This document shows, in pieces, positions 1-64,000 of a stretch of 64,000 nt of DNA. Each line of letters opens with the position of its first letter. Position 1 is the first letter of the stretch. The notes beneath the pieces were generated by a model, which did not search any database, was not told the origin of the DNA, and was given only the letters and a program-made list of their open reading frames with translations. The position numbers were made by a program, and so were the translations under genes. Where the stretch lies: positions 1 through 64,000 of the forward strand of contig JAFXQX010000016.1 of NCBI GenBank assembly GCA_017526745.1, in the 5' to 3' direction. Origin of the DNA: Lachnospiraceae bacterium (GTDB lineage: Bacteria; Bacillota; Clostridia; Lachnospirales; Lachnospiraceae).

Positions 1-5
1 ACAAT

Positions 6-638
6 ATGAGTGACGAACAGGTTCGGGAATTTGAGGGACTCTTGGAGAAGGTCACTTCGGGTATGGATAACCTCAGTAAGAGCCAATACAACACGGGGAT
101 TGATTTTGGTTCATATAACGCGGGCGGGAAATACTTCATGAGCTCAGCGGAGGCAGCTACTTCGCTTGAAGCATCAACGGAAGCTCTCAAATATATGTCA
201 GATAAATTTATCCCGGATGATCTGAAAGAAGAATTCAACGGACTCATTGATATGTATAAAAAGCATAACGAGGAAATACTGTCGGAATACCAAAGCCCTA
301 TGGAGAGCTTCAACAAAGTTGTTGCCGGAATACAAAAAGCAGGTGCATCGTTTATATCGAAGAAGCCTGTAGCTGAGTACAGATACACGGGGATGCTTGG
401 TGAAGTGGATAAAACCGAGAGTGATAAGAATGAATACCGGAGCAAGGTCGCTGATATATTTACAAAATATGCCGGAAAGAGCGATCTGAAGACTATTATG
501 GATATGCTGAAGGCTCAATATGAGGAATATGCCACAGATGACAGCGATGATGAAGGCTTCAGGCAGTATGTCAGCAAAGAAGCCGATTATCTGTTTGACA
601 ATATTGAAAGCTATTGGAGCGTGCTGTTGCAAAAATAA
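6..638 (+). CDS. Hypothetical protein, mobile-element cargo
   Basis: I do not recognise this 210-residue protein. It is acidic, mostly helical in composition, and has no signal peptide or membrane segment. The first ATG lies five bases from the window edge, so the true start could be further left and the protein may be longer. It is followed by a hairpin with a T-run (665-709) that ends its transcript. It lies on the mobilizable element defined by the relaxase and integrase to its right, so it is probably cargo of that element. No function is proposed. Confidence 0.6.
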   Translation: MSDEQVREFEGLLEKVTSGMDNLSKSQYNTGIDFGSYNAGGKYFMSSAEAATSLEASTEALKYMSDKFIPDDLKEEFNGLIDMYKKHNEEILSEYQSPMESFNKVVAGIQKAGASFISKKPVAEYRYTGMLGEVDKTESDKNEYRSKVADIFTKYAGKSDLKTIMDMLKAQYEEYATDDSDDEGFRQYVSKEADYLFDNIESYWSVLLQK

Positions 639-664
639 GGAATAGAATAAACAAGTCTATGGAT

Positions 665-709
665 AGCGATCGTGTTCAAAGGATTGAACTTTGATTACGA
701 TCGCTTTTT
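665..709 (+). terminator. Rho-independent terminator after the first cargo gene
   Basis: The arm AGCGATCGTG, followed by TTCAAAG, pairs with CTTTGATTACGATCGCT a few bases later. The stem runs from 665 to 705 with a small mismatch, and TTTTT follows at 705-709. It sits between the stop at 638 and the next ribosome binding site at about 711, so it separates the two cargo genes. Confidence 0.75.
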
Positions 710-729
710 ATGAGGAGGGTCATAATAAT

Positions 730-1662
730 ATGAAAACTGTAGGAGTATCACAGATTCATTCTTGCCAAATACTAAAAAATCATAGGACGGAAACCGCTCT
801 TTCTGTATTTTATCAGGGAAAAAGAGTAAATAAGAGAAGAGATTTTTATACTAGGAGTGATTTGAGCGGCATGAAATATTCATTATATGAAAAAAACAGT
901 GTGGGCATTAGTAATGGAAGTAAAGGTCAGTACACCCAGGATATACTAGACTATATTAACTTCCACTTTGATGATATTTGCAGACAAAAGGGAGATAAGC
1001 ATGACGTCCTGATAATAAACGGAAAGATATACAACAAGAATAATATACCGCGCATAGATCCAACAATGTGTAATGAGATCAGGGCTAAAGATGGTGTAGT
1101 GTCATTTGATGCCGGAAACTATTATAGGTATACGGATAAGACTGGATATACACATGTTTTCACGTGTACAGAAGATTATTTGGGACAGCCACAAACGGAA
1201 CTGTCTGCTCATAGACAAAATGAGAACACACATATAATAGGCAAGTTCTGGAGAATGCTTGCTCAAAACGGGACATATATTGATTTATACTTTTCAAGAG
1301 AGGATCAGATAAAGTATCTTAATGATGCAGATATAACGAATGGTTTTTTCAAGGTGCAAATTGGATCCTGCAAACAGGAGTATTATCTATCCAACGGAAG
1401 AAAGGGTGGACCAATTGTTGCAAAGAAGAATTATGATGCATATTATCAGCATTTGATGTCCCCAGGAATAAAACTGATCAATTATTATTTTTCACCTGGA
1501 GATACTGTAAGAATCGGAGAGAAAGAATATATTATGAAGGATGACTATTCGCTGGACATCCCGTATGGTGAAGACATCTGGGGCATAGAATATCCGGATC
1601 ATCCGGTAAATGATATTGTTGTTGAGAATTCGTCACTACGTTTACAACGGATAGTTGAGTAA
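730..1662 (+). CDS. Hypothetical protein, mobile-element cargo
   Basis: I do not recognise this 310-residue protein. A TTG-initiated reading from 691 is possible, but it starts inside the terminator hairpin. The ATG at 730 has a clear GAGGAGG ribosome binding site at 711-717, so I start there. The protein is rich in Tyr, Asn and Lys, has no evident membrane segment, and contains several YY and GG(K/R) stretches of the kind seen in beta-rich proteins. Its stop is ten bases from the convergently read relaxase stop. Base composition is more AT-rich than the chromosomal genes further right, as expected for transferred DNA. No function is proposed. Confidence 0.65.
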   Translation: MKTVGVSQIHSCQILKNHRTETALSVFYQGKRVNKRRDFYTRSDLSGMKYSLYEKNSVGISNGSKGQYTQDILDYINFHFDDICRQKGDKHDVLIINGKIYNKNNIPRIDPTMCNEIRAKDGVVSFDAGNYYRYTDKTGYTHVFTCTEDYLGQPQTELSAHRQNENTHIIGKFWRMLAQNGTYIDLYFSREDQIKYLNDADITNGFFKVQIGSCKQEYYLSNGRKGGPIVAKKNYDAYYQHLMSPGIKLINYYFSPGDTVRIGEKEYIMKDDYSLDIPYGEDIWGIEYPDHPVNDIVVENSSLRLQRIVE

Positions 1663-1671
1663 AATGATTGT

Positions 1672-4059
1672 TCAATGCCCTATATCATCAAACAGGTCAT
1701 ATAACGGTGTGCGTGTGGGCTCCGGATCGTAATCGTAATCATAATCAGTCCGGTCATCGGCTGATTGCGAGGCAGTATAGTCTCTTTCGGTTATTCCTGC
1801 ATCAGATTGCGAAAGTGTCTCCTCTTTGATCGGAGCCTTCGGTTCAAGATCCTTAAGAGCGACTATATACGGTTCTTGAGTAAAGTTTCGATCCATTGCA
1901 AGCGTAGAGTCTTTTTCGATCATTTTGATATTACGATATTCGTCTGTAACACAACTTAAGCTAATGGAAGCAGCCTTCAGCATGCCTTCCAGAATGCCGA
2001 GCTGATGCAGATAATCACCATAATTGTCCTCAGACAATCCGAGATTGAGGGCTTTCTGCTTCAATTCCTTGTATCTGAGTATATGCGTTGCAGTTTCCAT
2101 ATCAACAGATAGGAGTATATCGTCAAGAGCCTTGCTCTTTTCTTCATCGGTCATTTGAGGCACAGGATCATCATTTACTTTATGAGCGTTCTTATATTTG
2201 GCTTCAAGATATCGTGCCATCTTGTTTTTCTCATACTCCTCGTATGATATAAGCACCTCCGGTTTACGGAAGGTTTTATAATTCAAGAATCGTATGATCT
2301 GTTCGGCTTCAACAAAAGTAAGTTCGTTGTACGGACAGGTCAGTCTCCATTTATCAGAGCTTTTGTTAAGCAGGTTGTACAGATCGACCTTCTGTTTACC
2401 TGTCATAGGCTCCAGTAGCGCATGTTCATGGCGTATTGTCGACTCATCAGGGCGCGAGAGCAGTCGATCGATCTGAGAAAGATCAAATCCTTTAAGAATA
2501 CGCTCAACGCTTTGCAGACCTCTGATCACACCTTCTATTTCCTGATAATGCTTTAGCGAACCCTTCAGTTTATCGGTATATTTCTTAAGATTGCTCCAGG
2601 TCTTGCATATCTCGCGAAGACGGGTCCTTATATCCTCGGGAGTGTATAGACAAAGAAGGTTTGCGGCATACATGGAGCGCTGCATCTTCTGGATCTTCTT
2701 GTCTATATCAGAGATCGCAGGATGAGATCTGAGAAGCTCTTCGCGGTCTTTTCCATTAAATAGGGACGTGATTGTATCAATGATCAGTTCCTTGAAGCAT
2801 TTAAGAACTTTGATGGCATAAAGGAATACGATCTCCAGATTCGATCTCCGACAGCCGTTTTCATCGTATCTGCTTATATTCATGTTTAATTCGTTTGTGC
2901 GTGGATCTTTTGATATATAATCGATGCGGTCGATCCTGGATTGTTTCTCAGCCTTCTTCTCTTGCTGAAGAATCTGGCTTTCAGGGATCGGTTCGCCGTC
3001 TTTATCAAAACCAATACCCGAATTCCAGCCCATGCGCTGGCATATGGCTTTTCTCATATATTTTTCTCCAAGTGCTGTATCCCTTACTTGAAACGGCAGG
3101 ATGCTGTCTTTCATATGAAGGTCATTGCATATAAACAGAACATGATCAGGAGTCTGCGATATATCATATCTGCTGATCCTTGTTCTCGGATCCTTGTATT
3201 GTTCCGACATGAACTGCATAAAGCCCTGCCAACTCGTAACACCATGTTTTTTACAAACTGCAAGAGCATTATCGATATCCTGCCTGATATGATCTTTATT
3301 GCTCGTGCCATCATGATTCTTTGCTCTTACATAGTCTTCAGCCACATCCGGGGCATCCGGCGTATGATTTTTGTGATCGACATCGGCATCAAGAAGTATG
3401 GGAAGATCATGTGCAAGACTTATTTCGTCGTTAAGTTTACGGAACTTACGTCGAAGTGCGTTGTTCATGCACAGTTTCCTTGTTCCGTCCATTGAATATG
3501 CACAGACAACGATATGGTTGTGGACATGATCCGTATTCATATGTGTTGATACGACGCATTGGAAGCCCGGGAAAGCACGCTCTGCAAACTCTATACCTAT
3601 CTTATGGACCTCGCGGGGGTCAAGATCAGTCATACCATGTTCTTTTCCCGGAAATGACTGAATGAGATGCTCGGCATCGATACTCTTCTTTTCAACGGTG
3701 ATCTTTGTCCCGGTCTTTTTATCAGTATATGTGGCATACTTTGCACTTCCGCGGCGCTTTTTACCTTCCCAGTGATGGTCATAAGATCGTTTTGTCTTTG
3801 CGAATTCTGTTGATGCTGTCCTTTTGTAGCAGTTCACGCCGGTAACGAGGATGCTTTTCTCGCCATCCAGTTTCATTACGGTCTTTTCGAGGTTCTGTGC
3901 ATAATTTAAAACAAAGTCAATATCATCATCGATACTTTCCTCGCCATGCATTTCCCCGGGAACACCATGCAGAGTATCCTTGGTGTCATCATCTATATAG
4001 TTGATACACGATTCGACGCCTTTTGAGCTGTGAACGGAGATGTTCTTGAGGATAGCCAT
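1672..4059 (-). CDS. MOBP-like relaxase / mobilization nuclease
   Basis: This 795-residue relaxase would nick oriT, bind the 5' end covalently and pilot DNA transfer. The N-terminal opening MAILKNISVHSSKG leads to a candidate nicking tyrosine at Tyr21 (NYIDDD). The metal-binding motif HxxTDxxHxH is at residues 173-182 (His173, His180, His182), which is the three-histidine signature of relaxases. Charged helical sequence, likely coiled coil, follows from about residue 360, and the C-terminal tail is acidic. Its ATG directly follows the stop of the small accessory gene (TAAATG), so the two should be translationally coupled. Its presence shows the element is at least mobilizable. No type IV secretion genes are visible in this window. 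Confidence 0.9.
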   Translation of the reverse strand: MAILKNISVHSSKGVESCINYIDDDTKDTLHGVPGEMHGEESIDDDIDFVLNYAQNLEKTVMKLDGEKSILVTGVNCYKRTASTEFAKTKRSYDHHWEGKKRRGSAKYATYTDKKTGTKITVEKKSIDAEHLIQSFPGKEHGMTDLDPREVHKIGIEFAERAFPGFQCVVSTHMNTDHVHNHIVVCAYSMDGTRKLCMNNALRRKFRKLNDEISLAHDLPILLDADVDHKNHTPDAPDVAEDYVRAKNHDGTSNKDHIRQDIDNALAVCKKHGVTSWQGFMQFMSEQYKDPRTRISRYDISQTPDHVLFICNDLHMKDSILPFQVRDTALGEKYMRKAICQRMGWNSGIGFDKDGEPIPESQILQQEKKAEKQSRIDRIDYISKDPRTNELNMNISRYDENGCRRSNLEIVFLYAIKVLKCFKELIIDTITSLFNGKDREELLRSHPAISDIDKKIQKMQRSMYAANLLCLYTPEDIRTRLREICKTWSNLKKYTDKLKGSLKHYQEIEGVIRGLQSVERILKGFDLSQIDRLLSRPDESTIRHEHALLEPMTGKQKVDLYNLLNKSSDKWRLTCPYNELTFVEAEQIIRFLNYKTFRKPEVLISYEEYEKNKMARYLEAKYKNAHKVNDDPVPQMTDEEKSKALDDILLSVDMETATHILRYKELKQKALNLGLSEDNYGDYLHQLGILEGMLKAASISLSCVTDEYRNIKMIEKDSTLAMDRNFTQEPYIVALKDLEPKAPIKEETLSQSDAGITERDYTASQSADDRTDYDYDYDPEPTRTPLYDLFDDIGH

Positions 4060-4497
4060 TTATTTGTCCCCTTTCATCCATTTTGTTGTCAGATCTTCTT
4101 CCTTACAGCATTTTTTATATATGGCTGCAAAAAGAGTCCCGATCTCATCAAGCTTTTCATGAAGACTCTGAATCACGTCATCAGACACCAGTTGGTATTT
4201 GTTTTGAGCGATGTAATAGCACATGGAATCAATCTGTTCTTCAATCCTGCTCATTTCCTCCTTATAGTCTTCAAGGAATGGAGAGACGACAACAGGTTCC
4301 GTCTGATCAGTGGGTTTATGTTCTGTAGCGGCAGATGATTTTTCCGGTACTTCCGTATTCGTATTGCCGTCCAGGCCGGCTAAAGATTCTTTCAAGAGTG
4401 TGCCCACAAAAGAACTCGTACTCATACCAACTGTTCTGGCTATTTGGTCTACCAGTTTCTTAAAATCATCAGATACATATACTTTCAAGAGCTTCAT
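4060..4497 (-). CDS. Probable relaxosome accessory protein (MobC-like position)
   Basis: This 145-residue protein is encoded immediately upstream of the relaxase, and its stop abuts the relaxase ATG. The N-terminal 45 residues (KVYVSDDFKKLVDQIA, then a helix ending in LLKESL) look like a ribbon-helix-helix DNA-binding fold, as in many relaxosome accessory proteins. The middle is low-complexity and the C-terminal half is helical. Position, size and N-terminal fold suggest it binds oriT and recruits the relaxase, but there is no diagnostic motif. It lies directly beside the hairpin-rich candidate oriT at 4523-4636, as expected for that role. Confidence 0.6.
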   Translation of the reverse strand: MKLLKVYVSDDFKKLVDQIARTVGMSTSSFVGTLLKESLAGLDGNTNTEVPEKSSAATEHKPTDQTEPVVVSPFLEDYKEEMSRIEEQIDSMCYYIAQNKYQLVSDDVIQSLHEKLDEIGTLFAAIYKKCCKEEDLTTKWMKGDK

Positions 4498-4522
4498 GAT
4501 ATTTACATCCTTTCTGTTTTTT

Positions 4523-4636
4523 CAGCCGAAGGCTGCCTAGTTCACGCCCCAGCGTGAAGGGTACGGGCTTGCCTGTCGGGGTGCGGGGCGGAAGCCTCGT
4601 CAAGCGATAATCCGGGCCCAACGGGGCCGGATTATC
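4523..4636. other. Candidate origin of transfer (oriT)
   Basis: Three inverted repeats lie just upstream of the accessory protein and relaxase genes. They are CAGCC-GAA-GGCTG (4523-4535), TTCACGC-CCCA-GCGTGAA (4541-4558), and a larger one built on GATAATCCGG/CCGGATTATC (4606-4636; 14-bp arms with one mismatch). The segment between them is GC-rich, unlike the AT-rich sequence on either side. Hairpin arrays next to mob genes are typical of oriT in MOBP systems. I cannot point to the nic site. Confidence 0.55.
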
Positions 4637-4639
4637 TCT

Positions 4640-5120
4640 GCTTGCTATGTCCATATCAGGGTGGTTCTATCTCTCTAATACAGAAATTTGTGGGATTTTA
4701 AGACAGAGCTGGCGGGATTCTTTCGTTATAATGCGGTCGGATATGAGACCGATCCGGCATTCCATTTTTTCACAGGGTTATTCGATTTTTGAGGGAATAA
4801 AGTGGTAATTCATCACGATAAGAAGTTCCCAACAGGGTCTGAAGGCGAACCGCAGTATATCCGAGAAGGGCTAAAGAGTACGCTAAGGGGCAGTGTAGAA
4901 GGCCTTTATTATGAGACTGTGACCATCTTTATAGAAATAATTCGAGTATCTGTGGAGTGTATGACCAGAAACAGGGCAAAGAGTTAGTAACTAAGTCGAA
5001 ATCGAATAAATACGTAACAAACTGGTAATAGCGACGCTTTTTGACACAAAAAATAACTTTTACGTCAAGTGATGTCTTAATATAACCAGATTCTCTGTAT
5101 TACAAGGGTAGGAACACTGA
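4640..5120. other. Non-coding stretch between oriT candidate and integrase
   Basis: Nothing convincing is encoded here. A GTG-initiated 61-codon reading (4802-4987) has no ribosome binding site and no family resemblance. An excisionase gene would be expected near the integrase in many elements, but none is visible. The segment probably holds promoters for the divergent mob and int transcription units. Confidence 0.4.
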
Positions 5121-5132
5121 CGGATTTTTCAC

Positions 5133-5166
5133 CCCTTCGTTTTGTGACCAAGTGTCATGCGAAGGG
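5133..5166 (+). promoter_or_regulatory. Hairpin in the integrase 5' leader
   Basis: CCCTTCG (5133-5139) pairs perfectly with CGAAGGG (5160-5166). The 20-nt loop contains a nested TGAC/GTCA pairing. The hairpin lies directly upstream of the integrase ribosome binding site (AAGGTGG, 5177-5183). No T-run follows, so it is not a simple terminator. It may be a recombinase or regulator site, or an RNA structure limiting integrase translation. Confidence 0.4.
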
Positions 5167-5190
5167 CCCGGATGAAAAGGTGGAAACCCT

Positions 5191-6528
5191 ATGGCGAATG
5201 AGCATGATTTGCTATTGAACTTAATACAGAAATCTCCTAATATTAGAGAAGGCGGTGTGTTCTCGGATTGTGAGAAAATGCTGAAAAAACTAAAGGTTCA
5301 GGAATTGATTGATACAGGCGTGCACAAGTACGCCATATCAGAAAGAAAGAACGGGGGTGGATACCAGACACGATACGTTGACGAAAACAAAAAATGTCAT
5401 GTTATAACCGGCCGATCAGAAGAAGCTCTGTACAACAGACTTTATGAATTGTATTTCGGAGATAAGGCTAGGATTCGTATGTGTGATCTGTTCGAAGAGT
5501 GGATACAGGAACGGGCAAAAACCAACCTGAGTCCCCGAACTCTTAAGAAGTACCGGGAGGCCTATGAGAAATATCTCGAGGGTACTGTAATAGATACAAC
5601 GCCGATCGCAAGGCTTACACCGGCGATCGTCACAGAGTTCTTCAATAATCTGATCGCTGAGCAAAAGCTGTCTGATAAGCAATATGGGAATATAATTGTT
5701 ATTCCCAACAAGATGTTCAGTTATGCCACGTTTAAGGGGATAACGCCGAATAATCCGATGACTGATGCGATGATAAACCGTAGAGCTCTCAAACATACCC
5801 GTGCAGCTAAGACTTCTGACCGCGTGTATTATGAGGACGAGCGTAAGAAGTTTATCGAGACTCTTATGGAACTTCTTGAGGAAGAACCTGACAGGAGTGA
5901 TTACTACGCTATCTTGCTCCTATGGGTGCTCGGACTTCGTATAGGCGAACTTGCAGCATTGAAATGGTCAGATATTGATTATGCAGCAAAAGAGATACAT
6001 ATACAGCGTATGGAAAGCCGTGATGAAGACAACAAGCCGGCTATTCTCGAACACTGTAAAGGCAATTCACCGACTGCAGACAGAATACTTCCTATATCAG
6101 AATATGAAATAGGTTTGTTTGCGAAAATCCGTGAATTGAACAAACGGTACGGTTTTGAATCGGAGTTTGTATTCGTTGGTTATAACTATAAGACGTGCAG
6201 GATTGAACGGCGGACCAATAAGAATATGGACAGCTCAATAAGGCGTATATGCCGCAGAGCGGGACTCCCTCAGAAGTCTGCACATGACATCAGACGTTCC
6301 GTTGCGTCAATGCTTTATGCGAATGGTGAGAGCCTGGAATCGATCAGAAAGTTTCTTGGCCATTCGGATCTTAGGACGACAAGTGAATATATCGTGGATT
6401 TTTCCGGAGCGGAAGACAGAAGCGAACGTATTCACGCGATACTTGCGCAGGATCTGCCTATGCAGAACAATACCGGACGCAGTATAAAAGAAGACAAGGT
6501 TGTCCGTTTCAAAACTAAAATATCTTAA
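5191..6528 (+). CDS. Tyrosine recombinase / integrase of the element
   Basis: This 445-residue site-specific recombinase integrates and excises the element at the tRNA-Gly 3' end. A SAM-like core-binding domain occupies roughly residues 95-190 (FEEWIQERAKTNLSPRTLKKY). The catalytic domain follows, with Arg250 (GLRIGEL), the HxxR box at His365-Arg368 (HDIRRS), His391 (LGHSD) and nucleophile Tyr400. All key residues are present, so it should be active. The N-terminal 90 residues form the expected arm-binding region. The start has an AAGGTGG ribosome binding site. The stop is only a few bases before the repeats and att site, the usual end position for such genes. Confidence 0.95.
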   Translation: MANEHDLLLNLIQKSPNIREGGVFSDCEKMLKKLKVQELIDTGVHKYAISERKNGGGYQTRYVDENKKCHVITGRSEEALYNRLYELYFGDKARIRMCDLFEEWIQERAKTNLSPRTLKKYREAYEKYLEGTVIDTTPIARLTPAIVTEFFNNLIAEQKLSDKQYGNIIVIPNKMFSYATFKGITPNNPMTDAMINRRALKHTRAAKTSDRVYYEDERKKFIETLMELLEEEPDRSDYYAILLLWVLGLRIGELAALKWSDIDYAAKEIHIQRMESRDEDNKPAILEHCKGNSPTADRILPISEYEIGLFAKIRELNKRYGFESEFVFVGYNYKTCRIERRTNKNMDSSIRRICRRAGLPQKSAHDIRRSVASMLYANGESLESIRKFLGHSDLRTTSEYIVDFSGAEDRSERIHAILAQDLPMQNNTGRSIKEDKVVRFKTKIS

Positions 6529-6531
6529 TAA

Positions 6532-6610
6532 GTACTACAACGTACTACAATTCAATAGCCTGAAATCCCTTGATTTTAATGTAATAAAACAAGCAGGGTA
6601 CGGGAGTCGG
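6532..6610 (+). repeat. att-region direct repeat, internal copy
   Basis: This copy starts with GTACTACAACGTACTACAA (6532-6550) and ends with GCAGGGTACGGGAGTCGG (6593-6610), a near copy of the tRNA-Gly 3' end. Both blocks recur exactly 157 bases downstream in the same order and spacing, and the sequence between them is also similar (TTGATTTTAATGTAATAAAA versus CTGATTTTACTGCAATAAAA). I read it as the att site of the resident element, with the second copy belonging to an earlier related insertion. Confidence 0.7.
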
Positions 6611-6657
6611 ACTGTTCCCGGGGCCGAAAACAAAGGGTTTCAAGTGGCAAAAAGCGG

Positions 6658-6707
6658 GATGTACTACAAGATGTACTACAGAAAGAATGTACTACAACGT
6701 ACTACAA
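6658..6707 (+). repeat. GTACTAC arm-type repeats
   Basis: GTACTACA recurs at 6661, 6673, 6689 and 6699, with two further copies at 6532 and 6542. Closely spaced short direct repeats beside an integrase and att core are typical arm-type binding sites for tyrosine recombinases. The block GATGTACTACAAGATGTACTAC also resembles the D-arm end of the neighbouring tRNA gene read on the plus strand (6793-6815). Confidence 0.5.
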
Positions 6708-6768
6708 AATCAAAACCCGCAAACCCCTGATTTTACTGCAATAAAAAAAGCAGGGTACGGGAATCGAA
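6689..6768 (+). repeat. att-region direct repeat, tRNA-proximal copy
   Basis: This is the second copy of the 6532-6610 unit at a constant 157-base offset. It ends within the functional tRNA gene (GCAGGGTACGGGAATCGA from 6750). The tRNA-proximal copy restores the intact 3' end of the tRNA, as integration at a tRNA must. Confidence 0.7.
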
Positions 6769-6819
6769 CCCGCCTCCTCGGCTTGGGAAGCCGATGTACT
6801 ACCGATGTACTAACCCTGC
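6749..6819 (-). tRNA. tRNA-Gly (anticodon CCC)
   Basis: This is a full cloverleaf on the minus strand. It has a 7-bp acceptor GCAGGGT/ACCCTGC, a D-stem GTAC/GTAC, an anticodon stem TCGGC/GCCGA with loop TTCCCAA giving anticodon CCC, a T-stem GCGGG/CCCGT with loop TTCGATT, and discriminator T as usual for bacterial tRNA-Gly. CCA is not encoded. A run of T follows the gene and can terminate transcription. Its 3' end is the target of the integrated element to the left. Confidence 0.93.
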
Positions 6820-6831
6820 GTTGGCGTTCAT

Positions 6832-6860
6832 ATTATACACAAAGAGCCGGGCAAGTACAA
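6832..6860 (-). promoter_or_regulatory. Promoter of the tRNA-Gly gene
   Basis: On the minus strand, TTGTAC (6855-6860) and TATAAT (6832-6837) are separated by 17 bases. The -10 box lies 12 bases before the mature tRNA 5' end. Confidence 0.75.
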
Positions 6861-6874
6861 CCCGGGATGTTGAT

Positions 6875-6897
6875 AAGCCCGTAAAATGCGGGCTTTT
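6875..6897 (+). terminator. Probable terminator hairpin
   Basis: AAGCCCG pairs with CGGGCTT across the loop TAAAATG, and TTTT follows. It sits between the tRNA promoter and the promoter of the amino-acid uptake operon. It may shield the operon from transcription coming out of the element. Confidence 0.55.
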
Positions 6898-6928
6898 GTC
6901 GAAAAAACAAAAAAATACAAAATACCTA

Positions 6929-6957
6929 TTGACATACTAGGATAATGGGTGTAATAT
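6929..6957 (+). promoter_or_regulatory. Promoter of the Cys/Met uptake operon
   Basis: A perfect -35 TTGACA (6929-6934) is spaced 17 bases from TATAAT-like TAATAT (6952-6957). Transcription should start near 6964, about 24 bases before the leader ORF. Confidence 0.85.
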
Positions 6958-6987
6958 GCTCTATATCAAAACGAAAGGAGACATGAC

Positions 6988-7104
6988 ATGAGAAACAGCA
7001 GTCAGATGAACAATTGCATGTGTTGTATGCATCGAATGCTTATTCCCCGGGCATTGAATACGGCCGGGTGTATGGCTCATCTGTCATGCGTCCGTTTACT
7101 GTAG
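6988..7104 (+). CDS. Sulfur-amino-acid-rich leader peptide (38 aa)
   Basis: This is a short ORF with an excellent AAAGGAG site (6974-6980) seven bases before its ATG, directly downstream of a strong promoter. Of 38 codons, 6 are Met (1, 7, 11, 14, 17, 29) and 5 are Cys (10, 12, 13, 28, 34). Codons 10-14 read Cys-Met-Cys-Cys-Met. The stop TAG lies 30 bases before a terminator hairpin, and the operon beyond encodes Cys/Met-type uptake. Codon content, position and the competing RNA pairings all fit a ribosome-mediated attenuator sensing charged tRNA-Cys and/or tRNA-Met. No T-box or SAM-riboswitch core is visible in the leader. The coding call is strong; the regulatory role is inference. Confidence 0.8.
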   Translation: MRNSSQMNNCMCCMHRMLIPRALNTAGCMAHLSCVRLL

Positions 7105-7141
7105 CAGGATCTTCGGATCAACGCAGAAGCCATTGCCCGGG
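7046..7141 (+). promoter_or_regulatory. Candidate antiterminator pairing in the leader
   Basis: CCCGGGCA (7046-7053, inside leader codons 20-22) is perfectly complementary to TGCCCGGG (7134-7141), which contains the 5' arm of the terminator. The two structures are therefore mutually exclusive. CCCGG (7046-7050) can also fold locally with CCGGG (7064-7068). A small GATC-TTCG-GATC hairpin lies between (7108-7119). Stalling on codons 10-14 should leave 7046-7053 just free for the long-range pairing. Confidence 0.6.
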
Positions 7142-7167
7142 AGATGAGAGGTCCGGGCTTTTATTTT
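7135..7167 (+). terminator. Attenuator terminator before the uptake operon
   Basis: GCCCGG (7135-7140) pairs with CCGGGC (7153-7158) and is followed by TTTTATTTT. It lies between the leader stop (7104) and the first structural gene (7235), so it can end transcription before the operon. Confidence 0.75.
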
Positions 7168-7234
7168 GCAAAGGACGGATCCGGATAACCCATAGTAAGA
7201 TCAATACATTTGGTAGAAGAAAAGGAGAAAGATC

Positions 7235-8920
7235 ATGAGAAAGAATATTATCAGAAAGCTATTGGCCAGTACCATTGCAGCAACTATAGGACTTGCAACA
7301 CTTACAGGATGCACGGCTGCAGCCCCCGCACCTGCCGCAGATGGAGCACCTGCCGCAGCGGATGAAGGAAGCCGGGTGTACAGAACACTTGACGAGATCA
7401 AGGAAGCCGGCCAGATCAATATCGGTGTATTTTCCGATAAGAACCCGTTCGGATATGTGGATGAGAACGGAACATATCAGGGATATGACGTTTATTTCGC
7501 AGAGCGTATCGGACAGGATCTCGGAGTTAAGATCAATTATGTATCAACTGAAGCGGCAAGCAGGGTCGAGTATCTTGAAACCGGAAAAGTGGATATCGTC
7601 CTCGCCAACTTTACAGTGACCGAAGAGCGTGCCGAAAAAGTTGATTTCGCCCTCCCTTATATGAATGTGGCTCTCGGTGTCGTATCTCACGAGGATAACG
7701 TTATCGAAGATCTGTCGCAGGTCAAGGCGGATGACCAGATCATCGTCATCTCCGGTACGACAGCCGAGACCTATCTCGAGAAGAACAACCCGGAGATCAA
7801 GCTTCAGAAGTTTGACACATATGCAACAGCCAAGACTTCATTTGAGAACGGTACCGGTGTTGCATGGGCAAACGACAATACCGAAGTTATCGCATACTCA
7901 CTTGAAAACGAGGGCTATGTTGTAGGTATCCCTTCGCTCGGAAGCCAGGATACGATCGCACCCGCTGTTTCAAAAGGTAACGAGTCACTTCTTAACTGGC
8001 TGAACGATGAGATCAAGGCACTCGGTAAGGAGAATTTCTTCCATGCCGATTATGAGGCAACACTTATTGACACATACGGTAAGGATTACGAAGAAACACT
8101 TGTTGTTGAAGGCGGCGAGACAGCAGGAACAGCTGCAAATGAGGAGAGTGCAGCAGCAGGCGACCTTGACATAGTTCCCGGAAACGGTGAGACGATCAAG
8201 ATCGCAGCTTCCCCCGTACCTCATGCCGAGATACTTGCCGAAGCTGCCAAGATACTGAAGGATTACGGATACAATCTTGATATAGTTGAGTTTGAGGATT
8301 ATGTTCAGCCGAACCTTGTTGTGGAGTCAGGTGAATTTGACGCAAACTACATGGAGCATGTTCCTTACCTTAACAGCTTCAATGAGGAGCAGGGAACACA
8401 TATCGTTGATGCCGGTGATATCCACTATGAGCCGTTCGGGATCTATCCCGGCACCAAGAAGAGTCTTGATGAGATCGGTGACGGAGACAGCATCGCGGTT
8501 CCCAATGATACGACAAATGAGGCAAGAGCTCTTCTGCTCCTTCAGGATAACGGTCTTATCAAGCTTAAGGACGGTGCGGGCCTTACGGCTACGGTAAATG
8601 ATATAGTTGAGAACACTCACAACATCAAGTTCGTCGAGCTTGAAGCGGCGCAGGTAGCAAGAGTCGTAAACGAAGTCGAATATGTGGTGCTTAACGGTAA
8701 CTATGCACTTGAGGCAGGTTATTCGGTAGGAAAAGATTCTATCGCTTACGAGGCAAGTGATTCGGTAGCGGCAAAGACATACGTTAACATCATCGGTGTC
8801 GAGGAAGGAAACGAGAACACAGACAAGATCAAGGCACTCGTTACGGTGCTCAGGTCTGATGCGATCAAGAAATTCATAACCGATACATATGACGGAGCCG
8901 TTATCTTCTTTGAAAAATAA
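7235..8920 (+). CDS. Two-headed substrate-binding lipoprotein: PAAT-type domain fused to MetQ/NlpA domain
   Basis: This is a 561-residue lipoprotein. The signal peptide ends in lipobox LTGC with Cys26 as the lipid anchor, followed by an Ala/Pro-rich spacer. Residues about 48-285 are a type 3 (polar amino acid, cystine-like) binding protein, with the typical opening FSDKNPFGYVDENG and a GYD sequence. An Ala/Glu linker (290-318) leads to a full MetQ/NlpA domain (319-561; IKIAASPVPHAEIL, then EFDANYMEHVPYL). These two families normally feed different ABC transporters. The operon downstream encodes both a MetNI set and a PAAT permease/ATPase set. The protein therefore probably delivers cystine or a similar ligand to one and methionine to the other. 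Ligand identity is inferred from domains and leader codons. Confidence 0.9.
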   Translation: MRKNIIRKLLASTIAATIGLATLTGCTAAAPAPAADGAPAAADEGSRVYRTLDEIKEAGQINIGVFSDKNPFGYVDENGTYQGYDVYFAERIGQDLGVKINYVSTEAASRVEYLETGKVDIVLANFTVTEERAEKVDFALPYMNVALGVVSHEDNVIEDLSQVKADDQIIVISGTTAETYLEKNNPEIKLQKFDTYATAKTSFENGTGVAWANDNTEVIAYSLENEGYVVGIPSLGSQDTIAPAVSKGNESLLNWLNDEIKALGKENFFHADYEATLIDTYGKDYEETLVVEGGETAGTAANEESAAAGDLDIVPGNGETIKIAASPVPHAEILAEAAKILKDYGYNLDIVEFEDYVQPNLVVESGEFDANYMEHVPYLNSFNEEQGTHIVDAGDIHYEPFGIYPGTKKSLDEIGDGDSIAVPNDTTNEARALLLLQDNGLIKLKDGAGLTATVNDIVENTHNIKFVELEAAQVARVVNEVEYVVLNGNYALEAGYSVGKDSIAYEASDSVAAKTYVNIIGVEEGNENTDKIKALVTVLRSDAIKKFITDTYDGAVIFFEK

Positions 8921-8942
8921 CGAAAATGGAGTTAGAGTTGCC

Positions 8943-9956
8943 ATGAGTATCGTTGAGATCAGGAATCTGACCAAGAAGTTTGAGGTTGAGGGACATACAG
9001 TAACAGCACTTGACGGGATCAGCCTCTTAATCGAAAAAGGCGACGTTTTCGGGATAATAGGTATGTCGGGAGCGGGCAAGAGTACACTTGTCCGCTCCAT
9101 CAATTACCTGGAGAAGCCTACCGAGGGAAATGTCCTTATCGACGGAGTCAATCTTGAGGAACTGTCCGAAAAACAGCTCAGGAAAGAGCGTAGCCGTATA
9201 GGCATGATCTTTCAGAACTTCAATCTTCTCGAACAGAAAAATGTCATAGACAACATCTGCTTTCCGCTTGAGATAGCGGGAGTTTCCAAAAAGGAAGCAA
9301 GAGAGAGGGCACGCAACCTTCTTCGGACCGTCAATCTCGAGGACAAGGAAAAGGCATATCCGTCACAGCTTTCCGGAGGGCAGAAGCAGAGAGTGGCGAT
9401 CGCCAGGGCGCTCGCACCGAACCCTCAGATACTGCTGTGCGATGAGGCAACGAGTGCACTTGATCCCCAGACAACTTCTTCGATACTGGCGCTTTTGAAA
9501 AAGATCAATGAGGATCTCGGGATCACGATAGTCATTATCACCCATCAGATGTCGGTAGTGACCGATGTGTGCAAAAAAGTGGCTATCATTGACAGCGGTC
9601 GGCTGGTTGAGGAAGGACCTGTTGATGAGATCTTTGCGGACCCGTCGTCTGATGCGGCCAAGGAACTCATATCGGGAAAAGAGATAAGATATACCCCGAT
9701 AGACAGACTTCATGAGGAAAAGAAGATCCGCATAGTGTTTATGGAAAATTCCGCATACGAACCGGTGATAGCAAACACTATATTAAAGCTTCAGACACCG
9801 GTAAACATACTTCGTGCCGATACACGAAACGTTAACGGAAAGGCAGTAGGCGAGATGATCCTCGGTCTTCCCGAAGGCGAAGCGATACAGAATGATATAA
9901 TCAGCCATCTGAAAGGAGCGGGACTGGCCGTAAAGGAGGTGACCGAGAATGAATGA
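8943..9956 (+). CDS. metN: Methionine ABC transporter ATP-binding protein MetN
   Basis: This 337-residue ATPase would power methionine import with MetI. Walker A is GMSGAGKST, the signature is LSGGQKQR, and Walker B is ILLCDEATSALD. The C-terminal 80 residues, from about IRIVFMENSAYEP, form the NIL domain. In MetN that domain binds methionine inside the cell and inhibits transport. I start at the ATG at 8943, after the receptor stop at 8920. A longer reading from 8889 overlaps the receptor's conserved C-terminus. Its end overlaps the metI start by eight bases. Confidence 0.93.
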   Translation: MSIVEIRNLTKKFEVEGHTVTALDGISLLIEKGDVFGIIGMSGAGKSTLVRSINYLEKPTEGNVLIDGVNLEELSEKQLRKERSRIGMIFQNFNLLEQKNVIDNICFPLEIAGVSKKEARERARNLLRTVNLEDKEKAYPSQLSGGQKQRVAIARALAPNPQILLCDEATSALDPQTTSSILALLKKINEDLGITIVIITHQMSVVTDVCKKVAIIDSGRLVEEGPVDEIFADPSSDAAKELISGKEIRYTPIDRLHEEKKIRIVFMENSAYEPVIANTILKLQTPVNILRADTRNVNGKAVGEMILGLPEGEAIQNDIISHLKGAGLAVKEVTENE

Positions 9957-10608
9957 ACAGGTTATCAAAATGCTTCTTGAGGGTATAAGGGATACACTGT
10001 ACATGACCCTCGGCTCCGTGATCATCGGTTATATTGTCGGACTTCCGATGGGTATCCTTCTGTATGTGACAAGCGAGAAGGGACTTCATCCGAATAAACC
10101 TGTCTACAGGGCCTTTGATTTTATATGTAATATCATCAGGAGCATCCCCTTTCTGATACTCCTGATCCTGCTCATCCCCTTTACAAGGTTTGTTGTCGGC
10201 CAGAGCTACGGTTCAACAGCAACGATAGTGCCTCTCGTGATATGTGCGGCACCTTACATAGCAAGAGTGGTTGAGTCGTCACTAAACGATGTTGATGCGG
10301 GAGTGATAGAAGCAGCCAGATCCATGGGGGCGAGCAATTTTCAGATAGTGACAAAGGTACTTCTTGTTGAGGCAAGAACTTCACTGCTTACGGGATTTAC
10401 GATAACAACCGGGCTTCTTCTCGGATATTCCGCAATGTCCGGAACGGTAGGGGGTGGCGGCCTCGGTGATATCGCGGTAAGATACGGTTATTACAGATGG
10501 CAGACCGATATTATGATAATCACGGTCATTCTTCTGATCGTGATATTCCAGATCATTCAGAATCTCGGAACAAATATCTCTGCACGATTTGATAAGAGAA
10601 AGCATTAA
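9949..10608 (+). CDS. metI: Methionine ABC transporter permease MetI
   Basis: This 219-residue membrane protein has about five transmembrane helices. It carries the MetI-type permease motif around residues 120-150 (EAARSMGASNFQIVTKVLLVEA), the EAA loop that docks on MetN. The length matches the family. Its start lies eight bases inside metN, preceded by an AAGGAGGT-like site, so it is translationally coupled. It should form the channel for the MetQ half of the fused receptor. Confidence 0.93.
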   Translation: MNEQVIKMLLEGIRDTLYMTLGSVIIGYIVGLPMGILLYVTSEKGLHPNKPVYRAFDFICNIIRSIPFLILLILLIPFTRFVVGQSYGSTATIVPLVICAAPYIARVVESSLNDVDAGVIEAARSMGASNFQIVTKVLLVEARTSLLTGFTITTGLLLGYSAMSGTVGGGGLGDIAVRYGYYRWQTDIMIITVILLIVIFQIIQNLGTNISARFDKRKH

Positions 10609-10616
10609 GGTTTTGT

Positions 10617-11276
10617 ATGGATCCTGAAGTATTAAGATCATACGTGCCACTTTACAAAGAGGCATTCATACTGACGCTTGAAACAGGCTGGCTGGGGATT
10701 GCTATCGCTTTTGCCATAGGTATTGTTACGGCATTTATAATGCATTTTCGAATTCCGGTGCTTGCAAAGATCGCATCGGTCTATGTCGAACTGTTCCGTA
10801 ACACCCCTCTTCTCGTCCAGCTTTTCTTTATATATTTTGCACTTCCTAAGATCGGTATATCCATTCCGGCAAGAGAGTGCGGTGCGATCGGTCTCGGCCT
10901 TTTGGGCGGAAGTTATATGGCAGAGGGGATAAGGAGCGGTCTTGATGCCGTCGGCACTTTGCAGGAAGAGTCGGCACTGGCTCTCGGGATGTCCAAAAGA
11001 CAGATGTTCATGTATGTGATCTTCCCGGAAGCGTTGTCGATAAGTGTTCCCGGAATAGTTGCCAATGTCATATTCCTGCTCAAGGAAACGAGCGTTTTTT
11101 CGGCGATCAGCCTTATGGATCTGATGTTCACCGCCAAGGACCTGATCGGCCTGTATTATGACACAACGGAGGCGCTGGTGCTCCTGGTCGTGTTCTATAT
11201 AATAATGCTGCTGCCTGTATCTTTGCTCGGAAGCATAGTGGAAAAGAAAGCAAGATACAGGACGCTGGGAGTATAG
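10617..11276 (+). CDS. Polar amino-acid ABC transporter permease (first subunit)
   Basis: This 219-residue HisM/GlnP-type permease starts only eight bases after metI. It shows the family's RNTPLLVQLFFIYF segment near residues 60-75 and an EAA loop (ESALALGMSKRQMFMYVIFPEAL). There are about five membrane helices. Together with the next gene it probably forms a heterodimeric channel for the PAAT-type head of the fused receptor. Cystine is the likeliest substrate given the Cys-rich leader, but this is inference. Confidence 0.88.
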   Translation: MDPEVLRSYVPLYKEAFILTLETGWLGIAIAFAIGIVTAFIMHFRIPVLAKIASVYVELFRNTPLLVQLFFIYFALPKIGISIPARECGAIGLGLLGGSYMAEGIRSGLDAVGTLQEESALALGMSKRQMFMYVIFPEALSISVPGIVANVIFLLKETSVFSAISLMDLMFTAKDLIGLYYDTTEALVLLVVFYIIMLLPVSLLGSIVEKKARYRTLGV

Positions 11277-11279
11277 TTT

Positions 11280-11948
11280 ATGGGATTTGAGGTTCTTGCA
11301 AAAGGGAATAATGCATTAAGATTGCTTTCCGGACTCGGAGTGGCGATGCGCATCAGTCTCATATCCGTCGCGATCAGCATCGTTGTCGGGATAGCGATAG
11401 GCGTTATCGTTGCCGGCAGGCACCCGGCTGCGTTTGCCGTCTTTCGGGTGTACCTAGAGATCGTCAGGATAATGCCGCAGCTTGTCCTTTTGTTCATCGT
11501 ATACTTCGGCACCACAAAAGCACTGGGGATAAACCTTGATGCCGAGACTGCCTCCATAATCGTATTCTCATTCTGGGGATGCGCTGAAATGGCGGATCTT
11601 GTAAGAGGAGCTCTTCTGGGGATCCCGGTCATACAGTATGAATCTGCCGCATCGCTCGGTATGCCCCCTCTTATGACATACAGATATGTTATCGTACCGC
11701 AGATACTTCGGCGCATGATCCCGCTGTCGATCAACCTGATAACAAGGATGATCAAGACGACGAGCCTTGTCATGATGATCGGTATAGTCGAAGTTTTAAA
11801 GGTGGGACAGCAAATAATAGAGGCTAACAGAAAATCATCTCCGAATGCAGCTTTCGGCATATTTGCGACCATATTCTTTTTGTACTTTATCGCCTGCTGG
11901 CCGATAAGCAGACTGGCCGCATATCTGGAAAAAAAGTGGGAGAACTGA
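11280..11948 (+). CDS. Polar amino-acid ABC transporter permease (second subunit)
   Basis: This 222-residue permease is paralogous to the one just upstream. It contains EIVRIMPQLVLLFIVYF in place of the usual RNTP segment and an EAA loop (YESAASLGMPPLMTYRYVIVPQ). It follows the preceding stop by three bases and the ATPase gene follows it by one, so all three are tightly coupled. Two different permease genes with one ATPase is the usual layout of amino-acid importers of the HisQMP class. Confidence 0.88.
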   Translation: MGFEVLAKGNNALRLLSGLGVAMRISLISVAISIVVGIAIGVIVAGRHPAAFAVFRVYLEIVRIMPQLVLLFIVYFGTTKALGINLDAETASIIVFSFWGCAEMADLVRGALLGIPVIQYESAASLGMPPLMTYRYVIVPQILRRMIPLSINLITRMIKTTSLVMMIGIVEVLKVGQQIIEANRKSSPNAAFGIFATIFFLYFIACWPISRLAAYLEKKWEN

Positions 11949-11949
11949 A

Positions 11950-12687
11950 ATGGATGTTATTCTGGAAGTAAAGAACATAAGCAAGAGCTATGAGGACATT
12001 ACGGTGTTCGAGAATCTTTCCCTGACCGTAAAAAAAGGCGAAGTTGTCGTGATCGTAGGTCCTTCGGGCTGCGGAAAGAGTACTTTTCTGCGCTGCATAA
12101 ACGCTCTTGAGAGCATACAGGACGGAGAGATACTTCTTGACGGGGAAGCAATAGACGCTTCTTCAAAAGAACTTCCCCGGATCAGGGAAAAGATCGGAAT
12201 GGTGTTCCAGAGCTATGATTTGTTCCCCCACCTTACGATCCTGCAAAACCTTATGCTCGCACCGGTCAAGGTAAAAAAGACACCCAAGGCAGAGGCCGAA
12301 AAAGAAGCATTATCGCTTCTTGACAGGGTCGGGCTTCTGTCCAAAAAGGACAACTTCCCCAGGCAGCTTTCCGGCGGACAGAAACAGAGGGTCGCCATAG
12401 TCAGGGCACTTATGATGCATCCCGAGATACTGCTTCTTGATGAGATCACGGCAGCACTCGATCCCGAGATGGTAAGAGAAGTTCTTGATGTTGTTCTGTC
12501 TCTTGCAAAAGAAGGAAGGACAATGGTGATAGTCACCCATGAGATGCAGTTTGCCAGGGCCGTCGCCGACAGAATGGTGTTCATCGACGGCGGAAAGATC
12601 GTGGAGGAAGGCAGCGCACAGGAATTTTTCGATGATCCGAAGACGGAAAGGCTCAGACAGTTTCTGAATTCATTTTCCTATGATTAA
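11950..12687 (+). CDS. Polar amino-acid ABC transporter ATP-binding protein
   Basis: This 245-residue ATPase has Walker A GPSGCGKST, Q-loop MVFQSYDLFPHLT, signature LSGGQKQR, Walker B ILLLDEITAALD and switch His in VTHEM. The length and the FDDPKTERLRQFL tail are typical of GlnQ/HisP/TcyC proteins. It lacks a NIL domain, unlike MetN in the same operon. It ends the operon, eight bases before the convergent rarA stop. I see no clear terminator between them. Confidence 0.92.
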   Translation: MDVILEVKNISKSYEDITVFENLSLTVKKGEVVVIVGPSGCGKSTFLRCINALESIQDGEILLDGEAIDASSKELPRIREKIGMVFQSYDLFPHLTILQNLMLAPVKVKKTPKAEAEKEALSLLDRVGLLSKKDNFPRQLSGGQKQRVAIVRALMMHPEILLLDEITAALDPEMVREVLDVVLSLAKEGRTMVIVTHEMQFARAVADRMVFIDGGKIVEEGSAQEFFDDPKTERLRQFLNSFSYD

Positions 12688-12695
12688 ACCGGACG

Positions 12696-14024
12696 TTACT
12701 TGCCGGCCTTCCATTTGCGGATCTTTTCAAGACGGTCCTTTACAGCGGCCTCATCACCCTGATCGCCCGGATCGTAGTAGCGTCTGTCCCTGAGGGCGTC
12801 GGGCAGACACTGCATCCGTGCCATCTTTTCTTCGGTATCGTGAGCATATATGTAGCCCTTTCCGTAGCCGGCATCCTTCATGAGTGATGTCGGCGCGTTT
12901 CTTATCTGCATGGGCACGGGCTCGGCCGGGGATTCGGCTATATCCGCGGCCGCATCGATGCAGGCACGCTCCAGCGCATTTGACTTGGGAGCCATTGAAA
13001 GGTAGACTGCGGCATGAGCCAGATGCACGTTGCACTCGGGAAGTCCCAGAAAATGACATGCCTGGTAGGCATTTACCGCAACGGTAAGTGCGTTTGAATC
13101 GGCCATGCCAACATCCTCGCTCGCAAATCTGACCATTCTTCTGGCGATATAGAGTGGATCCTCACCGCCGTCTATCATCCTGCACATCCAGTAAACTGCC
13201 GCATCCGGATCTGAATTGCGCATTGATTTGTGAAGCGCCGAGATCAGGTTGTAGTGCTCTTCGCCGTTCTTGTCGTACAGAAGAGACCTGCGGTCCATAC
13301 ATGATGCCACGGTTTCTGTCGTAACAGATACTATCCCCTCGGAATCAAGTGCGCTGTTGTTCACGACCATTTCAAGCGTGTTCAAAGCGCACCGTGCATC
13401 ACCGTTTGAAAAGACGGCAATGGAGCGAAGGTCGTTATCATCTATCCGGATCTGCATGTTCCCAAGTCCCTTTTCGGATGAGAGGGCATGCTTTAATAGA
13501 GCATAAAGATCATCTTCGTTAAGGGCTTTTAATATGAAAACCTTGCAGCGCGACAAAAGAGCGGAGTTGATCTCAAAGGAAGGATTTTCAGTCGTAGCTC
13601 CCACAAGCACGATGCTGCCCTTTTCAACGAAGGGAAGAAAGGCATCCTGCTGGGCCTTGTTGAACCGGTGTATCTCGTCGGTGAACAGGAGAGTCCTGAT
13701 GCCGAGCTTGCGGTTATCCTCGGCTTCCTTCATGACATCTCGGACTTCCTTTATTCCGCTTGTAACCGCCGAGAATTCAACAAAATGAGCGTTTGTCCGG
13801 TTCGCAATTATCCTTGCAAGCGTTGTCTTGCCGACACCGGGCGGTCCCCAGAATATCATCGAGGAGATCTGATCCTTTTCGATCAGCTGCCGCAATATCA
13901 TCCCCTTCCCGACAAGGTGCTGCTGCCCGACATATTCATCAAGTGTTTCGGGCCGAAGGCGGCTTGCAAGAGGTGCTTTTGAAAACTGTGACGGTGAGTC
14001 CGTAAACAAATTCATCTGTTCCAT
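12696..14024 (-). CDS. rarA: Replication-associated recombination protein RarA (MgsA)
   Basis: This AAA+ clamp-loader-like ATPase acts at stalled replication forks. It is about 442 residues from the chosen start. Walker A is GPPGVGKTT and Walker B is LLFTDEIHR. The conserved RPETLDEYVGQQHL opening and the C-terminal tetramerisation region are present. A longer reading adds a hydrophobic N-terminus that no RarA has, so I start at ATG 14024 (MEQMNLF); ATG 14015 is an alternative. A TATACT box at 14032-14037 on the minus strand would place the transcript start almost on the ATG. No ribosome binding site is obvious, so the mRNA may be leaderless or nearly so. Confidence 0.92.
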   Translation of the reverse strand: MEQMNLFTDSPSQFSKAPLASRLRPETLDEYVGQQHLVGKGMILRQLIEKDQISSMIFWGPPGVGKTTLARIIANRTNAHFVEFSAVTSGIKEVRDVMKEAEDNRKLGIRTLLFTDEIHRFNKAQQDAFLPFVEKGSIVLVGATTENPSFEINSALLSRCKVFILKALNEDDLYALLKHALSSEKGLGNMQIRIDDNDLRSIAVFSNGDARCALNTLEMVVNNSALDSEGIVSVTTETVASCMDRRSLLYDKNGEEHYNLISALHKSMRNSDPDAAVYWMCRMIDGGEDPLYIARRMVRFASEDVGMADSNALTVAVNAYQACHFLGLPECNVHLAHAAVYLSMAPKSNALERACIDAAADIAESPAEPVPMQIRNAPTSLMKDAGYGKGYIYAHDTEEKMARMQCLPDALRDRRYYDPGDQGDEAAVKDRLEKIRKWKAGK

Positions 14025-14069
14025 GCCATATAGTATAACATAAGTTGCAAAAAACCATTCGATCAGTGA

Positions 14070-14075
14070 TATAAT
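14070..14075 (+). promoter_or_regulatory. Extended -10 element before galT
   Basis: TATAAT is preceded by TGA, giving the extended -10 form TGATATAAT. No good -35 is seen at 17 bases. It lies 39 bases before the galT start and diverges from the rarA promoter. Confidence 0.55.
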
Positions 14076-14113
14076 GAAAACCGTGATCATTTTCAAATCC
14101 TATGGAGGGACCG

Positions 14114-15709
14114 ATGGATAAAGACAGACCTGATATCTGCAGCCTTATTGACGAGCTTGTTGCATACGGTGAACTTGAAGGCCTCATCGACCGCGATGAC
14201 AGGACCTACACCATCAACCGCCTGCTTGAACTGTTTGAAGAGCCGGAGTACGAAAAGGGTTCGCCGGTGCAGCCACGCAAACTTCATCTGATACTTGAGG
14301 ATATGATAAGCCATGCGATCGATAAGGGTATCGTAAAAAGCGATACTACCGCATCCAGGGATCTTTTTGACACAAAGATCATGGGACTGATAACGCCGCC
14401 TCCGTCTGCGGTAAGAGCTGAGTTCTTCGATGAGTACATAAGCTCATCAAAGGATGCCACCGACTGGTATTATTCGTTTTCCAAAGCGACAAACTATATA
14501 CGGACGGACAGGATCGCAAAGGATATAAAGTGGGTATCATCAACACCTTTCGGAGATCTGGACATCACGATCAATCTGTCCAAGCCCGAAAAGGATCCGA
14601 GGGATATCGCCAATGCTTTAAACGCAAAGAGTTCCGGATATCCCAAGTGCCTGCTGTGCGTCGAAAATGAAGGCTATGCGGGGACCATCTCGCATCCCGC
14701 AAGGCAGAACCACCGCGTTATTCCGATCAATCTGTGCGGACAGCCGTACTACCTTCAGTACAGTCCGTACGTTTACTATAATGAACACTGCATAGTGTTT
14801 AACGAATCCCATGTGCCGATGAAGATCGATGAAGATGCTTTTGCCAAGCTTCTTGATTTTGTCCAGGCATTTCCGCATTACATGATAGGATCCAATGCCG
14901 ACCTTCCGATCGTCGGCGGATCCATACTCACACATGACCATTTCCAGGGGGGCTGCTATGAGTTCCCGATGGTGAGGGCGCCGTACACCGAAGTGTTTGG
15001 CATAGAGGGATTTGACGACATGGAAGCCGGCATCATCAACTGGCCGCTTTCCACAATAAGACTTCGAACGAAGAATATGGCGGCGCTCGTTAAGGCATGT
15101 ACCATGATACTCAATAAATGGAGGGAATATTCCGACGAGGATTCGTTCATATATGCCTACACCGTGGAAGGTGACAGAAAGATCGCCCACAACACGATAA
15201 CACCCATCGCAAGGATGCGTGACGGAAAGTATGAGATGGATCTTGTCCTGAGAAACAACATAACGACCGATGAGCATCCGCTCGGAGTATTCCATCCCCA
15301 CAGCGAATACCATCATATCAAGAAGGAGAACATCGGCCTTATCGAGGTCATGGGAATGGCGATACTGCCCGCAAGGCTTCGCGATGAACTTGGCCGCATA
15401 GAAGAGATCATAACCGATGCGATCAGTGAAGACGATAAACAAAAGGCTATAGATGCTATCATCAGCCGGATGGATGAGGATGACAGCCTAAGATCCCATA
15501 CGGACTGGATCCGGCAGATCCTGGCCGATGATCTTGAAACACTTAAAGATTCGTATAAAAAAGATGCCGGATCCGTGCGGGATTATATCAGGCAGCAGAC
15601 CGGCACCGTGTTTTCTCATGTTCTTGAAAATGCGGGCGTTTATAAGCAGACTCCGGAAGGACTTGCCGGATTCAAACGCTTCATTTCAACGATAGGCTAT
15701 ATCAGATGA
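14114..15709 (+). CDS. galT: UDP-glucose--hexose-1-phosphate uridylyltransferase, Firmicutes class
   Basis: This 531-residue enzyme exchanges UMP between UDP-glucose and galactose-1-phosphate in the Leloir pathway. It is the long class II GalT of Firmicutes. It has the CLLCVENEG segment and the THDHFQGG motif whose histidines form the nucleotidyl-transfer site. I start at the ATG at 14114, which has GGAGGG about eight bases upstream; an earlier in-frame ATG overlaps that site. The gene converges on galK and the two stops overlap by eight bases. The beta-galactosidase-like GH2 gene beyond galK fits the same pathway. Confidence 0.93.
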   Translation: MDKDRPDICSLIDELVAYGELEGLIDRDDRTYTINRLLELFEEPEYEKGSPVQPRKLHLILEDMISHAIDKGIVKSDTTASRDLFDTKIMGLITPPPSAVRAEFFDEYISSSKDATDWYYSFSKATNYIRTDRIAKDIKWVSSTPFGDLDITINLSKPEKDPRDIANALNAKSSGYPKCLLCVENEGYAGTISHPARQNHRVIPINLCGQPYYLQYSPYVYYNEHCIVFNESHVPMKIDEDAFAKLLDFVQAFPHYMIGSNADLPIVGGSILTHDHFQGGCYEFPMVRAPYTEVFGIEGFDDMEAGIINWPLSTIRLRTKNMAALVKACTMILNKWREYSDEDSFIYAYTVEGDRKIAHNTITPIARMRDGKYEMDLVLRNNITTDEHPLGVFHPHSEYHHIKKENIGLIEVMGMAILPARLRDELGRIEEIITDAISEDDKQKAIDAIISRMDEDDSLRSHTDWIRQILADDLETLKDSYKKDAGSVRDYIRQQTGTVFSHVLENAGVYKQTPEGLAGFKRFISTIGYIR

Positions 15710-16997
15710 TCTGAATACAGCCGTACTTTCTGATCCTGTATTTTACGGACGCACCTTCTCCGAGGAGTGCGTCCATTTCTTTTATATATTCATCCGCAAA
15801 ATCGCTCTTTACGAATGTCTGGATCGTTCCCGCAAATCCTCCGCCGTGAACACGGGAGACACCCTTTGCGGGGGAGGACAGGATGGCATCGCTCATTGCA
15901 AGCGCTATCGCCACACCCTGCTGTTCGGGCGATGTGGTGCTGTAAATGTTCTGAAGATATTCGTATGAGGATCTTGCCGAAGATGAGAATCTTCGAAGGA
16001 ATCTGTCAAAATCACCGGCCAGGAGACATTCCGCCTCTGCCGCAACTCTTTTGTTCTCACCGAAGAAATGAAGGGCACGCATTACCGCACGATCCCCGGT
16101 AACCTTCCTGATCGCCGGTATGTTCCCGATGAACTCATCTTCGGACACTTCGGTCAGTACACTCTTTCCGAAGTACGCGGCAACAGCTTTCATCTCTTTG
16201 GGTATGTCCGCATAGTCGTCGGTAAGGTCTGCGTGAGATGCTTTTGTATCGGTGATCACAAGGGAATAACCGTAATCTTCCGGGTCGAACTCTATGCGCT
16301 CTATCCTGGGATAGGTATCATCAAACAGCGGATCCGCATCGGAAGTCTTTGCAAAATCGATATGGACGAACCCTCCGACGCTGCATGCCATCTGGTCCAT
16401 GAGACCGCAGGGCTTACCCATGTAGACGTTTTCGGAATACTGGCTTATCTTGGCGATATCAACGGTTGATATCTCGCCGTTGTTAAAAAGACCTGACAGG
16501 ATGATCCCTATAAGTGACTCGAACGATGCGGAAGATGACAGCCCGGAGCCGCCTAAAACATCGCTTACGACATAGGCCTTGAATCCTCCGATCTCAAAGC
16601 CCTTTTTCGAAAATCCGGCGGCAACGCCTCTTATGAGCGAAGCGGTCGTTCCGATCTCATCAGGCCTTGCATCAAGATCATCAAGATTGACGGTAAACGT
16701 GTCATAGCCTTCGGAATATAGAGTTATCACGTTTTCGGAAACTGCCGATACGACAGCAAGAGAGTCTATGTTGAGCGATGCGGCAAGCACCTGTCCCATC
16801 TGGTGGTCAGTGTGGTTTCCGCCTATCTCGGATCTCCCGGCTGCGGAAAAAATGTGAAGATCACCCGGGCGGCCGAACATTTCCACGAAGTTTTTTGCCG
16901 TATTGGCGATACGTTCCTTCTGGTATGCGATAAGGCTTTTGTCTTTGCCGTATATCTCTTCAAGTCTTGCCTGATCGGGAAGATTTATTTCGTTCAT
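15702..16997 (-). CDS. galK: Galactokinase
   Basis: This 431-residue GHMP kinase phosphorylates galactose to galactose-1-phosphate, the substrate of GalT. The galactokinase signature appears as GRSEIGGNHTDHQ near residue 55, the GHMP ATP-binding motif as LGGSGLSSSASFE, and the C-terminal motif as GGGFAGTIQTF. It is longer than the E. coli enzyme, as is usual in Clostridia. It is transcribed away from the GH2 gene, with 95 bases between the two starts, so a shared divergent control region is likely. Confidence 0.94.
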   Translation of the reverse strand: MNEINLPDQARLEEIYGKDKSLIAYQKERIANTAKNFVEMFGRPGDLHIFSAAGRSEIGGNHTDHQMGQVLAASLNIDSLAVVSAVSENVITLYSEGYDTFTVNLDDLDARPDEIGTTASLIRGVAAGFSKKGFEIGGFKAYVVSDVLGGSGLSSSASFESLIGIILSGLFNNGEISTVDIAKISQYSENVYMGKPCGLMDQMACSVGGFVHIDFAKTSDADPLFDDTYPRIERIEFDPEDYGYSLVITDTKASHADLTDDYADIPKEMKAVAAYFGKSVLTEVSEDEFIGNIPAIRKVTGDRAVMRALHFFGENKRVAAEAECLLAGDFDRFLRRFSSSARSSYEYLQNIYSTTSPEQQGVAIALAMSDAILSSPAKGVSRVHGGGFAGTIQTFVKSDFADEYIKEMDALLGEGASVKYRIRKYGCIQII

Positions 16998-17092
16998 GAC
17001 TGTCTCCTTCTGTAAATGATTGAGGGATGGTGTTTATTCTGATAATATATATCAATACACTTGAACTTGACAAGATATATCGGAGGATAACA

Positions 17093-19519
17093 ATGACCGG
17101 CACGAAAATATACATAGACAGAAACTGGAAGTTTGACGCTGATTTTGAGGAAGGGATGATCTTCCCCGGATACAGTGAGTCCCAAATGACGGATGTTGAT
17201 ATCCCTCACAGTGTTGCGGACATGCCGCTTCACTATTTTGACGAGAGCATCTATCAGATGGTGTGCGGATACAGAAGACATCTGTTTGCCGAAAAAAGGT
17301 GGAGCGGCAGCAACATCCTTATTACGTTTGAAGGCGTTGCGCATGAGAGCACGCTTTATGTGAACGGAAATGAGATATGCACTCATTCATGCGGTTATAC
17401 AGCATTTACCGCGGATATCACTGAGTATGTCAATTTCGGGAAAGACAATGTCATAACGCTTCGTGTTTCAAGCATGGAGACACTTGACCAGCCTCCGTTC
17501 GGGTTTGCCATCGACTATATGACATACGGCGGGATATACAGGGATGTTTATATTGAGATCAAACCCAAAACGTACATATCAAGGGTCGCCACACATACAA
17601 AACTGATCGACAGATATGAAAGAGGCGGAGCAAGGTTCTGTAAAAAAGGTGCCGTCGTATCCAAGGTATATACATCCGGAAAGACAAAAGGCTGCAGCAT
17701 AGAGACTGCACTTCGCAAAAAGGGAGACGGGGTGTACTCGTGTGTTACCGTAACAAAAGCATCTGACGGATACACGGAAACAGTCACACGATCCGATGAT
17801 GTCGAACTGTGGGATCCCGACAATCCGGCATTGTATGAACTCAGAACGAGAATATTGGACGAGCAGGGATTTGCTGCGGACGAGAGGGTCGATACGATCG
17901 GATTCAGAAAGGCCGTATTCAAGGAGAACGGATTTTTCATAAACGGAAGGAAGTTTAAGATCAGGGGTCTTAACAGACATCAGTCTTATGCTTATGTCGG
18001 ATATGCTATGCCGGACTCCATGCAGGAATACGATGCCCTGATCTTAAAGAACGAGCTTGGCGCTAATGCGGTCAGGACTTCACATTACCCTCAGGCCCAA
18101 AGCTTTCTGGATAAATGTGACCAACTGGGACTTCTGGTGTTTACGGAGATACCAGGGTGGCAGCATATCGGAGGAGATGCCTGGAAGGACAAGGCGATCG
18201 ATAACGTTAAGGATATGATAAGGCAGAATATCAACCATCCGTCGATCATTTTGTGGGGCGTCAGGATCAATGAATCCGTCGATGACGATGACTTTTACGC
18301 CGCAACAAATGCCATGGCACATGCCGAGGATCCCTCAAGACAGACGGGAGGAGTCCGCTGTCATGCGAAAGGATCGTTCCAGGAAGACGTATTTACATAT
18401 AATGATTTTTCCCACTCCGGAAACAATGCGGGGGCTGCTCCGAGATCGGCGGTAACACCCGATACATCGAGGGGCTATCTTATCACCGAGTATAACGGTC
18501 ATATGTTCCCGACAAAATCATTCGACAGTGAACAGCACAGGACCGAGCACATGTTAAGGCATGCGGCGGTTCTTGACAGCGTGGCGTCTTTCAATGATAT
18601 CGCAGGGTCGTTTGGCTGGTGCATGTTCGATTATAATACTCACAAGGATTTCGGAAGCGGGGATAGGATATGCTATCACGGGGTATGCGATATTTTCAGG
18701 AACAGAAAGCTTGCCGGATTCTTATATGCGGCCCAGCAGGATGATTCGCCTGTCCTCGCGCTTTCATCGTCGATGAACATCGGAGAGCACCCGGCGTGTA
18801 TACTGGGGGACGTGTATATAATCTCCAATGCGGACTCTGTTAGGATGTACAGAAACGATGAGTTCATAAAAGAGTACAGCGCCAAGGACTCGCCGTATAA
18901 AAACCTCTTGCACGGCCCCATGCTGATCGACGACTATGTGGGAAATGCACTGGAAGTTCATGAGAACATGCCGCACAAAAAGGCGGAAAGGATAAGCGGC
19001 CTTTTAAACCATATCGCACGGTTCGGACAGAACGATACCGATATTGGGTTCCTTGCAAGAGCAGGCATGACTGCAGCCCAATATCATATAAAAAAAGATG
19101 AGATCCGTGTTCTGTACGAAAAATACGTGGGAAACTGGGGGCAGAAATCCGTATCATACAAGTTTGAGGCCGTAAAGGGCGGCGACGTGATAAAGGAACT
19201 GATCGTAGCCGCATCGACAAGGCCCCACCTTGACATCACGGTAAGTTCGGATACGCTCGTCGAGAATAAGACATATGATGTCGCTCTCGTCAGGCTCCGC
19301 GCCGTTGATGAGAACAGGGGGATACTGCCTTTTTGCAATGATCCGGTAACGCTGAAAACGAAAGGCCCCATTGAACTGATCGGCCCGAAGACCATATCAC
19401 TTTCCGGAGGCATGGGCGGAGTATATGTACGGTCGGCAGGAGAAGGTGAAGCCTCGCTCAAGATAACGGATGCGTTCGGGGAAGCAAACGTCGTAAGATT
19501 TAACGTGATACGTAAATAA
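17093..19519 (+). CDS. Glycoside hydrolase family 2, probable beta-galactosidase
   Basis: This 808-residue enzyme has a sugar-binding jelly-roll domain (about 1-160), an Ig-like middle domain, and a TIM barrel from about 280. The acid/base Glu394 is in WGVRINES and the candidate nucleophile Glu466 is in LITEYNGH, both standard for GH2. An immunoglobulin-like C-terminal region follows. There is no signal peptide, so it acts in the cytoplasm. I start at ATG 17093 behind CGGAGG (17081-17086) rather than at 17027. Adjacent galactose genes suggest beta-galactosides as substrate. Beta-glucuronidase or mannosidase activity cannot be excluded from sequence alone. Confidence 0.85.
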   Translation: MTGTKIYIDRNWKFDADFEEGMIFPGYSESQMTDVDIPHSVADMPLHYFDESIYQMVCGYRRHLFAEKRWSGSNILITFEGVAHESTLYVNGNEICTHSCGYTAFTADITEYVNFGKDNVITLRVSSMETLDQPPFGFAIDYMTYGGIYRDVYIEIKPKTYISRVATHTKLIDRYERGGARFCKKGAVVSKVYTSGKTKGCSIETALRKKGDGVYSCVTVTKASDGYTETVTRSDDVELWDPDNPALYELRTRILDEQGFAADERVDTIGFRKAVFKENGFFINGRKFKIRGLNRHQSYAYVGYAMPDSMQEYDALILKNELGANAVRTSHYPQAQSFLDKCDQLGLLVFTEIPGWQHIGGDAWKDKAIDNVKDMIRQNINHPSIILWGVRINESVDDDDFYAATNAMAHAEDPSRQTGGVRCHAKGSFQEDVFTYNDFSHSGNNAGAAPRSAVTPDTSRGYLITEYNGHMFPTKSFDSEQHRTEHMLRHAAVLDSVASFNDIAGSFGWCMFDYNTHKDFGSGDRICYHGVCDIFRNRKLAGFLYAAQQDDSPVLALSSSMNIGEHPACILGDVYIISNADSVRMYRNDEFIKEYSAKDSPYKNLLHGPMLIDDYVGNALEVHENMPHKKAERISGLLNHIARFGQNDTDIGFLARAGMTAAQYHIKKDEIRVLYEKYVGNWGQKSVSYKFEAVKGGDVIKELIVAASTRPHLDITVSSDTLVENKTYDVALVRLRAVDENRGILPFCNDPVTLKTKGPIELIGPKTISLSGGMGGVYVRSAGEGEASLKITDAFGEANVVRFNVIRK

Positions 19520-19585
19520 TGGAAATGAGTGTTGCATTGTGATATGATATCAAGGTTGCAAATACCGCCAGGCTAAGGAGAAAAC

Positions 19586-20170
19586 ATGAACGGCAAAAAC
19601 ATAGAGATCAGATGGCACGGACGCGGAGGACAGGGCGCCAAGACGGCAGCGCTTCTTCTGGCTGATGTGTGCTTCAAGACGGGAGCCTATGTACAGGGCT
19701 TTCCCGAGTATGGACCGGAAAGGATGGGAGCTCCGATCACTGCCTTTAACAGGATCAGCGACAGGCAGATACGTGTCCATTCCAACATATATAATCCCGA
19801 CCTTGTTGTCGTGGTCGATGAGACGTTGCTTACATCGGTGGATGTTACGGCAGGACTGTCCGAAGACGGTGCGGTCATCGTTAACACAGATAAGAAAAAG
19901 GAAGAGATCATCCCTTTGCTGAACGGGTATAAAGGAGGGGTGTATACGGTCGATGCAAGGGCCATATCGGTCGCCGCTCTCGGGAAGTATTTCCCCAACT
20001 CACCTATGCTCGCAGCGGCGGTTGCCGTATCGCATGTCATGGAAAAGGAAGATTTCATCAAAGAGATGAGGGCCTCCTATGAACATAAATTCGCCAAGAA
20101 ACCGGAAGTCATCGACGGTAACATGAAGGCGCTTACGGAAACGTTTGCCGCACTGGAGGATCAGCTATGA
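19586..20170 (+). CDS. porG: 2-oxoacid:ferredoxin oxidoreductase, gamma subunit
   Basis: This 194-residue protein has the family opening RWHGRGGQGAKTAA and the YGPERMGAP segment seen in gamma subunits of pyruvate or 2-oxoisovalerate oxidoreductases. It starts a four-gene set whose products form one CoA-dependent, ferredoxin-reducing complex. Its end overlaps the ferredoxin-subunit gene by four bases. An extended -10 (TGATATGAT) about 40 bases upstream could be its promoter. A separate single-chain PFOR is encoded at 37.9 kb, so this complex may serve branched-chain or other 2-oxoacids. Confidence 0.88.
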   Translation: MNGKNIEIRWHGRGGQGAKTAALLLADVCFKTGAYVQGFPEYGPERMGAPITAFNRISDRQIRVHSNIYNPDLVVVVDETLLTSVDVTAGLSEDGAVIVNTDKKKEEIIPLLNGYKGGVYTVDARAISVAALGKYFPNSPMLAAAVAVSHVMEKEDFIKEMRASYEHKFAKKPEVIDGNMKALTETFAALEDQL

Positions 20171-20469
20171 GAACGGATATTTCGAACATAAACGAACAGT
20201 CACCGTGCGAGGATCTGACGGAAGGCCTGATGATATTCGCACAGGGTACATCAAAGGATTTTAAGACCGGGGAGTGGAGGACATCCACACCCGTGTTTGA
20301 TAAGGATAAGTGTAAACAGTGTCTTCTGTGTGCACCCGTCTGTCCCGACGGATGCATACCTGTTACAGACGGAAGACGCGATGATTTTGACATGGATCAC
20401 TGCAAAGGATGCGGGATATGCGAAAAGGCATGTCCTTTCGGTGCGATAACCATGAGGGAGGGAGTCTGA
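20167..20469 (+). CDS. porD: 2-oxoacid:ferredoxin oxidoreductase, delta (ferredoxin) subunit
   Basis: This 100-residue protein carries two classical 4Fe-4S motifs: CKQCLLCAPVCPDGC and CKGCGICEKACP. It passes electrons from the TPP-bearing subunit to soluble ferredoxin. Its start overlaps the gamma-subunit stop (ATGA) and the alpha subunit begins two bases after its stop, so stoichiometric expression is expected. Confidence 0.92.
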   Translation: MRTDISNINEQSPCEDLTEGLMIFAQGTSKDFKTGEWRTSTPVFDKDKCKQCLLCAPVCPDGCIPVTDGRRDDFDMDHCKGCGICEKACPFGAITMREGV

Positions 20470-20470
20470 T

Positions 20471-21655
20471 ATGTCCAGGAAAGACCGTATGTCAGGAAAT
20501 GAGGCGGTGGCTTTTGCCATACGCCAGGTGAACCCGGATGTCATGCCGGCGTTCCCGATCACTCCTTCAACGGAGATACCCCAGATGGTATCGACATATA
20601 TCGCAAACGGCGAGATGGATACCGAGTTCATACCGGTCGAGTCGGAGCATTCTTCGATGAGTGCCGCGATCGGATCCGAGGCAGCGGGCGCAAGAAGCAT
20701 GACGGCAACATCATCTTGCGGACTGGCCTTCATGTGGGAGGAGCTGCTTGTTGCGGCATCAAACAGACTGCCTGTGGTTCTGACTCTTGTAAACAGAACA
20801 CTTTCCGGCCCCATCAACATCAACTGCGATCATTCCGACGGAATGGGCGCAAGGGATACGGGCTGGATCCAGATATACGCTGAGAACAATCAGGAAGCAT
20901 ATGATAATTACATCCAGGCATTTCCGATAGCCGAGGACAAACGGGTCCATCTTCCGGTCATGGTATGTCAGGACGGGTTCATAACGAGCCATGCCGTTGA
21001 AAACATTCTTGTGGAGGAAGATGAGGATGTGAAGGAGTTTGTCGGCGAGTATCATCCCGAGGAATTCCTGCTCAATCCCGGAAAACCCGTATCCGTCGGA
21101 CCGTATGCCGTGTCGGCATATTCGATGGAAGCCAAGTACAATCAGGAACTTGCAATGGAAGCTTCCAAGGAAGTCATAGCCGAAGTTGCCCAAAAGTTCA
21201 GGGATAAGTTCGGACGCGGATTTACCTTCTTTGAAGAATACAGAACGGAAGATGCGGATTATATAATGCTCATCATGGGATCGGCTGCGGGAACGGCAAA
21301 AGAAGCAGTTGACGAACTCAGGGATGCGGGCGTAAAGGCGGGAGTACTTAAGCTCCGCGTGTTCAGGCCCTTCCCTGAAGATGAGATAGCAAAGGCACTT
21401 CGCGGCTGTAAGGCAGTGGCGATCATGGACAGATGCGAGAGCTATAACGGAAACGGCGGTCCTCTCTCATCGGAGGTCTGTGCCGCACTGTACAGAAACG
21501 AAGTCTTCATCAAGACTGTAAGCTATGTATACGGACTTGCGGGACGCGACTTCACCGTCGATTCGGCAAAGAAGGTATTCTCGCAGCTTGAAGAAGCAGC
21601 AAAGGGTGTAAAGATCAAACAGCATACATATGTAGGACTTCGGACGAAGTCTTAA
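20471..21655 (+). CDS. porA: 2-oxoacid:ferredoxin oxidoreductase, alpha subunit
   Basis: This 394-residue subunit has the conserved PAFPITPSTEIPQM opening, the EHSSMSAAIGSEAAGAR segment and a transketolase C-terminal-like region (AGVLKLRVFRPFPEDEIAKAL). It forms the pyrimidine-binding half of the TPP site and binds substrate. The sequence fits both pyruvate and 2-oxoisovalerate enzymes, so I leave the substrate open. Confidence 0.9.
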   Translation: MSRKDRMSGNEAVAFAIRQVNPDVMPAFPITPSTEIPQMVSTYIANGEMDTEFIPVESEHSSMSAAIGSEAAGARSMTATSSCGLAFMWEELLVAASNRLPVVLTLVNRTLSGPININCDHSDGMGARDTGWIQIYAENNQEAYDNYIQAFPIAEDKRVHLPVMVCQDGFITSHAVENILVEEDEDVKEFVGEYHPEEFLLNPGKPVSVGPYAVSAYSMEAKYNQELAMEASKEVIAEVAQKFRDKFGRGFTFFEEYRTEDADYIMLIMGSAAGTAKEAVDELRDAGVKAGVLKLRVFRPFPEDEIAKALRGCKAVAIMDRCESYNGNGGPLSSEVCAALYRNEVFIKTVSYVYGLAGRDFTVDSAKKVFSQLEEAAKGVKIKQHTYVGLRTKS

Positions 21656-21673
21656 CAGGAAAGGGAACCGAAA

Positions 21674-22615
21674 TTGGCAGGATATAATCTCAAAGAAGTC
21701 ATGAGCAGACCCGAGAGGCTTGCAAGCGGACACAGGATGTGCGCAGGATGCGGTGCGACCATCGGTATAAGAGCGGTACTTCGCGCACTTCATCCGGGCG
21801 ATGCCGCAGTTATCGGAAACGCGACCGGGTGCCTGGAAGTGTCCACCTTCATGTACCCTTATACGGCATGGGAGGACAGCTATATCCATAATGCTTTCGA
21901 GAACGCCGGAGCAACGCTTTCGGGCGTGGAGACCGCATACCGTGCATTAAAAAAACGCGGACGTCTTCCAAAGGATAAGGAATACAAGTTCATAACGTTC
22001 GGAGGCGACGGGGGAACATACGATATAGGATTCCAGTCTCTTTCCGGCGCCATGGAACGGGGACATGACATGGTTTATGTGTGCTATGACAACGGCGCAT
22101 ACATGAACACCGGTATACAGAGGTCATCCGCAACACCGCAGTTTGCGGATACGACAACGACACCTGTCGGAAAGAACAGCAACGGAAAGGTCCAGACGAG
22201 AAAGGATCTGTCTGCGATAATCGCCGAACATCATGTTCCGTACGTTGCGCAGACGACATTTACGAAAGATTTCAAGGATATACATATCAAGTCCGAGAGG
22301 GCCATATATACGCAGGGTCCGGCATTTCTGAACATGCTGGCACCGTGTCCGAGAGGGTGGAGATACGAAACTTCCGATATCATGAAGATCTGTCAGCTCG
22401 CCATCGACACATGCTACTGGCCGATGTTCGAGGTCGATCACGGCAACTGGAGGCTGACATATGAACCGAAACAGAAGCTTCCGATAGAGGACTTCCTGCG
22501 CGTGCAGGGAAGGTTCAAGCATCTTTTCGCGCCGGGTAACGAAGATCTTATCGCGGCTTTCCAGGAAGAGGTCGACAGAAGATGGGAAGATCTCCTCTAC
22601 AGATGCAATAAATGA
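21674..22615 (+). CDS. porB: 2-oxoacid:ferredoxin oxidoreductase, beta (TPP) subunit
   Basis: This 313-residue subunit has the Cys pair of the proximal cluster (MCAGCGATIGIRA) and the TPP-binding motif GGDGGTYDIGFQS followed by NGAYMNTGIQRS. It starts with TTG at 21674, behind an AGGAAAGGG site, which also fits the conserved N-terminus. It completes the four-subunit complex. The next gene starts 15 bases downstream and appears to be co-transcribed. Confidence 0.9.
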   Translation: MAGYNLKEVMSRPERLASGHRMCAGCGATIGIRAVLRALHPGDAAVIGNATGCLEVSTFMYPYTAWEDSYIHNAFENAGATLSGVETAYRALKKRGRLPKDKEYKFITFGGDGGTYDIGFQSLSGAMERGHDMVYVCYDNGAYMNTGIQRSSATPQFADTTTTPVGKNSNGKVQTRKDLSAIIAEHHVPYVAQTTFTKDFKDIHIKSERAIYTQGPAFLNMLAPCPRGWRYETSDIMKICQLAIDTCYWPMFEVDHGNWRLTYEPKQKLPIEDFLRVQGRFKHLFAPGNEDLIAAFQEEVDRRWEDLLYRCNK

Positions 22616-22630
22616 AGATAGGAGGGGCAA

Positions 22631-23533
22631 ATGGACGGATTATTTACAAACACACACATTATCGCATGGCTTCAGTATTTTTCGGAGAACACCGACATCG
22701 ATCTTGAGCATGTCAAGATTCTTGATATAACCAAAAAGAACAAGAACCTCATTCCGACCTGCGAGGCGCACAGATGCGTTCTCGTTTTCACCGAAGCGGG
22801 GCATCCCGATATCTTCTACAGGATGTTCAATGCGGGACTGGGCGACTGCAAGGTGATATATAACGAAGGAAGCGAGCCGACGGGCCCCATCAAGGAGGAC
22901 AATGTCAGCCAGATGATCGACAGGGGCATCAACGCTTCCGCAGGAATGATAATCCTCAATCCCAATGCGCGTGCGACGATGCGGTTCGGGATTGACAATA
23001 AGTCCCTTGCAAAGGGAAGCGTTAAATATGTCGGCAGTGAGATACGTGCGATAATCCTATCCAAGATGCAGATAGAAGAGGGTAAGAATATATGTGCCAT
23101 CTCTGCCGAGTCGATCGCGGTTGAGGCAGGTATCCTTAACGGCGAGGGAACGATCATCGCCGTCGAGTATAACCATAATGACAGAAATGCACTCGAGGAG
23201 AACGTTGAACTGTTCGGACTGAACAATATCACGATCATAGACCATGTGGACGATGAGTCTCTTGAGGGACTGCCCGCACCCGATGTCACCATGCTTGTTG
23301 CGAGCGCATCCATGGAGCAGGAGATAGAGTGTCTCCTTCGTAAAAATCCTTCAATGGAATTTGTCATATATACGCTTGATTTTGTGCTTGCCGCATCGAT
23401 GATGGAAAAGTGTAAGAAGTACTGTATCTCGGATCCCGAGATAATCCAGGTTTGTGTTTCAAAGGTAACAAGCAGGCATAATGTTGACGTTCAGCCGGCC
23501 CCGTGGATCATATCGTTCAAAGCCGGAGCCTGA
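22631..23533 (+). CDS. Degenerate CbiE/CbiT-like (precorrin methyltransferase-like) protein
   Basis: This 300-residue protein resembles the two-domain precorrin-6Y methyltransferase CobL/CbiET in outline. Residues about 50-120 resemble the end of CbiE (AGLGDCKVIYNEGSEP). From about 130 it follows CbiT (VGSEIRAIILSKMQI, then AIAVEYNHNDRNALEENVELFGL-like order). The SAM-binding glycine motif, normally D-I-G-A-G-T-G-S, is replaced by ICAISAESIAVEAG (154-167), and the CbiE half is shortened. No other cobalamin genes are nearby; it directly follows the oxidoreductase subunits. It is probably no longer a corrin methyltransferase. Its role is unknown. Confidence 0.6.
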   Translation: MDGLFTNTHIIAWLQYFSENTDIDLEHVKILDITKKNKNLIPTCEAHRCVLVFTEAGHPDIFYRMFNAGLGDCKVIYNEGSEPTGPIKEDNVSQMIDRGINASAGMIILNPNARATMRFGIDNKSLAKGSVKYVGSEIRAIILSKMQIEEGKNICAISAESIAVEAGILNGEGTIIAVEYNHNDRNALEENVELFGLNNITIIDHVDDESLEGLPAPDVTMLVASASMEQEIECLLRKNPSMEFVIYTLDFVLAASMMEKCKKYCISDPEIIQVCVSKVTSRHNVDVQPAPWIISFKAGA

Positions 23534-23563
23534 TATATAATGTAAGATGACGAGGTCTTTCGA

Positions 23564-24523
23564 ATGAGATTTGATGAAAAAAAAGAGCCGTCATATCTCG
23601 GATGGCTGTTTTTCATATCGATCGCTTTCCATATCCTTGCCAGCCTGGCCGTCTCGGTAATGTCGCAAAAGGGTATCGAGCTTCCCGTGGAAGCATCTCT
23701 GATATTGTCGGAGCTTACGATACTCGTTCCGACCCTTATCTATATTCTGGCAGGAAACCTCGGTTTTAAAACCGAGCTTGGATTCAGAGCGATAAAGCCG
23801 GCATCATTTTTTATGAGTCTTCTCCTAACTGCCGTCGTCACCCCGATAGCAACGCTGTTTAATATCATCTCACAGTTTTTTGTGAGCAATACGATGGTAG
23901 AGATGTCGGACACTCTTGTCTCGGGATCGGGTATAGCCGTATTGTTACTAGGATCGGTCTACGGACCGCTCTGTGAGGAACTGACATTCAGGTCGGTCTT
24001 TGCCGGACGGTACGAAAGATATGCGGGCCCGATGGGAGCAGCGCTTATATCTGCAGCACTTTTTGCTCTTGCACATATGAATGTGAACCAGGCTATGTAT
24101 GCTTTTGTGCTCGGCTGGATATTTGCCGTTGTCAACAAAGCGGCAAGGAGCGTATATCCATCCATGATAATGCATATCTGTATCAATTTCGGAAACCTTG
24201 CGATGCTTCTTGCCGCTTCAAAGGCAGCAGATGCGATCGGCGCAGCAAGCCTTGCGGAATCGGCCGAAAGTGTCAGAAACAGTAATGTATTATATGTAAT
24301 GGCTTCGGTATTTCTCATTCTTGCGGTCATATGTGCTGCGATCGCCATACCATGCATTGTGTTTATCGCAAAGCATGAGGGAGGACTTGACGGTCTTTTG
24401 GACATGTTCAGGGCAAAGCATGAACAGAAACGATGGCTAAGGGTTCCAACCATGCTCGGGATAGTGCTCGTACTCGTGATAATGTTCGGCCTTGGCAGCT
24501 TCTTAAAGGTGGCAGGGCAGTAA
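23564..24523 (+). CDS. CPBP-family intramembrane metalloprotease
   Basis: This is a 319-residue membrane protein with about eight hydrophobic segments. It carries the CPBP (Abi/CAAX-like) motifs: EExxxR in LCEELTFRSV, His in FALAHMN, and His in SMIMHICINF. Members cleave within membranes or process prenylated or peptide substrates. In Firmicutes some work in bacteriocin immunity or peptide export. No peptide gene is adjacent, so the substrate is unknown. It lies 30 bases after the CbiT-like gene and 14 bases before the GH43 gene. Confidence 0.85.
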   Translation: MRFDEKKEPSYLGWLFFISIAFHILASLAVSVMSQKGIELPVEASLILSELTILVPTLIYILAGNLGFKTELGFRAIKPASFFMSLLLTAVVTPIATLFNIISQFFVSNTMVEMSDTLVSGSGIAVLLLGSVYGPLCEELTFRSVFAGRYERYAGPMGAALISAALFALAHMNVNQAMYAFVLGWIFAVVNKAARSVYPSMIMHICINFGNLAMLLAASKAADAIGAASLAESAESVRNSNVLYVMASVFLILAVICAAIAIPCIVFIAKHEGGLDGLLDMFRAKHEQKRWLRVPTMLGIVLVLVIMFGLGSFLKVAGQ

Positions 24524-24537
24524 GAGCGGAGGATAAT

Positions 24538-25950
24538 ATGGAAGTACTCGATCAGATAACCAATCCATACCTTCCTACATGGGAATTTATCCCTGACGGG
24601 GAACCCTATATATTCAACGGACGTCTGTATGTGTACGGCTCGCACGATATCTTCGGCGGCGACGTGTACTGCATGGGAGATTATGTCTGCTGGTCAGCTG
24701 ACCCGTCTGATCTGGGATCATGGAGATTCGAGGGAGTTATATACACGAAAGAGGATGACCCGGAAAATGCCGATCTGCAGGGTAATCTGTATGCGCCCGA
24801 TGTGACCGTCGGTCCGGATGGAAGGTATTATCTGTACTATGTACTCTCAAACAGGGATTTTGTTTCGGTCGCCGTATGTGATGAGCCCGCGGGAAAGTAT
24901 GAATTCTACGGCTATGTGCACTATGAGGACGGGGTAAGGCTCGGGGAGCGCGAAGGCGACGAGCCGCAGTTCGATCCGGGCGTTCTGACGGAAGGCGGGG
25001 ACACATATCTGTACACCGGATTCTGCCCACTCGATGATACATCCCGTCACGGTGCGATGTGCACGGTGCTTGGCCCCGACATGCTGACCGTACGGCGCCC
25101 GCCGGTATTTGTCGTTCCGGCAAAGCATAACAGCAAATGCAGCGGATACGAAGGTCACGCCTACTTTGAAGCCGCATCCATCCGCAAAAAGGACGGTAAG
25201 TACTATTTCATATATTCATCCGAGGTGAGCAGGGAGCTGTGTTATGCGACAAGTGACCGCCCGGACGGTGATTTTACGTACAGGGGTGTCCTTATCGACA
25301 ACGGGGACATAGGCATCGGTTCGTATAAACGGGCGGACATGCCGGGATATTACTGTGCCAACAATCACGGCAGTATGATAGATATCGGCGGACAGTGGTA
25401 TATTTTCTATCACAGGCATACAAACGGGACCAATTACAGCAGGCAGGGCTGTTTTGAAAAGCTGACACCAAACGGTCCGGAAACATTTGCCCAGGCCGCA
25501 CTTACATCGTGTGCGGGCACTCCGTTTGAAGAAAAGGGATTTTATCCTGCCGATCTTGCATGCAACCTGTTTACGGCCGCTGAGCAGCTGTATGTTCCCT
25601 GGTGCGGCTGGATGGATGACAGATTTCCGAAGATCACGCGTGCGGTCTGGAATCCTGATGAGCAGGAGGGGTATATCGCCAATATGAGGGATACCGCTGT
25701 TGCGGGATTCAAGTATTTCGTGTGCAGGGATATGAAGGTCATATCTGTCAGGATCAAAGGCTATGCAACAGGCGTGCTTGAAGTCAGGACAAAATGGGAC
25801 GGTAAATGTCTCGGGAGTTTTCCGGTGGAGTATTCAAATGTCTGGCGTAACGTCGAAGGAAGTGTTAACATACCAGACGGGGTAAACAGCATATTCTTTA
25901 CATTTTCGGGCACAGGATATATGCAGTTTGGCGGATTTGAGATCAGATAA
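24538..25950 (+). CDS. Glycoside hydrolase family 43 enzyme with C-terminal sugar-binding region
   Basis: This 470-residue enzyme has a five-bladed beta-propeller of GH43 type. Likely catalytic residues are the base Asp in FIPDGEPY, the pKa-tuning Asp in LYAPDVTVG, and the acid Glu in HAYFEAASIRKK. The last 130 residues look like a family 6-type carbohydrate-binding module. There is no signal peptide, so it acts on imported oligosaccharides, probably arabinosides or xylosides. I start at ATG 24538 behind GCGGAGGA, because a longer reading overlaps the protease gene. Confidence 0.85.
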   Translation: MEVLDQITNPYLPTWEFIPDGEPYIFNGRLYVYGSHDIFGGDVYCMGDYVCWSADPSDLGSWRFEGVIYTKEDDPENADLQGNLYAPDVTVGPDGRYYLYYVLSNRDFVSVAVCDEPAGKYEFYGYVHYEDGVRLGEREGDEPQFDPGVLTEGGDTYLYTGFCPLDDTSRHGAMCTVLGPDMLTVRRPPVFVVPAKHNSKCSGYEGHAYFEAASIRKKDGKYYFIYSSEVSRELCYATSDRPDGDFTYRGVLIDNGDIGIGSYKRADMPGYYCANNHGSMIDIGGQWYIFYHRHTNGTNYSRQGCFEKLTPNGPETFAQAALTSCAGTPFEEKGFYPADLACNLFTAAEQLYVPWCGWMDDRFPKITRAVWNPDEQEGYIANMRDTAVAGFKYFVCRDMKVISVRIKGYATGVLEVRTKWDGKCLGSFPVEYSNVWRNVEGSVNIPDGVNSIFFTFSGTGYMQFGGFEIR

Positions 25951-25967
25951 GGGGAAGACTGAAGGAA

Positions 25968-26810
25968 ATGAGTGACACAGAGAGTATAAGACTTGTATAT
26001 GATGCGTTCTTTGCGATAGCGGAAAGCGTTACTTCCATTGTGTATATAAACGTTTCGGACCAAAGGACATATCCGATAAGACTGGATCCGTATTCGAAAC
26101 GATACGAGGCGATGCTTGATACCCATCCGGTGTTTTCCGACGTGTTCGGCCGTTATGTGGAAGATATGGTCTACAAGGAGGATTCGCAGTCCCTCATGCG
26201 TTTTGCGGATATCGATTATGTTACCGGAAGGTTGAAGAAAGAAAATCCTCTGCTTCACGTATACAGGGCTTTTCACAATGACAGAGTCGCATACTTCCGA
26301 CTGAAGGTCGTGCCCATGGAGGATGGTGCGAAGCTTATATTCGGATTTGAGAACATTGACAGCGAATACCGCCGCAGGATGAAGATAACCGCCGAGAATG
26401 AGAGATACCACAGACTTCTTGACGGCCTGTCCCGCGAGTATCTTTCTGTATGGTATCTGGACGGCAAGAGCCGCAAAGTCACACTGATCAGGAATAACGG
26501 CTCGGATTCGGAAAACGGGGAGCCTGTCCGGATCGGAAGCACGCTCGTGGATTATCATTTTTCCATGCAGAAATATTTCGGGAGTTACGTCAGTCCGGAT
26601 GATTTTGACCGCCTGATGGATGAGACGTCATACGAATCTCTTGTGAAAAACGCAGGAGATGACGACCTTTACTATATCAATTACATTAGGGTGAATCCCA
26701 ACGGGGAGAGGAATCATTTCCAGCTGTGCTATGCGAAGATAACTGATGATACCGGGATGGCGAACTTTGTCGTCGGATTCAGAAACATAGACTCAGCCAT
26801 GCGAAGATAA
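25968..26810 (+). CDS. Tandem PAS-like sensor protein without output domain
   Basis: This 280-residue protein contains two similar halves. Each ends in a PAS-like strand (LIFGFENIDSEYRRR near residue 130 and FVVGFRNIDSAMRR at the C-terminus). In many Lachnospiraceae such units precede a GGDEF or histidine kinase domain. Here translation stops exactly at the linker, and nothing downstream continues it. It has no membrane segment. It may be a stand-alone ligand sensor or a remnant of a diguanylate cyclase. It follows the GH43 gene by 17 bases. Confidence 0.6.
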   Translation: MSDTESIRLVYDAFFAIAESVTSIVYINVSDQRTYPIRLDPYSKRYEAMLDTHPVFSDVFGRYVEDMVYKEDSQSLMRFADIDYVTGRLKKENPLLHVYRAFHNDRVAYFRLKVVPMEDGAKLIFGFENIDSEYRRRMKITAENERYHRLLDGLSREYLSVWYLDGKSRKVTLIRNNGSDSENGEPVRIGSTLVDYHFSMQKYFGSYVSPDDFDRLMDETSYESLVKNAGDDDLYYINYIRVNPNGERNHFQLCYAKITDDTGMANFVVGFRNIDSAMRR

Positions 26811-26825
26811 GAAAAAAGGTCAGAT

Positions 26826-26857
26826 AAAAAAAGCAGCGGCCGTTCAGACCGCTACAT
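26826..26857 (-). terminator. Terminator of yjfB
   Basis: On the minus strand, AGCGG and CCGCT pair across a nine-base loop, followed by GCTTTTTTT. The stem overlaps the last codons of the small yjfB gene. It has no T-run on the plus strand. Confidence 0.6.
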
Positions 26858-27035
26858 CAAAGTTTGCACCGACTGCCGGGTTGACCGACAACTCCATTGC
26901 CCTGGTTAGATCGCCTATCTGCGTGGCTGCCAGGTCAAGTGAAGACTCGAGCATGCTGGTGCCGACAGCCGACATAACGTTTTCGTGCGCCATCGCCATT
27001 GAGATATAGGGAATAGCATCAATACTTAATTCCAT
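26844..27035 (-). CDS. YjfB-family small protein (putative motility protein)
   Basis: This 63-residue protein has the YjfB pattern: a short N-terminus, a helix (ISMAMAHENVMSAVGTSMLESSLDLAATQ), and a second helix. The family is called putative motility protein because of its co-occurrence with flagellar genes; its biochemical role is not known. The start at 27035 has AGGAG eight bases upstream. A longer reading from 27281 overlaps the promoter and the divergent gene. An extended -10 (TGATATAAT) at 27067-27072 supports a short single-gene transcript. Confidence 0.8.
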   Translation of the reverse strand: MELSIDAIPYISMAMAHENVMSAVGTSMLESSLDLAATQIGDLTRAMELSVNPAVGANFDVAV

Positions 27036-27066
27036 AATACATGCTCCTTTCTTCTTAAGTACATGT

Positions 27067-27072
27067 ATTATA
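27067..27072 (-). promoter_or_regulatory. Extended -10 element of yjfB
   Basis: Minus-strand TATAAT is preceded by TGA (TGATATAAT), about 30 bases before the yjfB start. The upstream -35 is weak. It does not match the flagellar sigma factor consensus. Confidence 0.5.
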
Positions 27073-27131
27073 TCACATCCTCCATGGAAAATCACTCTTT
27101 TTTGTAAATATTCGGGGTTTTTTACGTAATA

Positions 27132-28592
27132 ATGAGCGGATCGGACAATAAAACAGAAAAAACAGTCATCTGGACGGCATTCGTGCTTCTCTCTGCCGTC
27201 TTCGTTTCGCTTGTGTGGAACAACAATGTCTGGATGGATGAGGCCTTTACCGCCTCGCTCGTTCATACCGATTTTGCCCATGTCATATCGCGTTCAATGG
27301 CGGATACGCTCCCCCCTCTGTACAATATCATATTGAAGATCATGACGTCGGTGTTCGGATATAAGCTGTATGTCATGAAACTGACATCCGTTATACCTAT
27401 GGTACTTACGATCTATATCGGAGCAACTGCCGTAAGACGGAGGTTCGGGTTCCTTACATCGCTCCTCTTCATGATGTTTGTAACCTTTATGCCGCTCATG
27501 CTCTACTACGGAGTGGAGATAAGGATGTACAGCCTGGGATTCTTCTTTGCGACGGCATCCGGAGTATATGCATATGAGGTGGCATCGGCAGAAGAAGGGA
27601 CCTTTTTCAGAAAATGCTGGATAGCATTCACGCTGTTTTCGGTACTTGCCGGATATTCACACCATTTCTCGTTCGTGACTGCTGCGTTTTGTTACCTGTA
27701 TCTGCTCCTGTACTTTTTCTTCTTCAAAAGAACAAGGCTTCGCGAATGGTTTGCATGTCTTGCGGCGACATTTGTACTTTATCTTCCGTGCCTTATAGTG
27801 ACCGTCCGCCAGATAATGATGGTAAACGGGTATTTTTCAATGCCAGACGTTGATCTTCCTATGTTTGTACAGTATGCCCTATATCCCTTCACCGTCGGGA
27901 TCACCCCGGCCTCGGTACTGTGCCTTCTGATCATGGTATCGGGTCTTGGCGTCTGCATCTATTGCACCATCATCAGGAAGGAAAAAGATGCGGATATGAT
28001 ATTCGCATTTTGCGCATTTACGGTATACTACGGGGTTCTCATATTCGGAACCGTTATCAGTAAGCTCATGAGTGCAAACATATTCGTTGACAGATACCTG
28101 TTCTTTTCGACGGGCCTTTTGTGGCTCGGATGTGCCGTCTGGCTCGGAAGATCAAAAAAGACGGGGATCGCAGCAGCCGTCGCCGCACTTGTTGTCGGGA
28201 TATTTACCTATCATGTTATGTATGTTACCGAGTATGCGCAAAACGCCGATGCGGAGATAGAATTTCTTCGCAACAACATAAGCGAGGGCGATGTGTATTA
28301 CTCGATCGGCGGCCATGAGGAGATGCAGAACTGCATTCCTTTCTACACGTATCTCGATCCCGACGCAGCCGAGCTTACTTTCGTATATCCGCTCGAGGAG
28401 GCGATAAGGACTGCCGATGAGAACGGTACCACGCTATGGCTGTCTGTCCTTGACGGATATGAACCGTCCGGAGAAGATATGAAGATGCTGGAAGAACACG
28501 GTCTTTATATGGAAAAAGAGGCCGATTTTGAGTTTGACAGATACAGATGCGCATTTTACAGAGTAACACGGCAGTCTTTTGTGAAAAAGTGA
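27132..28592 (+). CDS. GT-C membrane glycosyltransferase (ArnT/PMT-like, GT39 type)
   Basis: This 486-residue polytopic protein has about 11 membrane helices and a C-terminal soluble domain. Just after the first helix it carries the NNNVWMDEAFT segment, where the acidic residue of the first outer loop (DE) acts as base in GT-C enzymes. A PPLYNIILKI stretch follows, as in ArnT/PMT homologues. These enzymes transfer a sugar from a polyprenyl-phosphate donor at the outer face of the membrane. The acceptor is unknown. No strong ribosome binding site precedes the ATG at 27132, but no better start is available. Confidence 0.75.
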   Translation: MSGSDNKTEKTVIWTAFVLLSAVFVSLVWNNNVWMDEAFTASLVHTDFAHVISRSMADTLPPLYNIILKIMTSVFGYKLYVMKLTSVIPMVLTIYIGATAVRRRFGFLTSLLFMMFVTFMPLMLYYGVEIRMYSLGFFFATASGVYAYEVASAEEGTFFRKCWIAFTLFSVLAGYSHHFSFVTAAFCYLYLLLYFFFFKRTRLREWFACLAATFVLYLPCLIVTVRQIMMVNGYFSMPDVDLPMFVQYALYPFTVGITPASVLCLLIMVSGLGVCIYCTIIRKEKDADMIFAFCAFTVYYGVLIFGTVISKLMSANIFVDRYLFFSTGLLWLGCAVWLGRSKKTGIAAAVAALVVGIFTYHVMYVTEYAQNADAEIEFLRNNISEGDVYYSIGGHEEMQNCIPFYTYLDPDAAELTFVYPLEEAIRTADENGTTLWLSVLDGYEPSGEDMKMLEEHGLYMEKEADFEFDRYRCAFYRVTRQSFVKK

Positions 28593-28640
28593 CAAAAAAA
28601 CTTTTCTTTTTTGGCAATATGTATTAGAATAAAAACGATA

Positions 28641-28665
28641 ATGTCCGTGGGGGGTTAACGGACAT
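28641..28665 (+). promoter_or_regulatory. Leader hairpin before the cdaR-like gene
   Basis: ATGTCCGT (28641-28648) pairs perfectly with ACGGACAT (28658-28665) across the loop GGGGGGTTA. It lies eleven bases before the ribosome binding site AAGGAGAAAGG. There is no T-run. It could be an operator or an RNA element controlling translation. Confidence 0.4.
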
Positions 28666-28684
28666 ATGGACGAAGGAGAAAGGT

Positions 28685-29770
28685 ATGATTTCTAATCAAA
28701 TATTGCAGAGCACCATCGAGGGGCTTAAGGGGATCACCAGGGCAGAGCTGGCCGTGATCGACGTTGACGGAAAAGTTCTTGCATCCACTTTCAAGGAGAC
28801 TATCAATTATCATGAGGCAGCAGCCGGGTTTACGCAGTCACCCGCGGACAGCCAGGAGATATCGGGCTACCAGTTCTTCAAGGTATACGATGAGCTTCAG
28901 ATAGAGTATATCCTCGTGGTTCAGGGGACCAACGAGGACTCGTTCACGTTCGGAAAGCTTGCGGCTTTCCAGATACAGAACCTTCTGATTGCATATAAGG
29001 AAAGGTTTGACAAGGATAACTTTATCAAGAACCTTCTGCTTGATAACCTTCTTCTCGTGGACATTTATACGCGTTCGCAGAAGCTTCGCATAGAAGTCGA
29101 AGCCAGGAGGATAGTGATAATCGCCGAGACGCCTTCAGCCAAGGAACTCAATGTACTCGACAGCGTGCGCGCACAGTACAAGGCAAGGACCGGTGATTTT
29201 ATCACGGCGGTCGATGAGAAGGGCATCATCATCGTCAGGGAGCTTTCGGCAAACGAGTCATACGAGGAAGTTGACAAGGCGGCACATCAGATACGTGAAG
29301 TTGTCAGCAAGCTTTCCGGAAGATCCTGTCACGTATCTTACGGTACGATAGTCGGTGAGATCCGCGAGATCTCAAGGTCATACAAGGAAGCCAAGATGGC
29401 ACTCGACGTCGGAAGGATATTCTTTGACGAAAGGGATGTCATCGCATACAGCGCTCTCGGTATAGGGCGTCTCATCTACCAGCTGCCGATACCTCTTTGC
29501 AAGATGTTCATCAAGGAGATATTTGACGGAAGAAGCCCCGACGAGTTCGATGAAGAGACGCTAATGACCATCAACAAGTTCTTCGAGAACAGCCTGAACG
29601 TTTCAGAGACGAGCCGTCAGCTGTACATTCACAGAAATACACTCGTGTACCGGCTGGACAAGCTCCAGAAGACGACGGGACTCGACCTTCGCGTGTTTGA
29701 GGATGCGATCACATTCAAGATCGCGCTCATGGTCGTGAAATACATGAGGTATATGCAGGAAATAGACTGA
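28685..29770 (+). CDS. CdaR/PucR-type transcriptional regulator
   Basis: This 361-residue protein has an N-terminal sugar-diacid-recognition-like domain (about 1-135), a central GGDEF-like relic, and a C-terminal PucR helix-turn-helix (ETSRQLYIHRNTLVYRLDKLQK). The HTH with HRNTLVYRL is diagnostic of the CdaR/PucR family. It is located just upstream of ftsE, 29 bases before that gene. Whether it controls the divisome genes or sugar-acid use cannot be told from sequence. Confidence 0.85.
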   Translation: MISNQILQSTIEGLKGITRAELAVIDVDGKVLASTFKETINYHEAAAGFTQSPADSQEISGYQFFKVYDELQIEYILVVQGTNEDSFTFGKLAAFQIQNLLIAYKERFDKDNFIKNLLLDNLLLVDIYTRSQKLRIEVEARRIVIIAETPSAKELNVLDSVRAQYKARTGDFITAVDEKGIIIVRELSANESYEEVDKAAHQIREVVSKLSGRSCHVSYGTIVGEIREISRSYKEAKMALDVGRIFFDERDVIAYSALGIGRLIYQLPIPLCKMFIKEIFDGRSPDEFDEETLMTINKFFENSLNVSETSRQLYIHRNTLVYRLDKLQKTTGLDLRVFEDAITFKIALMVVKYMRYMQEID

Positions 29771-29799
29771 GGTTATGTTAGGGGAAAAGAGGGAACACT

Positions 29800-30486
29800 A
29801 TGATCACAATGGAGTCTGTCAGCAAATCATACTCCACCGGGGTGCCGGCGCTCAATGACGTCAGCCTCCACATCAAAAAGGGGGAATTTGTTTTTATAGT
29901 TGGAGACAGCGGATCGGGTAAATCTACCCTGATCAAGCTTCTTTTGAGGGAACTTACGCCCACGAGCGGAAGGATCATCGTGAACAACTATGATCTTGCG
30001 AGGCTCCGCAGACGTAAGGTTGCCAAGTTCCGCAGAAATGTCGGCGTGGTATTTCAGGATTTCAGACTGCTCAAGGACAGGAACGTTTACGAGAACGTGG
30101 CCTTTGCGCAGCGCGTCATAGAAGTTCCCACACGTCAGATAAGAAAGAATGTGCCCGCAATGCTTTCACTCGTCGGCCTTGCCGGCAAGTATAAAGCAAA
30201 GACCTGGCAGCTGTCGGGAGGCGAACAGCAGAGAGTCGCACTTGCGAGGGCGCTCGTTAATAACCCGCCCATCCTTCTTGCGGATGAGCCCACAGGTAAT
30301 CTGGATCCCAGAAACTCCTGGGAGATAATGAAACTTCTCGAAGAGATCAACAGAAGGGGCACTACCGTGCTCGTTGTCACGCATAACCGCGAGATTGTCA
30401 ATGCGATGCGGAAGCGTGTCATTACTATGAAAAAAGGAATCATCATCAGTGACGAAGAGAAGGGTGAGTATATAGATGAGGATTAG
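29800..30486 (+). CDS. ftsE: Cell-division ATP-binding protein FtsE
   Basis: This 228-residue ABC ATPase has Walker A GDSGSGKST, signature LSGGEQQR and Walker B ILLADEPTGNLD. The N-terminal MITMESVSKSYSTGVPALNDVSL and the RxxVGVVFQDFRLL segment are typical of FtsE. With FtsX it forms the membrane complex that activates peptidoglycan hydrolases at the septum. Its end overlaps ftsX by eleven bases. Confidence 0.95.
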   Translation: MITMESVSKSYSTGVPALNDVSLHIKKGEFVFIVGDSGSGKSTLIKLLLRELTPTSGRIIVNNYDLARLRRRKVAKFRRNVGVVFQDFRLLKDRNVYENVAFAQRVIEVPTRQIRKNVPAMLSLVGLAGKYKAKTWQLSGGEQQRVALARALVNNPPILLADEPTGNLDPRNSWEIMKLLEEINRRGTTVLVVTHNREIVNAMRKRVITMKKGIIISDEEKGEYIDED

Positions 30487-31375
30487 TACACTTTGGTATA
30501 CATTCAAGCAGGGATTTAAGAATATCTTCCGCAACAAGGTATTCTCCCTTGCAACGATCGCCACTATTTCATCGTGTATATTTCTGTTCGGCCTGTTCTA
30601 CTGCCTGGTCATTAACGTTCAGTACAGCGTGAAGGCCGCACAGTCCGGCGTTGCCGTCACGGTGTTTTTTGACGAGGGCCTCGGCGATGACCAGATACAG
30701 CAGATCGGAGCCCAGATACAGTCAAGAAGCGAAGTGTCCGAAGTCCGGTTCGTTTCATCCGCGGAAGCGTGGGACAGCTTCAAGGAAGATTACCTTGGAG
30801 AGTATGCGGACGGTTACGAAGGAGACAACCCGCTCGAGGGTTCGGAAAACTATGAGATATACTTAAACGACGTTGCCAAGCAGCCGGAACTTGTCGAATG
30901 GCTGAAGTCGGTTCCCGGTATCCGGGAGGTTAACCGCTCCGACATAACCGCAGAAGTCCTGACCAATGTCAACACGCTCATCAGTTATGTATCTCTTGCG
31001 ATAATAGGCATACTGCTTCTCGTTTCGGTGTTCCTCATCAGCAATACGGTCGCAATGGGTATTTCCGTAAGACGCGAAGAGATCGGCATCATGAGGTTGA
31101 TCGGGGCGAAGGATTTTGTCGTAAGATCACCGTTTGTCATCGAAGGGATCCTGATCGGACTGATCGGATCTGCCCTTCCGCTGGTAGCGATCTATTACCT
31201 ATACAAACTGATGATGGAATATGCGAATGAAAACTTTTCGGTACTATCCGACATGCTGAAGTTCATGAGCGTTGAGGACCTGTTCAGGAATCTGGTTCCG
31301 ATATCGCTGATCCTGGGTGTCGGTATAGGATTTCTGGGAAGTCTGATAACGGTAAGAAGACATTTGAAAGTTTGA
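30476..31375 (+). CDS. ftsX: Cell-division protein FtsX
   Basis: This 299-residue membrane protein has an N-terminal cytoplasmic segment with the conserved TFKQGFKNIFRNKVFS, four membrane helices, and a large extracellular loop between helices 1 and 2. The loop is where FtsX contacts a PcsB-type hydrolase. It is translationally coupled to ftsE. The gene that follows encodes the expected extracellular partner. Confidence 0.94.
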   Translation: MRISTLWYTFKQGFKNIFRNKVFSLATIATISSCIFLFGLFYCLVINVQYSVKAAQSGVAVTVFFDEGLGDDQIQQIGAQIQSRSEVSEVRFVSSAEAWDSFKEDYLGEYADGYEGDNPLEGSENYEIYLNDVAKQPELVEWLKSVPGIREVNRSDITAEVLTNVNTLISYVSLAIIGILLLVSVFLISNTVAMGISVRREEIGIMRLIGAKDFVVRSPFVIEGILIGLIGSALPLVAIYYLYKLMMEYANENFSVLSDMLKFMSVEDLFRNLVPISLILGVGIGFLGSLITVRRHLKV

Positions 31376-31409
31376 TCGCAGCTGCATTTATTATCAGAAG
31401 GGGACGGTA

Positions 31410-32630
31410 ATGATTCGCCAAAGGGGAGCGCGTTTTATCGTATTGATGATGGTATTTTATGTATTAGCGGCACATGTGCCGCTATTTGTGCATGCAGCCA
31501 CACTTACGAACGATAAGATCAAACAGAGCGAAGAATCGAAGAAACAGGCCGAAGAAGAGAAGAAGGCTTTAAAGAATAACCTGACTGACGTAAAATCACT
31601 TCTTGCGGACCTTGAAACGAGCAAAAATGATCTCGAGAATTACATACAGGAGCTGGACGGACAGCTTGATGCCATCAATAAAAAGATCGATGACTTAAAC
31701 CGCCTCATTACCGATAAGGAATTCGAGATACAGACGACGGAGACTGAACTTGAAGAGGCAAAACACATCGCCGACACCCAGTATGAGACGATGAAGAAAA
31801 GGATCAAGTTCGTATATGAACACGGGGAGTCGTCAAAGATCGAAATGCTCCTGTCATCGAAAAGCTTTGTGGATTTTCTCAATAAGGCCGAGTTCATAAC
31901 GAGGATGAGCGCATACGACAAGAGGATGCTCGATTCCTTTATCGATTCGAAGAACATGGTCGCTGCCAAGGAGGAGGAACTCCTGGCGCAGAAGGAAAGC
32001 CTGGAAGAAGCCAAACTGGCTATCCAGAATGAGCAGGATGCACTTGAGACGCTCATGGCGGACAAAGAAAAAGAGATAACCGTATTTGAAGGCGATATCA
32101 ATAACAAGGAAGCTGCGATAGCCGAGTATGAGGCCATGATAGCCGAACAGGATCAGATCATCAAGGATCTTGAGGCGGCAATACTCGAAGAGAAAAAGCG
32201 CCTTCTTGCCGAGAATAAGAAAGCGATAGTCTATGACGGAGGCCAGTTCAAGTGGCCGGCCCCTTCATATACGAGGATATCGGATGATTACGGTCACAGG
32301 ATACATCCGATACTCGGTACCGATCAGTTTCATAACGGTGTTGATATGGCGGCACCGAGCGGATCACCGATACTTGCCGCATATGACGGGGAAGTTATCG
32401 CAGCATCATATTCCCCGACCATGGGTAACTACATCATGATAGACCACGGTGACGGCCTCATAACCATATACATGCATGCAAGCTCTGTCTCCGTATCGTC
32501 GGGGACCATGGTTGCACGAGGAGAGCAGATAGGCTGTGTCGGATCTACGGGAAGGAGCACGGGACCTCACCTTCATTTCTCGGTCCGTGAGAACGGATCG
32601 TATGTGTCTCCGTGGAACTACCTGTCCTAG
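31410..32630 (+). CDS. PcsB/EnvC-like M23 peptidoglycan hydrolase
   Basis: This 406-residue secreted protein has a signal peptide ending near HAA (about residue 30). A long coiled coil runs from about 35 to 265 with many Glu/Lys heptads, and a C-terminal M23 endopeptidase domain follows. The zinc ligands are present: HNGVD (H and D) and the HLHF motif in GPHLHFSVRE. The coiled coil should dock on the FtsX loop, so the FtsEX ATPase cycle would control cell-wall cutting. Gene order ftsE-ftsX-hydrolase-ctpA supports this role. Confidence 0.92.
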   Translation: MIRQRGARFIVLMMVFYVLAAHVPLFVHAATLTNDKIKQSEESKKQAEEEKKALKNNLTDVKSLLADLETSKNDLENYIQELDGQLDAINKKIDDLNRLITDKEFEIQTTETELEEAKHIADTQYETMKKRIKFVYEHGESSKIEMLLSSKSFVDFLNKAEFITRMSAYDKRMLDSFIDSKNMVAAKEEELLAQKESLEEAKLAIQNEQDALETLMADKEKEITVFEGDINNKEAAIAEYEAMIAEQDQIIKDLEAAILEEKKRLLAENKKAIVYDGGQFKWPAPSYTRISDDYGHRIHPILGTDQFHNGVDMAAPSGSPILAAYDGEVIAASYSPTMGNYIMIDHGDGLITIYMHASSVSVSSGTMVARGEQIGCVGSTGRSTGPHLHFSVRENGSYVSPWNYLS

Positions 32631-32685
32631 GAAGATAACCACGTAACCAAGTGAAGCGGGAGGGTTCCGGAAAGCTGTAATTATT

Positions 32686-33963
32686 ATGGAAGAACAACAG
32701 AATCAGATATCAGTTGAATATGCATCACAGCAGATAAAAAAGGCCCGGAAGAAAGGTTTGGTACAGGGCCTTTTGATCGCACTCGGATGCTTTTTTATAA
32801 CGGTGATCATCATATCCGCCGTATCGATCATTCAGATGATAGTAAACGGGAGCTTTTACGCCAGGATGATGGGAAGCACGTCCAGTCCCGTACTCGACAA
32901 AAAGTCCATTGATAAGATAGACAGCCTGTACGGTCTTATCGAGAATACATATCTGGAGGATGTTGACAAAGAGCAGATAAGAGACGGTATATACAAAGGC
33001 ATACTGGAGTCTCTCGATGATCCGTATTCCGTTTATTACAATCAGGAAGAGTTTGCCGAGATGATGGAGGATACTTCGGGTACATTTGAAGGTATCGGAG
33101 TATATCTTACGCAGGATCCCGACACCAAGGATATTATCGTCGTACGCCCGATCAAGGATTCTCCGGCACAAAAAGCCGGAATGCTTGCCGATGATATCGT
33201 TGTGGAGGTTGACGGCGAGGATGTTGCCGGTCAGGACCTAAACCTTGTCGTTTCCAAGATGCGCGGACCCAAGGATACCATGGTAAACGTGGGCGTAAAG
33301 AGAGAAGGCAGCGACGATATCATCCGCTTTGACATAAAGCGGGGCGAGATCAATGCACTTACCGTCGACTACGAGATGCTTGACGACAGGATCGGATATA
33401 TTGCCATATCGGAGTTTGCCGATGCGACGGATGACCAGTTCAGGGAGGCGATAGACTCGCTTGAGGGCGACGGCATGAAGGCCCTTATCATTGACCTTCG
33501 CTCGAACGGAGGCGGCTTCGTCGACTCATCCGTTGAGGTCGCGGACAGGCTGGTCAAGGAAGGGGTTATCGTCTCCGTTAAGGACAAACGCGGACTGTCA
33601 TACAGATATGAAGATGAAGGCGACGAGAATTATCTAAAGGTTCCGTGCGTAGTCCTGGTAGACGGGAATACCGCAAGCGCATCCGAGATATTGACAGGCG
33701 CACTCAAGGATCACGGATTAGTCACGGTCATGGGTACGAAGACCTTCGGAAAGGGTATAACCCAGATCATCACATCTCTTGATGACGGAAGCGGAGTCAA
33801 GATAACGAATTCGAAATACTATACACCGAACGGTGAAAACATACACGAGATAGGGATCGAGCCGGATGTCGAGGTTGAGTTTGACTACGACAGATACAAG
33901 AAGGACGGATATGACAACCAGCTTGAGGCGGCCAAAGACTATCTCAGGGACAAGATCAAATAA
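32686..33963 (+). CDS. C-terminal processing peptidase CtpA (S41 family)
   Basis: This 425-residue protein has one N-terminal membrane helix (about 27-52), a PDZ domain (about 125-210) and an S41 protease domain. The catalytic Ser lies in NTASASEIL and the Lys in TFGKGITQ. The active site faces outside the cell. CtpA-type proteases degrade or process envelope proteins and often sit beside ftsEX in Firmicutes. The next gene starts 12 bases after its stop, so the transcript apparently continues. Confidence 0.93.
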   Translation: MEEQQNQISVEYASQQIKKARKKGLVQGLLIALGCFFITVIIISAVSIIQMIVNGSFYARMMGSTSSPVLDKKSIDKIDSLYGLIENTYLEDVDKEQIRDGIYKGILESLDDPYSVYYNQEEFAEMMEDTSGTFEGIGVYLTQDPDTKDIIVVRPIKDSPAQKAGMLADDIVVEVDGEDVAGQDLNLVVSKMRGPKDTMVNVGVKREGSDDIIRFDIKRGEINALTVDYEMLDDRIGYIAISEFADATDDQFREAIDSLEGDGMKALIIDLRSNGGGFVDSSVEVADRLVKEGVIVSVKDKRGLSYRYEDEGDENYLKVPCVVLVDGNTASASEILTGALKDHGLVTVMGTKTFGKGITQIITSLDDGSGVKITNSKYYTPNGENIHEIGIEPDVEVEFDYDRYKKDGYDNQLEAAKDYLRDKIK

Positions 33964-33975
33964 AGGAGATGACAG

Positions 33976-35388
33976 ATGAACACGGTAAGGATTTGCGACA
34001 GCACTATCAGGAAGCTTTCAAACGGCAGGGATAACTCCCTATCGTTTAAAGAAAAACTAGAAGTCGCAAAGCTATTGGACAAGCTGTGTGTTGATGTCAT
34101 AGAACTTGACGAGATCAGAAACGGCAAGGTTGATACGCTGCTCATAAAGTCTGTTGTTACGGCAGTCAAGAACAGCCTTATCGCTGTGCCCGTGCCCCTC
34201 GGCGCAGATCCCGCACCTACAGCGGCAGCGCTTGCGGAGGCGGGTTCATTCCGCCTGCAGGTCGTTGCTCCGGGAAGCAGCGTCAGGATGGAGTATGTTT
34301 ATCATAAGAAAGCCGCAGCGATCACTGAAATGGTAGCAGGCACTGTGGCTGAGTGCAAAAAGTTCACGCCTGACGTGGAACTTCTTATTGATGATGCCAC
34401 AAGAGCGGATGATGCCGCTCTTTCGCAGATAATGGATGCAGCTCTCTCGGCCGGCGCAACAGTCATCACTTTCTGTGATGATGCCGGAACTATGCTTCCC
34501 GAGGAGTTTGCGGCATTTCTTGAAAAGAGGCTTGCCGGCGAGAAAAGACTTAATGACGTAACATGGGGCGTATCGTGTTCGGATGAGCTGTCCATGGCAG
34601 ATGCATGTGCCATTGCTGCACTGTGTCATGGAGCAGGCGAGGTCAAGGCATCCGCTTATCCCGTAAACACAGCATCTCTTGAGAATGTATGCCGGGTGAT
34701 CGCCGGAAAAGGTGAGAGCTTCAAGGTCAGGACGAATGTGGCAACGTCGTCAATGAAGAGGACGGTCGGGCAGATACGAAGATTCTGTGTTCCCTCCGGT
34801 GAGAACAGTTCATTCTACGGTTTTACGCCGGCGGTGGACAGCACGGATGACAGACTGACAGAGCATGATTCGAAAGAAGCCCTGATCGGTGTTGTGGAAA
34901 AGCTCGGCTACAGTTTAAGTGAAGAAGATGCCGAGAACGTTTACGAGGCATTTTTAAAGCTTGCCAAAAAGAAAGAGAGCGTCTCTTCGAAGGAGATTGA
35001 TGCGATCGTTGCGACTGCGGCGATGCAGGTTCCCGAAAAATACAAACTTGTGGATTACATCACAAATACAGGCAATCTCATCACTTCAATGGCACATGTA
35101 AAGCTTGGTGTAAAGGATGATGTGCTTGAAGGAGTCTCACTCGGGGATGGCCCGATAGATGCGGCATTTCTTGCCATAGAGCAGATCACCGGAAGGCACT
35201 TCGATCTCGATGATTTTCAGATCAAGGCCATAACCGAGGGAAAGGAAGCTGCGGCGGAGACAATAGTAAAGCTTCTTGCAAACGGAAAGGTATACTCCGG
35301 AAGAGGACTGTCCACCGACATCATCGGTGCGAGCGTAAGGGCTTACCTTAATGCCGTTAACAAAGTAGTTTACGAGGAGGAGCCGTGA
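33976..35388 (+). CDS. LeuA-fold protein lacking metal ligands (likely pseudoenzyme)
   Basis: This 470-residue protein has the whole architecture of 2-isopropylmalate/citramalate synthase. It comprises a TIM barrel (1-about 260), linker helices, and a well-conserved LeuA regulatory domain (about 355-465; YITNTGNLITSMAHVKLG, ending SGRGLSTDIIGASVRAY). In the barrel, the metal-binding HxH box (normally H-C-H-N-D) is replaced by SCSDE at 200-204. DTTLRDG is altered to CDSTIRKLSNG, and the GERAGN loop is lost. It should not catalyse a Claisen condensation. It overlaps the TIM-barrel/ligase fusion gene by one base, so the two are co-translated. A sensory or scaffolding role is possible. Confidence 0.75.
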   Translation: MNTVRICDSTIRKLSNGRDNSLSFKEKLEVAKLLDKLCVDVIELDEIRNGKVDTLLIKSVVTAVKNSLIAVPVPLGADPAPTAAALAEAGSFRLQVVAPGSSVRMEYVYHKKAAAITEMVAGTVAECKKFTPDVELLIDDATRADDAALSQIMDAALSAGATVITFCDDAGTMLPEEFAAFLEKRLAGEKRLNDVTWGVSCSDELSMADACAIAALCHGAGEVKASAYPVNTASLENVCRVIAGKGESFKVRTNVATSSMKRTVGQIRRFCVPSGENSSFYGFTPAVDSTDDRLTEHDSKEALIGVVEKLGYSLSEEDAENVYEAFLKLAKKKESVSSKEIDAIVATAAMQVPEKYKLVDYITNTGNLITSMAHVKLGVKDDVLEGVSLGDGPIDAAFLAIEQITGRHFDLDDFQIKAITEGKEAAAETIVKLLANGKVYSGRGLSTDIIGASVRAYLNAVNKVVYEEEP

Positions 35389-37862
35389 TGATGAGACTGT
35401 CATTTTCCACCAGGGGATGGCGCAACATCTCGTGGGAGAAGTTTACCGAGATCGCCCTGGAAATGGATTTTTCCGGAATAGAAGTATATAAGCTCATCGG
35501 TGACAAGGATCTGTTTGTCAAAGGTGAGGCTTTCAGTAAGTATAATATCGCTGCCACGACCAGATATCTTCGTGACAGCAAACTGACCATACCTGTATTT
35601 GACGGAAATTATGATCTTTCGGATCCGTCATCCGTTGAGGATATCAAAAAGATTATCGGCATCGCCGGATACATGCACGTGGATAACGTCGGGATCGGGA
35701 CGGATACGGAAGATGAAGATGTTATCCGCAGCGTGATCGGGGAGCTTCTGCCCCTGGCCCGGGAAAACGGCGTCAGCCTTTTGATCGAGACCGAAGGGAT
35801 ATACTCCGATACGAAGAGACTGTGTGAGATGCTCGATGATTTTGCGGATGATAATCTTGCGGCATTGTGGGATCTTCACCATACATACAGGATCGCACAT
35901 GAAGAGCCGAAGGATACGATAAGGAATCTCGGGGCATATGTCCGTCATGTGCATCTGTGCGATTCCGATGACGAGAACACATACAATCTGATCGGAGAGG
36001 GAAGCGCACCTGTCCGCGAGTTCATGGATGCACTCTATTCGATAGATTATGCAGGATTTATCTCGCTTGAGTGGAAGCCGGAGTACATGGAAGATCTTTC
36101 CGACTATTCGGTCATCTTCCCGTATTTTGCAAACTACATGAGCCGCTTCGAGAATACGAGGGGCAAAAAGAAAAAGCTTTATCCGAACCATGACGGTACG
36201 GGCCAGTATGTGTGGAAGAAGGACGAGCTGATCGACCTGACATTCCCGCAGGTGCTCGAGAGGATGGTCGAGGAATTCCCGGACCAGTACTGCTTTAAAT
36301 ATACGACACTTGATTATACACGCACATATGAGGAGTTCCAAAAGGACGTAAATGATTTTGCAAAGTCACTCATGAGTCTCGGTGTCAGATCCGGATCGAA
36401 AGTTGCCGTCTGGGCGACCAATGTGCCTGCGTGGTACATCTCCTTCTGGGCATGCTGCAAGATAGGTGCGGTGCTGGTCACGATGAACACCGCTTACAAG
36501 ATACATGAGGCAAAATATCTTCTGCGCCAGTCGGATACCCATACACTTATCATGATCGAGTCCGCAGTCGATTCGAACTATAAGGATATAATCAATGAGC
36601 TGTGCCCCGAGATCGCATCGTCAAAGGCCGGCGAACCGCTTCACTGCAAGACGCTTCCCTTCCTTCGAAACGTAATAACCGTGGGATTTTCAATGCCCGG
36701 TGCCCTGACGTTTGAAGAGGCAATGGGAAGGTGCGATATGATAAGCGATGCCAAGCTCGGGAAGATGGCTGCGAACGTCAGACCAGATGATGTTTGCAAC
36801 ATGCAGTATACTTCGGGCACAACGGGATTCCCCAAAGGTGTCATGCTCACTCATTATAATGTCGTAAACAACGGCAAGTGCATCGGCGACAGGATGGGCC
36901 TTTCCACGGCGGACCGCATGATGATACAGGTACCTATGTTCCACTGCTTCGGAATGGTGCTGTCGATGACATCGTCGATCACGCATGGTGCGACTATATG
37001 CCCGATGCCGTATTTCAGCGCAAAATCATCACTCGCATGCATCAACCAGGAGAGGATCACCTGCTTTAACGGGGTTCCCACGATGTTCATTGCGATGTTC
37101 AATCATGAGGATTATAAGAAGACGGATTTCTCATATATGAGGACCGGTATCATGGCCGGTGCCGGATGCCCGCCTGAGCTTATGAAGAGAGCGGCACAGC
37201 CGGATGAGATGAACATGCGCGGCATAGTATCGGTATACGGACAGACCGAAACCGCTCCGGGCAACACGATGTCTTCATGGACCGATCCGTTGGATGTTCG
37301 GACCGAGACCGTAGGATATGCGTTCCCGCATGTAGAGTGCAAGGTCATAGATCCCGAGACGGGAGAAGAGGTCGGACCCGGGCAGAACGGTGAATTCTGC
37401 GCCAGAGGCTACAACACGATGAAGGGCTATTACAAGATGCCCGAGGCAACGCGGGAGACGATCGATGAGAACGGATGGCTCCATTCGGGAGATCTGGCGG
37501 CAAAGGATGAGAACGGGAACTACAGGATAACGGGACGACTCAAGGATATGATCATCCGGGGAGGAGAGAATCTGTATCCGAAGGAAATAGAAGAGTTCAT
37601 ATACACGTGCCCGAAGGTTAAGGATGTCCAGGTCATCGGCGTGCCCGATAAGAGATACGGAGAAGAAGCGATGGCATGCATCATCTTAAAGGACGGCGAG
37701 AAGATGACGGTGGAAGAGATGGATGCGTTTATCAAGGCCAGTCTCGCAAGGCATAAGGTACCGAAGTATATCGAGTTCGTTGATGAGTTCCCGATGAATG
37801 CTGCCGGAAAGGTCCTGAAGTATAAGATGAGAGAGGACGCCGTTAAACGGCTGGGGTTATAG
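35388..37862 (+). CDS. Fusion of sugar-isomerase-like TIM barrel and acyl-CoA ligase
   Basis: This 824-residue fusion has two enzyme halves. Residues 1 to about 265 form a xylose-isomerase-like TIM barrel of the sugar phosphate isomerase/epimerase type, with metal-ligand-like IETEG, WDLHH, HLCD and SLEWKPE positions. From about 285 on it is an AMP-forming acyl-CoA synthetase with P-loop YTSGTTGFPKG, motif YGQTETAPG, GWLHSGDL and the C-terminal PMNAAGKVLK lysine. Both halves keep their key residues. GAGGAGG (35374-35380) sets the start at 35388, overlapping the previous stop. The natural substrate is unknown. The fusion suggests channelled processing of a sugar-derived acid or activation of a fatty acid. 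Confidence 0.85.
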   Translation: MMRLSFSTRGWRNISWEKFTEIALEMDFSGIEVYKLIGDKDLFVKGEAFSKYNIAATTRYLRDSKLTIPVFDGNYDLSDPSSVEDIKKIIGIAGYMHVDNVGIGTDTEDEDVIRSVIGELLPLARENGVSLLIETEGIYSDTKRLCEMLDDFADDNLAALWDLHHTYRIAHEEPKDTIRNLGAYVRHVHLCDSDDENTYNLIGEGSAPVREFMDALYSIDYAGFISLEWKPEYMEDLSDYSVIFPYFANYMSRFENTRGKKKKLYPNHDGTGQYVWKKDELIDLTFPQVLERMVEEFPDQYCFKYTTLDYTRTYEEFQKDVNDFAKSLMSLGVRSGSKVAVWATNVPAWYISFWACCKIGAVLVTMNTAYKIHEAKYLLRQSDTHTLIMIESAVDSNYKDIINELCPEIASSKAGEPLHCKTLPFLRNVITVGFSMPGALTFEEAMGRCDMISDAKLGKMAANVRPDDVCNMQYTSGTTGFPKGVMLTHYNVVNNGKCIGDRMGLSTADRMMIQVPMFHCFGMVLSMTSSITHGATICPMPYFSAKSSLACINQERITCFNGVPTMFIAMFNHEDYKKTDFSYMRTGIMAGAGCPPELMKRAAQPDEMNMRGIVSVYGQTETAPGNTMSSWTDPLDVRTETVGYAFPHVECKVIDPETGEEVGPGQNGEFCARGYNTMKGYYKMPEATRETIDENGWLHSGDLAAKDENGNYRITGRLKDMIIRGGENLYPKEIEEFIYTCPKVKDVQVIGVPDKRYGEEAMACIILKDGEKMTVEEMDAFIKASLARHKVPKYIEFVDEFPMNAAGKVLKYKMREDAVKRLGL

Positions 37863-37872
37863 AGGAGATATT

Positions 37873-40800
37873 ATGAAGAATCTGGTTACGGTAGACGGAA
37901 ATGCGGCGTGCGCACTGGTGGCCTACGAGTTCACCGAGGTTGCCGCTATATATCCGATAACGCCTTCATCGCCGATGGCGGCAAAGACCGATGAGTGGTC
38001 TGCAAACGGCCGGCAGAATATGTTCGGGCAAAGCGTAAGGCTTGTTGAGATGCAGTCTGAGGCCGGCGCCATAGGTGCGGTACACGGTGCCCTTCAGACA
38101 GGATCGCTCTCAACCACTTATACATCCAGTCAGGGACTGATGCTGATGATCCCCACACTTTACAGGATAACGGGAGAGCACCTGCCTGCAGTTCTGCATA
38201 TTGCAGCAAGAACGGTCGGCACACATGCGATGAGTATATTCGGTGATCATTCCGATGTAATGGCATGTCGTCAGATAGGCCTTGCCATGCTTTGTTCCGG
38301 AAGCGTTCAGGAAGCAGCGGATCTTGCGGCTGTCGCACATCTTAGTGCCATAAAGGCCAAGGTTCCTTTCATGCATTTCTTTGACGGATTCCGTACATCC
38401 CACGAGATGTCCAGGATCGACATGCCGGATGTGAAGAAGCTCTCGGCGCTCGTCGATAAAAAAGCGCTGTCTGATTTTCGCACGCATGCGCTTAATCCCG
38501 AGCATCCGATGCTTCGTAATACCGTTCAGAATGACGACGTTTACTTCCAGTTCCGCGAAGCCAACAATAAATGCTACATGGAACTGTCGGATATCATAGA
38601 AGACTACATGAAGAAGGTTTCGGATACTGTAGGCAGGAAGTATGTGCCATACCAGTATTACGGACCGGCCAATGCGACGGACATCATCGTTGCGATGGGC
38701 TCTGTTTCCGGTACGATAGAAGAGACCGTTGATGCGCTCAACAAGCGCGGCAGAAAATGCGGTTTTCTGCAGGTTCACATGTACAGGCCTTTTGATATCA
38801 AAAAGTTCGTATCAGCCATCCCGGAAAGCGTAAAGAGGATCGCGGTCCTTGACAGATGCAAGGAGATGGGAGCAGCGGGCGAGCCGCTGTATGTTGATGT
38901 TTGTACCGCTCTCTTTAATTCCGGAAGGGATGTAAAGGTGATCGGCGGAAGGTACGGACTGTCCTCAAAGGATACGAATCCTGCACAGATCGTTGCCGTG
39001 CTTGATAACCTTGCGTCCAACAAGCCGGTAAACAGCTTTACGATCGGTATTGAAGATGATGTGACGCATCTGTCGCTCAAAACAGGCGAACTTGACTTCG
39101 AGGTCGGATCTCCCGATATGATATGCTGCAAGTTCTGGGGCCTCGGCGGTGACGGAACGGTCGGAGCCAACCATAATACCGCAAAGATACTCGGCGATCT
39201 GGCTGACATGTATTCCCAGGCATATTTTGAATATGATGCGAAAAAATCGTTCGGTGTCACGAAATCAAACCTGCGATTTTCCAAGAAACCTATCCGGGGA
39301 AGTTATTACGTTAAGTCCGGAGACATCGTCGCCTGCCATAACCAGAGCTTCATCAAGCAGTATGATGTTGCCGACGAGGTTAAGAAGGGCGGGATATTCC
39401 TGCTTAACTGCACATGGTCGGACGATGAACTTGAGAGTGAGCTTCCGAACAGGGTAAAGCGTCTTCTTGCCAAGAAGAAGGTAAGGCTGTTTACGATAAA
39501 TGCAACGGCGATCGCCGAAGAACTTGGGTTAGGGAGCCATACGAATACCGTTCTTCAGGCGGCTTTCTTTAAGATATCGAATCTCCTTCCTATAGATACT
39601 GCGGTAAAAGAAATGAAGGCGGCTGCGGAAAAGGCATATTTCACCAAGGGAAGCAGGATCGTCAAGATGAATACCGATGCGATCGACAAAGGCGCAGAAG
39701 GTGTTCATGAGGTGAACGTTCCCGCCGAATGGGCAAACCTTAAGGATGAGCAGTTACACGGTACGGAAAATGCACCTGCGGTCGTTACCGAGGTTTGTGA
39801 TCATATCAACAGGCAGAAAGGAAACGATCTTCCGGTCTCCATTTTTGTCGACAGGATGGACGGCTCCATAGAGATGGGTCTTACCGCTTTTGAGAAGCGC
39901 GGCATTGCAACAAGCACACCGAAGTGGGACCCCGAAAAGTGCCTGCAGTGCAACATGTGCTCGTTCGTGTGTCCTCATGCGGCGATCCGTCCGCACCTTC
40001 TGTCAGAAGAAGAGGCGGCAGCCGCACCCGCATCGATGAAGATGACGGATGCCAAGCCCAAAGGGGATTACAAATATACTCTTTCAGTTTCCGCACATGA
40101 CTGCACCGGATGCGGAAGCTGTGTGGCTTCATGTCCCGCAAAGGAAAAAGCCATTATGATGGATGCTCCCGAACTTACCGATGAGAACAGGAAGGAATGG
40201 GATTACTCGCTTACGATCACGAAAAAGCGTGAAGCCTACAATAAATATACCTTAAAGGGCAGCCAGTTCGAGCAGCCGCTTCTGGAGTTTTCGGCAGCGT
40301 GCGCGGGATGCGGCGAGACACCGTATGCAAAGCTTATGACACAGCTGTTCGGGGACCGGGTATATTGGGCGAACGGCACAGGGTGTTCCCAGGCATGGGG
40401 CGCGACCTATCCCGGGATCCCGTATACCGTTAACGAGAGAGGATTCGGCCCCGCGTGGACCAATTCACTGTTTGAGAACAATGCGGAGCTCATGCTCGGA
40501 ATGTATCTGTCGGTGACCCAGCAGCGCGGCCTTGCCAAGAAGAACATCACGAAGCTTCTGGAAGAGACCGGGGATGAGAAGATAAAGAGTGCTTGCCAAA
40601 ACTGGCTTGACGCTTATGATGATTATGATCTTTCAAGAAAGACATCGGATGAGCTTATAGAGGTGCTCGAGGCATCAGACGATAGTGCAAATAAGGAACT
40701 GATAACATCGATCCTTTCGGGACGCGACCACCTTGCGAGAAAATCATTCTGGATGTACGGCGGCGACGGCTGGGCATACGATATCGGATTCGGCGGCCTT

Positions 40801-41373
40801 GACCATGTCATCGCATCGGGCGCCAACATCAACACGCTCGTTATAGATACCGAAGTGTATTCAAATACCGGAGGACAAAGTTCCAAGGCAACTCCGATAG
40901 GTGCGGTCGCACAGTTCGCATCCGCCGGCAAGAAGACAAGGAAGAAGGATCTCGGAGCGATATTCATGACATACGGAAACGTATATGTCGCATCGGTTTC
41001 GATGGGCGCCAACCCGGCGCAGCTTATCAAAGTGTTAAAGGAAGCCGAGGAATACGACGGACCTTCCGTCATTGTCGCATACACACCGTGTATCACGCAC
41101 GGCATCAAAGCAGGTATGGGATCCGCCCAGCAGGAGATGAAACGTGCGGTTGAAAGCGGCTACTGGACACTGTATCATTATGATCCGAGACTTGACGACC
41201 CGCTCGTTGTTGACTGTAAAGAGCCTTCACTTGACTATGAGGAGTACCTTATGGGCGAGACAAGATACTCATCACTTGTAAAGACATTCCCGGATAACGC
41301 GAAGAAACTGTTCGCTCAGGGTGCAAAGGACGCGAAGGAGCGCTACGCCAAATATAAGGCAATGGAAAAATAG
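37873..41373 (+). CDS. nifJ: Pyruvate:ferredoxin oxidoreductase, single-chain
   Basis: This 1166-residue homodimeric PFOR converts pyruvate and CoA to acetyl-CoA, CO2 and reduced ferredoxin. Domains in order are the alpha-like region with YPITPSSPMA, the gamma-like region (GLGGDGTVGANHN), two ferredoxin clusters (CLQCNMCSFVCP and CTGCGSCVASCP), and the TPP-binding beta region (CAGCGETPYAKL, then GGDGWAYDIGFGGL). It supplies acetyl-CoA and ferredoxin to the butyrate operon 105 bases downstream. No terminator is seen between them. It starts ten bases after the fusion gene. Confidence 0.96.
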   Translation: MKNLVTVDGNAACALVAYEFTEVAAIYPITPSSPMAAKTDEWSANGRQNMFGQSVRLVEMQSEAGAIGAVHGALQTGSLSTTYTSSQGLMLMIPTLYRITGEHLPAVLHIAARTVGTHAMSIFGDHSDVMACRQIGLAMLCSGSVQEAADLAAVAHLSAIKAKVPFMHFFDGFRTSHEMSRIDMPDVKKLSALVDKKALSDFRTHALNPEHPMLRNTVQNDDVYFQFREANNKCYMELSDIIEDYMKKVSDTVGRKYVPYQYYGPANATDIIVAMGSVSGTIEETVDALNKRGRKCGFLQVHMYRPFDIKKFVSAIPESVKRIAVLDRCKEMGAAGEPLYVDVCTALFNSGRDVKVIGGRYGLSSKDTNPAQIVAVLDNLASNKPVNSFTIGIEDDVTHLSLKTGELDFEVGSPDMICCKFWGLGGDGTVGANHNTAKILGDLADMYSQAYFEYDAKKSFGVTKSNLRFSKKPIRGSYYVKSGDIVACHNQSFIKQYDVADEVKKGGIFLLNCTWSDDELESELPNRVKRLLAKKKVRLFTINATAIAEELGLGSHTNTVLQAAFFKISNLLPIDTAVKEMKAAAEKAYFTKGSRIVKMNTDAIDKGAEGVHEVNVPAEWANLKDEQLHGTENAPAVVTEVCDHINRQKGNDLPVSIFVDRMDGSIEMGLTAFEKRGIATSTPKWDPEKCLQCNMCSFVCPHAAIRPHLLSEEEAAAAPASMKMTDAKPKGDYKYTLSVSAHDCTGCGSCVASCPAKEKAIMMDAPELTDENRKEWDYSLTITKKREAYNKYTLKGSQFEQPLLEFSAACAGCGETPYAKLMTQLFGDRVYWANGTGCSQAWGATYPGIPYTVNERGFGPAWTNSLFENNAELMLGMYLSVTQQRGLAKKNITKLLEETGDEKIKSACQNWLDAYDDYDLSRKTSDELIEVLEASDDSANKELITSILSGRDHLARKSFWMYGGDGWAYDIGFGGLDHVIASGANINTLVIDTEVYSNTGGQSSKATPIGAVAQFASAGKKTRKKDLGAIFMTYGNVYVASVSMGANPAQLIKVLKEAEEYDGPSVIVAYTPCITHGIKAGMGSAQQEMKRAVESGYWTLYHYDPRLDDPLVVDCKEPSLDYEEYLMGETRYSSLVKTFPDNAKKLFAQGAKDAKERYAKYKAMEK

Positions 41374-41397
41374 AACAGGTATATCAATATCTTGTGA

Positions 41398-41426
41398 TTG
41401 AAATGATACCTCCGATTTGATATAAT
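41398..41426 (+). promoter_or_regulatory. Promoter of the butyrate operon
   Basis: TTGAAA (41398-41403) lies 17 bases from TATAAT (41421-41426), with TGA before the -10 (extended form). Predicted transcription start is near 41433. Confidence 0.8.
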
Positions 41427-41475
41427 TAGAGTTGCGCAATTTGACAAATAATTAACAATCTTTTCGGAGGTATCA
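41404..41475 (+). promoter_or_regulatory. 12-bp inverted repeat linking promoter spacer and thl ribosome binding site
   Basis: TGATACCTCCGA (41404-41415) is the exact reverse complement of TCGGAGGTATCA (41464-41475). The right arm contains the thl Shine-Dalgarno GGAGG. The left arm lies between the -35 and -10 boxes. RNA starting at this promoter lacks the left arm. RNA read through from the PFOR gene contains both and would hide the ribosome binding site. Confidence 0.65.
41441..41458 (+). promoter_or_regulatory. Rex-like redox operator
   Basis: TTGACAAATAATTAACAA matches the Rex consensus TTGTTAAnnnnTTAACAA at 12 of 14 defined positions, with a perfect right half. It lies just downstream of the predicted transcription start, a repressing position. 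Rex controls thl-crt-bcd-hbd genes by NADH/NAD ratio in other Clostridia, which fits this operon. Confidence 0.65.
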
Positions 41476-41477
41476 GT

Positions 41478-42674
41478 ATGTCTAAGAAAGTCGTTATCGC
41501 AAGCGCCTGTCGTACAGCCATCGGAACAATGGGAGGATCACTCTCCACTACTCCTGTGGCAGATCTTGGTGCTATCGTGATCAAGGAAGCCGTTAAAAGG
41601 GCAGGTATCAAGCCTGAGGATGTAGAACATGTTTACATGGGATGCGTTATCCAGGCAGGCCAGGGCCAGAACGTTGCCCGCCAGTCATCTGTCAAGGCAG
41701 GTATTCCAATCGAAGTTCCCGCTGTAACAAGCAACGTTGTTTGCGGATCAGGTCTTAACTGTGTTAACCAGGCTGCACAGATGATCATGGCAGGAGATGC
41801 CGATGTCGTTGTAGCCGGCGGTATGGAGAACATGTCAATGGCACCGTTTGCTATCCCGAACGGCCGCTACGGATACAGGATGCTTCGTCCCGACCAGAGC
41901 CAGGGTGCTTTGGTTGATACTATGATCAAGGATGCTCTTTGGGATGCTTTCAATGATTACCATATGATAACGACCGCTGATAATATCGCAAGGCAGTGGA
42001 AGCTCACGAGAGAAGAGCTTGACGAGTTTGCTCTTGCCAGCCAGCAGAAGGCATGCGCTGCAATTGAAAACGGAGCGTTCAAGGATGAGATCGTTCCCGT
42101 AGAGGTCAAGAAGAAGAAAGAGACAGTCATATTTGATACCGACGAAGGTCCCCGACAGGGATCGACCATAGAAGCTCTTGCAAAGCTTCGCCCTATCAAC
42201 CCCGACGGATTCGTTACCGCCGGTAACGCATCGGGTATCAACGACGGTGCGGCAGCAGTTGTCGTTATGAGCGAGGAAAAGGCAAAAGAGCTCGGCGTTA
42301 AGCCCATGGCTACATTCGTTGCCGGCGCTCTTGCAGGCGTGGATCCTTCTATCATGGGTATCGGACCTGTTGCAGCAACAAAGAAGGCAATGGCCAAGGC
42401 GGGATATAAGATCGAAGACTTTGATATCATCGAGGCAAACGAGGCATTTGCGGCACAGTCCGTTGCAGTTGGAAAAGATCTCGGTATCGATGTTAAAAAG
42501 CAGCTTAACCCCAACGGAGGTGCGATCGCACTCGGACATCCCGTAGGAGCATCGGGTGCACGTATATTCGTAACACTCCTCCACGAGATGAAGAAGAAGG
42601 GTGCAAAGAAAGGTCTTGCAACACTTTGTATCGGCGGTGGAATGGGATGTGCGACCATCGTTGAAATGGAATAG
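41478..42674 (+). CDS. thlA: Acetyl-CoA acetyltransferase (thiolase)
   Basis: This 398-residue enzyme condenses two acetyl-CoA to acetoacetyl-CoA, the first step of butyrate synthesis. Active-site Cys is in VVCGSGLN, His in [11 protein letters not shown], and the second Cys in LCIGGGMG, as in all biosynthetic thiolases. GGAGG lies seven bases before the ATG. Unlike the later genes of the operon, it is separated from crt by a strong hairpin, which may raise its mRNA level. Confidence 0.96.
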
Positions 42675-42687
42675 GGGTAATGCAGTT

Positions 42688-42715
42688 GCGTCAGCGCTTT
42701 TATAAGTGCTGACGC
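42688..42715 (+). promoter_or_regulatory. Intercistronic hairpin between thlA and crt
   Basis: GCGTCAGCGCTT pairs with AAGTGCTGACGC across a TTAT loop (12 pairs, one G-U). Only TTTC follows, so it is at best a partial terminator. It could stabilise the thlA message or act as a processing site, giving more thiolase than downstream enzymes. Confidence 0.6.
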
Positions 42716-42752
42716 TTTCTGACGAAATAAGGTTGTTGAAAGGAGTGACAGT

Positions 42753-43544
42753 ATGGAGTTTGTAACATACGAAGTAAACGATCGTGTAGGGATCATCACG
42801 ATCAACAGAGAGAAGGCACTTAACGCCCTCAATTCCCAGGTTCTTGACGAACTGTCAGAAGCATTTGACAGCGTTGACCTAAACGAGATCAGATGCCTGA
42901 TACTTACAGGTGCCGGAGAAAAATCATTTGTCGCAGGTGCCGACATAGGTGAGATGAGCAGTCTGTCCAAGGCGGAAGGAGAGGCATTCGGTAAGAAGGG
43001 TAACGATTTGTTCCGTAAGATAGAGACATTCCCGATCCCCGTCATAGCTGCCGTAAACGGATTCGCACTCGGCGGCGGATGCGAGATATCGATGAGTTGT
43101 GACATCAGGATCTGCTCGGACAATGCGGTATTCGGACAGCCTGAGGTAGGACTCGGGATCACGCCCGGATTCGGAGGGACACAGAGACTTGCAAGACTCG
43201 TCTCTCCCGGAATGGCAAAGCAGCTCATATACACGGCAAGAAACATCAAGGCTGATGAGGCATATAGGATCGGTCTTGTAAACAAGGTCGTATCAGCTGA
43301 GGAACTCATGCCCGAGGCACAGAAGATGGCAGCCGGCATTGCAGCCAATGCACCTATCGCGGTAAGGAATTGCAAGAAGGCAATAAATGACGGGCTTCAG
43401 GTTGATATGGATAAGGCCATCGTAATAGAAGAAAAACTTTTCGGTGACTGCTTTGAGACCGAAGATCAGAAGGCGGCCATGGCCAACTTCCTCGAGAAGG
43501 ACAAAGAAAAGAAGCTGAAAGTCGTACCTTTCAAAAACTGTTAG
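42753..43544 (+). CDS. crt: 3-hydroxybutyryl-CoA dehydratase (crotonase)
   Basis: This 263-residue enoyl-CoA hydratase dehydrates 3-hydroxybutyryl-CoA to crotonyl-CoA. The oxyanion-hole region SFVAGADIGEMSS and the catalytic region FALGGGCEISMSCD with the following PEVGLGITPGFGG are intact, including both Glu positions. It is the second gene of the operon. An AAAGGAG site precedes the ATG. Confidence 0.95.
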   Translation: MEFVTYEVNDRVGIITINREKALNALNSQVLDELSEAFDSVDLNEIRCLILTGAGEKSFVAGADIGEMSSLSKAEGEAFGKKGNDLFRKIETFPIPVIAAVNGFALGGGCEISMSCDIRICSDNAVFGQPEVGLGITPGFGGTQRLARLVSPGMAKQLIYTARNIKADEAYRIGLVNKVVSAEELMPEAQKMAAGIAANAPIAVRNCKKAINDGLQVDMDKAIVIEEKLFGDCFETEDQKAAMANFLEKDKEKKLKVVPFKNC

Positions 43545-43573
43545 TATACATCAAAGAAAATGGAGGAAACAAA

Positions 43574-44446
43574 ATGAAGGTAGGAATAATTGGTGCCGGA
43601 ACAATGGGCCAGGGTATCGCAAAGGCATTTGCGCAGATCGACGGATATGAGGTAATGCTGTGTGATATCAAGCAGGAATGGGCAGAAGGCGGCAAGGACA
43701 AGATCATCAAAGGTTATGACAAGCTTGTTGCCAAGGAGAAGATGACAAAGGAACAGGCAGATGCGATCGTAAAACGTATCGTTCCCGGCCTTAAGGAGAA
43801 CCTTTGCAAGGACTGCGATCTTATTGTCGAGGCCGCATTCGAGGATATGGAAGTCAAGAAGACAACATTCAAGGAACTTGATGAGATCTGCAAGAAAGAG
43901 TGTGTCTTTGCTTCAAATACATCATCCCTTTCGATCACCGAGATCGGAAACGGACTGTCAAGACCCACGATCGGTATGCATTTCTTCAATCCCGCAGACC
44001 GCATGAAGCTTGTTGAGGTCATCGCAGGTGTTAACACACCCGACGAAACGGTTGAGAAGATCAAGAAGATATCTGCCGAGATCGGCAAGACTGCAGTTCA
44101 GGTCAATGAGGCAGCAGGTTTTGTTGTAAACCGTATCCTTATCCCGATGATCAATGAAGCTGCATTTATCAAGATGGAAGGTGTTTCCGATGTTGAGGGT
44201 ATCGATGCTGCAATGAAGCTCGGTGCCAATCATCCGATGGGACCCCTGGAGCTCGGTGATTTTATCGGCCTTGATATCTGCCTTGCCATCATGGATGTCC
44301 TTTATAACGAGACGAAGGATTCCAAGTACAGGGCATGTCCCCTTATCAGGAAGATGGTACGCGGCGGAAACCTCGGCGTAAAGAGCGGCAAGGGATTCTA
44401 CATCTACAATGAGGACCGTACCAAGACCCCTATAGACGCAAAGTGA
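43574..44446 (+). CDS. hbd: 3-hydroxybutyryl-CoA dehydrogenase
   Basis: This 290-residue NAD(P)-dependent enzyme reduces acetoacetyl-CoA to 3-hydroxybutyryl-CoA. The Rossmann motif GAGTMGQGIA is at the N-terminus. The catalytic HFFNP (His in GMHFFNPADRMKLVE) and the C-terminal dimer domain with NRILIPMINEA are present. It follows crt by 29 bases with a GGAGG site. Confidence 0.95.
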   Translation: MKVGIIGAGTMGQGIAKAFAQIDGYEVMLCDIKQEWAEGGKDKIIKGYDKLVAKEKMTKEQADAIVKRIVPGLKENLCKDCDLIVEAAFEDMEVKKTTFKELDEICKKECVFASNTSSLSITEIGNGLSRPTIGMHFFNPADRMKLVEVIAGVNTPDETVEKIKKISAEIGKTAVQVNEAAGFVVNRILIPMINEAAFIKMEGVSDVEGIDAAMKLGANHPMGPLELGDFIGLDICLAIMDVLYNETKDSKYRACPLIRKMVRGGNLGVKSGKGFYIYNEDRTKTPIDAK

Positions 44447-44484
44447 TAATCAAGAACATTTAATATACACGGAGGATTTAAATC

Positions 44485-45651
44485 ATGGATTTTTCTTTAT
44501 CAAAAGAACATGAAATGGCAAGACAGCTTTTCAAAGATTTTGCCGAAACAGAAGTAAAGCCTCTTGCTCAGGAGATCGACCAGGAACACAGATTTCCGAG
44601 GGAGACGGTTGATAAGCTCGCAAAGTACGGATTCCTTGGAATTCCCGTTCCCAAGGAGCTCGGCGGACAGGGATGTGACATCCTTACGTATGCAATGTGC
44701 GTAGAGGAAATGTCCAAGGTCTGCGGTACCACAGGCGTTATCGTTTCCGCACATACATCACTGTGCGTTGATCCGATCCTGACATTCGGTACCGACGAGC
44801 AGAAGCAGAAATATGTTGTACCGCTTGCAAAGGGCGAGAAGCTCGGCGCATTCGGACTGACAGAGCCCGGTGCAGGAACAGACGCACAGGGACAGCAGAC
44901 AAAGGCCGTTCTTGACGGTGACGAGTGGGTACTCAACGGAAGCAAGTGCTTTATCACAAACGGTAAGGAAGCTGATGTATATGTTATCTTCGCTGTTACC
45001 GGAAAGATCGAAAAGCGCGGCAAGATGATGAAGGAGATATCCGCATTCATCGTTGAAAAGGGCACACCCGGATTTACATTCGGAACCAAAGAAAACAAGA
45101 TGGGTATATGCGGATCCGCAACATACGAACTTATTTTCACTGACTGCCGCATCCCCAAGGAAAACCTCCTCGGCAAGCAGGGTAAGGGATTTAACATCGC
45201 AATGCATACCCTTGACGGCGGACGTATCGGTATCGCGGCTCAGGCACTCGGACTTGCAGCAGGCGCACTTGAGACTACGATCCAGTATGTTAAGGAAAGA
45301 AAGCAGTTCGGCAGAAGCATCGGACAGTTCCAGAACACCCAGTTCCAGCTCGCCGATATGGCAACCAAGGTTGAAGCCGCCAGACTTCTCGTATATAAGG
45401 CAGCACGTGCAAAAGACCAGTTCCAGAAGGACGGTAAGAGCGCATACGGCGTTGAAGCAGCAATGGCCAAGCTTTATGCTGCAGAGGTAGCTATGGAAGT
45501 CACAACAAAGTGCGTACAGCTTCACGGTGGATACGGATACATCAAAGAGTACGATGTTGAGCGCATGATGCGTGATGCCAAGATCACTGAAATCTACGAA
45601 GGAACCAGCGAAGTTCAGCGTATGGTCATCAGTGCGGCACTTCTTAAATAA
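44485..45651 (+). CDS. bcd: Butyryl-CoA dehydrogenase
   Basis: This 388-residue acyl-CoA dehydrogenase has FAD-binding segments FGLTEPGAGTDA and YELIFTDCRIPKENLLG, and the catalytic Glu in IYEGTSE (about residue 372). With EtfAB, encoded next, it reduces crotonyl-CoA with NADH while driving ferredoxin reduction by electron bifurcation. That coupling is known for clostridial Bcd-Etf and inferred here from gene linkage. Confidence 0.95.
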   Translation: MDFSLSKEHEMARQLFKDFAETEVKPLAQEIDQEHRFPRETVDKLAKYGFLGIPVPKELGGQGCDILTYAMCVEEMSKVCGTTGVIVSAHTSLCVDPILTFGTDEQKQKYVVPLAKGEKLGAFGLTEPGAGTDAQGQQTKAVLDGDEWVLNGSKCFITNGKEADVYVIFAVTGKIEKRGKMMKEISAFIVEKGTPGFTFGTKENKMGICGSATYELIFTDCRIPKENLLGKQGKGFNIAMHTLDGGRIGIAAQALGLAAGALETTIQYVKERKQFGRSIGQFQNTQFQLADMATKVEAARLLVYKAARAKDQFQKDGKSAYGVEAAMAKLYAAEVAMEVTTKCVQLHGGYGYIKEYDVERMMRDAKITEIYEGTSEVQRMVISAALLK

Positions 45652-45684
45652 TCAACTTAACGATTCGAAGAAAGGAAAATAGAT

Positions 45685-46470
45685 ATGAAAGTTGTAGTAT
45701 GTATCAAACAGGTTCCGGATACAAAGGGCGGAGTTAAGTTCAACCCCGACGGAACACTTGACAGAGGTGCCATGCTCGCGATCATGAACCCTGATGACAA
45801 GGCAGGTCTTGAGGCAGCACTTCGTTTAAAGGATCAGTATAACGCACACGTAACGGTTCTTACGATGGGTCTTCCGAAGGCATCGGATGTTCTTCGCGAA
45901 GCACTTGCAATGGGAGCAGATGATGCTGTTCTCGTTACGGACAGGGTTCTGGGAGGTGCCGACACATGGGCTACTTCAACTACTCTTGCCGGAGCACTTC
46001 GTAATATGGAATATGACCTTATCATCACGGGACGTCAGGCTATCGACGGAGATACGGCTCAGGTCGGCCCTCAGATAGCTGAGCATCTCGGACTTCCCGT
46101 TATCTCTTATGCCCAGGAGATCAAGGTGGACGGCGATAAGGTTACCGTAAAGCGTCAGTATGACGACAGATATCATATGGTTGAGGCTAAGATGCCCTGC
46201 CTTATCACAGCTCTTTCTGAGCTCAACGATCCCAGATACATGACTCCCGGCGGTATCTTTGATGCATGCGCTGCCGAGATAACAACATGGGGCAGAGCTG
46301 ATCTGAAAGACGTTGAAGATGGCAACTTAGGCCTTAACGGTTCACCCACAAAGATCGCAAAGGCTTCCGATAAGGTTCGTAAGGGAGCAGGCGAGAAGGT
46401 CGTTCCGGATTCACCGGAAGATGCAGTTTCCTACATAGTGGGCAAGTTAAAAGAGAAGCATGTAATCTAG
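45685..46470 (+). CDS. etfB: Electron-transfer flavoprotein, beta subunit
   Basis: This 261-residue subunit has the ETF-beta signature region MNPDDKAGLEAALRLKD and the flavin/AMP-binding TGRQAIDGDTAQVGPQ segment. It carries the bifurcating FAD in clostridial complexes. It is placed between bcd and etfA with short gaps, as in most butyrate clusters. Confidence 0.94.
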   Translation: MKVVVCIKQVPDTKGGVKFNPDGTLDRGAMLAIMNPDDKAGLEAALRLKDQYNAHVTVLTMGLPKASDVLREALAMGADDAVLVTDRVLGGADTWATSTTLAGALRNMEYDLIITGRQAIDGDTAQVGPQIAEHLGLPVISYAQEIKVDGDKVTVKRQYDDRYHMVEAKMPCLITALSELNDPRYMTPGGIFDACAAEITTWGRADLKDVEDGNLGLNGSPTKIAKASDKVRKGAGEKVVPDSPEDAVSYIVGKLKEKHVI

Positions 46471-46500
46471 TCTATAGAAAAGGAAAAGTGGTGAAAGATT

Positions 46501-47568
46501 ATGAATATGAGTCCAGAAACTATTGCGCAGTACAAAGGTGTTTACGTATTCGCGCAGCAGGTAGATAACGAAGTAAGCGGTATAGCTTATGAACTGCTCG
46601 GCAAGGCAAGAGAACTGGCTGAGCCTTTAAAGACAGAAGTTACTGCAGTACTTATCGGCTCGGGTGTAAAGGGCCTTGCAGACAATCTTGCAGAGTATGG
46701 CGCAGATAAGGTCATCGTTGTTGATGATCCGGAGCTTAAGGATTACAGAACAGAGCCTTATGCACATGCACTTGCATCTGTCATCAACGAGTACAAGCCC
46801 GAGATCATGCTCGTAGGTGCTACGGCTATCGGCCGTGACCTCGGCCCTACGGTATCCGCAAGGGTTGCAACGGGTCTTACGGCAGACTGTACGGTACTTG
46901 ATATAGGTGATTTTCCGCTTCAGCCGATCCCCGGAAAAGAGGATGAGCAGCTTCATAACCAGCTTCTCATGACACGTCCCGCATTCGGCGGTAACACGAT
47001 CGCTACGATCGCCTGCCCGTACAACCGTCCTCAGATGGCTACGGTCCGCCCCGGTGTTATGCAGAAGATCGAGCCCAAGAAGGGTGCAAAGGCAGAAGTC
47101 ATCGAGTACAACCCCGGCTTTACGAAGAACAACAGATATGTTGAGATCAAGGAAGTTGTCAAGGCAGTTTCCGATATCAAGGATATCATGGATGCCAAGA
47201 TCCTTGTTTCGGGCGGACGTGGAGTAGGTTCTCCCGAAAACTTCAAGATATTAGAGGATCTCGCCGCAGCGATCGGCGGACAGGTGTCATGCTCACGTGC
47301 GGTTGTTGATTCCGGCTGGAAGCCCAAGGAACTTCAGGTCGGCCAGACAGGTAAGACCGTACGTCCCAACGTTTACTTTGCGATCGGTATCTCAGGTGCC
47401 ATCCAGCACGTTGCGGGTATGGAAGAATCCGATATCATCATTGCGATCAACAAAGACGAAGATGCTCCTATATTCGACGTTGCCGACTTTGGTATCGTTG
47501 GCGATCTCAACAAGATCGTGCCCAAGCTCACCGAAGAGGTAAAGGCTGCGGTAGCTGCAAAGAAGTGA
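46501..47568 (+). CDS. etfA: Electron-transfer flavoprotein, alpha subunit
   Basis: This 355-residue subunit has the C-terminal FAD-binding domain with LVSGGRGVGSPENF, then QVGQTGKTVRPNVYFAIGISGAIQH and IIAINKDEDAPIFDVADFGIVGD. These are the standard ETF-alpha motifs. It forms the electron-bifurcating partner of Bcd. It does not carry an N-terminal ferredoxin extension, which some anaerobes have. Confidence 0.94.
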   Translation: MNMSPETIAQYKGVYVFAQQVDNEVSGIAYELLGKARELAEPLKTEVTAVLIGSGVKGLADNLAEYGADKVIVVDDPELKDYRTEPYAHALASVINEYKPEIMLVGATAIGRDLGPTVSARVATGLTADCTVLDIGDFPLQPIPGKEDEQLHNQLLMTRPAFGGNTIATIACPYNRPQMATVRPGVMQKIEPKKGAKAEVIEYNPGFTKNNRYVEIKEVVKAVSDIKDIMDAKILVSGGRGVGSPENFKILEDLAAAIGGQVSCSRAVVDSGWKPKELQVGQTGKTVRPNVYFAIGISGAIQHVAGMEESDIIIAINKDEDAPIFDVADFGIVGDLNKIVPKLTEEVKAAVAAKK

Positions 47569-47604
47569 TTTTCGACAGATTAAACGGATTAGGAGTGATT
47601 ATTA

Positions 47605-48522
47605 ATGGTTAAGAATTTTGATGACCTTCTTGCCAGGATCAAAACGATCAGCAGAAAGAAGGTTGCGATAGCCGTTGCGCAGGATAAGGCAGTCCTTGAG
47701 GCTGCCAAGGCGGCAAAGGAACGTGACATCGCAGATGCGATACTTGTAGGTGACGAGGCCGAGATACGTGCCATAGGTGCCGAACTGGGAATGAACATGG
47801 ATGATTTTGAGATCATTAATGTTGTCGATCAGGCTGAGGCAGCAACAAAGGCAGTGTCTCTCGTATCGGAAGGAAAGGCCGACATTTACATGAAAGGTCT
47901 TCTTCCTACCGGAATGTTCTTAAAGAGCGTTCTTAACAAAGAGGTCGGTCTTCGTACGGGCAAGCCGCTTTCGCACGTATGCGTCATCGAAGTTCCGAAG
48001 GTTGACAGGGTTCTCTTCCTGTCGGATGTTGCTTTCATACCATATCCGACCCTTGAGGAGAAGAAATGCATAATCGAGTACACATCGGATGTCGCAAGGG
48101 CATGCGGTGTGGAAAATCCCAAGGCTGCGGTTGTATGCTGTACCGAGACTGTCAATCCGAAGATGCCCATCACGGTGGAGGCGGACGAACTTTCCAAGAT
48201 GCAGGATAAGGGAGATATCAAGGGCTGTATCGTGGAGGGACCTCTTTCACTTGACATAGCACTGTTCCCCGCTGCTGCGGAAGAAAAAGGCGCAATGGAC
48301 CGTAAGGTTGCGGGAGATGCCGATATACTGATCTTCCCCGACCTTCATGCAGGAAACCTTGTGTACAAGTGCATGACACAGGTCGTTGAGAACATGAAGA
48401 ACGGATGTATCCTGACCGGTACAAAGGCTCCGGTCGTGCTCACATCACGTGCAGACACGTTTGAGACCAAGGTCAATTCGATCGCCCTTGCAGCAATAGT
48501 TGCACACGAACTGAAGAAATAG
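47605..48522 (+). CDS. ptb: Phosphate butyryltransferase
   Basis: This 305-residue enzyme of the PTA_PTB family exchanges CoA for phosphate on butyryl-CoA. Features are the KADIYMKGLLPTG segment and the C-terminal LIFPDLHAGNLVYK, LTSRADTFETKVNSIALA motifs. Its neighbour buk completes ATP formation. Location within the same cluster as the oxidative part makes butyryl-CoA the likely substrate rather than acetyl-CoA. Confidence 0.93.
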   Translation: MVKNFDDLLARIKTISRKKVAIAVAQDKAVLEAAKAAKERDIADAILVGDEAEIRAIGAELGMNMDDFEIINVVDQAEAATKAVSLVSEGKADIYMKGLLPTGMFLKSVLNKEVGLRTGKPLSHVCVIEVPKVDRVLFLSDVAFIPYPTLEEKKCIIEYTSDVARACGVENPKAAVVCCTETVNPKMPITVEADELSKMQDKGDIKGCIVEGPLSLDIALFPAAAEEKGAMDRKVAGDADILIFPDLHAGNLVYKCMTQVVENMKNGCILTGTKAPVVLTSRADTFETKVNSIALAAIVAHELKK

Positions 48523-48531
48523 GAGAAAATC

Positions 48532-49599
48532 ATGGGATTAAAAAGTCTGATCATAAATCCGGGTTCCACGTCGACAAAGATAGGTATATTTGAGGATGAG
48601 ACGCTTCTCTTTGATGAAACTCTCAGACACTCCACGGAGGAGATCAATTCGTATGAGTCGATCTTTGCACAGAAGGATTTTCGTAAGAACATCATCCTTA
48701 ATTTCCTGAAGGAGAAGAACTTCGATATCAATACCCTTGATTTTGTTGTGGGCCGCGGCGGTATGTTAAAGCCGATCCCGGGCGGTACATATGAAGTGAC
48801 CGATGCACTTCTTGAAGACCTTAAGGTCGGTGTTCAGGGACAGCATGCTTCAAACCTCGGCGGAATACTCGCAAGAGAGATCGGAGATTCACTTAAGATA
48901 CCTTCATATATCGTTGACCCCGTTGTTGTTGACGAGATGATGGATATCGCAAGGCACTCGGGATGTCCCGAGCTTCCGAGAGTGAGCAAGTTCCACGCCC
49001 TTAACCAGAAGGCTGTCGCTAAGCGTTATGCCAAGGAAGTCGGAAAGAGCTATGAAGACCTGAACCTTATAGTTGTTCACATGGGCGGCGGATGTTCCGT
49101 AGGTCCCCACAGGCACGGCAAGGTCATAGATATCTTCAATGCTCTTGACGGTGACGGAGCTTTCTCGCCGGAACGTGCGGGTGCGGTTCCTCCCGGAGCA
49201 CTTGTCAAGATGTGCTTTTCCGGAAAGTATACGGAAAAGGAAGTATACAAAATGCTTGTCGGAGAAGGCGGATTTAATGCCTATCTTAAGACAAACGACA
49301 TGCGCGACGTTGACAAGATGGTCGAGTCGGGTGATGCCAAGGCCAAGGAATACAGGGATGCATTTATCCTGCAGATGTCCAAGGATATCGGTTCCATGGC
49401 ATGCGTATTAAACGGCAAGGTTGATCAGATCATCGTTACTGGCGGAATTGCTTATGATAAGGCGGTTGTTGAGGGTCTTAAAGAAAGATGTGAATGGATA
49501 GCTCCGTTTACGGTTTATCCCGGAGAGGATGAGCTCCTGGCTCTTGCGCAGGGCGGCCTCAGGGTTATGAAAAAAGAAGAAAAGGCTATGCCTTATTAA
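48532..49599 (+). CDS. buk: Butyrate kinase
   Basis: This 355-residue acetokinase-family enzyme makes butyrate and ATP from butyryl-phosphate. The N-terminal [15 protein letters not shown] motif, the [18 protein letters not shown] phosphate-binding region and the GGIAYDK segment are all present. It starts nine bases after ptb. It ends the operon, 37 bases before a strong palindrome. The cell therefore can make butyrate through kinase, as opposed to the CoA-transferase route of many gut Lachnospiraceae. Confidence 0.95.
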
Positions 49600-49636
49600 G
49601 CCTTATATGTTTTTACATATTCGGTATCAATTACGT

Positions 49637-49664
49637 AAACGGCAGCGGATCTCCGCTGCCGTTT
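49637..49664 (+). terminator. Terminator of the butyrate operon
   Basis: This is a perfect palindrome of 13-base arms (AAACGGCAGCGGA and its complement) with a TC centre. The T-run is short (GTTTG). It is the only strong hairpin between buk and the next promoter. Confidence 0.65.
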
Positions 49665-49709
49665 GACATCTGTGACGACCGGCCCCGGCAGGGCATTTCT
49701 TTTGACACC

Positions 49710-49738
49710 TTGCTAGCGGGAAGGTTTGTTTATATAAT
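49710..49738 (+). promoter_or_regulatory. Promoter of the NHLM export cluster
   Basis: TTGCTA (49710-49715) is 17 bases from TATAAT (49733-49738). A perfect TTGACA at 49702 is too far from the -10 (25 bases). The first gene starts 38 bases later behind CCGGAGGAA. Confidence 0.7.
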
Positions 49739-49776
49739 GTAGCATGACCAGTCGTTCTTAAGCCGGAGGAATTAAA

Positions 49777-49998
49777 ATGAGTGACCTATACAGAGAAAAA
49801 AGCATGGAGAGGATCAATTCTCCGGAACAGTTAAATGATTATATTAGGGTTACAACACCGTCAGTCTGGCTGGTGCTCATAGCTATCATCGTCCTTATGA
49901 TCGGCATTCTTTCCTGGTGCATATTCGGTACCGTTACCATGACCAAAGCTGACGGCACGACAGAAACAAAACATCCGATAACTTTTATCACCAATTGA
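49777..49998 (+). CDS. Stub of an NHLM-type HlyD adaptor protein (73 aa)
   Basis: This 73-residue protein starts MSDLYREKSMERINSPEQLNDYI and continues into a single membrane helix (about 30-52), then stops after a short outer tail. The opening matches the N-terminus of the HlyD-family secretion protein of NHLM peptide-export systems, which is normally several times longer. The barrel-sandwich and coiled-coil parts are absent, and the next gene starts five bases later, so nothing has been missed by a frameshift. A Gram-positive cell lacks an outer membrane to span, which may explain the loss. Confidence 0.65.
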   Translation: MSDLYREKSMERINSPEQLNDYIRVTTPSVWLVLIAIIVLMIGILSWCIFGTVTMTKADGTTETKHPITFITN

Positions 49999-50002
49999 TA
50001 TC

Positions 50003-52177
50003 ATGAACGGAAATAAGATCAATAAACCGATAACACATGGGGTGGCCCGTGTTCCGGTGGTCATGCAGATGGAGGCGCTCGAATGCGGAGCGGCCTGTCT
50101 TTGCATGATCATGGCATACTACAACAAATGGATCCCTCTCGAAGAAGTCCGCGCAGACTGCGGGGTCTCACGTGACGGTTCAAACGCCAAGAACATGCTG
50201 CTTGCGGCGCGAAGCTACGGCATGAAGGCCGAAGGCTACAGGATCGAACCGGAACAGCTCAGGGAAGAAGGAACGTTTCCGTGCATAATCCACTGGGAGT
50301 TCAATCACTTTGTCGTCTGTAAGGGGTTTTCCGGCAACAAGGTGTATCTGAACGATCCGGCAAGGGGCGATTATGCAACAACATTTGAGCGCTTTGACGA
50401 GGCCTTCACCGGCATATGCCTTATGATAGAGCCTGCAGAGGGTTTTACTCCCGGAGGGAAACCCAAGTCGGTATTAAAGTTTGCCATGTCAAGACTTACG
50501 GGAGCTGCCGCGGCGATCGTATTTGCGTCTCTTACGGCAGTTATCGCTTCTATAACCGGGATATTCAATGCGGGATTTGCCAGGGTGTTCATGGATGCTC
50601 TCCTTCCCGGCGGCAACGAAGGCTGGATCACTCCGTTCTTTATCGGTATGGGCGTGATCGCAGTCATGCAGATCGTGGCCGAATGGATCAAAGCGATCTA
50701 TTTTCTGCGTATCAACGGAAAGATGGCTACAGTCGGCAGCACTTCATATATGTGGAAGATACTGCGTCTTCCCATATCGTTCTTCTCACAGAGAATGGCC
50801 GGAGACATACAGAACAGAAAAGAGAGCAACACGGCGATCGCCGGCAATGTGGTAAATACGGTTACGCCTCTTGCACTTAATACGGCCATGCTCGTTTTCT
50901 ACCTTGCCGTTATGATCAGGTATTCCGTTTTACTGACGGCAATAGGTATCGCGGCACTTGTGCTGAATATTTTCATGTCCAGATACATCAGCCGGAAGCG
51001 TGTAAACATAACCCGTGTCTCAATGCGTGATCAGAGTAAACTGATCGGTGCCACCATGAGCGGCATAGACATGATAGAGACGATCAAGGCAAGCGGGGCC
51101 GAGAACGGATATTTCGAGAAGTGGTCCGGATATCAGGCTTCCGTTAACACTCAGTCCATCAGGTATACAAAGCTTAACCAGTACCTTGGCCTTCTGCCGA
51201 TGGCGATCACATCCGTTTCCAACATCATCATTATGACGCTCGGTATATGGATGACCATGCAGGGCCATTTTACGATAGGTATGATAGTTGCCTTCCAGGG
51301 ATTTATGACATCTTTTATGGATCCTGCCCAGCAGCTCATTGAAGCGGGTCAGACGATACAGGAGATGAGGACTGAGATGGAAAGGATCGAGGATGTTATG
51401 GAATATCCGCTCGATTCGGTATTTGAAGAAAAACCGCTTCCCGAGCAGTACGACAAACTGTCCGGAAAGATGACCATGAAAAATGTCACGTTCGGTTATT
51501 CAAAGCTTGCCGAACCGCTGATAAAAGATTTCTCGCTTGAACTTATGCCGGGTCATTCGGTCGCACTTGTCGGTCCGAGCGGCTGCGGTAAATCCACGAT
51601 CGCGAAACTGATCGCAGGCCTGTATCAGCCCTGGGACGGTGAGATACTGTTTGACGACAACCCCATACTGTCGATCGACAGGAGCATATTTACGGGCTCG
51701 GTGGCAGTCGTGGACCAGGATATCACACTGTTTGAGGATACGGTAGCAAACAATATCAAAATGTGGGACGATTCCATCGAAGATTTTGAGATGATACTCG
51801 CAGCAAGGGATGCGAGCATACACAATGATGTCATACGTCACAGGGAAGGCTATCAGTATAAACTTCTGGAGGGTGGAAGGAACCTTTCGGGGGGACAGCG
51901 CCAGCGCGTCGAGATCGCAAGGGTGCTGGCACAGGACCCGACCGTCATAATACTTGATGAAGCAACAAGTGCGCTTGATGCGAGGACCGAATATGAGGTC
52001 GCAAGATCCATCAGGGCCCGCGGGATCACGTGCGTTATCGTAGCCCACAGGCTGTCGACGATACGTGACTGTGACGAGATCATAGTGCTCGACCGCGGTC
52101 GTGTCGTTGAACGCGGTACCCACGATGAACTTATCAAAAACCACGGAATGTACGAACAACTTGTCTCAAACGAATAA
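50003..52177 (+). CDS. NHLM-type peptidase/permease/ATPase (PCAT) exporter
   Basis: This 724-residue exporter carries an N-terminal C39 leader peptidase with Gln22, Cys28 (MEALECGAAC), His102 (FNHFVV) and Asp118 (LNDPARGD). Six membrane helices and an ATPase domain follow (Walker A GPSGCGKST, signature LSGGQRQR, Walker B IILDEATSALD). It would cut the double-glycine leader of a peptide and export the rest. All catalytic residues are intact. The dedicated substrate gene is not in the neighbouring sequence. Confidence 0.9.
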   Translation: MNGNKINKPITHGVARVPVVMQMEALECGAACLCMIMAYYNKWIPLEEVRADCGVSRDGSNAKNMLLAARSYGMKAEGYRIEPEQLREEGTFPCIIHWEFNHFVVCKGFSGNKVYLNDPARGDYATTFERFDEAFTGICLMIEPAEGFTPGGKPKSVLKFAMSRLTGAAAAIVFASLTAVIASITGIFNAGFARVFMDALLPGGNEGWITPFFIGMGVIAVMQIVAEWIKAIYFLRINGKMATVGSTSYMWKILRLPISFFSQRMAGDIQNRKESNTAIAGNVVNTVTPLALNTAMLVFYLAVMIRYSVLLTAIGIAALVLNIFMSRYISRKRVNITRVSMRDQSKLIGATMSGIDMIETIKASGAENGYFEKWSGYQASVNTQSIRYTKLNQYLGLLPMAITSVSNIIIMTLGIWMTMQGHFTIGMIVAFQGFMTSFMDPAQQLIEAGQTIQEMRTEMERIEDVMEYPLDSVFEEKPLPEQYDKLSGKMTMKNVTFGYSKLAEPLIKDFSLELMPGHSVALVGPSGCGKSTIAKLIAGLYQPWDGEILFDDNPILSIDRSIFTGSVAVVDQDITLFEDTVANNIKMWDDSIEDFEMILAARDASIHNDVIRHREGYQYKLLEGGRNLSGGQRQRVEIARVLAQDPTVIILDEATSALDARTEYEVARSIRARGITCVIVAHRLSTIRDCDEIIVLDRGRVVERGTHDELIKNHGMYEQLVSNE

Positions 52178-52195
52178 CGCAGGAGAGGATATATA

Positions 52196-54382
52196 ATGGC
52201 TTGGTTCGACGAACAGATCAGGCAGCGTAAGAAAGCGGATGATGCGGTATTTGAGCAGTCATTTATAGGAATAGCGGAATCGGTAATGGGACGTCGTATG
52301 TCCGCGGCGCTCTCCGATGCCCGCAGGGCCACAAGGGATGCTGTGGATGAGGTACTGAAGTTTTACAGGATACCGGTCCGCGACATCGAAGATGATATCA
52401 GTGACATAAACGAGATCCTGGAATACAGGATGCGCCCATACGGCATCATGCGCAGGGTCGTTAACCTTGATAAGGGCTGGTACAGGGACGCCGTCGGTGC
52501 GATGCTCGGGACGAGAAAGGACGACGGAAGCGTTGTCGCTCTTATACCATCCGGCATTTCCGGTTACCGCTTCTTTGACAGGCAGAAGAACTGCTATGTA
52601 CGCATCAACCGCCATAATGAGGATCTTATAGACCGTGAGGCATTCGCATTTTATAAGCCTTTCCCGATGAAGAAGATGAGCATCATCACTCTTCTCGGAT
52701 TTATCCGTGAACAGATAGCAGGAGCCGATGTTGCGATGGTATGCGGCGCAACGGGTGCAGTCGTACTCTTCGGCATGCTTCTGACCAGGCTTAATGCCAC
52801 ATTGTTTTCTTCCGTGCTTGATTCACATGATCCGAAGGTCCTGCTTGGCATGGCTGTATTCATACTGTGTTCAACTCTTTCCATGCTTCTTGTCGGGATC
52901 GTAAAGGGACTTGCGGTCAGCCGGATAAGCATCGGTCTCGGAGTCAAGATCGAGGCGGCATCCATGATGAGGATACTGTCGCTTCCCACTGGTTTTTTCA
53001 GGGATTTCAACACCGGAGAACTGTCCACGAGGATGGGGTATTTGGGCGCATTATCTGACCAGCTTATTCAGATGGTGTTCTCATGCGGTCTGTCCGGGCT
53101 CTTTTCGATCGCATACATCTTCCAGATATTCCACTATGCGCCGCATCTGGTCGTCCCGGCACTTCTGGTGATGATATTTACGGTCATTCTTTCCGTGGTT
53201 ACGGTGTTGCTTCAGGCCGTGATAACAAGGAGGCAGATGGAACTGTCTGCGAAAGAGAGCGGCATCTGTCATTCCCTTATCGGCGGGATCCAGAAGATCC
53301 GTCTTTCCGGTTCGGAACAAAGAGCCTTTGCAAAATGGGGCAGCGCATATGCAAAAAGTGCCGAGCTTTTGTTCAATCCTCCGCTGTTTCTGAAGATCAG
53401 TCCGGTAATAGCCATCGCAGTCTCACTTGCCGGAACAATGGTGATCTACTATATGGCAGTCAAAAGCGGTGTGAGCCAGTCGCAGTACATGGCATTTAAT
53501 ACGGCATACGGCATGATGACAGGCGCTTTCTTTGCTCTTTCGGATATCGCAGCTGCCGCTGCGCAGATAAATCCGACTCTTGAAATGGTAAGACCGATCC
53601 TCGAGGCTGTCCCGGAGGTGAATGAGGACAGAGAAATGGTGACAGGTCTTTCGGGAGCGATAGAATTGAGTAATGTTACATTCGGCTATGAGGAAGGCCG
53701 TCCGCCCGTTATAGATGATCTGTCCCTTAAGATCTCACCCGGCCAGTATGTTGCCATAGTGGGAAAGACCGGCTGCGGCAAATCAACGCTCTTACGACTC
53801 CTTCTCGGATTCGAGACGCCTCAGAGCGGACTTGTGTCATATGACGGACACGATATCCGCTCGCTCGATCCCAAATCACTCAGAAGACGTATAGGGACCG
53901 TCCTGCAGGACGGCAGACTGTTTATGGGGGATATATTTTCAAACATCGTTCTGTGCGCCCCCTGGCTGAACCTTGACGCAGCCTGGGAGGCTGCCGAGAC
54001 TGCGGGCATAGCCGATGATATCAGACGGATGCCCATGGGTATGAACACGATGATAAGTGAAGGACAGGGAGGTATCTCGGGAGGACAGAAGCAGCGCCTC
54101 ATGATAGCAAGAGCGATAGCTCCCAAGCCGAAGATCCTGATGTTCGACGAGGCTACGAGTGCACTTGACAATATAGCTCAGAAGAAGATATCCGAGGCAC
54201 TTGATAAGATGGACTGCACACGTCTCGTGATCGCACACAGACTGAGCACCATCCGCCAGTGTGACCGCATAGTGGTATTATCCGGTGGCCGCATCGTGGA
54301 AGACGGCACGTATGAGGAACTGATCGGACTGGGTGGAGAATTTGCCGATCTTGTGGCACGGCAGCGCCTTGACGGGACATGA
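52196..54382 (+). CDS. NHLM-type second ABC exporter subunit, no peptidase
   Basis: This 728-residue half-transporter has an N-terminal region of about 150 residues with no C39 peptidase residues. An ABC membrane domain and ATPase follow (Walker A GKTGCGKST, signature ISGGQKQR, Walker B ILMFDEATSALD). In NHLM systems it pairs with the PCAT protein to form the export channel. The gene starts 19 bases after the PCAT stop. No terminator is obvious after it. Confidence 0.88.
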   Translation: MAWFDEQIRQRKKADDAVFEQSFIGIAESVMGRRMSAALSDARRATRDAVDEVLKFYRIPVRDIEDDISDINEILEYRMRPYGIMRRVVNLDKGWYRDAVGAMLGTRKDDGSVVALIPSGISGYRFFDRQKNCYVRINRHNEDLIDREAFAFYKPFPMKKMSIITLLGFIREQIAGADVAMVCGATGAVVLFGMLLTRLNATLFSSVLDSHDPKVLLGMAVFILCSTLSMLLVGIVKGLAVSRISIGLGVKIEAASMMRILSLPTGFFRDFNTGELSTRMGYLGALSDQLIQMVFSCGLSGLFSIAYIFQIFHYAPHLVVPALLVMIFTVILSVVTVLLQAVITRRQMELSAKESGICHSLIGGIQKIRLSGSEQRAFAKWGSAYAKSAELLFNPPLFLKISPVIAIAVSLAGTMVIYYMAVKSGVSQSQYMAFNTAYGMMTGAFFALSDIAAAAAQINPTLEMVRPILEAVPEVNEDREMVTGLSGAIELSNVTFGYEEGRPPVIDDLSLKISPGQYVAIVGKTGCGKSTLLRLLLGFETPQSGLVSYDGHDIRSLDPKSLRRRIGTVLQDGRLFMGDIFSNIVLCAPWLNLDAAWEAAETAGIADDIRRMPMGMNTMISEGQGGISGGQKQRLMIARAIAPKPKILMFDEATSALDNIAQKKISEALDKMDCTRLVIAHRLSTIRQCDRIVVLSGGRIVEDGTYEELIGLGGEFADLVARQRLDGT

Positions 54383-54402
54383 TAAAGAGTAGGCTTCTTC
54401 CA

Positions 54403-54431
54403 TTGCCTTGACGGTAAAAATCATGTATAAT
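54403..54431 (+). promoter_or_regulatory. Promoter before the small STAS-like gene
   Basis: TTGCCT (54403-54408) is 17 bases from TATAAT (54426-54431). The downstream gene begins 38 bases later with GACGGAGG as ribosome binding site. Confidence 0.65.
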
Positions 54432-54468
54432 CGATGTTTAGGTCGGGAAAAAGACGGAGGTTACTTAT

Positions 54469-54873
54469 ATGGAGAAGGAAGTAGGTTGTTTTAAGGTCTG
54501 GACGGGCGATGACGGCCGCAGAATAGTGTACTCGAGAGGGAAGGGGATCGCTCATGCCCACGAGATAACCTGGCTGTATGAAACGATAGTCGAGATGTCA
54601 CAGGAATGGCATGATGACAAAGGCTTCGTCTATATGGCGTTTATTGAGGAACTCGAACAGGTGAGCCCCAAGGGAAGCATACAGTATGTTGAACTCCATC
54701 GCAACCTTGAATCCTGCGGGTGCAAGTATATCGCCTATATAGAAGGAAATTCATATGAGGTATCGGTGCAGTCGTTCAAGCATAAACAGATGAGCAATAC
54801 ACCCCGTACCGAGAATCGTTACTTCCCTACTCAGTATGAGGGACTTAAATGGTTTGAAGAAATGGGATTCTGA
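54469..54873 (+). CDS. Hypothetical protein, possibly STAS/SEC14-like
   Basis: This 134-residue cytoplasmic protein has no signal or membrane segment. Its end, RYFPTQYEGLKWFEEMGF, resembles the C-terminal helix of small STAS/SEC14-type proteins, where an acidic loop precedes a tryptophan-containing helix. The rest is not clearly assignable. It lies between an exporter and a methyltransferase and may be co-transcribed with the latter (12-base gap). Confidence 0.5.
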   Translation: MEKEVGCFKVWTGDDGRRIVYSRGKGIAHAHEITWLYETIVEMSQEWHDDKGFVYMAFIEELEQVSPKGSIQYVELHRNLESCGCKYIAYIEGNSYEVSVQSFKHKQMSNTPRTENRYFPTQYEGLKWFEEMGF

Positions 54874-54885
54874 CCGGAGTATGAA

Positions 54886-55923
54886 ATGAGTGTCAAGAAG
54901 AAATACAGTAAACCGTTCGGTGATCTTAATTCGTTAAAAAAGAGCTTCTTTGAAAATAACGACGGCATGCTCGATATGGCTGACGGCATGGCCGACGTTC
55001 TTTTGATGCAGCCCAAAAGAACCAGATGCAAGATCTGCCACGCAAAGCTTGAAGATCCGCTGTTTACCAGCCACAGGATAGGATATATCGAGTGCCCGGT
55101 CTGCGGACATTTGAACAGCGAGTGTGAGGATACGGATGATTTTGCGTCCAAGGTCTATATAGAAGATGACTATTCCAAAAATTACAGTGCGGCCGACAGG
55201 GAAAGCTATATAAAAAGAAGGGACATGATCTATATGCCCAAGGCCGAATACCTGCGTGACTGTCTGGAACATGACGGGATAGGGCCGGAAGGTATCGATA
55301 TTCTTGACATAGGTGCCGGCTGCGGGTATTTTGTATCAGCTGCAAGAGAGTGCGGTATGAAAGCGGTCGGGATCGAGGTTTCCGACAGTGAAGTCTCTTA
55401 CGGAAACGCCATGGCCGGGGAAGAAGTTCTTACGCATATCGGACTTACCGATTCCATAGATCACATAAAGAATACACGTTCAAATGTCATCTCTGCGGTC
55501 GGCGTACTGGAGCATCTCGTACACCTTGACGAGAATCTTGAAGCGATAAGTTCGAACAAAAACATACGCTATGTCTTTGCGTCGGTTCCCATGTTCTCGT
55601 TCTCAAGCTGTTTCGAGGTTGCATTCGCCAACGGGTACAACCGTCACACGGGCGGTACGCACACGCACCTGTTCACAAACGAATCGGTCGAAAAGATGGC
55701 CGAAAACATCGGATTCGAGATCGCGTATGAGTGGAGGTTCGGATCGGATATAAATGACCTCTACAGGTTCCTCATGGTATCTATGCAGAAAAACGATAAT
55801 GAGGAGTTTTCACGCTATTTTTCCGAGAAGTTTATTCCTCTCATGGATGAGCTGCAGGCGATCGTTGACAGAAGCGAGTTCTCATCGGAGCTTCACTTCA
55901 TCCTGAGAAGAAAGGAAATATAA
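54886..55923 (+). CDS. Class I SAM methyltransferase with zinc-ribbon-like N-terminus
   Basis: This 345-residue protein has a CxxC...CxxC pair (CKICHAKL and CPVCGHL, residues about 47-80) that may bind zinc. A Rossmann methyltransferase follows with motif [12 protein letters not shown] near residue 142 and acidic motif II (GIEVSD). The [16 protein letters not shown] stretch is typical of the C-methyl or sugar methyltransferase-like group. The target is unknown. Its stop shares one base with the secA ATG, so it is coupled to secA translation. Confidence 0.75.
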
Positions 55924-58490
55924 TGAACATAGTTGAAAAGATATTCGGCACACACAGCGAGCGTGAAGTAAAGCTTGTTATGCCGCTTGTTGAGAAGATC
56001 GAGTCACTGCGTCCCGAGATGATGGCCAAGTCCGACCAGGAACTCCGGGCGCTTACGATCGAATACAAGAAGCGTTATTCAAACGGGGAGAGTCTCGATT
56101 CGCTCCTTCCCGAGGCATATGCGACTGTCAGGGAAGCTGCAAGAAGAGTTCTTGATATGGAACATTACAGGGTGCAGCTTATCGGCGGTATCATCCTTCA
56201 CCAGGGACGTATAGCCGAAATGAAGACCGGTGAAGGAAAGACGCTTGTTTCAACACTTCCCGCATATCTTAACGCACTTACCGGACGCGGCGTCCATGTC
56301 GTTACCGTAAACGATTATCTGGCAAACCGTGATGCCGAGTGGATGGGCCAGGTCCATGAGTTTTTGGGACTGACTGTGGGCGTTGTGCTCAATTCCATGA
56401 AGCCGGAGGAAAGACGTAACGCATATAACTGTGATATCACATATGTTACGAACAACGAACTCGGATTCGATTATCTTCGTGACAACATGGTCATATACAA
56501 GGAACAGCTCGTTCTTCGCTCGCTTGCCTATGCGATCATCGATGAGGTGGACTCGGTGCTTATAGACGAGGCCAGAACTCCTCTTATAATCTCGGGTCAG
56601 AGCGGCAAATCCACGAAACTCTATGAGGTCTGTGATGTCCTGGCACGTCAGTTAAAGCGCGGCGAGGATATGGAAGATCTGTCCAAGATGGATGCCATCA
56701 TGGGGATAGAAAGAGAAGAAACGGGCGATTTTATCGTTAATGAGAAGGACAAGTTCGTGACGTTGACCGCCCAGGGCGTGGCCAAGGTCGAGAAGTTCTT
56801 CAGGATCGAAAACCTGGCTGATTCGGAGAACGTTGAGATACAGAACAACGTGATCCTGGCCCTTCGTGCCCATAACCTCATGTTCCGCGACCAGGACTAT
56901 GTCGTAAAGGATGATGAGGTCCTGATCGTCGATGAGTTTACCGGACGTATCATGCCAGGAAGACGGTATTCCGACGGTCTGCATCAGGCCATCGAAGCCA
57001 AAGAACATGTGAAGGTAAAAAGAGAGAGCAAGACGCTCGCCACCATCACTTTCCAGAACTTCTTCAACAAGTTCGAGAAGAAATGCGGTATGACCGGTAC
57101 GGCGCTTACCGAGGAAAAAGAATTTCGCGATATTTACGGAATGGATGTTATAGAGATACCGACAAACAGACCGGTCGCAAGACGCGATCTCCAGGATGCG
57201 GTATACAAGACACGAAAAGAAAAGCTTTTTGCGATATGCAACGAGATAGAGGCGGCGCACAAGACCGGACAGCCTATCCTTGTCGGCACGATAACGATCG
57301 AGGCGTCGGAGGAACTGTCGAAACTTCTTTCAAAGCGCGGCATAGAGCACAAAGTCTTAAATGCCAAGTTCCATGAGCTTGAGGCGGCGATAGTTGCGGA
57401 AGCCGGCGTTCACGGAGCCGTCACGATCGCAACGAACATGGCCGGCCGTGGTACCGATATCAAGCTTGATGAACAGTCAAGGGCAGCGGGCGGACTGAAG
57501 ATAATCGGAACAGAGCGCCATGAGTCAAGGCGTATCGATAACCAGCTTCGAGGGCGTTCCGGACGTCAGGGAGATCCTGGTGAGTCGAGGTTCTTCATCT
57601 CACTCGAGGACGACCTTATGAGACTGTTCGGATCCGACAGGCTCATGTCGATCTTCAATGCACTCGGCGTTCCCGAGAATGAGCAGATCGAACACAAGAT
57701 GCTGACAAGCGCCATAGAAAAAGCGCAGAAGAGGATAGAGAACAACAACTTCGGTGTCAGAAAGAACCTTCTCGAGTATGACCAGGTCATGAACGAGCAG
57801 AGAGAGATCATATATGCGGAACGCCGCCGCGTCCTTGACGGTGAGAGCATGCGTGATGTCATCTTCAAAATGGCAACCGAGTTTGTGGAAAATACCGTGG
57901 AAATGTGCATCGGCGATGTTTCTAACCCGGAAGACTGGGACCTTGCCGAACTTAACCAGCACCTTCGCGCCACGGTTCCGGTCGAGGAACTTAAGACTCC
58001 CGATATCAGGGGAATGAAGAAGGAAGAACTAGTTCACAAACTCAAGGAGGAAGTGGTCAAGATATACGAGGCCAAGGAAGCCGAATTCCCGACTCCGGAG
58101 CAGATAAGAGAGATCGAACGCGTGATACTTCTGAAAGTCATCGACAGGAAGTGGATGGATCATATCGACGATATGGACCAGCTCCGTCAGGGTATCGGAC
58201 TGCAGGCATACGGTCAGCGAGATCCTCTTGTTGAGTACAAGATGATGGGATACGACATGTTCAATGCAATGACCGATGCCATAAGCGAGGAGACAGTCAG
58301 GGTACTGTTCCATATCCGTGTCGAGCAGAAGGTTGAACGTGAGGAAGTAGCCAAGATCACCGGAACAAATAAGGATGATACCGGTCCGAAGAAGTCTGTT
58401 AAGCGTGATGCGGACAAGGTATATCCGAACGATCCGTGCCCCTGCGGCTCGGGCAAGAAGTATAAGAACTGCTGTATGAGACGTAAATAA
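55923..58490 (+). CDS. secA: Preprotein translocase ATPase SecA
   Basis: This 855-residue SecA has Walker [13 protein letters not shown]-like [12 protein letters not shown], the helicase motif [16 protein letters not shown] and the C-terminal SEC-C zinc motif [13 protein letters not shown]. It powers protein export through SecYEG. Both its start and stop overlap neighbours by one base (TAATG), which indicates strict translational coupling of methyltransferase-secA-prfB. Confidence 0.97.
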
Positions 58491-59599
58491 TGGTAGAACT
58501 TGATCAGATAAAATCAGAGCTGGGAAATCTTGCCGGACCGCTTGCCGAACTTGAGTCAAGCCTTGGGGTCGGGCAGAAGGAACAGCGTATAGAAGAACTT
58601 CGCCGTGAGATGGAAGCCCCCGATTTCTGGGATGATAATGTTCGTGCCCAGAACATGACGAAAGAACTTAAGGACCTTGAAGATTCGGTGAACACGATAA
58701 AGGAGCTCACAGCCCAGCATTCCGACATCGGTGAACTGATCTCGATGGCTTACGAAGAAAACGACGCATCGATGATACCCGATATTCAGGCCGAGTTTGA
58801 CGAGTTTTCGGAAAAGCTCGAAAACCTCAGGATCACTACCCTTCTTTCGGGAGAGTATGACAGGAATAATGCTATACTTCGGCTTAATGCCGGAGCCGGC
58901 GGAACCGAGAGCTGTGACTGGGCCGGAATGCTGTTTCGAATGTATTCCCGCTATGCCGAGAAAAAGGGATTCTCGGTCGAAGTGCTCGATATGCTCGACG
59001 GTGATGAGGCGGGTATCAAGTCCGTCACATTCCAGATCAACGGAACAAACGCTTACGGGTACTTAAAGGGCGAAAAAGGGGTTCACAGACTGGTCCGCAT
59101 ATCGCCATTTAATGCCCAGGGAAAGAGACAGACGAGCTTTGTATCGCTTGATGTGATGCCTGATATAGAAGAGGATCTTGATGTGGACATCAACGAGGAC
59201 GACCTTAGGATCGATACATACAGGTCTTCAGGTGCGGGCGGACAGCATATAAACAAGACGAGTTCCGCGATCAGGATAACGCATATCCCGACAGGTATCG
59301 TTGTCCAGTGCCAGAACGAGCGAAGCCAGTTCCAGAACAAGGACAAAGCCATGCAGATGCTGAAGGCAAAGCTCTATCTCCTGAAGAAGGAAGAGAATGC
59401 CGAAAAGCTTTCGGATATCCGCGGTGAGGTCAAGGACATCGCGTGGGGCAGCCAGATAAGGTCTTACGTGCTTCAGCCCTACACGATGGTAAAGGATACG
59501 AGGACCAACCAGGAGGTCGCACAGGCGGATGCGGTGCTCGACGGATACCTCGATCCGTTCATAAATGCGTATCTTAAGTGGATAAACAGCAATCACTGA
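58490..59599 (+). CDS. prfB: Peptide chain release factor 2, without frameshift
   Basis: This 369-residue release factor has stop-codon motif SPF (RISPFNAQ) and GGQ (GAGGQHINKTSS). RF2 genes usually start in one frame and shift at CTTTGAC near codon 26. Here the reading frame is open from ATG 58490. At the corresponding place, SSLGVG is encoded by AGCCTTGGGGTC, so the TGA stop is gone and the frame is already correct. Expression is therefore not autoregulated in the usual way. Confidence 0.95.
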   Translation: MVELDQIKSELGNLAGPLAELESSLGVGQKEQRIEELRREMEAPDFWDDNVRAQNMTKELKDLEDSVNTIKELTAQHSDIGELISMAYEENDASMIPDIQAEFDEFSEKLENLRITTLLSGEYDRNNAILRLNAGAGGTESCDWAGMLFRMYSRYAEKKGFSVEVLDMLDGDEAGIKSVTFQINGTNAYGYLKGEKGVHRLVRISPFNAQGKRQTSFVSLDVMPDIEEDLDVDINEDDLRIDTYRSSGAGGQHINKTSSAIRITHIPTGIVVQCQNERSQFQNKDKAMQMLKAKLYLLKKEENAEKLSDIRGEVKDIAWGSQIRSYVLQPYTMVKDTRTNQEVAQADAVLDGYLDPFINAYLKWINSNH

Positions 59600-59621
59600 T
59601 ATAGATAAAGGTGGAAAGAAA

Positions 59622-60833
59622 ATGACTGATATTGCAGTACTCGGCTACGGCACGGTCGGATCCGGCGTTGTCGAAGTGATCGACAAAAACAACGCTTCCA
59701 TAGATATGAAGGCCGGAGGCGGCATAAGGATCAAATATGTGCTCGATCTTCGCGATTTTCCCGGAGACCGGGTCGAGAGCATTCTCGTACATGATTTTGA
59801 CACGATCCTGAACGATCCGGATGTAAGGATTGTGGTTGAGGTCATGGGAGGCGTCGAGCCGGCATATTCGTTTGTAAAGAAAAGCCTTCTTGCAGGAAAG
59901 AGCGTATGCACATCCAATAAGGAACTTGTTGCAAAACACGGTCCGGAACTGATCTCGATAGCGCGCAGCAAGAATATAAACTTCCTGTTCGAGGCAAGCG
60001 TTGGAGGAGCGATTCCGGTGATCCGCCCGATCAATTCATCTCTTACGGCAGACCCGATACTTCAGATCAAGGGAATACTTAACGGCACCACAAACTATAT
60101 CCTGACGCAGATGGCCGATGAGGGCTGGGAGTTTGACAAGGCTCTTGAGACGGCACAGAAGCTCGGTTATGCGGAGAGGAATCCCGAAGCTGACATCGAG
60201 GGCTACGATGCCTGCAGGAAGATAGCGATACTGTCATCACTTGCATTCGGCAAGAACGTTGATTATGAGAATATCTATACCGAAGGTATCTCAAAGATAA
60301 CCGCTCTTGATATAGTATATGCCAAAAAACTCGGATGTGCCGTAAAGCTTTTGGCATCAAGCGTTTGTGAGGACGGAAGATACTACGCCATGGTGGCGCC
60401 TTTCCTTGTCGGTTCGTCCCACCCGCTCTACGGGGTATGCGGCGTGTATAACGCGATCTTCGTAAACGGCGAGAGCATCGGGGATGTGATGTTTTACGGA
60501 AGCGGTGCGGGAAAGCTCCCTACGGCATGCGCGGTCGTTGCCGATGTGGTTGATGCCGCAAAGCATCTGGACAAGCATATCTACACCTTCTGGTCGGACG
60601 AAGAACTGAAACTTACGGGGATAGAGAATGCAACAAGGAGATTCTTCGTAAGAGTATCCGGTCAGTCCGGCAGCAGGGATAAGATAGATTCCGTATTCGG
60701 GGAAGTAAGTTATATCACGGTGGATGAGGATCCGGACGGGTTCGGATTTGTGACCGGCCCTGTTACGGAGAAGTGGTTTAATGAGCGCCTTAAGGAGATA
60801 GAGGGCGTTAAAGGAAGGATAAGGTTCGAATAA
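59622..60833 (+). CDS. hom: Homoserine dehydrogenase
   Basis: This 403-residue enzyme makes homoserine from aspartate semialdehyde, leading to threonine and methionine. The NAD(P) motif GYGTVGSGV is at residue 8. The catalytic region GILNGTTNYIL and the PEADIEGYDACRK segment follow, with the catalytic Lys in the latter. It is followed directly (TAAATG) by lysC, so both are made together. Confidence 0.95.
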   Translation: MTDIAVLGYGTVGSGVVEVIDKNNASIDMKAGGGIRIKYVLDLRDFPGDRVESILVHDFDTILNDPDVRIVVEVMGGVEPAYSFVKKSLLAGKSVCTSNKELVAKHGPELISIARSKNINFLFEASVGGAIPVIRPINSSLTADPILQIKGILNGTTNYILTQMADEGWEFDKALETAQKLGYAERNPEADIEGYDACRKIAILSSLAFGKNVDYENIYTEGISKITALDIVYAKKLGCAVKLLASSVCEDGRYYAMVAPFLVGSSHPLYGVCGVYNAIFVNGESIGDVMFYGSGAGKLPTACAVVADVVDAAKHLDKHIYTFWSDEELKLTGIENATRRFFVRVSGQSGSRDKIDSVFGEVSYITVDEDPDGFGFVTGPVTEKWFNERLKEIEGVKGRIRFE

Positions 60834-62042
60834 ATGCTGGTTGTTAAGAAGTTCGGAGGCACTTCGGTTGCCGACAATGAACGGATAATGAACGTCGCAA
60901 GGCGCTGTATCGAGGATTACAAGGCCGGATGCGATGTGGTGGTCGTGCTGTCGGCCATGGGTAAGCAGACTGATGTGCTGATCGATATGGCCAAGTCCAT
61001 CAATCCCAATCCCCCCAGGCGTGAGCTCGATATGCTCATGACTACCGGGGAACAGATAAGTGTTGCGATGATGGCTATGGCGATGGACTCTCTCGGGGTT
61101 CCGTCCGTATCGCTCAATGCGTATCAGGTAGCCATGCATACGACAAGTGTGTATGGAAATGCAAGACTTAAAAGGATCGATACCGAAAGGATCAGAAATG
61201 AGCTTGATCTGAAGAAGATCGTTATCATAACAGGTTTCCAGGGCGTCAACAAATACGATGATTACACGACACTCGGCCGGGGAGGCTCGGATACTACCGC
61301 TGTTGCGCTTGCCGCCGCACTCCATGCGGACAAATGTGAGATCTACACGGATGTTGACGGCGTATATACGGCCGATCCGAGGATCGTTAAAAATGCCAGG
61401 AAGCTCAAAGAGATCACATATGACGAAATGCTCGACCTTGCCACGCTCGGAGCCGGAGTGCTCCACAACCGTTCGGTTGAGCTTGCAAAGAAATACGGCG
61501 TCAGACTGGTCGTACGTTCCAGCCTGAACGAATCCGAAGGTACTGTCATTAAGGAGGTTGTCAAAGTGGAAAGAATGCTCGTAAGCGGTGTCGCAGCCGA
61601 TAAGAACGTAACAAGGATATCAGTTGTCGGACTGGAGGACCGCCCCGGTGTTGCCTTCCGGCTGTTTGATGCCCTTGCCAAGGCTAACATAAACGTGGAT
61701 ATGATCCTTCAGTCAATTGGACGTGACAATACGAAGGATATTACGTTCACGATTCCGAGAGATATGGAAAAAGATGCTCTTGATGCCATCGAGAACGTAA
61801 AAGATACGCTGAACATGCAGGACGTCAATACGAACTCTACGGTAGCCAAGGTATCGATCGTCGGTGCCGGCATGATGAGCAACCCCGGTGTCGCATCCAA
61901 GATGTTCGAGTGCCTGTATAACGCAAACATCAATATCCGCATGATCTCCACATCCGAGATAAGAGTCACTGTCCTGATCGACGAGAAAGAAGTCGAAAAG
62001 GCAATGAACGTGATACACGATATGTTCGGACTTGAAGACTGA
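60834..62042 (+). CDS. lysC: Aspartate kinase
   Basis: This 402-residue enzyme phosphorylates aspartate. The kinase motif VVKKFGGTSVAD is at the N-terminus, and GRGGSDTTAVALAAAL and VYTADPRIV follow. Two ACT domains occupy about 265-402 (RISVVGLEDRPGVAFRLFDAL and VSIVGAGMMSNPGVASKMF), which bind end-product amino acids for feedback control. A good terminator follows. Confidence 0.96.
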   Translation: MLVVKKFGGTSVADNERIMNVARRCIEDYKAGCDVVVVLSAMGKQTDVLIDMAKSINPNPPRRELDMLMTTGEQISVAMMAMAMDSLGVPSVSLNAYQVAMHTTSVYGNARLKRIDTERIRNELDLKKIVIITGFQGVNKYDDYTTLGRGGSDTTAVALAAALHADKCEIYTDVDGVYTADPRIVKNARKLKEITYDEMLDLATLGAGVLHNRSVELAKKYGVRLVVRSSLNESEGTVIKEVVKVERMLVSGVAADKNVTRISVVGLEDRPGVAFRLFDALAKANINVDMILQSIGRDNTKDITFTIPRDMEKDALDAIENVKDTLNMQDVNTNSTVAKVSIVGAGMMSNPGVASKMFECLYNANINIRMISTSEIRVTVLIDEKEVEKAMNVIHDMFGLED

Positions 62043-62071
62043 CAGGGCGGGCCATACTTTACGGTTACTTT

Positions 62072-62098
62072 AAAAGGCGGAGCATTCCGCCTTTTTTT
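62072..62098 (+). terminator. Terminator after lysC
   Basis: AAAAGGCGGA pairs with TCCGCCTTTT across GCAT, followed by further T residues to 62098. It ends the hom-lysC transcript. Confidence 0.85.
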
Positions 62099-62122
62099 AT
62101 ATTGCAAATACCGATTTTGTGA

Positions 62123-62128
62123 TATAAT
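62123..62128 (+). promoter_or_regulatory. Extended -10 before the DUF4190-like gene
   Basis: TATAAT is preceded by TGA. A TTGCAA -35-like box lies 15 bases upstream, slightly short. The downstream gene starts at 62168. Confidence 0.55.
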
Positions 62129-62167
62129 GTTAGTACCTATAACTATGCGCGGGAGAAGCATTCCTTA

Positions 62168-62587
62168 ATGGAAACGGATATGTCACAATACAATAATAAA
62201 GAGAGGGCGGCCGATTCGCTTGCGACAGCGTCGTTCGTACTCGGTATCCTGTCTCTTGTTTCAATGCTTTGCTGCTGTCCGTTCGTGTTTTCGGCGATAG
62301 GGATAATCCTGGCACTGCTGTCAAAAGGAGCCGAAAAGACATTCAGACCCCGTGCCAAAACAGGGCTTATCCTGTCTGTGGTAGGTATCGTCGTATCACT
62401 GGTACTTTCCGTATTTACGATCGCCTTCCCGGTCGTTATGTACAAGACCAATCCGGAATTCCGGAAGAATTTCAACGATGCGATGGTCCAGTCGTTAGAG
62501 CAGGACGAAGAGATGTTCAGGCAGCTTTACGGAGATGAGGCATACGATCAGATGATCGATCTCTTTAACGGAGGTAACAGCCTATGA
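62168..62587 (+). CDS. Small DUF4190-like membrane protein
   Basis: This 139-residue protein has two membrane helices (about 20-45 and 60-90) separated by a short loop, and an acidic C-terminal tail (QDEEMFRQLYGDEAYDQMIDLF). The DSLATASFVLGILSLVS opening is the DUF4190 pattern. The function is unknown. The start with GGAGAAG upstream is at 62168. Its end overlaps the next gene by four bases. Confidence 0.7.
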   Translation: METDMSQYNNKERAADSLATASFVLGILSLVSMLCCCPFVFSAIGIILALLSKGAEKTFRPRAKTGLILSVVGIVVSLVLSVFTIAFPVVMYKTNPEFRKNFNDAMVQSLEQDEEMFRQLYGDEAYDQMIDLFNGGNSL

Positions 62588-63105
62588 TCGGAATAAGCGG
62601 ATACGGTAATTCTCCCCTTACGGGTTATATTTACGGCGGATACGGTATCGCACCGCAAGGCTCTGCGGAAGCGGGTTCCGGCGAAAAGGCAGGTGCGATC
62701 AAGAATCCCGGAGAGTCCACAAGAGTTGCCCCGGGTCGGAGATCATCCCCTGCGGAATGCCAGACCTGCAAGGAACGCAAGTACCAGGACGGGTCCGATG
62801 AGAACGTATCGTTCAAGAGCGCTCAGCACATATCTCCCGAGGCGGCCGCTGCCAGAGTCAGGGGCCACGAGCAGGAACATGTGGCCAACGCTTATTCAAA
62901 GGCGGCTCAGAACGGAGGAAAGGTCATAAACGCAAGCGTTGCGATACATACAGCCGTATGTCCGGAATGCGGCAGGACCTATGTTTCCGGCGGGACGACC
63001 CACACAATGATCAAGTACAATAACGAAAAGAATCCCTATCAGCAGAACAAGAAAGCAAATGACGCTTTGGGGCTTCGGGGACAGAGCGTAGATCTTGCGG
63101 TCTGA
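62584..63105 (+). CDS. SprA-related putative metallopeptidase
   Basis: This 173-residue protein has an HExxH motif (His95, Glu96, His99; RGHEQEHVANAY) as in SprA-related putative peptidases. It also has two CxxC pairs (Cys59/62 and Cys126/129) that could bind a structural zinc. The N-terminal 45 residues are Gly/Ala/Pro-rich and disordered. No signal peptide is seen. Function in this family is not established. It is co-translated with the preceding membrane protein gene. Confidence 0.65.
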   Translation: MIGISGYGNSPLTGYIYGGYGIAPQGSAEAGSGEKAGAIKNPGESTRVAPGRRSSPAECQTCKERKYQDGSDENVSFKSAQHISPEAAAARVRGHEQEHVANAYSKAAQNGGKVINASVAIHTAVCPECGRTYVSGGTTHTMIKYNNEKNPYQQNKKANDALGLRGQSVDLAV

Positions 63106-63130
63106 AAAATACATTTGGGAGTAGTTTTTA

Positions 63131-63931
63131 ATGAACAGAACATCGATATCTGACTTGAAGCTTGCAGCAAAGGATCAGTTACTGGGCAACTACGGAATAG
63201 CAACCGGTTCCTTTGCTCTTCTTTTTTTACTTATTTATCTTCTGATGAGTGTTGTCATGTCTGCTTTTATGTTCACGATAACGCAGAACGGCACAGCTTC
63301 ACAGGCTGTCATGACACTTTCACAGGAGATCGAGGCAAACATAGTGGGGATGGCAATAGGTGCGATCTCGGTGACTTTCTCCGTCGGATATATTTATATC
63401 ATGTTTAAGATCGCCCGGAATGAACGGGCTTCGATCTCGGATCTTTTCTTTGTGTTTCGCAATCACCCCGATAAAGTCATAATAATCAGTCTTATAATGA
63501 CGGTCATCCAGTTTATCCTGCTTCTTCCGGCAACGATCGTTAAGCCGAGACAGTTTGGCATGCCCGGCCAGGATCTTGACGGGAAGAGGCTGCTTGTGTG
63601 GGTGATCCTGTATGTTGCGGGTTTTGCTGTTTCGTTTGTCGTAGATCTTATGCTCGCTATGTCATTTATGATCTACCTGGACGATCCTTCGGAGAGCGTT
63701 TTGTCTATAGTTAGGACAAGCATTGAGATGATGAGGGGCAATAAGTTCAGGTATTTTTACATGATCCTGTCGTTTATCGGATACTGGTTCCTGGCAGTCC
63801 TCAGTCTCGGGATCGCTTTTTTATGGGTAGTACCCTACCAGACGATGACGATTGTGCAGTTTTACTCCGACCTTAAGGAGCCTTCGCAGATCACATCCCC
63901 GGAAAAAGGGCCAGAGAGTGAATGGATATGA
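63131..63931 (+). CDS. DUF975-family membrane protein
   Basis: This 266-residue protein has about six hydrophobic segments. The opening NRTSISDLKLAAKDQLLGNYG is the DUF975 signature, and VPYQTMTIVQFYSDL ends the last helix region. The family is common in Firmicutes and uncharacterised. Its stop overlaps the next start (ATGA). Confidence 0.75.
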   Translation: MNRTSISDLKLAAKDQLLGNYGIATGSFALLFLLIYLLMSVVMSAFMFTITQNGTASQAVMTLSQEIEANIVGMAIGAISVTFSVGYIYIMFKIARNERASISDLFFVFRNHPDKVIIISLIMTVIQFILLLPATIVKPRQFGMPGQDLDGKRLLVWVILYVAGFAVSFVVDLMLAMSFMIYLDDPSESVLSIVRTSIEMMRGNKFRYFYMILSFIGYWFLAVLSLGIAFLWVVPYQTMTIVQFYSDLKEPSQITSPEKGPESEWI

Positions 63932-64000
63932 GTGTCGAATTTGATGTAAAAATGACAACCGGCAAGATGTACGACTATATGATCAGGCATACGTTCACAT
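63928..64000 (+). CDS. Partial CDS, YcxB-like protein, runs off the window
   Basis: An ATG at 63928 overlaps the DUF975 stop and opens a frame of 24 residues up to the window edge. The sequence VEFDVKMTTGKMYDYMIRHTF resembles the N-terminus of YcxB-like membrane proteins. The remainder lies beyond the window. Confidence 0.55.
   Translation, partial: MSVEFDVKMTTGKMYDYMIRHTFT

Follow-up and report, generated by a model that had tools for sequence, protein, structure and literature searches.

Ribosome-mediated attenuators of the enteric trp and his type combine a leader open reading frame (ORF) carrying the cognate codons with a competing antiterminator and terminator, the latter an intrinsic terminator placed before the first gene. 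A Leu-rich ilv attenuator has reportedly been found in S. aureus, and the poly-Cys uORFs of mycobacteria are, to go by the title of Canestrari's 2020 paper, said to be cysteine-responsive and leaderless. These mycobacterial ORFs, short and with runs of Cys codons, lie upstream of cys operons (PMC1262725, PMC13236596), and no conserved terminator is reported for the actinobacterial Cys uORFs (PMC1262725). In Rhodobacterales, the uORFC-8-2 motif has been described before cysS, a tandem-Cys uORF with an apparent intrinsic terminator for which Cys-tRNA attenuation is proposed (PMC8632094). For the Firmicutes, leader-peptide attenuation has rarely been reported, and T-boxes usually do such work (PMC2965389, PMC1262725), the first of these papers presenting the His leaders of hisS*/hisZ in bacilli as new outside Proteobacteria and Actinobacteria (PMC2965389). 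Clostridial Cys T-boxes and S-boxes govern overlapping genes (cysK, metK, transporters) by premature termination (PMC2940859).

Here we consider a leader from the window, by which we mean the whole 64,000-nucleotide stretch of DNA that was analysed. To judge from sequence comparison and folding, this leader is very probably a ribosome-mediated transcription attenuator of the operon behind it, one in which scarce Cys-tRNA or Met-tRNA would bring about read-through, with cysteine probably the main signal and methionine the second. It also appears, on well-supported comparative grounds, to belong to a new and widespread attenuator family, shared by many sulfur genes of Clostridia from gut and rumen, and one of which we found no report in the literature searched, most subscription journals being outside our reach.

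The leader and its operon

The features of the locus, all on the forward strand, are as follows.

6924..6942, +, imperfect inverted repeat ACCTATTGACATACTAGGA spanning the -35 box, a likely repressor operator
6929..6957, +, promoter TTGACA-17-TAATAT, read directly, with a putative start predicted near 6964
6974..6980, +, Shine-Dalgarno (SD) sequence AAAGGAG of the leader ORF, read directly
6988..7104, +, leader peptide ORF of 38 codons, read directly and from relatives' leaders
7015..7029, +, control codons 10-14, Cys-Met-Cys-Cys-Met (CMCCM), a Cys/Met run conserved in relatives
7033..7038, +, near-invariant CGAATG core (in-frame CGA-ATG in 144 of 164 unique leaders)
7044..7053, +, strand A, the antiterminator 5' strand, within the leader ORF
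7062..7064, +, extension helix 5' strand, partner 7129-7131
7065..7094, +, hairpin B, 7065-7076 pairing with 7083-7094, overlapping the final ORF codons
7129..7131, +, extension helix 3' strand
7134..7143, +, strand C, the antiterminator 3' strand and terminator 5' arm
7135..7167, +, intrinsic terminator, 7135-7141 with 7152-7158 (the 3' arm being strand D), T-rich tail 7159-7167
7235..8920, +, fused solute-binding lipoprotein, SBP_bac_3 domain plus NlpA/MetQ domain
8889..9956, +, MetN-type ATPase with NIL domain (start 8943 more likely, by eye)
9949..10608, +, MetI-type permease that exceeds its NCBIfam cut-off
10617..11948, +, two amino-acid-type ABC permeases, 10617-11276 and 11280-11948, both BPD_transp_1
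11950..12687, +, second ABC ATPase

A sequence-only reading of this DNA had proposed a Cys/Met leader-peptide attenuator here, and on direct inspection all the elements it listed are present. The AAAGGAG site is present at 6974-6980; the 38-codon ORF runs from the ATG at 6988 to the stop codon at 7102-7104, and its product, MRNSSQMNNCMCCMHRMLIPRALNTAGCMAHLSCVRLL, contains 5 Cys and 6 Met, so that the claimed 11 Cys/Met codons, five of them in a row at codons 10-14, are confirmed. At the Cys+Met frequency of the ten genes around the leader (3.7%), at least 10 such residues in 37 codons would be expected with P ~7e-7. The promoter, which that reading had called strong, is there as sequence (-35 TTGACA at 6929-6934, a 17-nt spacer, -10 TAATAT at 6952-6957; 10/12 to consensus), but the match is weak on its own, since nine promoter-like sites were observed in 6500-13000 against 9.0 expected.

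The proposed terminator likewise stands ahead of the first structural gene, its 7135-7141/7152-7158 stem being followed by TTTTATTTT. A strict terminator scan picked the hairpin at 7065-7094 and missed this one, because its 10-nt loop exceeds the 8-nt limit of the scan; folding finds it. The 8-bp pairing claimed to break the terminator is exact, 7046-7053 (CCCGGGCA) being the reverse complement of 7134-7141 (TGCCCGGG), but the helix recovered across the family is longer, at 10 bp plus a short extension; at this locus 7044-7053 and 7134-7143 form 8 Watson-Crick pairs, one mismatch and one wobble. The whole 214-nt leader folds no better than its shuffles (z -1.19), and its overall stability is accordingly no argument for function.

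The inverted repeat over the -35 box recurs widely. At least 16 of the 22 positions of its consensus, ACCTATTGACATAGTAGGT, are matched in 125/167 unique upstream regions and in 5/3340 mononucleotide shuffles, the consensus having been derived from the same upstream sequences that were scored. Such conservation suggests a repressor operator and hence a second layer of control; the repressor may, at a guess, be an Rrf2/CymR-type protein. At two related loci (L048, L051) the inverted-repeat promoter precedes the lipoprotein gene and no leader ORF is seen, which indicates that promoter and attenuator can part.

The natural reading of the gene content is a Cys and Met uptake operon. MetQ models match the second half of the lipoprotein, below their cut-offs; in the PDB the first half comes closest to 2yjp and 1xt8, both cysteine-binding proteins, and the second to 4ib2. 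NCBIfam gives only sub-threshold matches for the first of the two BPD_transp_1 permeases and none for the second. The lipoprotein thus joins an amino-acid-type and a methionine-type binding domain, and the single operon holds parts of two ABC importers. Just upstream, the stretch 1672-6820 encodes a tyrosine integrase and a relaxase of MobA/VirD2 type next to a tRNA-Gly(CCC) gene, a second copy of whose 3' end lies at 6593-6609. This region is probably an integrated mobilisable element; a search of plasmid records gave no match.

Leaders found through the lipoprotein gene

Relatives of the leader were gathered by way of the lipoprotein, an approach that places no selection on RNA pairing, although the filter applied afterwards demanded Cys/Met runs. 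Homologues came from genus mates (a match in 36/37 genomes, many partial) and from GTDB contigs, where the best 80 of 564 were confirmed. Full-length or near full-length matches were present at 97 loci, or 91 after six same-genome duplicates were set aside. The Cys/Met-run filter is passed by 66 of the 91, and by 64 once two without an SD (L052, L053) are removed; L039 is kept among the 64 even though it lacks an SD at the start chosen by the script. A stricter filter, demanding an SD and an ATG or GTG start, is passed by 63/91 real regions as against 11/1820 dinucleotide-shuffled ones. A typical leader peptide among the relatives is MKTFAINYNSMCMCCCRMLFSRACMKTGCLAHLSCTCTD.

Failure of the leader filter, seen at 28 of the 91 loci, has several forms. 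In L037 and L104 the covariance model described below places the leader farther upstream, L076 and L107 have only 180 and 281 nt of upstream sequence, and for some others nothing was found upstream. Ten loci without an adjacent leader (L037 included) gave no sulfur riboswitch at gathering thresholds. At L100 and L110 the 500 nt ahead of the lipoprotein gene hold two Cys-run ORFs in tandem, first a longer one like that of L108 and then a short one, an arrangement hinting at double attenuators.

The antiterminator, the terminator and hairpin B

Alignment A1 comprises 51 of 54 unique leader-terminator sequences, L091, L097 and L108 being omitted because the anchor, CGAATG, is missing or misplaced in them; the invariance of CGAATG within A1 is by construction. 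Unguided, RNAalifold returns a single helix from this alignment, the 10-bp pairing of A (columns 24-33) with C (146-155). In it 97.6% of cells are paired and both sides have changed in 4/10 pairs. Columns 29 and 150 hold A-U in 24 rows and G-C in another 24 (48/51 rows), while columns 33 and 146 are joined by A-U, C-G, G-C or U-A in 46/51. The structure made up of A:C and hairpin B beats 500/500 shuffles on all five measures, as well as every slid register. On the tree of lipoproteins, a minimum of 10 changes is needed for column 29 and of 11 for column 150, with which it pairs; a tree test of paired changes finds 3 supported independent pairs and never a change the wrong way, too few for significance.

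The pairing extends beyond A1. In alignment A2, whose 48 rows include other target genes, A:C is paired in 96.9% of cells, and a 4-bp extension block in 80.3%, with both-side changes in 4/4 pairs; for this block 3/500 shuffles reach the observed number of changed pairs and 0/500 the other four measures. In two of the leaders left out of A1, L091 and L108, both strands differ in sequence and yet form an 11-bp pairing, in L108 with two wobbles. The sequence-only reading had anticipated that related leaders would keep their Cys/Met codons and show compensatory changes in the pairing. Both are found, and its converse, homologous leaders without Cys/Met codons or without the competing pairing, did not occur.

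Hairpin B is paired in 82.9% of A1 cells with both-side changes in 7/11 pairs, and the single pair of it tested on the tree showed no coordinated change. The terminator, C:D, is paired in 86.8% of A1 cells. A hairpin with a T-run lies between leader stop and gene in 55/64 leaders, usually at a good distance from the gene start (quartiles 70-110 nt), and four of the nine leaders in which the scan found none have full-length model matches. Taken together, the alignments show that A and D, as predicted structures, compete for C, an antiterminator A:C against a terminator C:D.

Two other pairings were considered. Strand A can pair with the 5' arm of B in 89.2% of cells with no covariation, and for that reason we do not claim an A-sequestering hairpin. 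A pairing of CGAATG with a CATTTG near C, noticed by eye, was dropped as its partner is not conserved.

Distribution of the family

Covariance models R1 and R2 were built from A1 and A2, respectively. In the genome of the window, R1 finds this leader alone (E 6.8e-20; next 1.9). Across the order, R1 at E<=0.001 matches 26/392 genomes and 15/173 genera. R2 matches 50/397 genomes and 46/334 genera of the family Lachnospiraceae, 15/37 genomes of the genus, several of these with two to four copies, 13/391 genomes and 6/223 genera of the class at E<=0.01 (families f53, f66, f82 and f83 included), and 5/398 genomes of the phylum. The window's own genome is counted among the matches at every rank, and searches over more than 40 genomes used stricter filters, so that the counts are possibly low.

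For 111 matches (110 places, one duplicated) the leader and the next gene were read by script. The 109 downstream proteins comprise 53 PLP sulfur enzymes, 23 binding proteins, 8 permeases (a cluster assigned to sulfur importers by resemblance only), 5 GST-like proteins, 4 MetN, 3 PepT-like, 3 MetK, 2 CysK and 8 singletons; 95/109 belong to clusters of importers or of enzymes of sulfur amino-acid metabolism, and 14/109 lie outside clear sulfur clusters. Among cluster representatives, O-acetylhomoserine sulfhydrylase, MetK, CysK, a PepT-like peptidase and (2S)-3-sulfopropanediol dehydratase are over NCBIfam cut-offs, and a cystathionine gamma-lyase/synthase type, MetN and a glutamate-cysteine ligase-like protein are best but sub-threshold assignments. 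Another 15 copies in the genus, whose genes were named by eye except for an ECF transporter, stand before the sulfhydrylase in 10 cases; the other five precede, one each, cysK, the S component of an ECF transporter, a lipoprotein gene, a kinase-like gene 292 nt away and a contig end.

Since the same leader precedes so many other sulfur genes in relatives, its role would be at the level of a regulon. The earlier assignment to a Cys/Met uptake operon fits the gene content at this locus, but the leader is not specific to uptake. What emerges is a recognisable attenuator family before sulfur genes in dozens of genera, counting the family Lachnospiraceae alone, and because the model needs nothing but the RNA to detect members, it can point to a sulfur role for genes of unknown function.

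Some individual members may be mentioned. A family leader at G616:C15:57562-57709 (L203) precedes the (2S)-3-sulfopropanediol dehydratase gene, and sulfonate use may accordingly belong to the regulon. The leader before the ECF transporter S component (L244; G031:C9:43455-43589, minus strand) has an MCWCMCCKM core; a 60-residue piece of the transporter matches the Pfam riboflavin-type S component, and the leader suggests a sulfur-containing substrate. A weak model match (E 3e-4) at G387:C1:90111-90251 (L230) is a one-Cys leader with a nitrogenase-like gene next to it, which we would guess to be a methylthio-alkane reductase, fitting a sulfur regulon. Other weak or doubtful matches are those in G642 (an RsgA-like gene by eye, E 7e-4) and L115 (a 45-nt match); in G872 the model match is strong, but the script-chosen leader is wrong.

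Codon use in the leaders

The 144 leaders with in-frame CGA-ATG form an anchored set, the remaining 20 of the 164 lacking it. Within codons -6 to -1 of this set, Cys occurs in 142/144 and Met in 129/144, and codon -1, which ends 11 nt before A, is Cys in 121/144; R1 and R2 span the last four codons before CGAATG, so that these Cys statistics are partly circular for model-found leaders. In the window leader position -1 is codon 15, a His, where relatives mostly have Cys. Attenuators usually prefer a minor codon. Across the leaders Cys is written TGT 321 times and TGC 59 times, as compared with 13 and 30 in ten genes of the window; the presence of both codons indicates that the codons are kept and not one fixed sequence.

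Composition may follow the target gene. The four leaders before MetN have on average 2.75 Met and 1.5 Cys, and the sole anchored CysK leader has 4 Cys, which is a hint only, as the numbers are small and three of the MetN genomes share a genus. The CGAATG directly behind the Cys run is near-invariant and lies outside the A:C helix, despite there being six Arg codons to choose from; of the Arg codons in nearby genes, CGA is the least used (7/195).

Proposed mechanism and its alternatives

According to the mechanism we propose, a ribosome short of Cys-tRNA or Met-tRNA would halt at codons 10-14 and reach no farther than about 7040, so that A, which begins at 7044, would stay bare; even with codon 14 in the A site, the ribosome would end near 7040, just before A. 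The bare strand could then capture C on its emergence from the polymerase, the terminator would be blocked, and the operon would be read. With charged tRNAs, on the other hand, ribosomes would run over A, leaving it covered or otherwise unavailable, C:D would form and transcription would stop. After a ribosome has passed, A might be kept from C by a following ribosome or by pairing with the 5' arm of B.

Folding of 53 leaders (the misplaced L097 still included) speaks partly for this scheme and partly against it. With a ribosome stalled at codon -1, the RNA downstream of it folds into A:C in 42/53 and into C:D in 9/53; with the ribosome moved on to the stop codon, so that A is inaccessible, the outcome is C:D in 53/53. 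If pairing across the ribosome at the stop is allowed, C:D falls to 32/53 and A:C is seen in 18/53, A being 66% paired on average with the ribosome at that position. Folds without a ribosome split almost evenly (26/53 antiterminator, 25/53 terminator), and no 1:2 protector hairpin of the classical enteric sort is evident at the control codons. The trp- and his-type logic invoked by the sequence-only reading is for this reason trp-like but not identical. For the window RNA itself, the best fold up to 7145, before D, is A:C with hairpin B. With D included, the equilibrium fold, like that with a ribosome at the stop, pairs A with D and C with the 5' arm of B, giving no terminator, while hairpin B and the terminator form once A is covered. 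Termination here thus seems to need ribosomes on A, and the prediction for this locus is that untranslated RNA favours read-through.

The same RNA switch could in principle be thrown by nascent-chain arrest, a small molecule (cysteine, SAM, sulfide or a metal) binding so that the Cys/Met-rich peptide stalls the ribosome, and the peptide does look conserved (CRM..SRA..GC.AHLSC). What is conserved behind the Cys run is, however, explained by the RNA: a change of R to Q (CGG/CAG) accompanies C to T in strand C, and the L091 peptide is wholly different there yet still pairs over 11 bp. As Cys and Met also vary in number and order, we regard arrest as quite improbable. Slightly less probable still is control through translation or Rho, as in proposals for the actinobacterial poly-Cys uORFs, whereby stalling would affect downstream initiation or Rho and the hairpin would be incidental. 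Against it stand the frequency of the hairpin and T-run, the full-length model matches among four of the nine leaders where the scan found neither, and the distance of the hairpin from the gene start. The conserved SD and ORF might also point to a functional small Cys-rich protein merely located upstream, but the variable Cys count, the compensation at the RNA level and the frequent association with a terminator and sulfur genes make this very improbable indeed.

A metabolite riboswitch or T-box overlapping an ORF by chance, to which we give equally scant credence, would account for the strong RNA conservation, and such genes are under T-boxes and SAM riboswitches in C. perfringens (PMC2940859). 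RNAalifold, on the contrary, gives A:C alone and no aptamer, and the Cys/Met run uses both Cys codons. The sequence-only reading saw neither a SAM riboswitch nor a T-box, and Rfam agrees: at gathering thresholds the 64-kb window holds no riboswitch or T-box and only tRNA-Gly, no family reached threshold on the leader in the loci scanned, and matches at the leader itself are at chance level (E 0.15 and 0.36). Neither the T-box (RF00230) nor the SAM (S-box) riboswitch (RF00162) has a match ahead of the operon. Elsewhere in the window's genome there are three T-box matches, all below cut-off, before trpD, a TrpB-like gene and a transporter lipoprotein (proteins read by eye), and one SAM riboswitch match, before a metK-like gene.

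Rfam on 20 loci (19 with leaders) gave only two tRNA-like elements. These 71-nt elements, at 1643-1713 (+) in L145 and 1430-1500 (-) in L149, lie right after the Cys/Met leader and terminator and precede a DUF2292 small protein (by Pfam in L145, by eye in L149) and metK. They score 34.7 and 37.8 bits with the Rfam tRNA model and are not called by ARAGORN; the acceptor and T arms are normal, and the anticodon arm has a 4-nt loop, GGCA, on a stem that differs yet pairs.

Beyond attenuation by Cys- and Met-tRNA at this one operon lies a broader proposal, on which we are evenly divided. In it, one RNA module, with its CGAATG core and A:C helix, would have spread through Clostridia as a common sulfur amino-acid attenuator covering uptake, homocysteine/cysteine synthesis, SAM synthesis and sulfonate use, standing where T-boxes or SAM riboswitches are expected. 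It would read Cys and Met charging in one codon run, with an inverted polarity (termination needing translation), and would be layered on a shared palindromic promoter.

Comparison with known systems

Like the trp and his attenuators, the clostridial leader has an ORF with cognate codons, a competing antiterminator and terminator, and an intrinsic terminator before the first gene. Unlike them, it places the 5' strand of its antiterminator within the ORF, a median of 48 nt before the stop, shows no evident protector over the control codons, and lets two amino acids share one codon run; the predicted read-through of its untranslated RNA at this locus is a further difference. Like uORFC-8-2 it has tandem Cys codons and, as seems to be so there, an intrinsic terminator, but that motif, by its description, is set apart by belonging to Alphaproteobacteria, by its one target gene and by Cys codons that lie inside the first stem. 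The likeness to the mycobacterial poly-Cys uORFs lies in the short Cys-run ORF; the clostridial leaders, in contrast, normally come with an SD and an intrinsic terminator, and the actinobacterial pattern of a Cys-run ORF without a conserved intrinsic terminator is not what is found here, a terminator being present. As with the His and Leu leaders of Bacilli, the leader would represent leader-peptide attenuation in Firmicutes, but those leaders sense other amino acids and belong to another class. In Cys T-boxes and S-boxes, finally, tRNA or SAM is bound directly by the RNA without a translated ORF (PMC2940859), and Cys T-boxes are said there to prefer TGC (PMC2940859), whereas the clostridial leaders prefer TGT.
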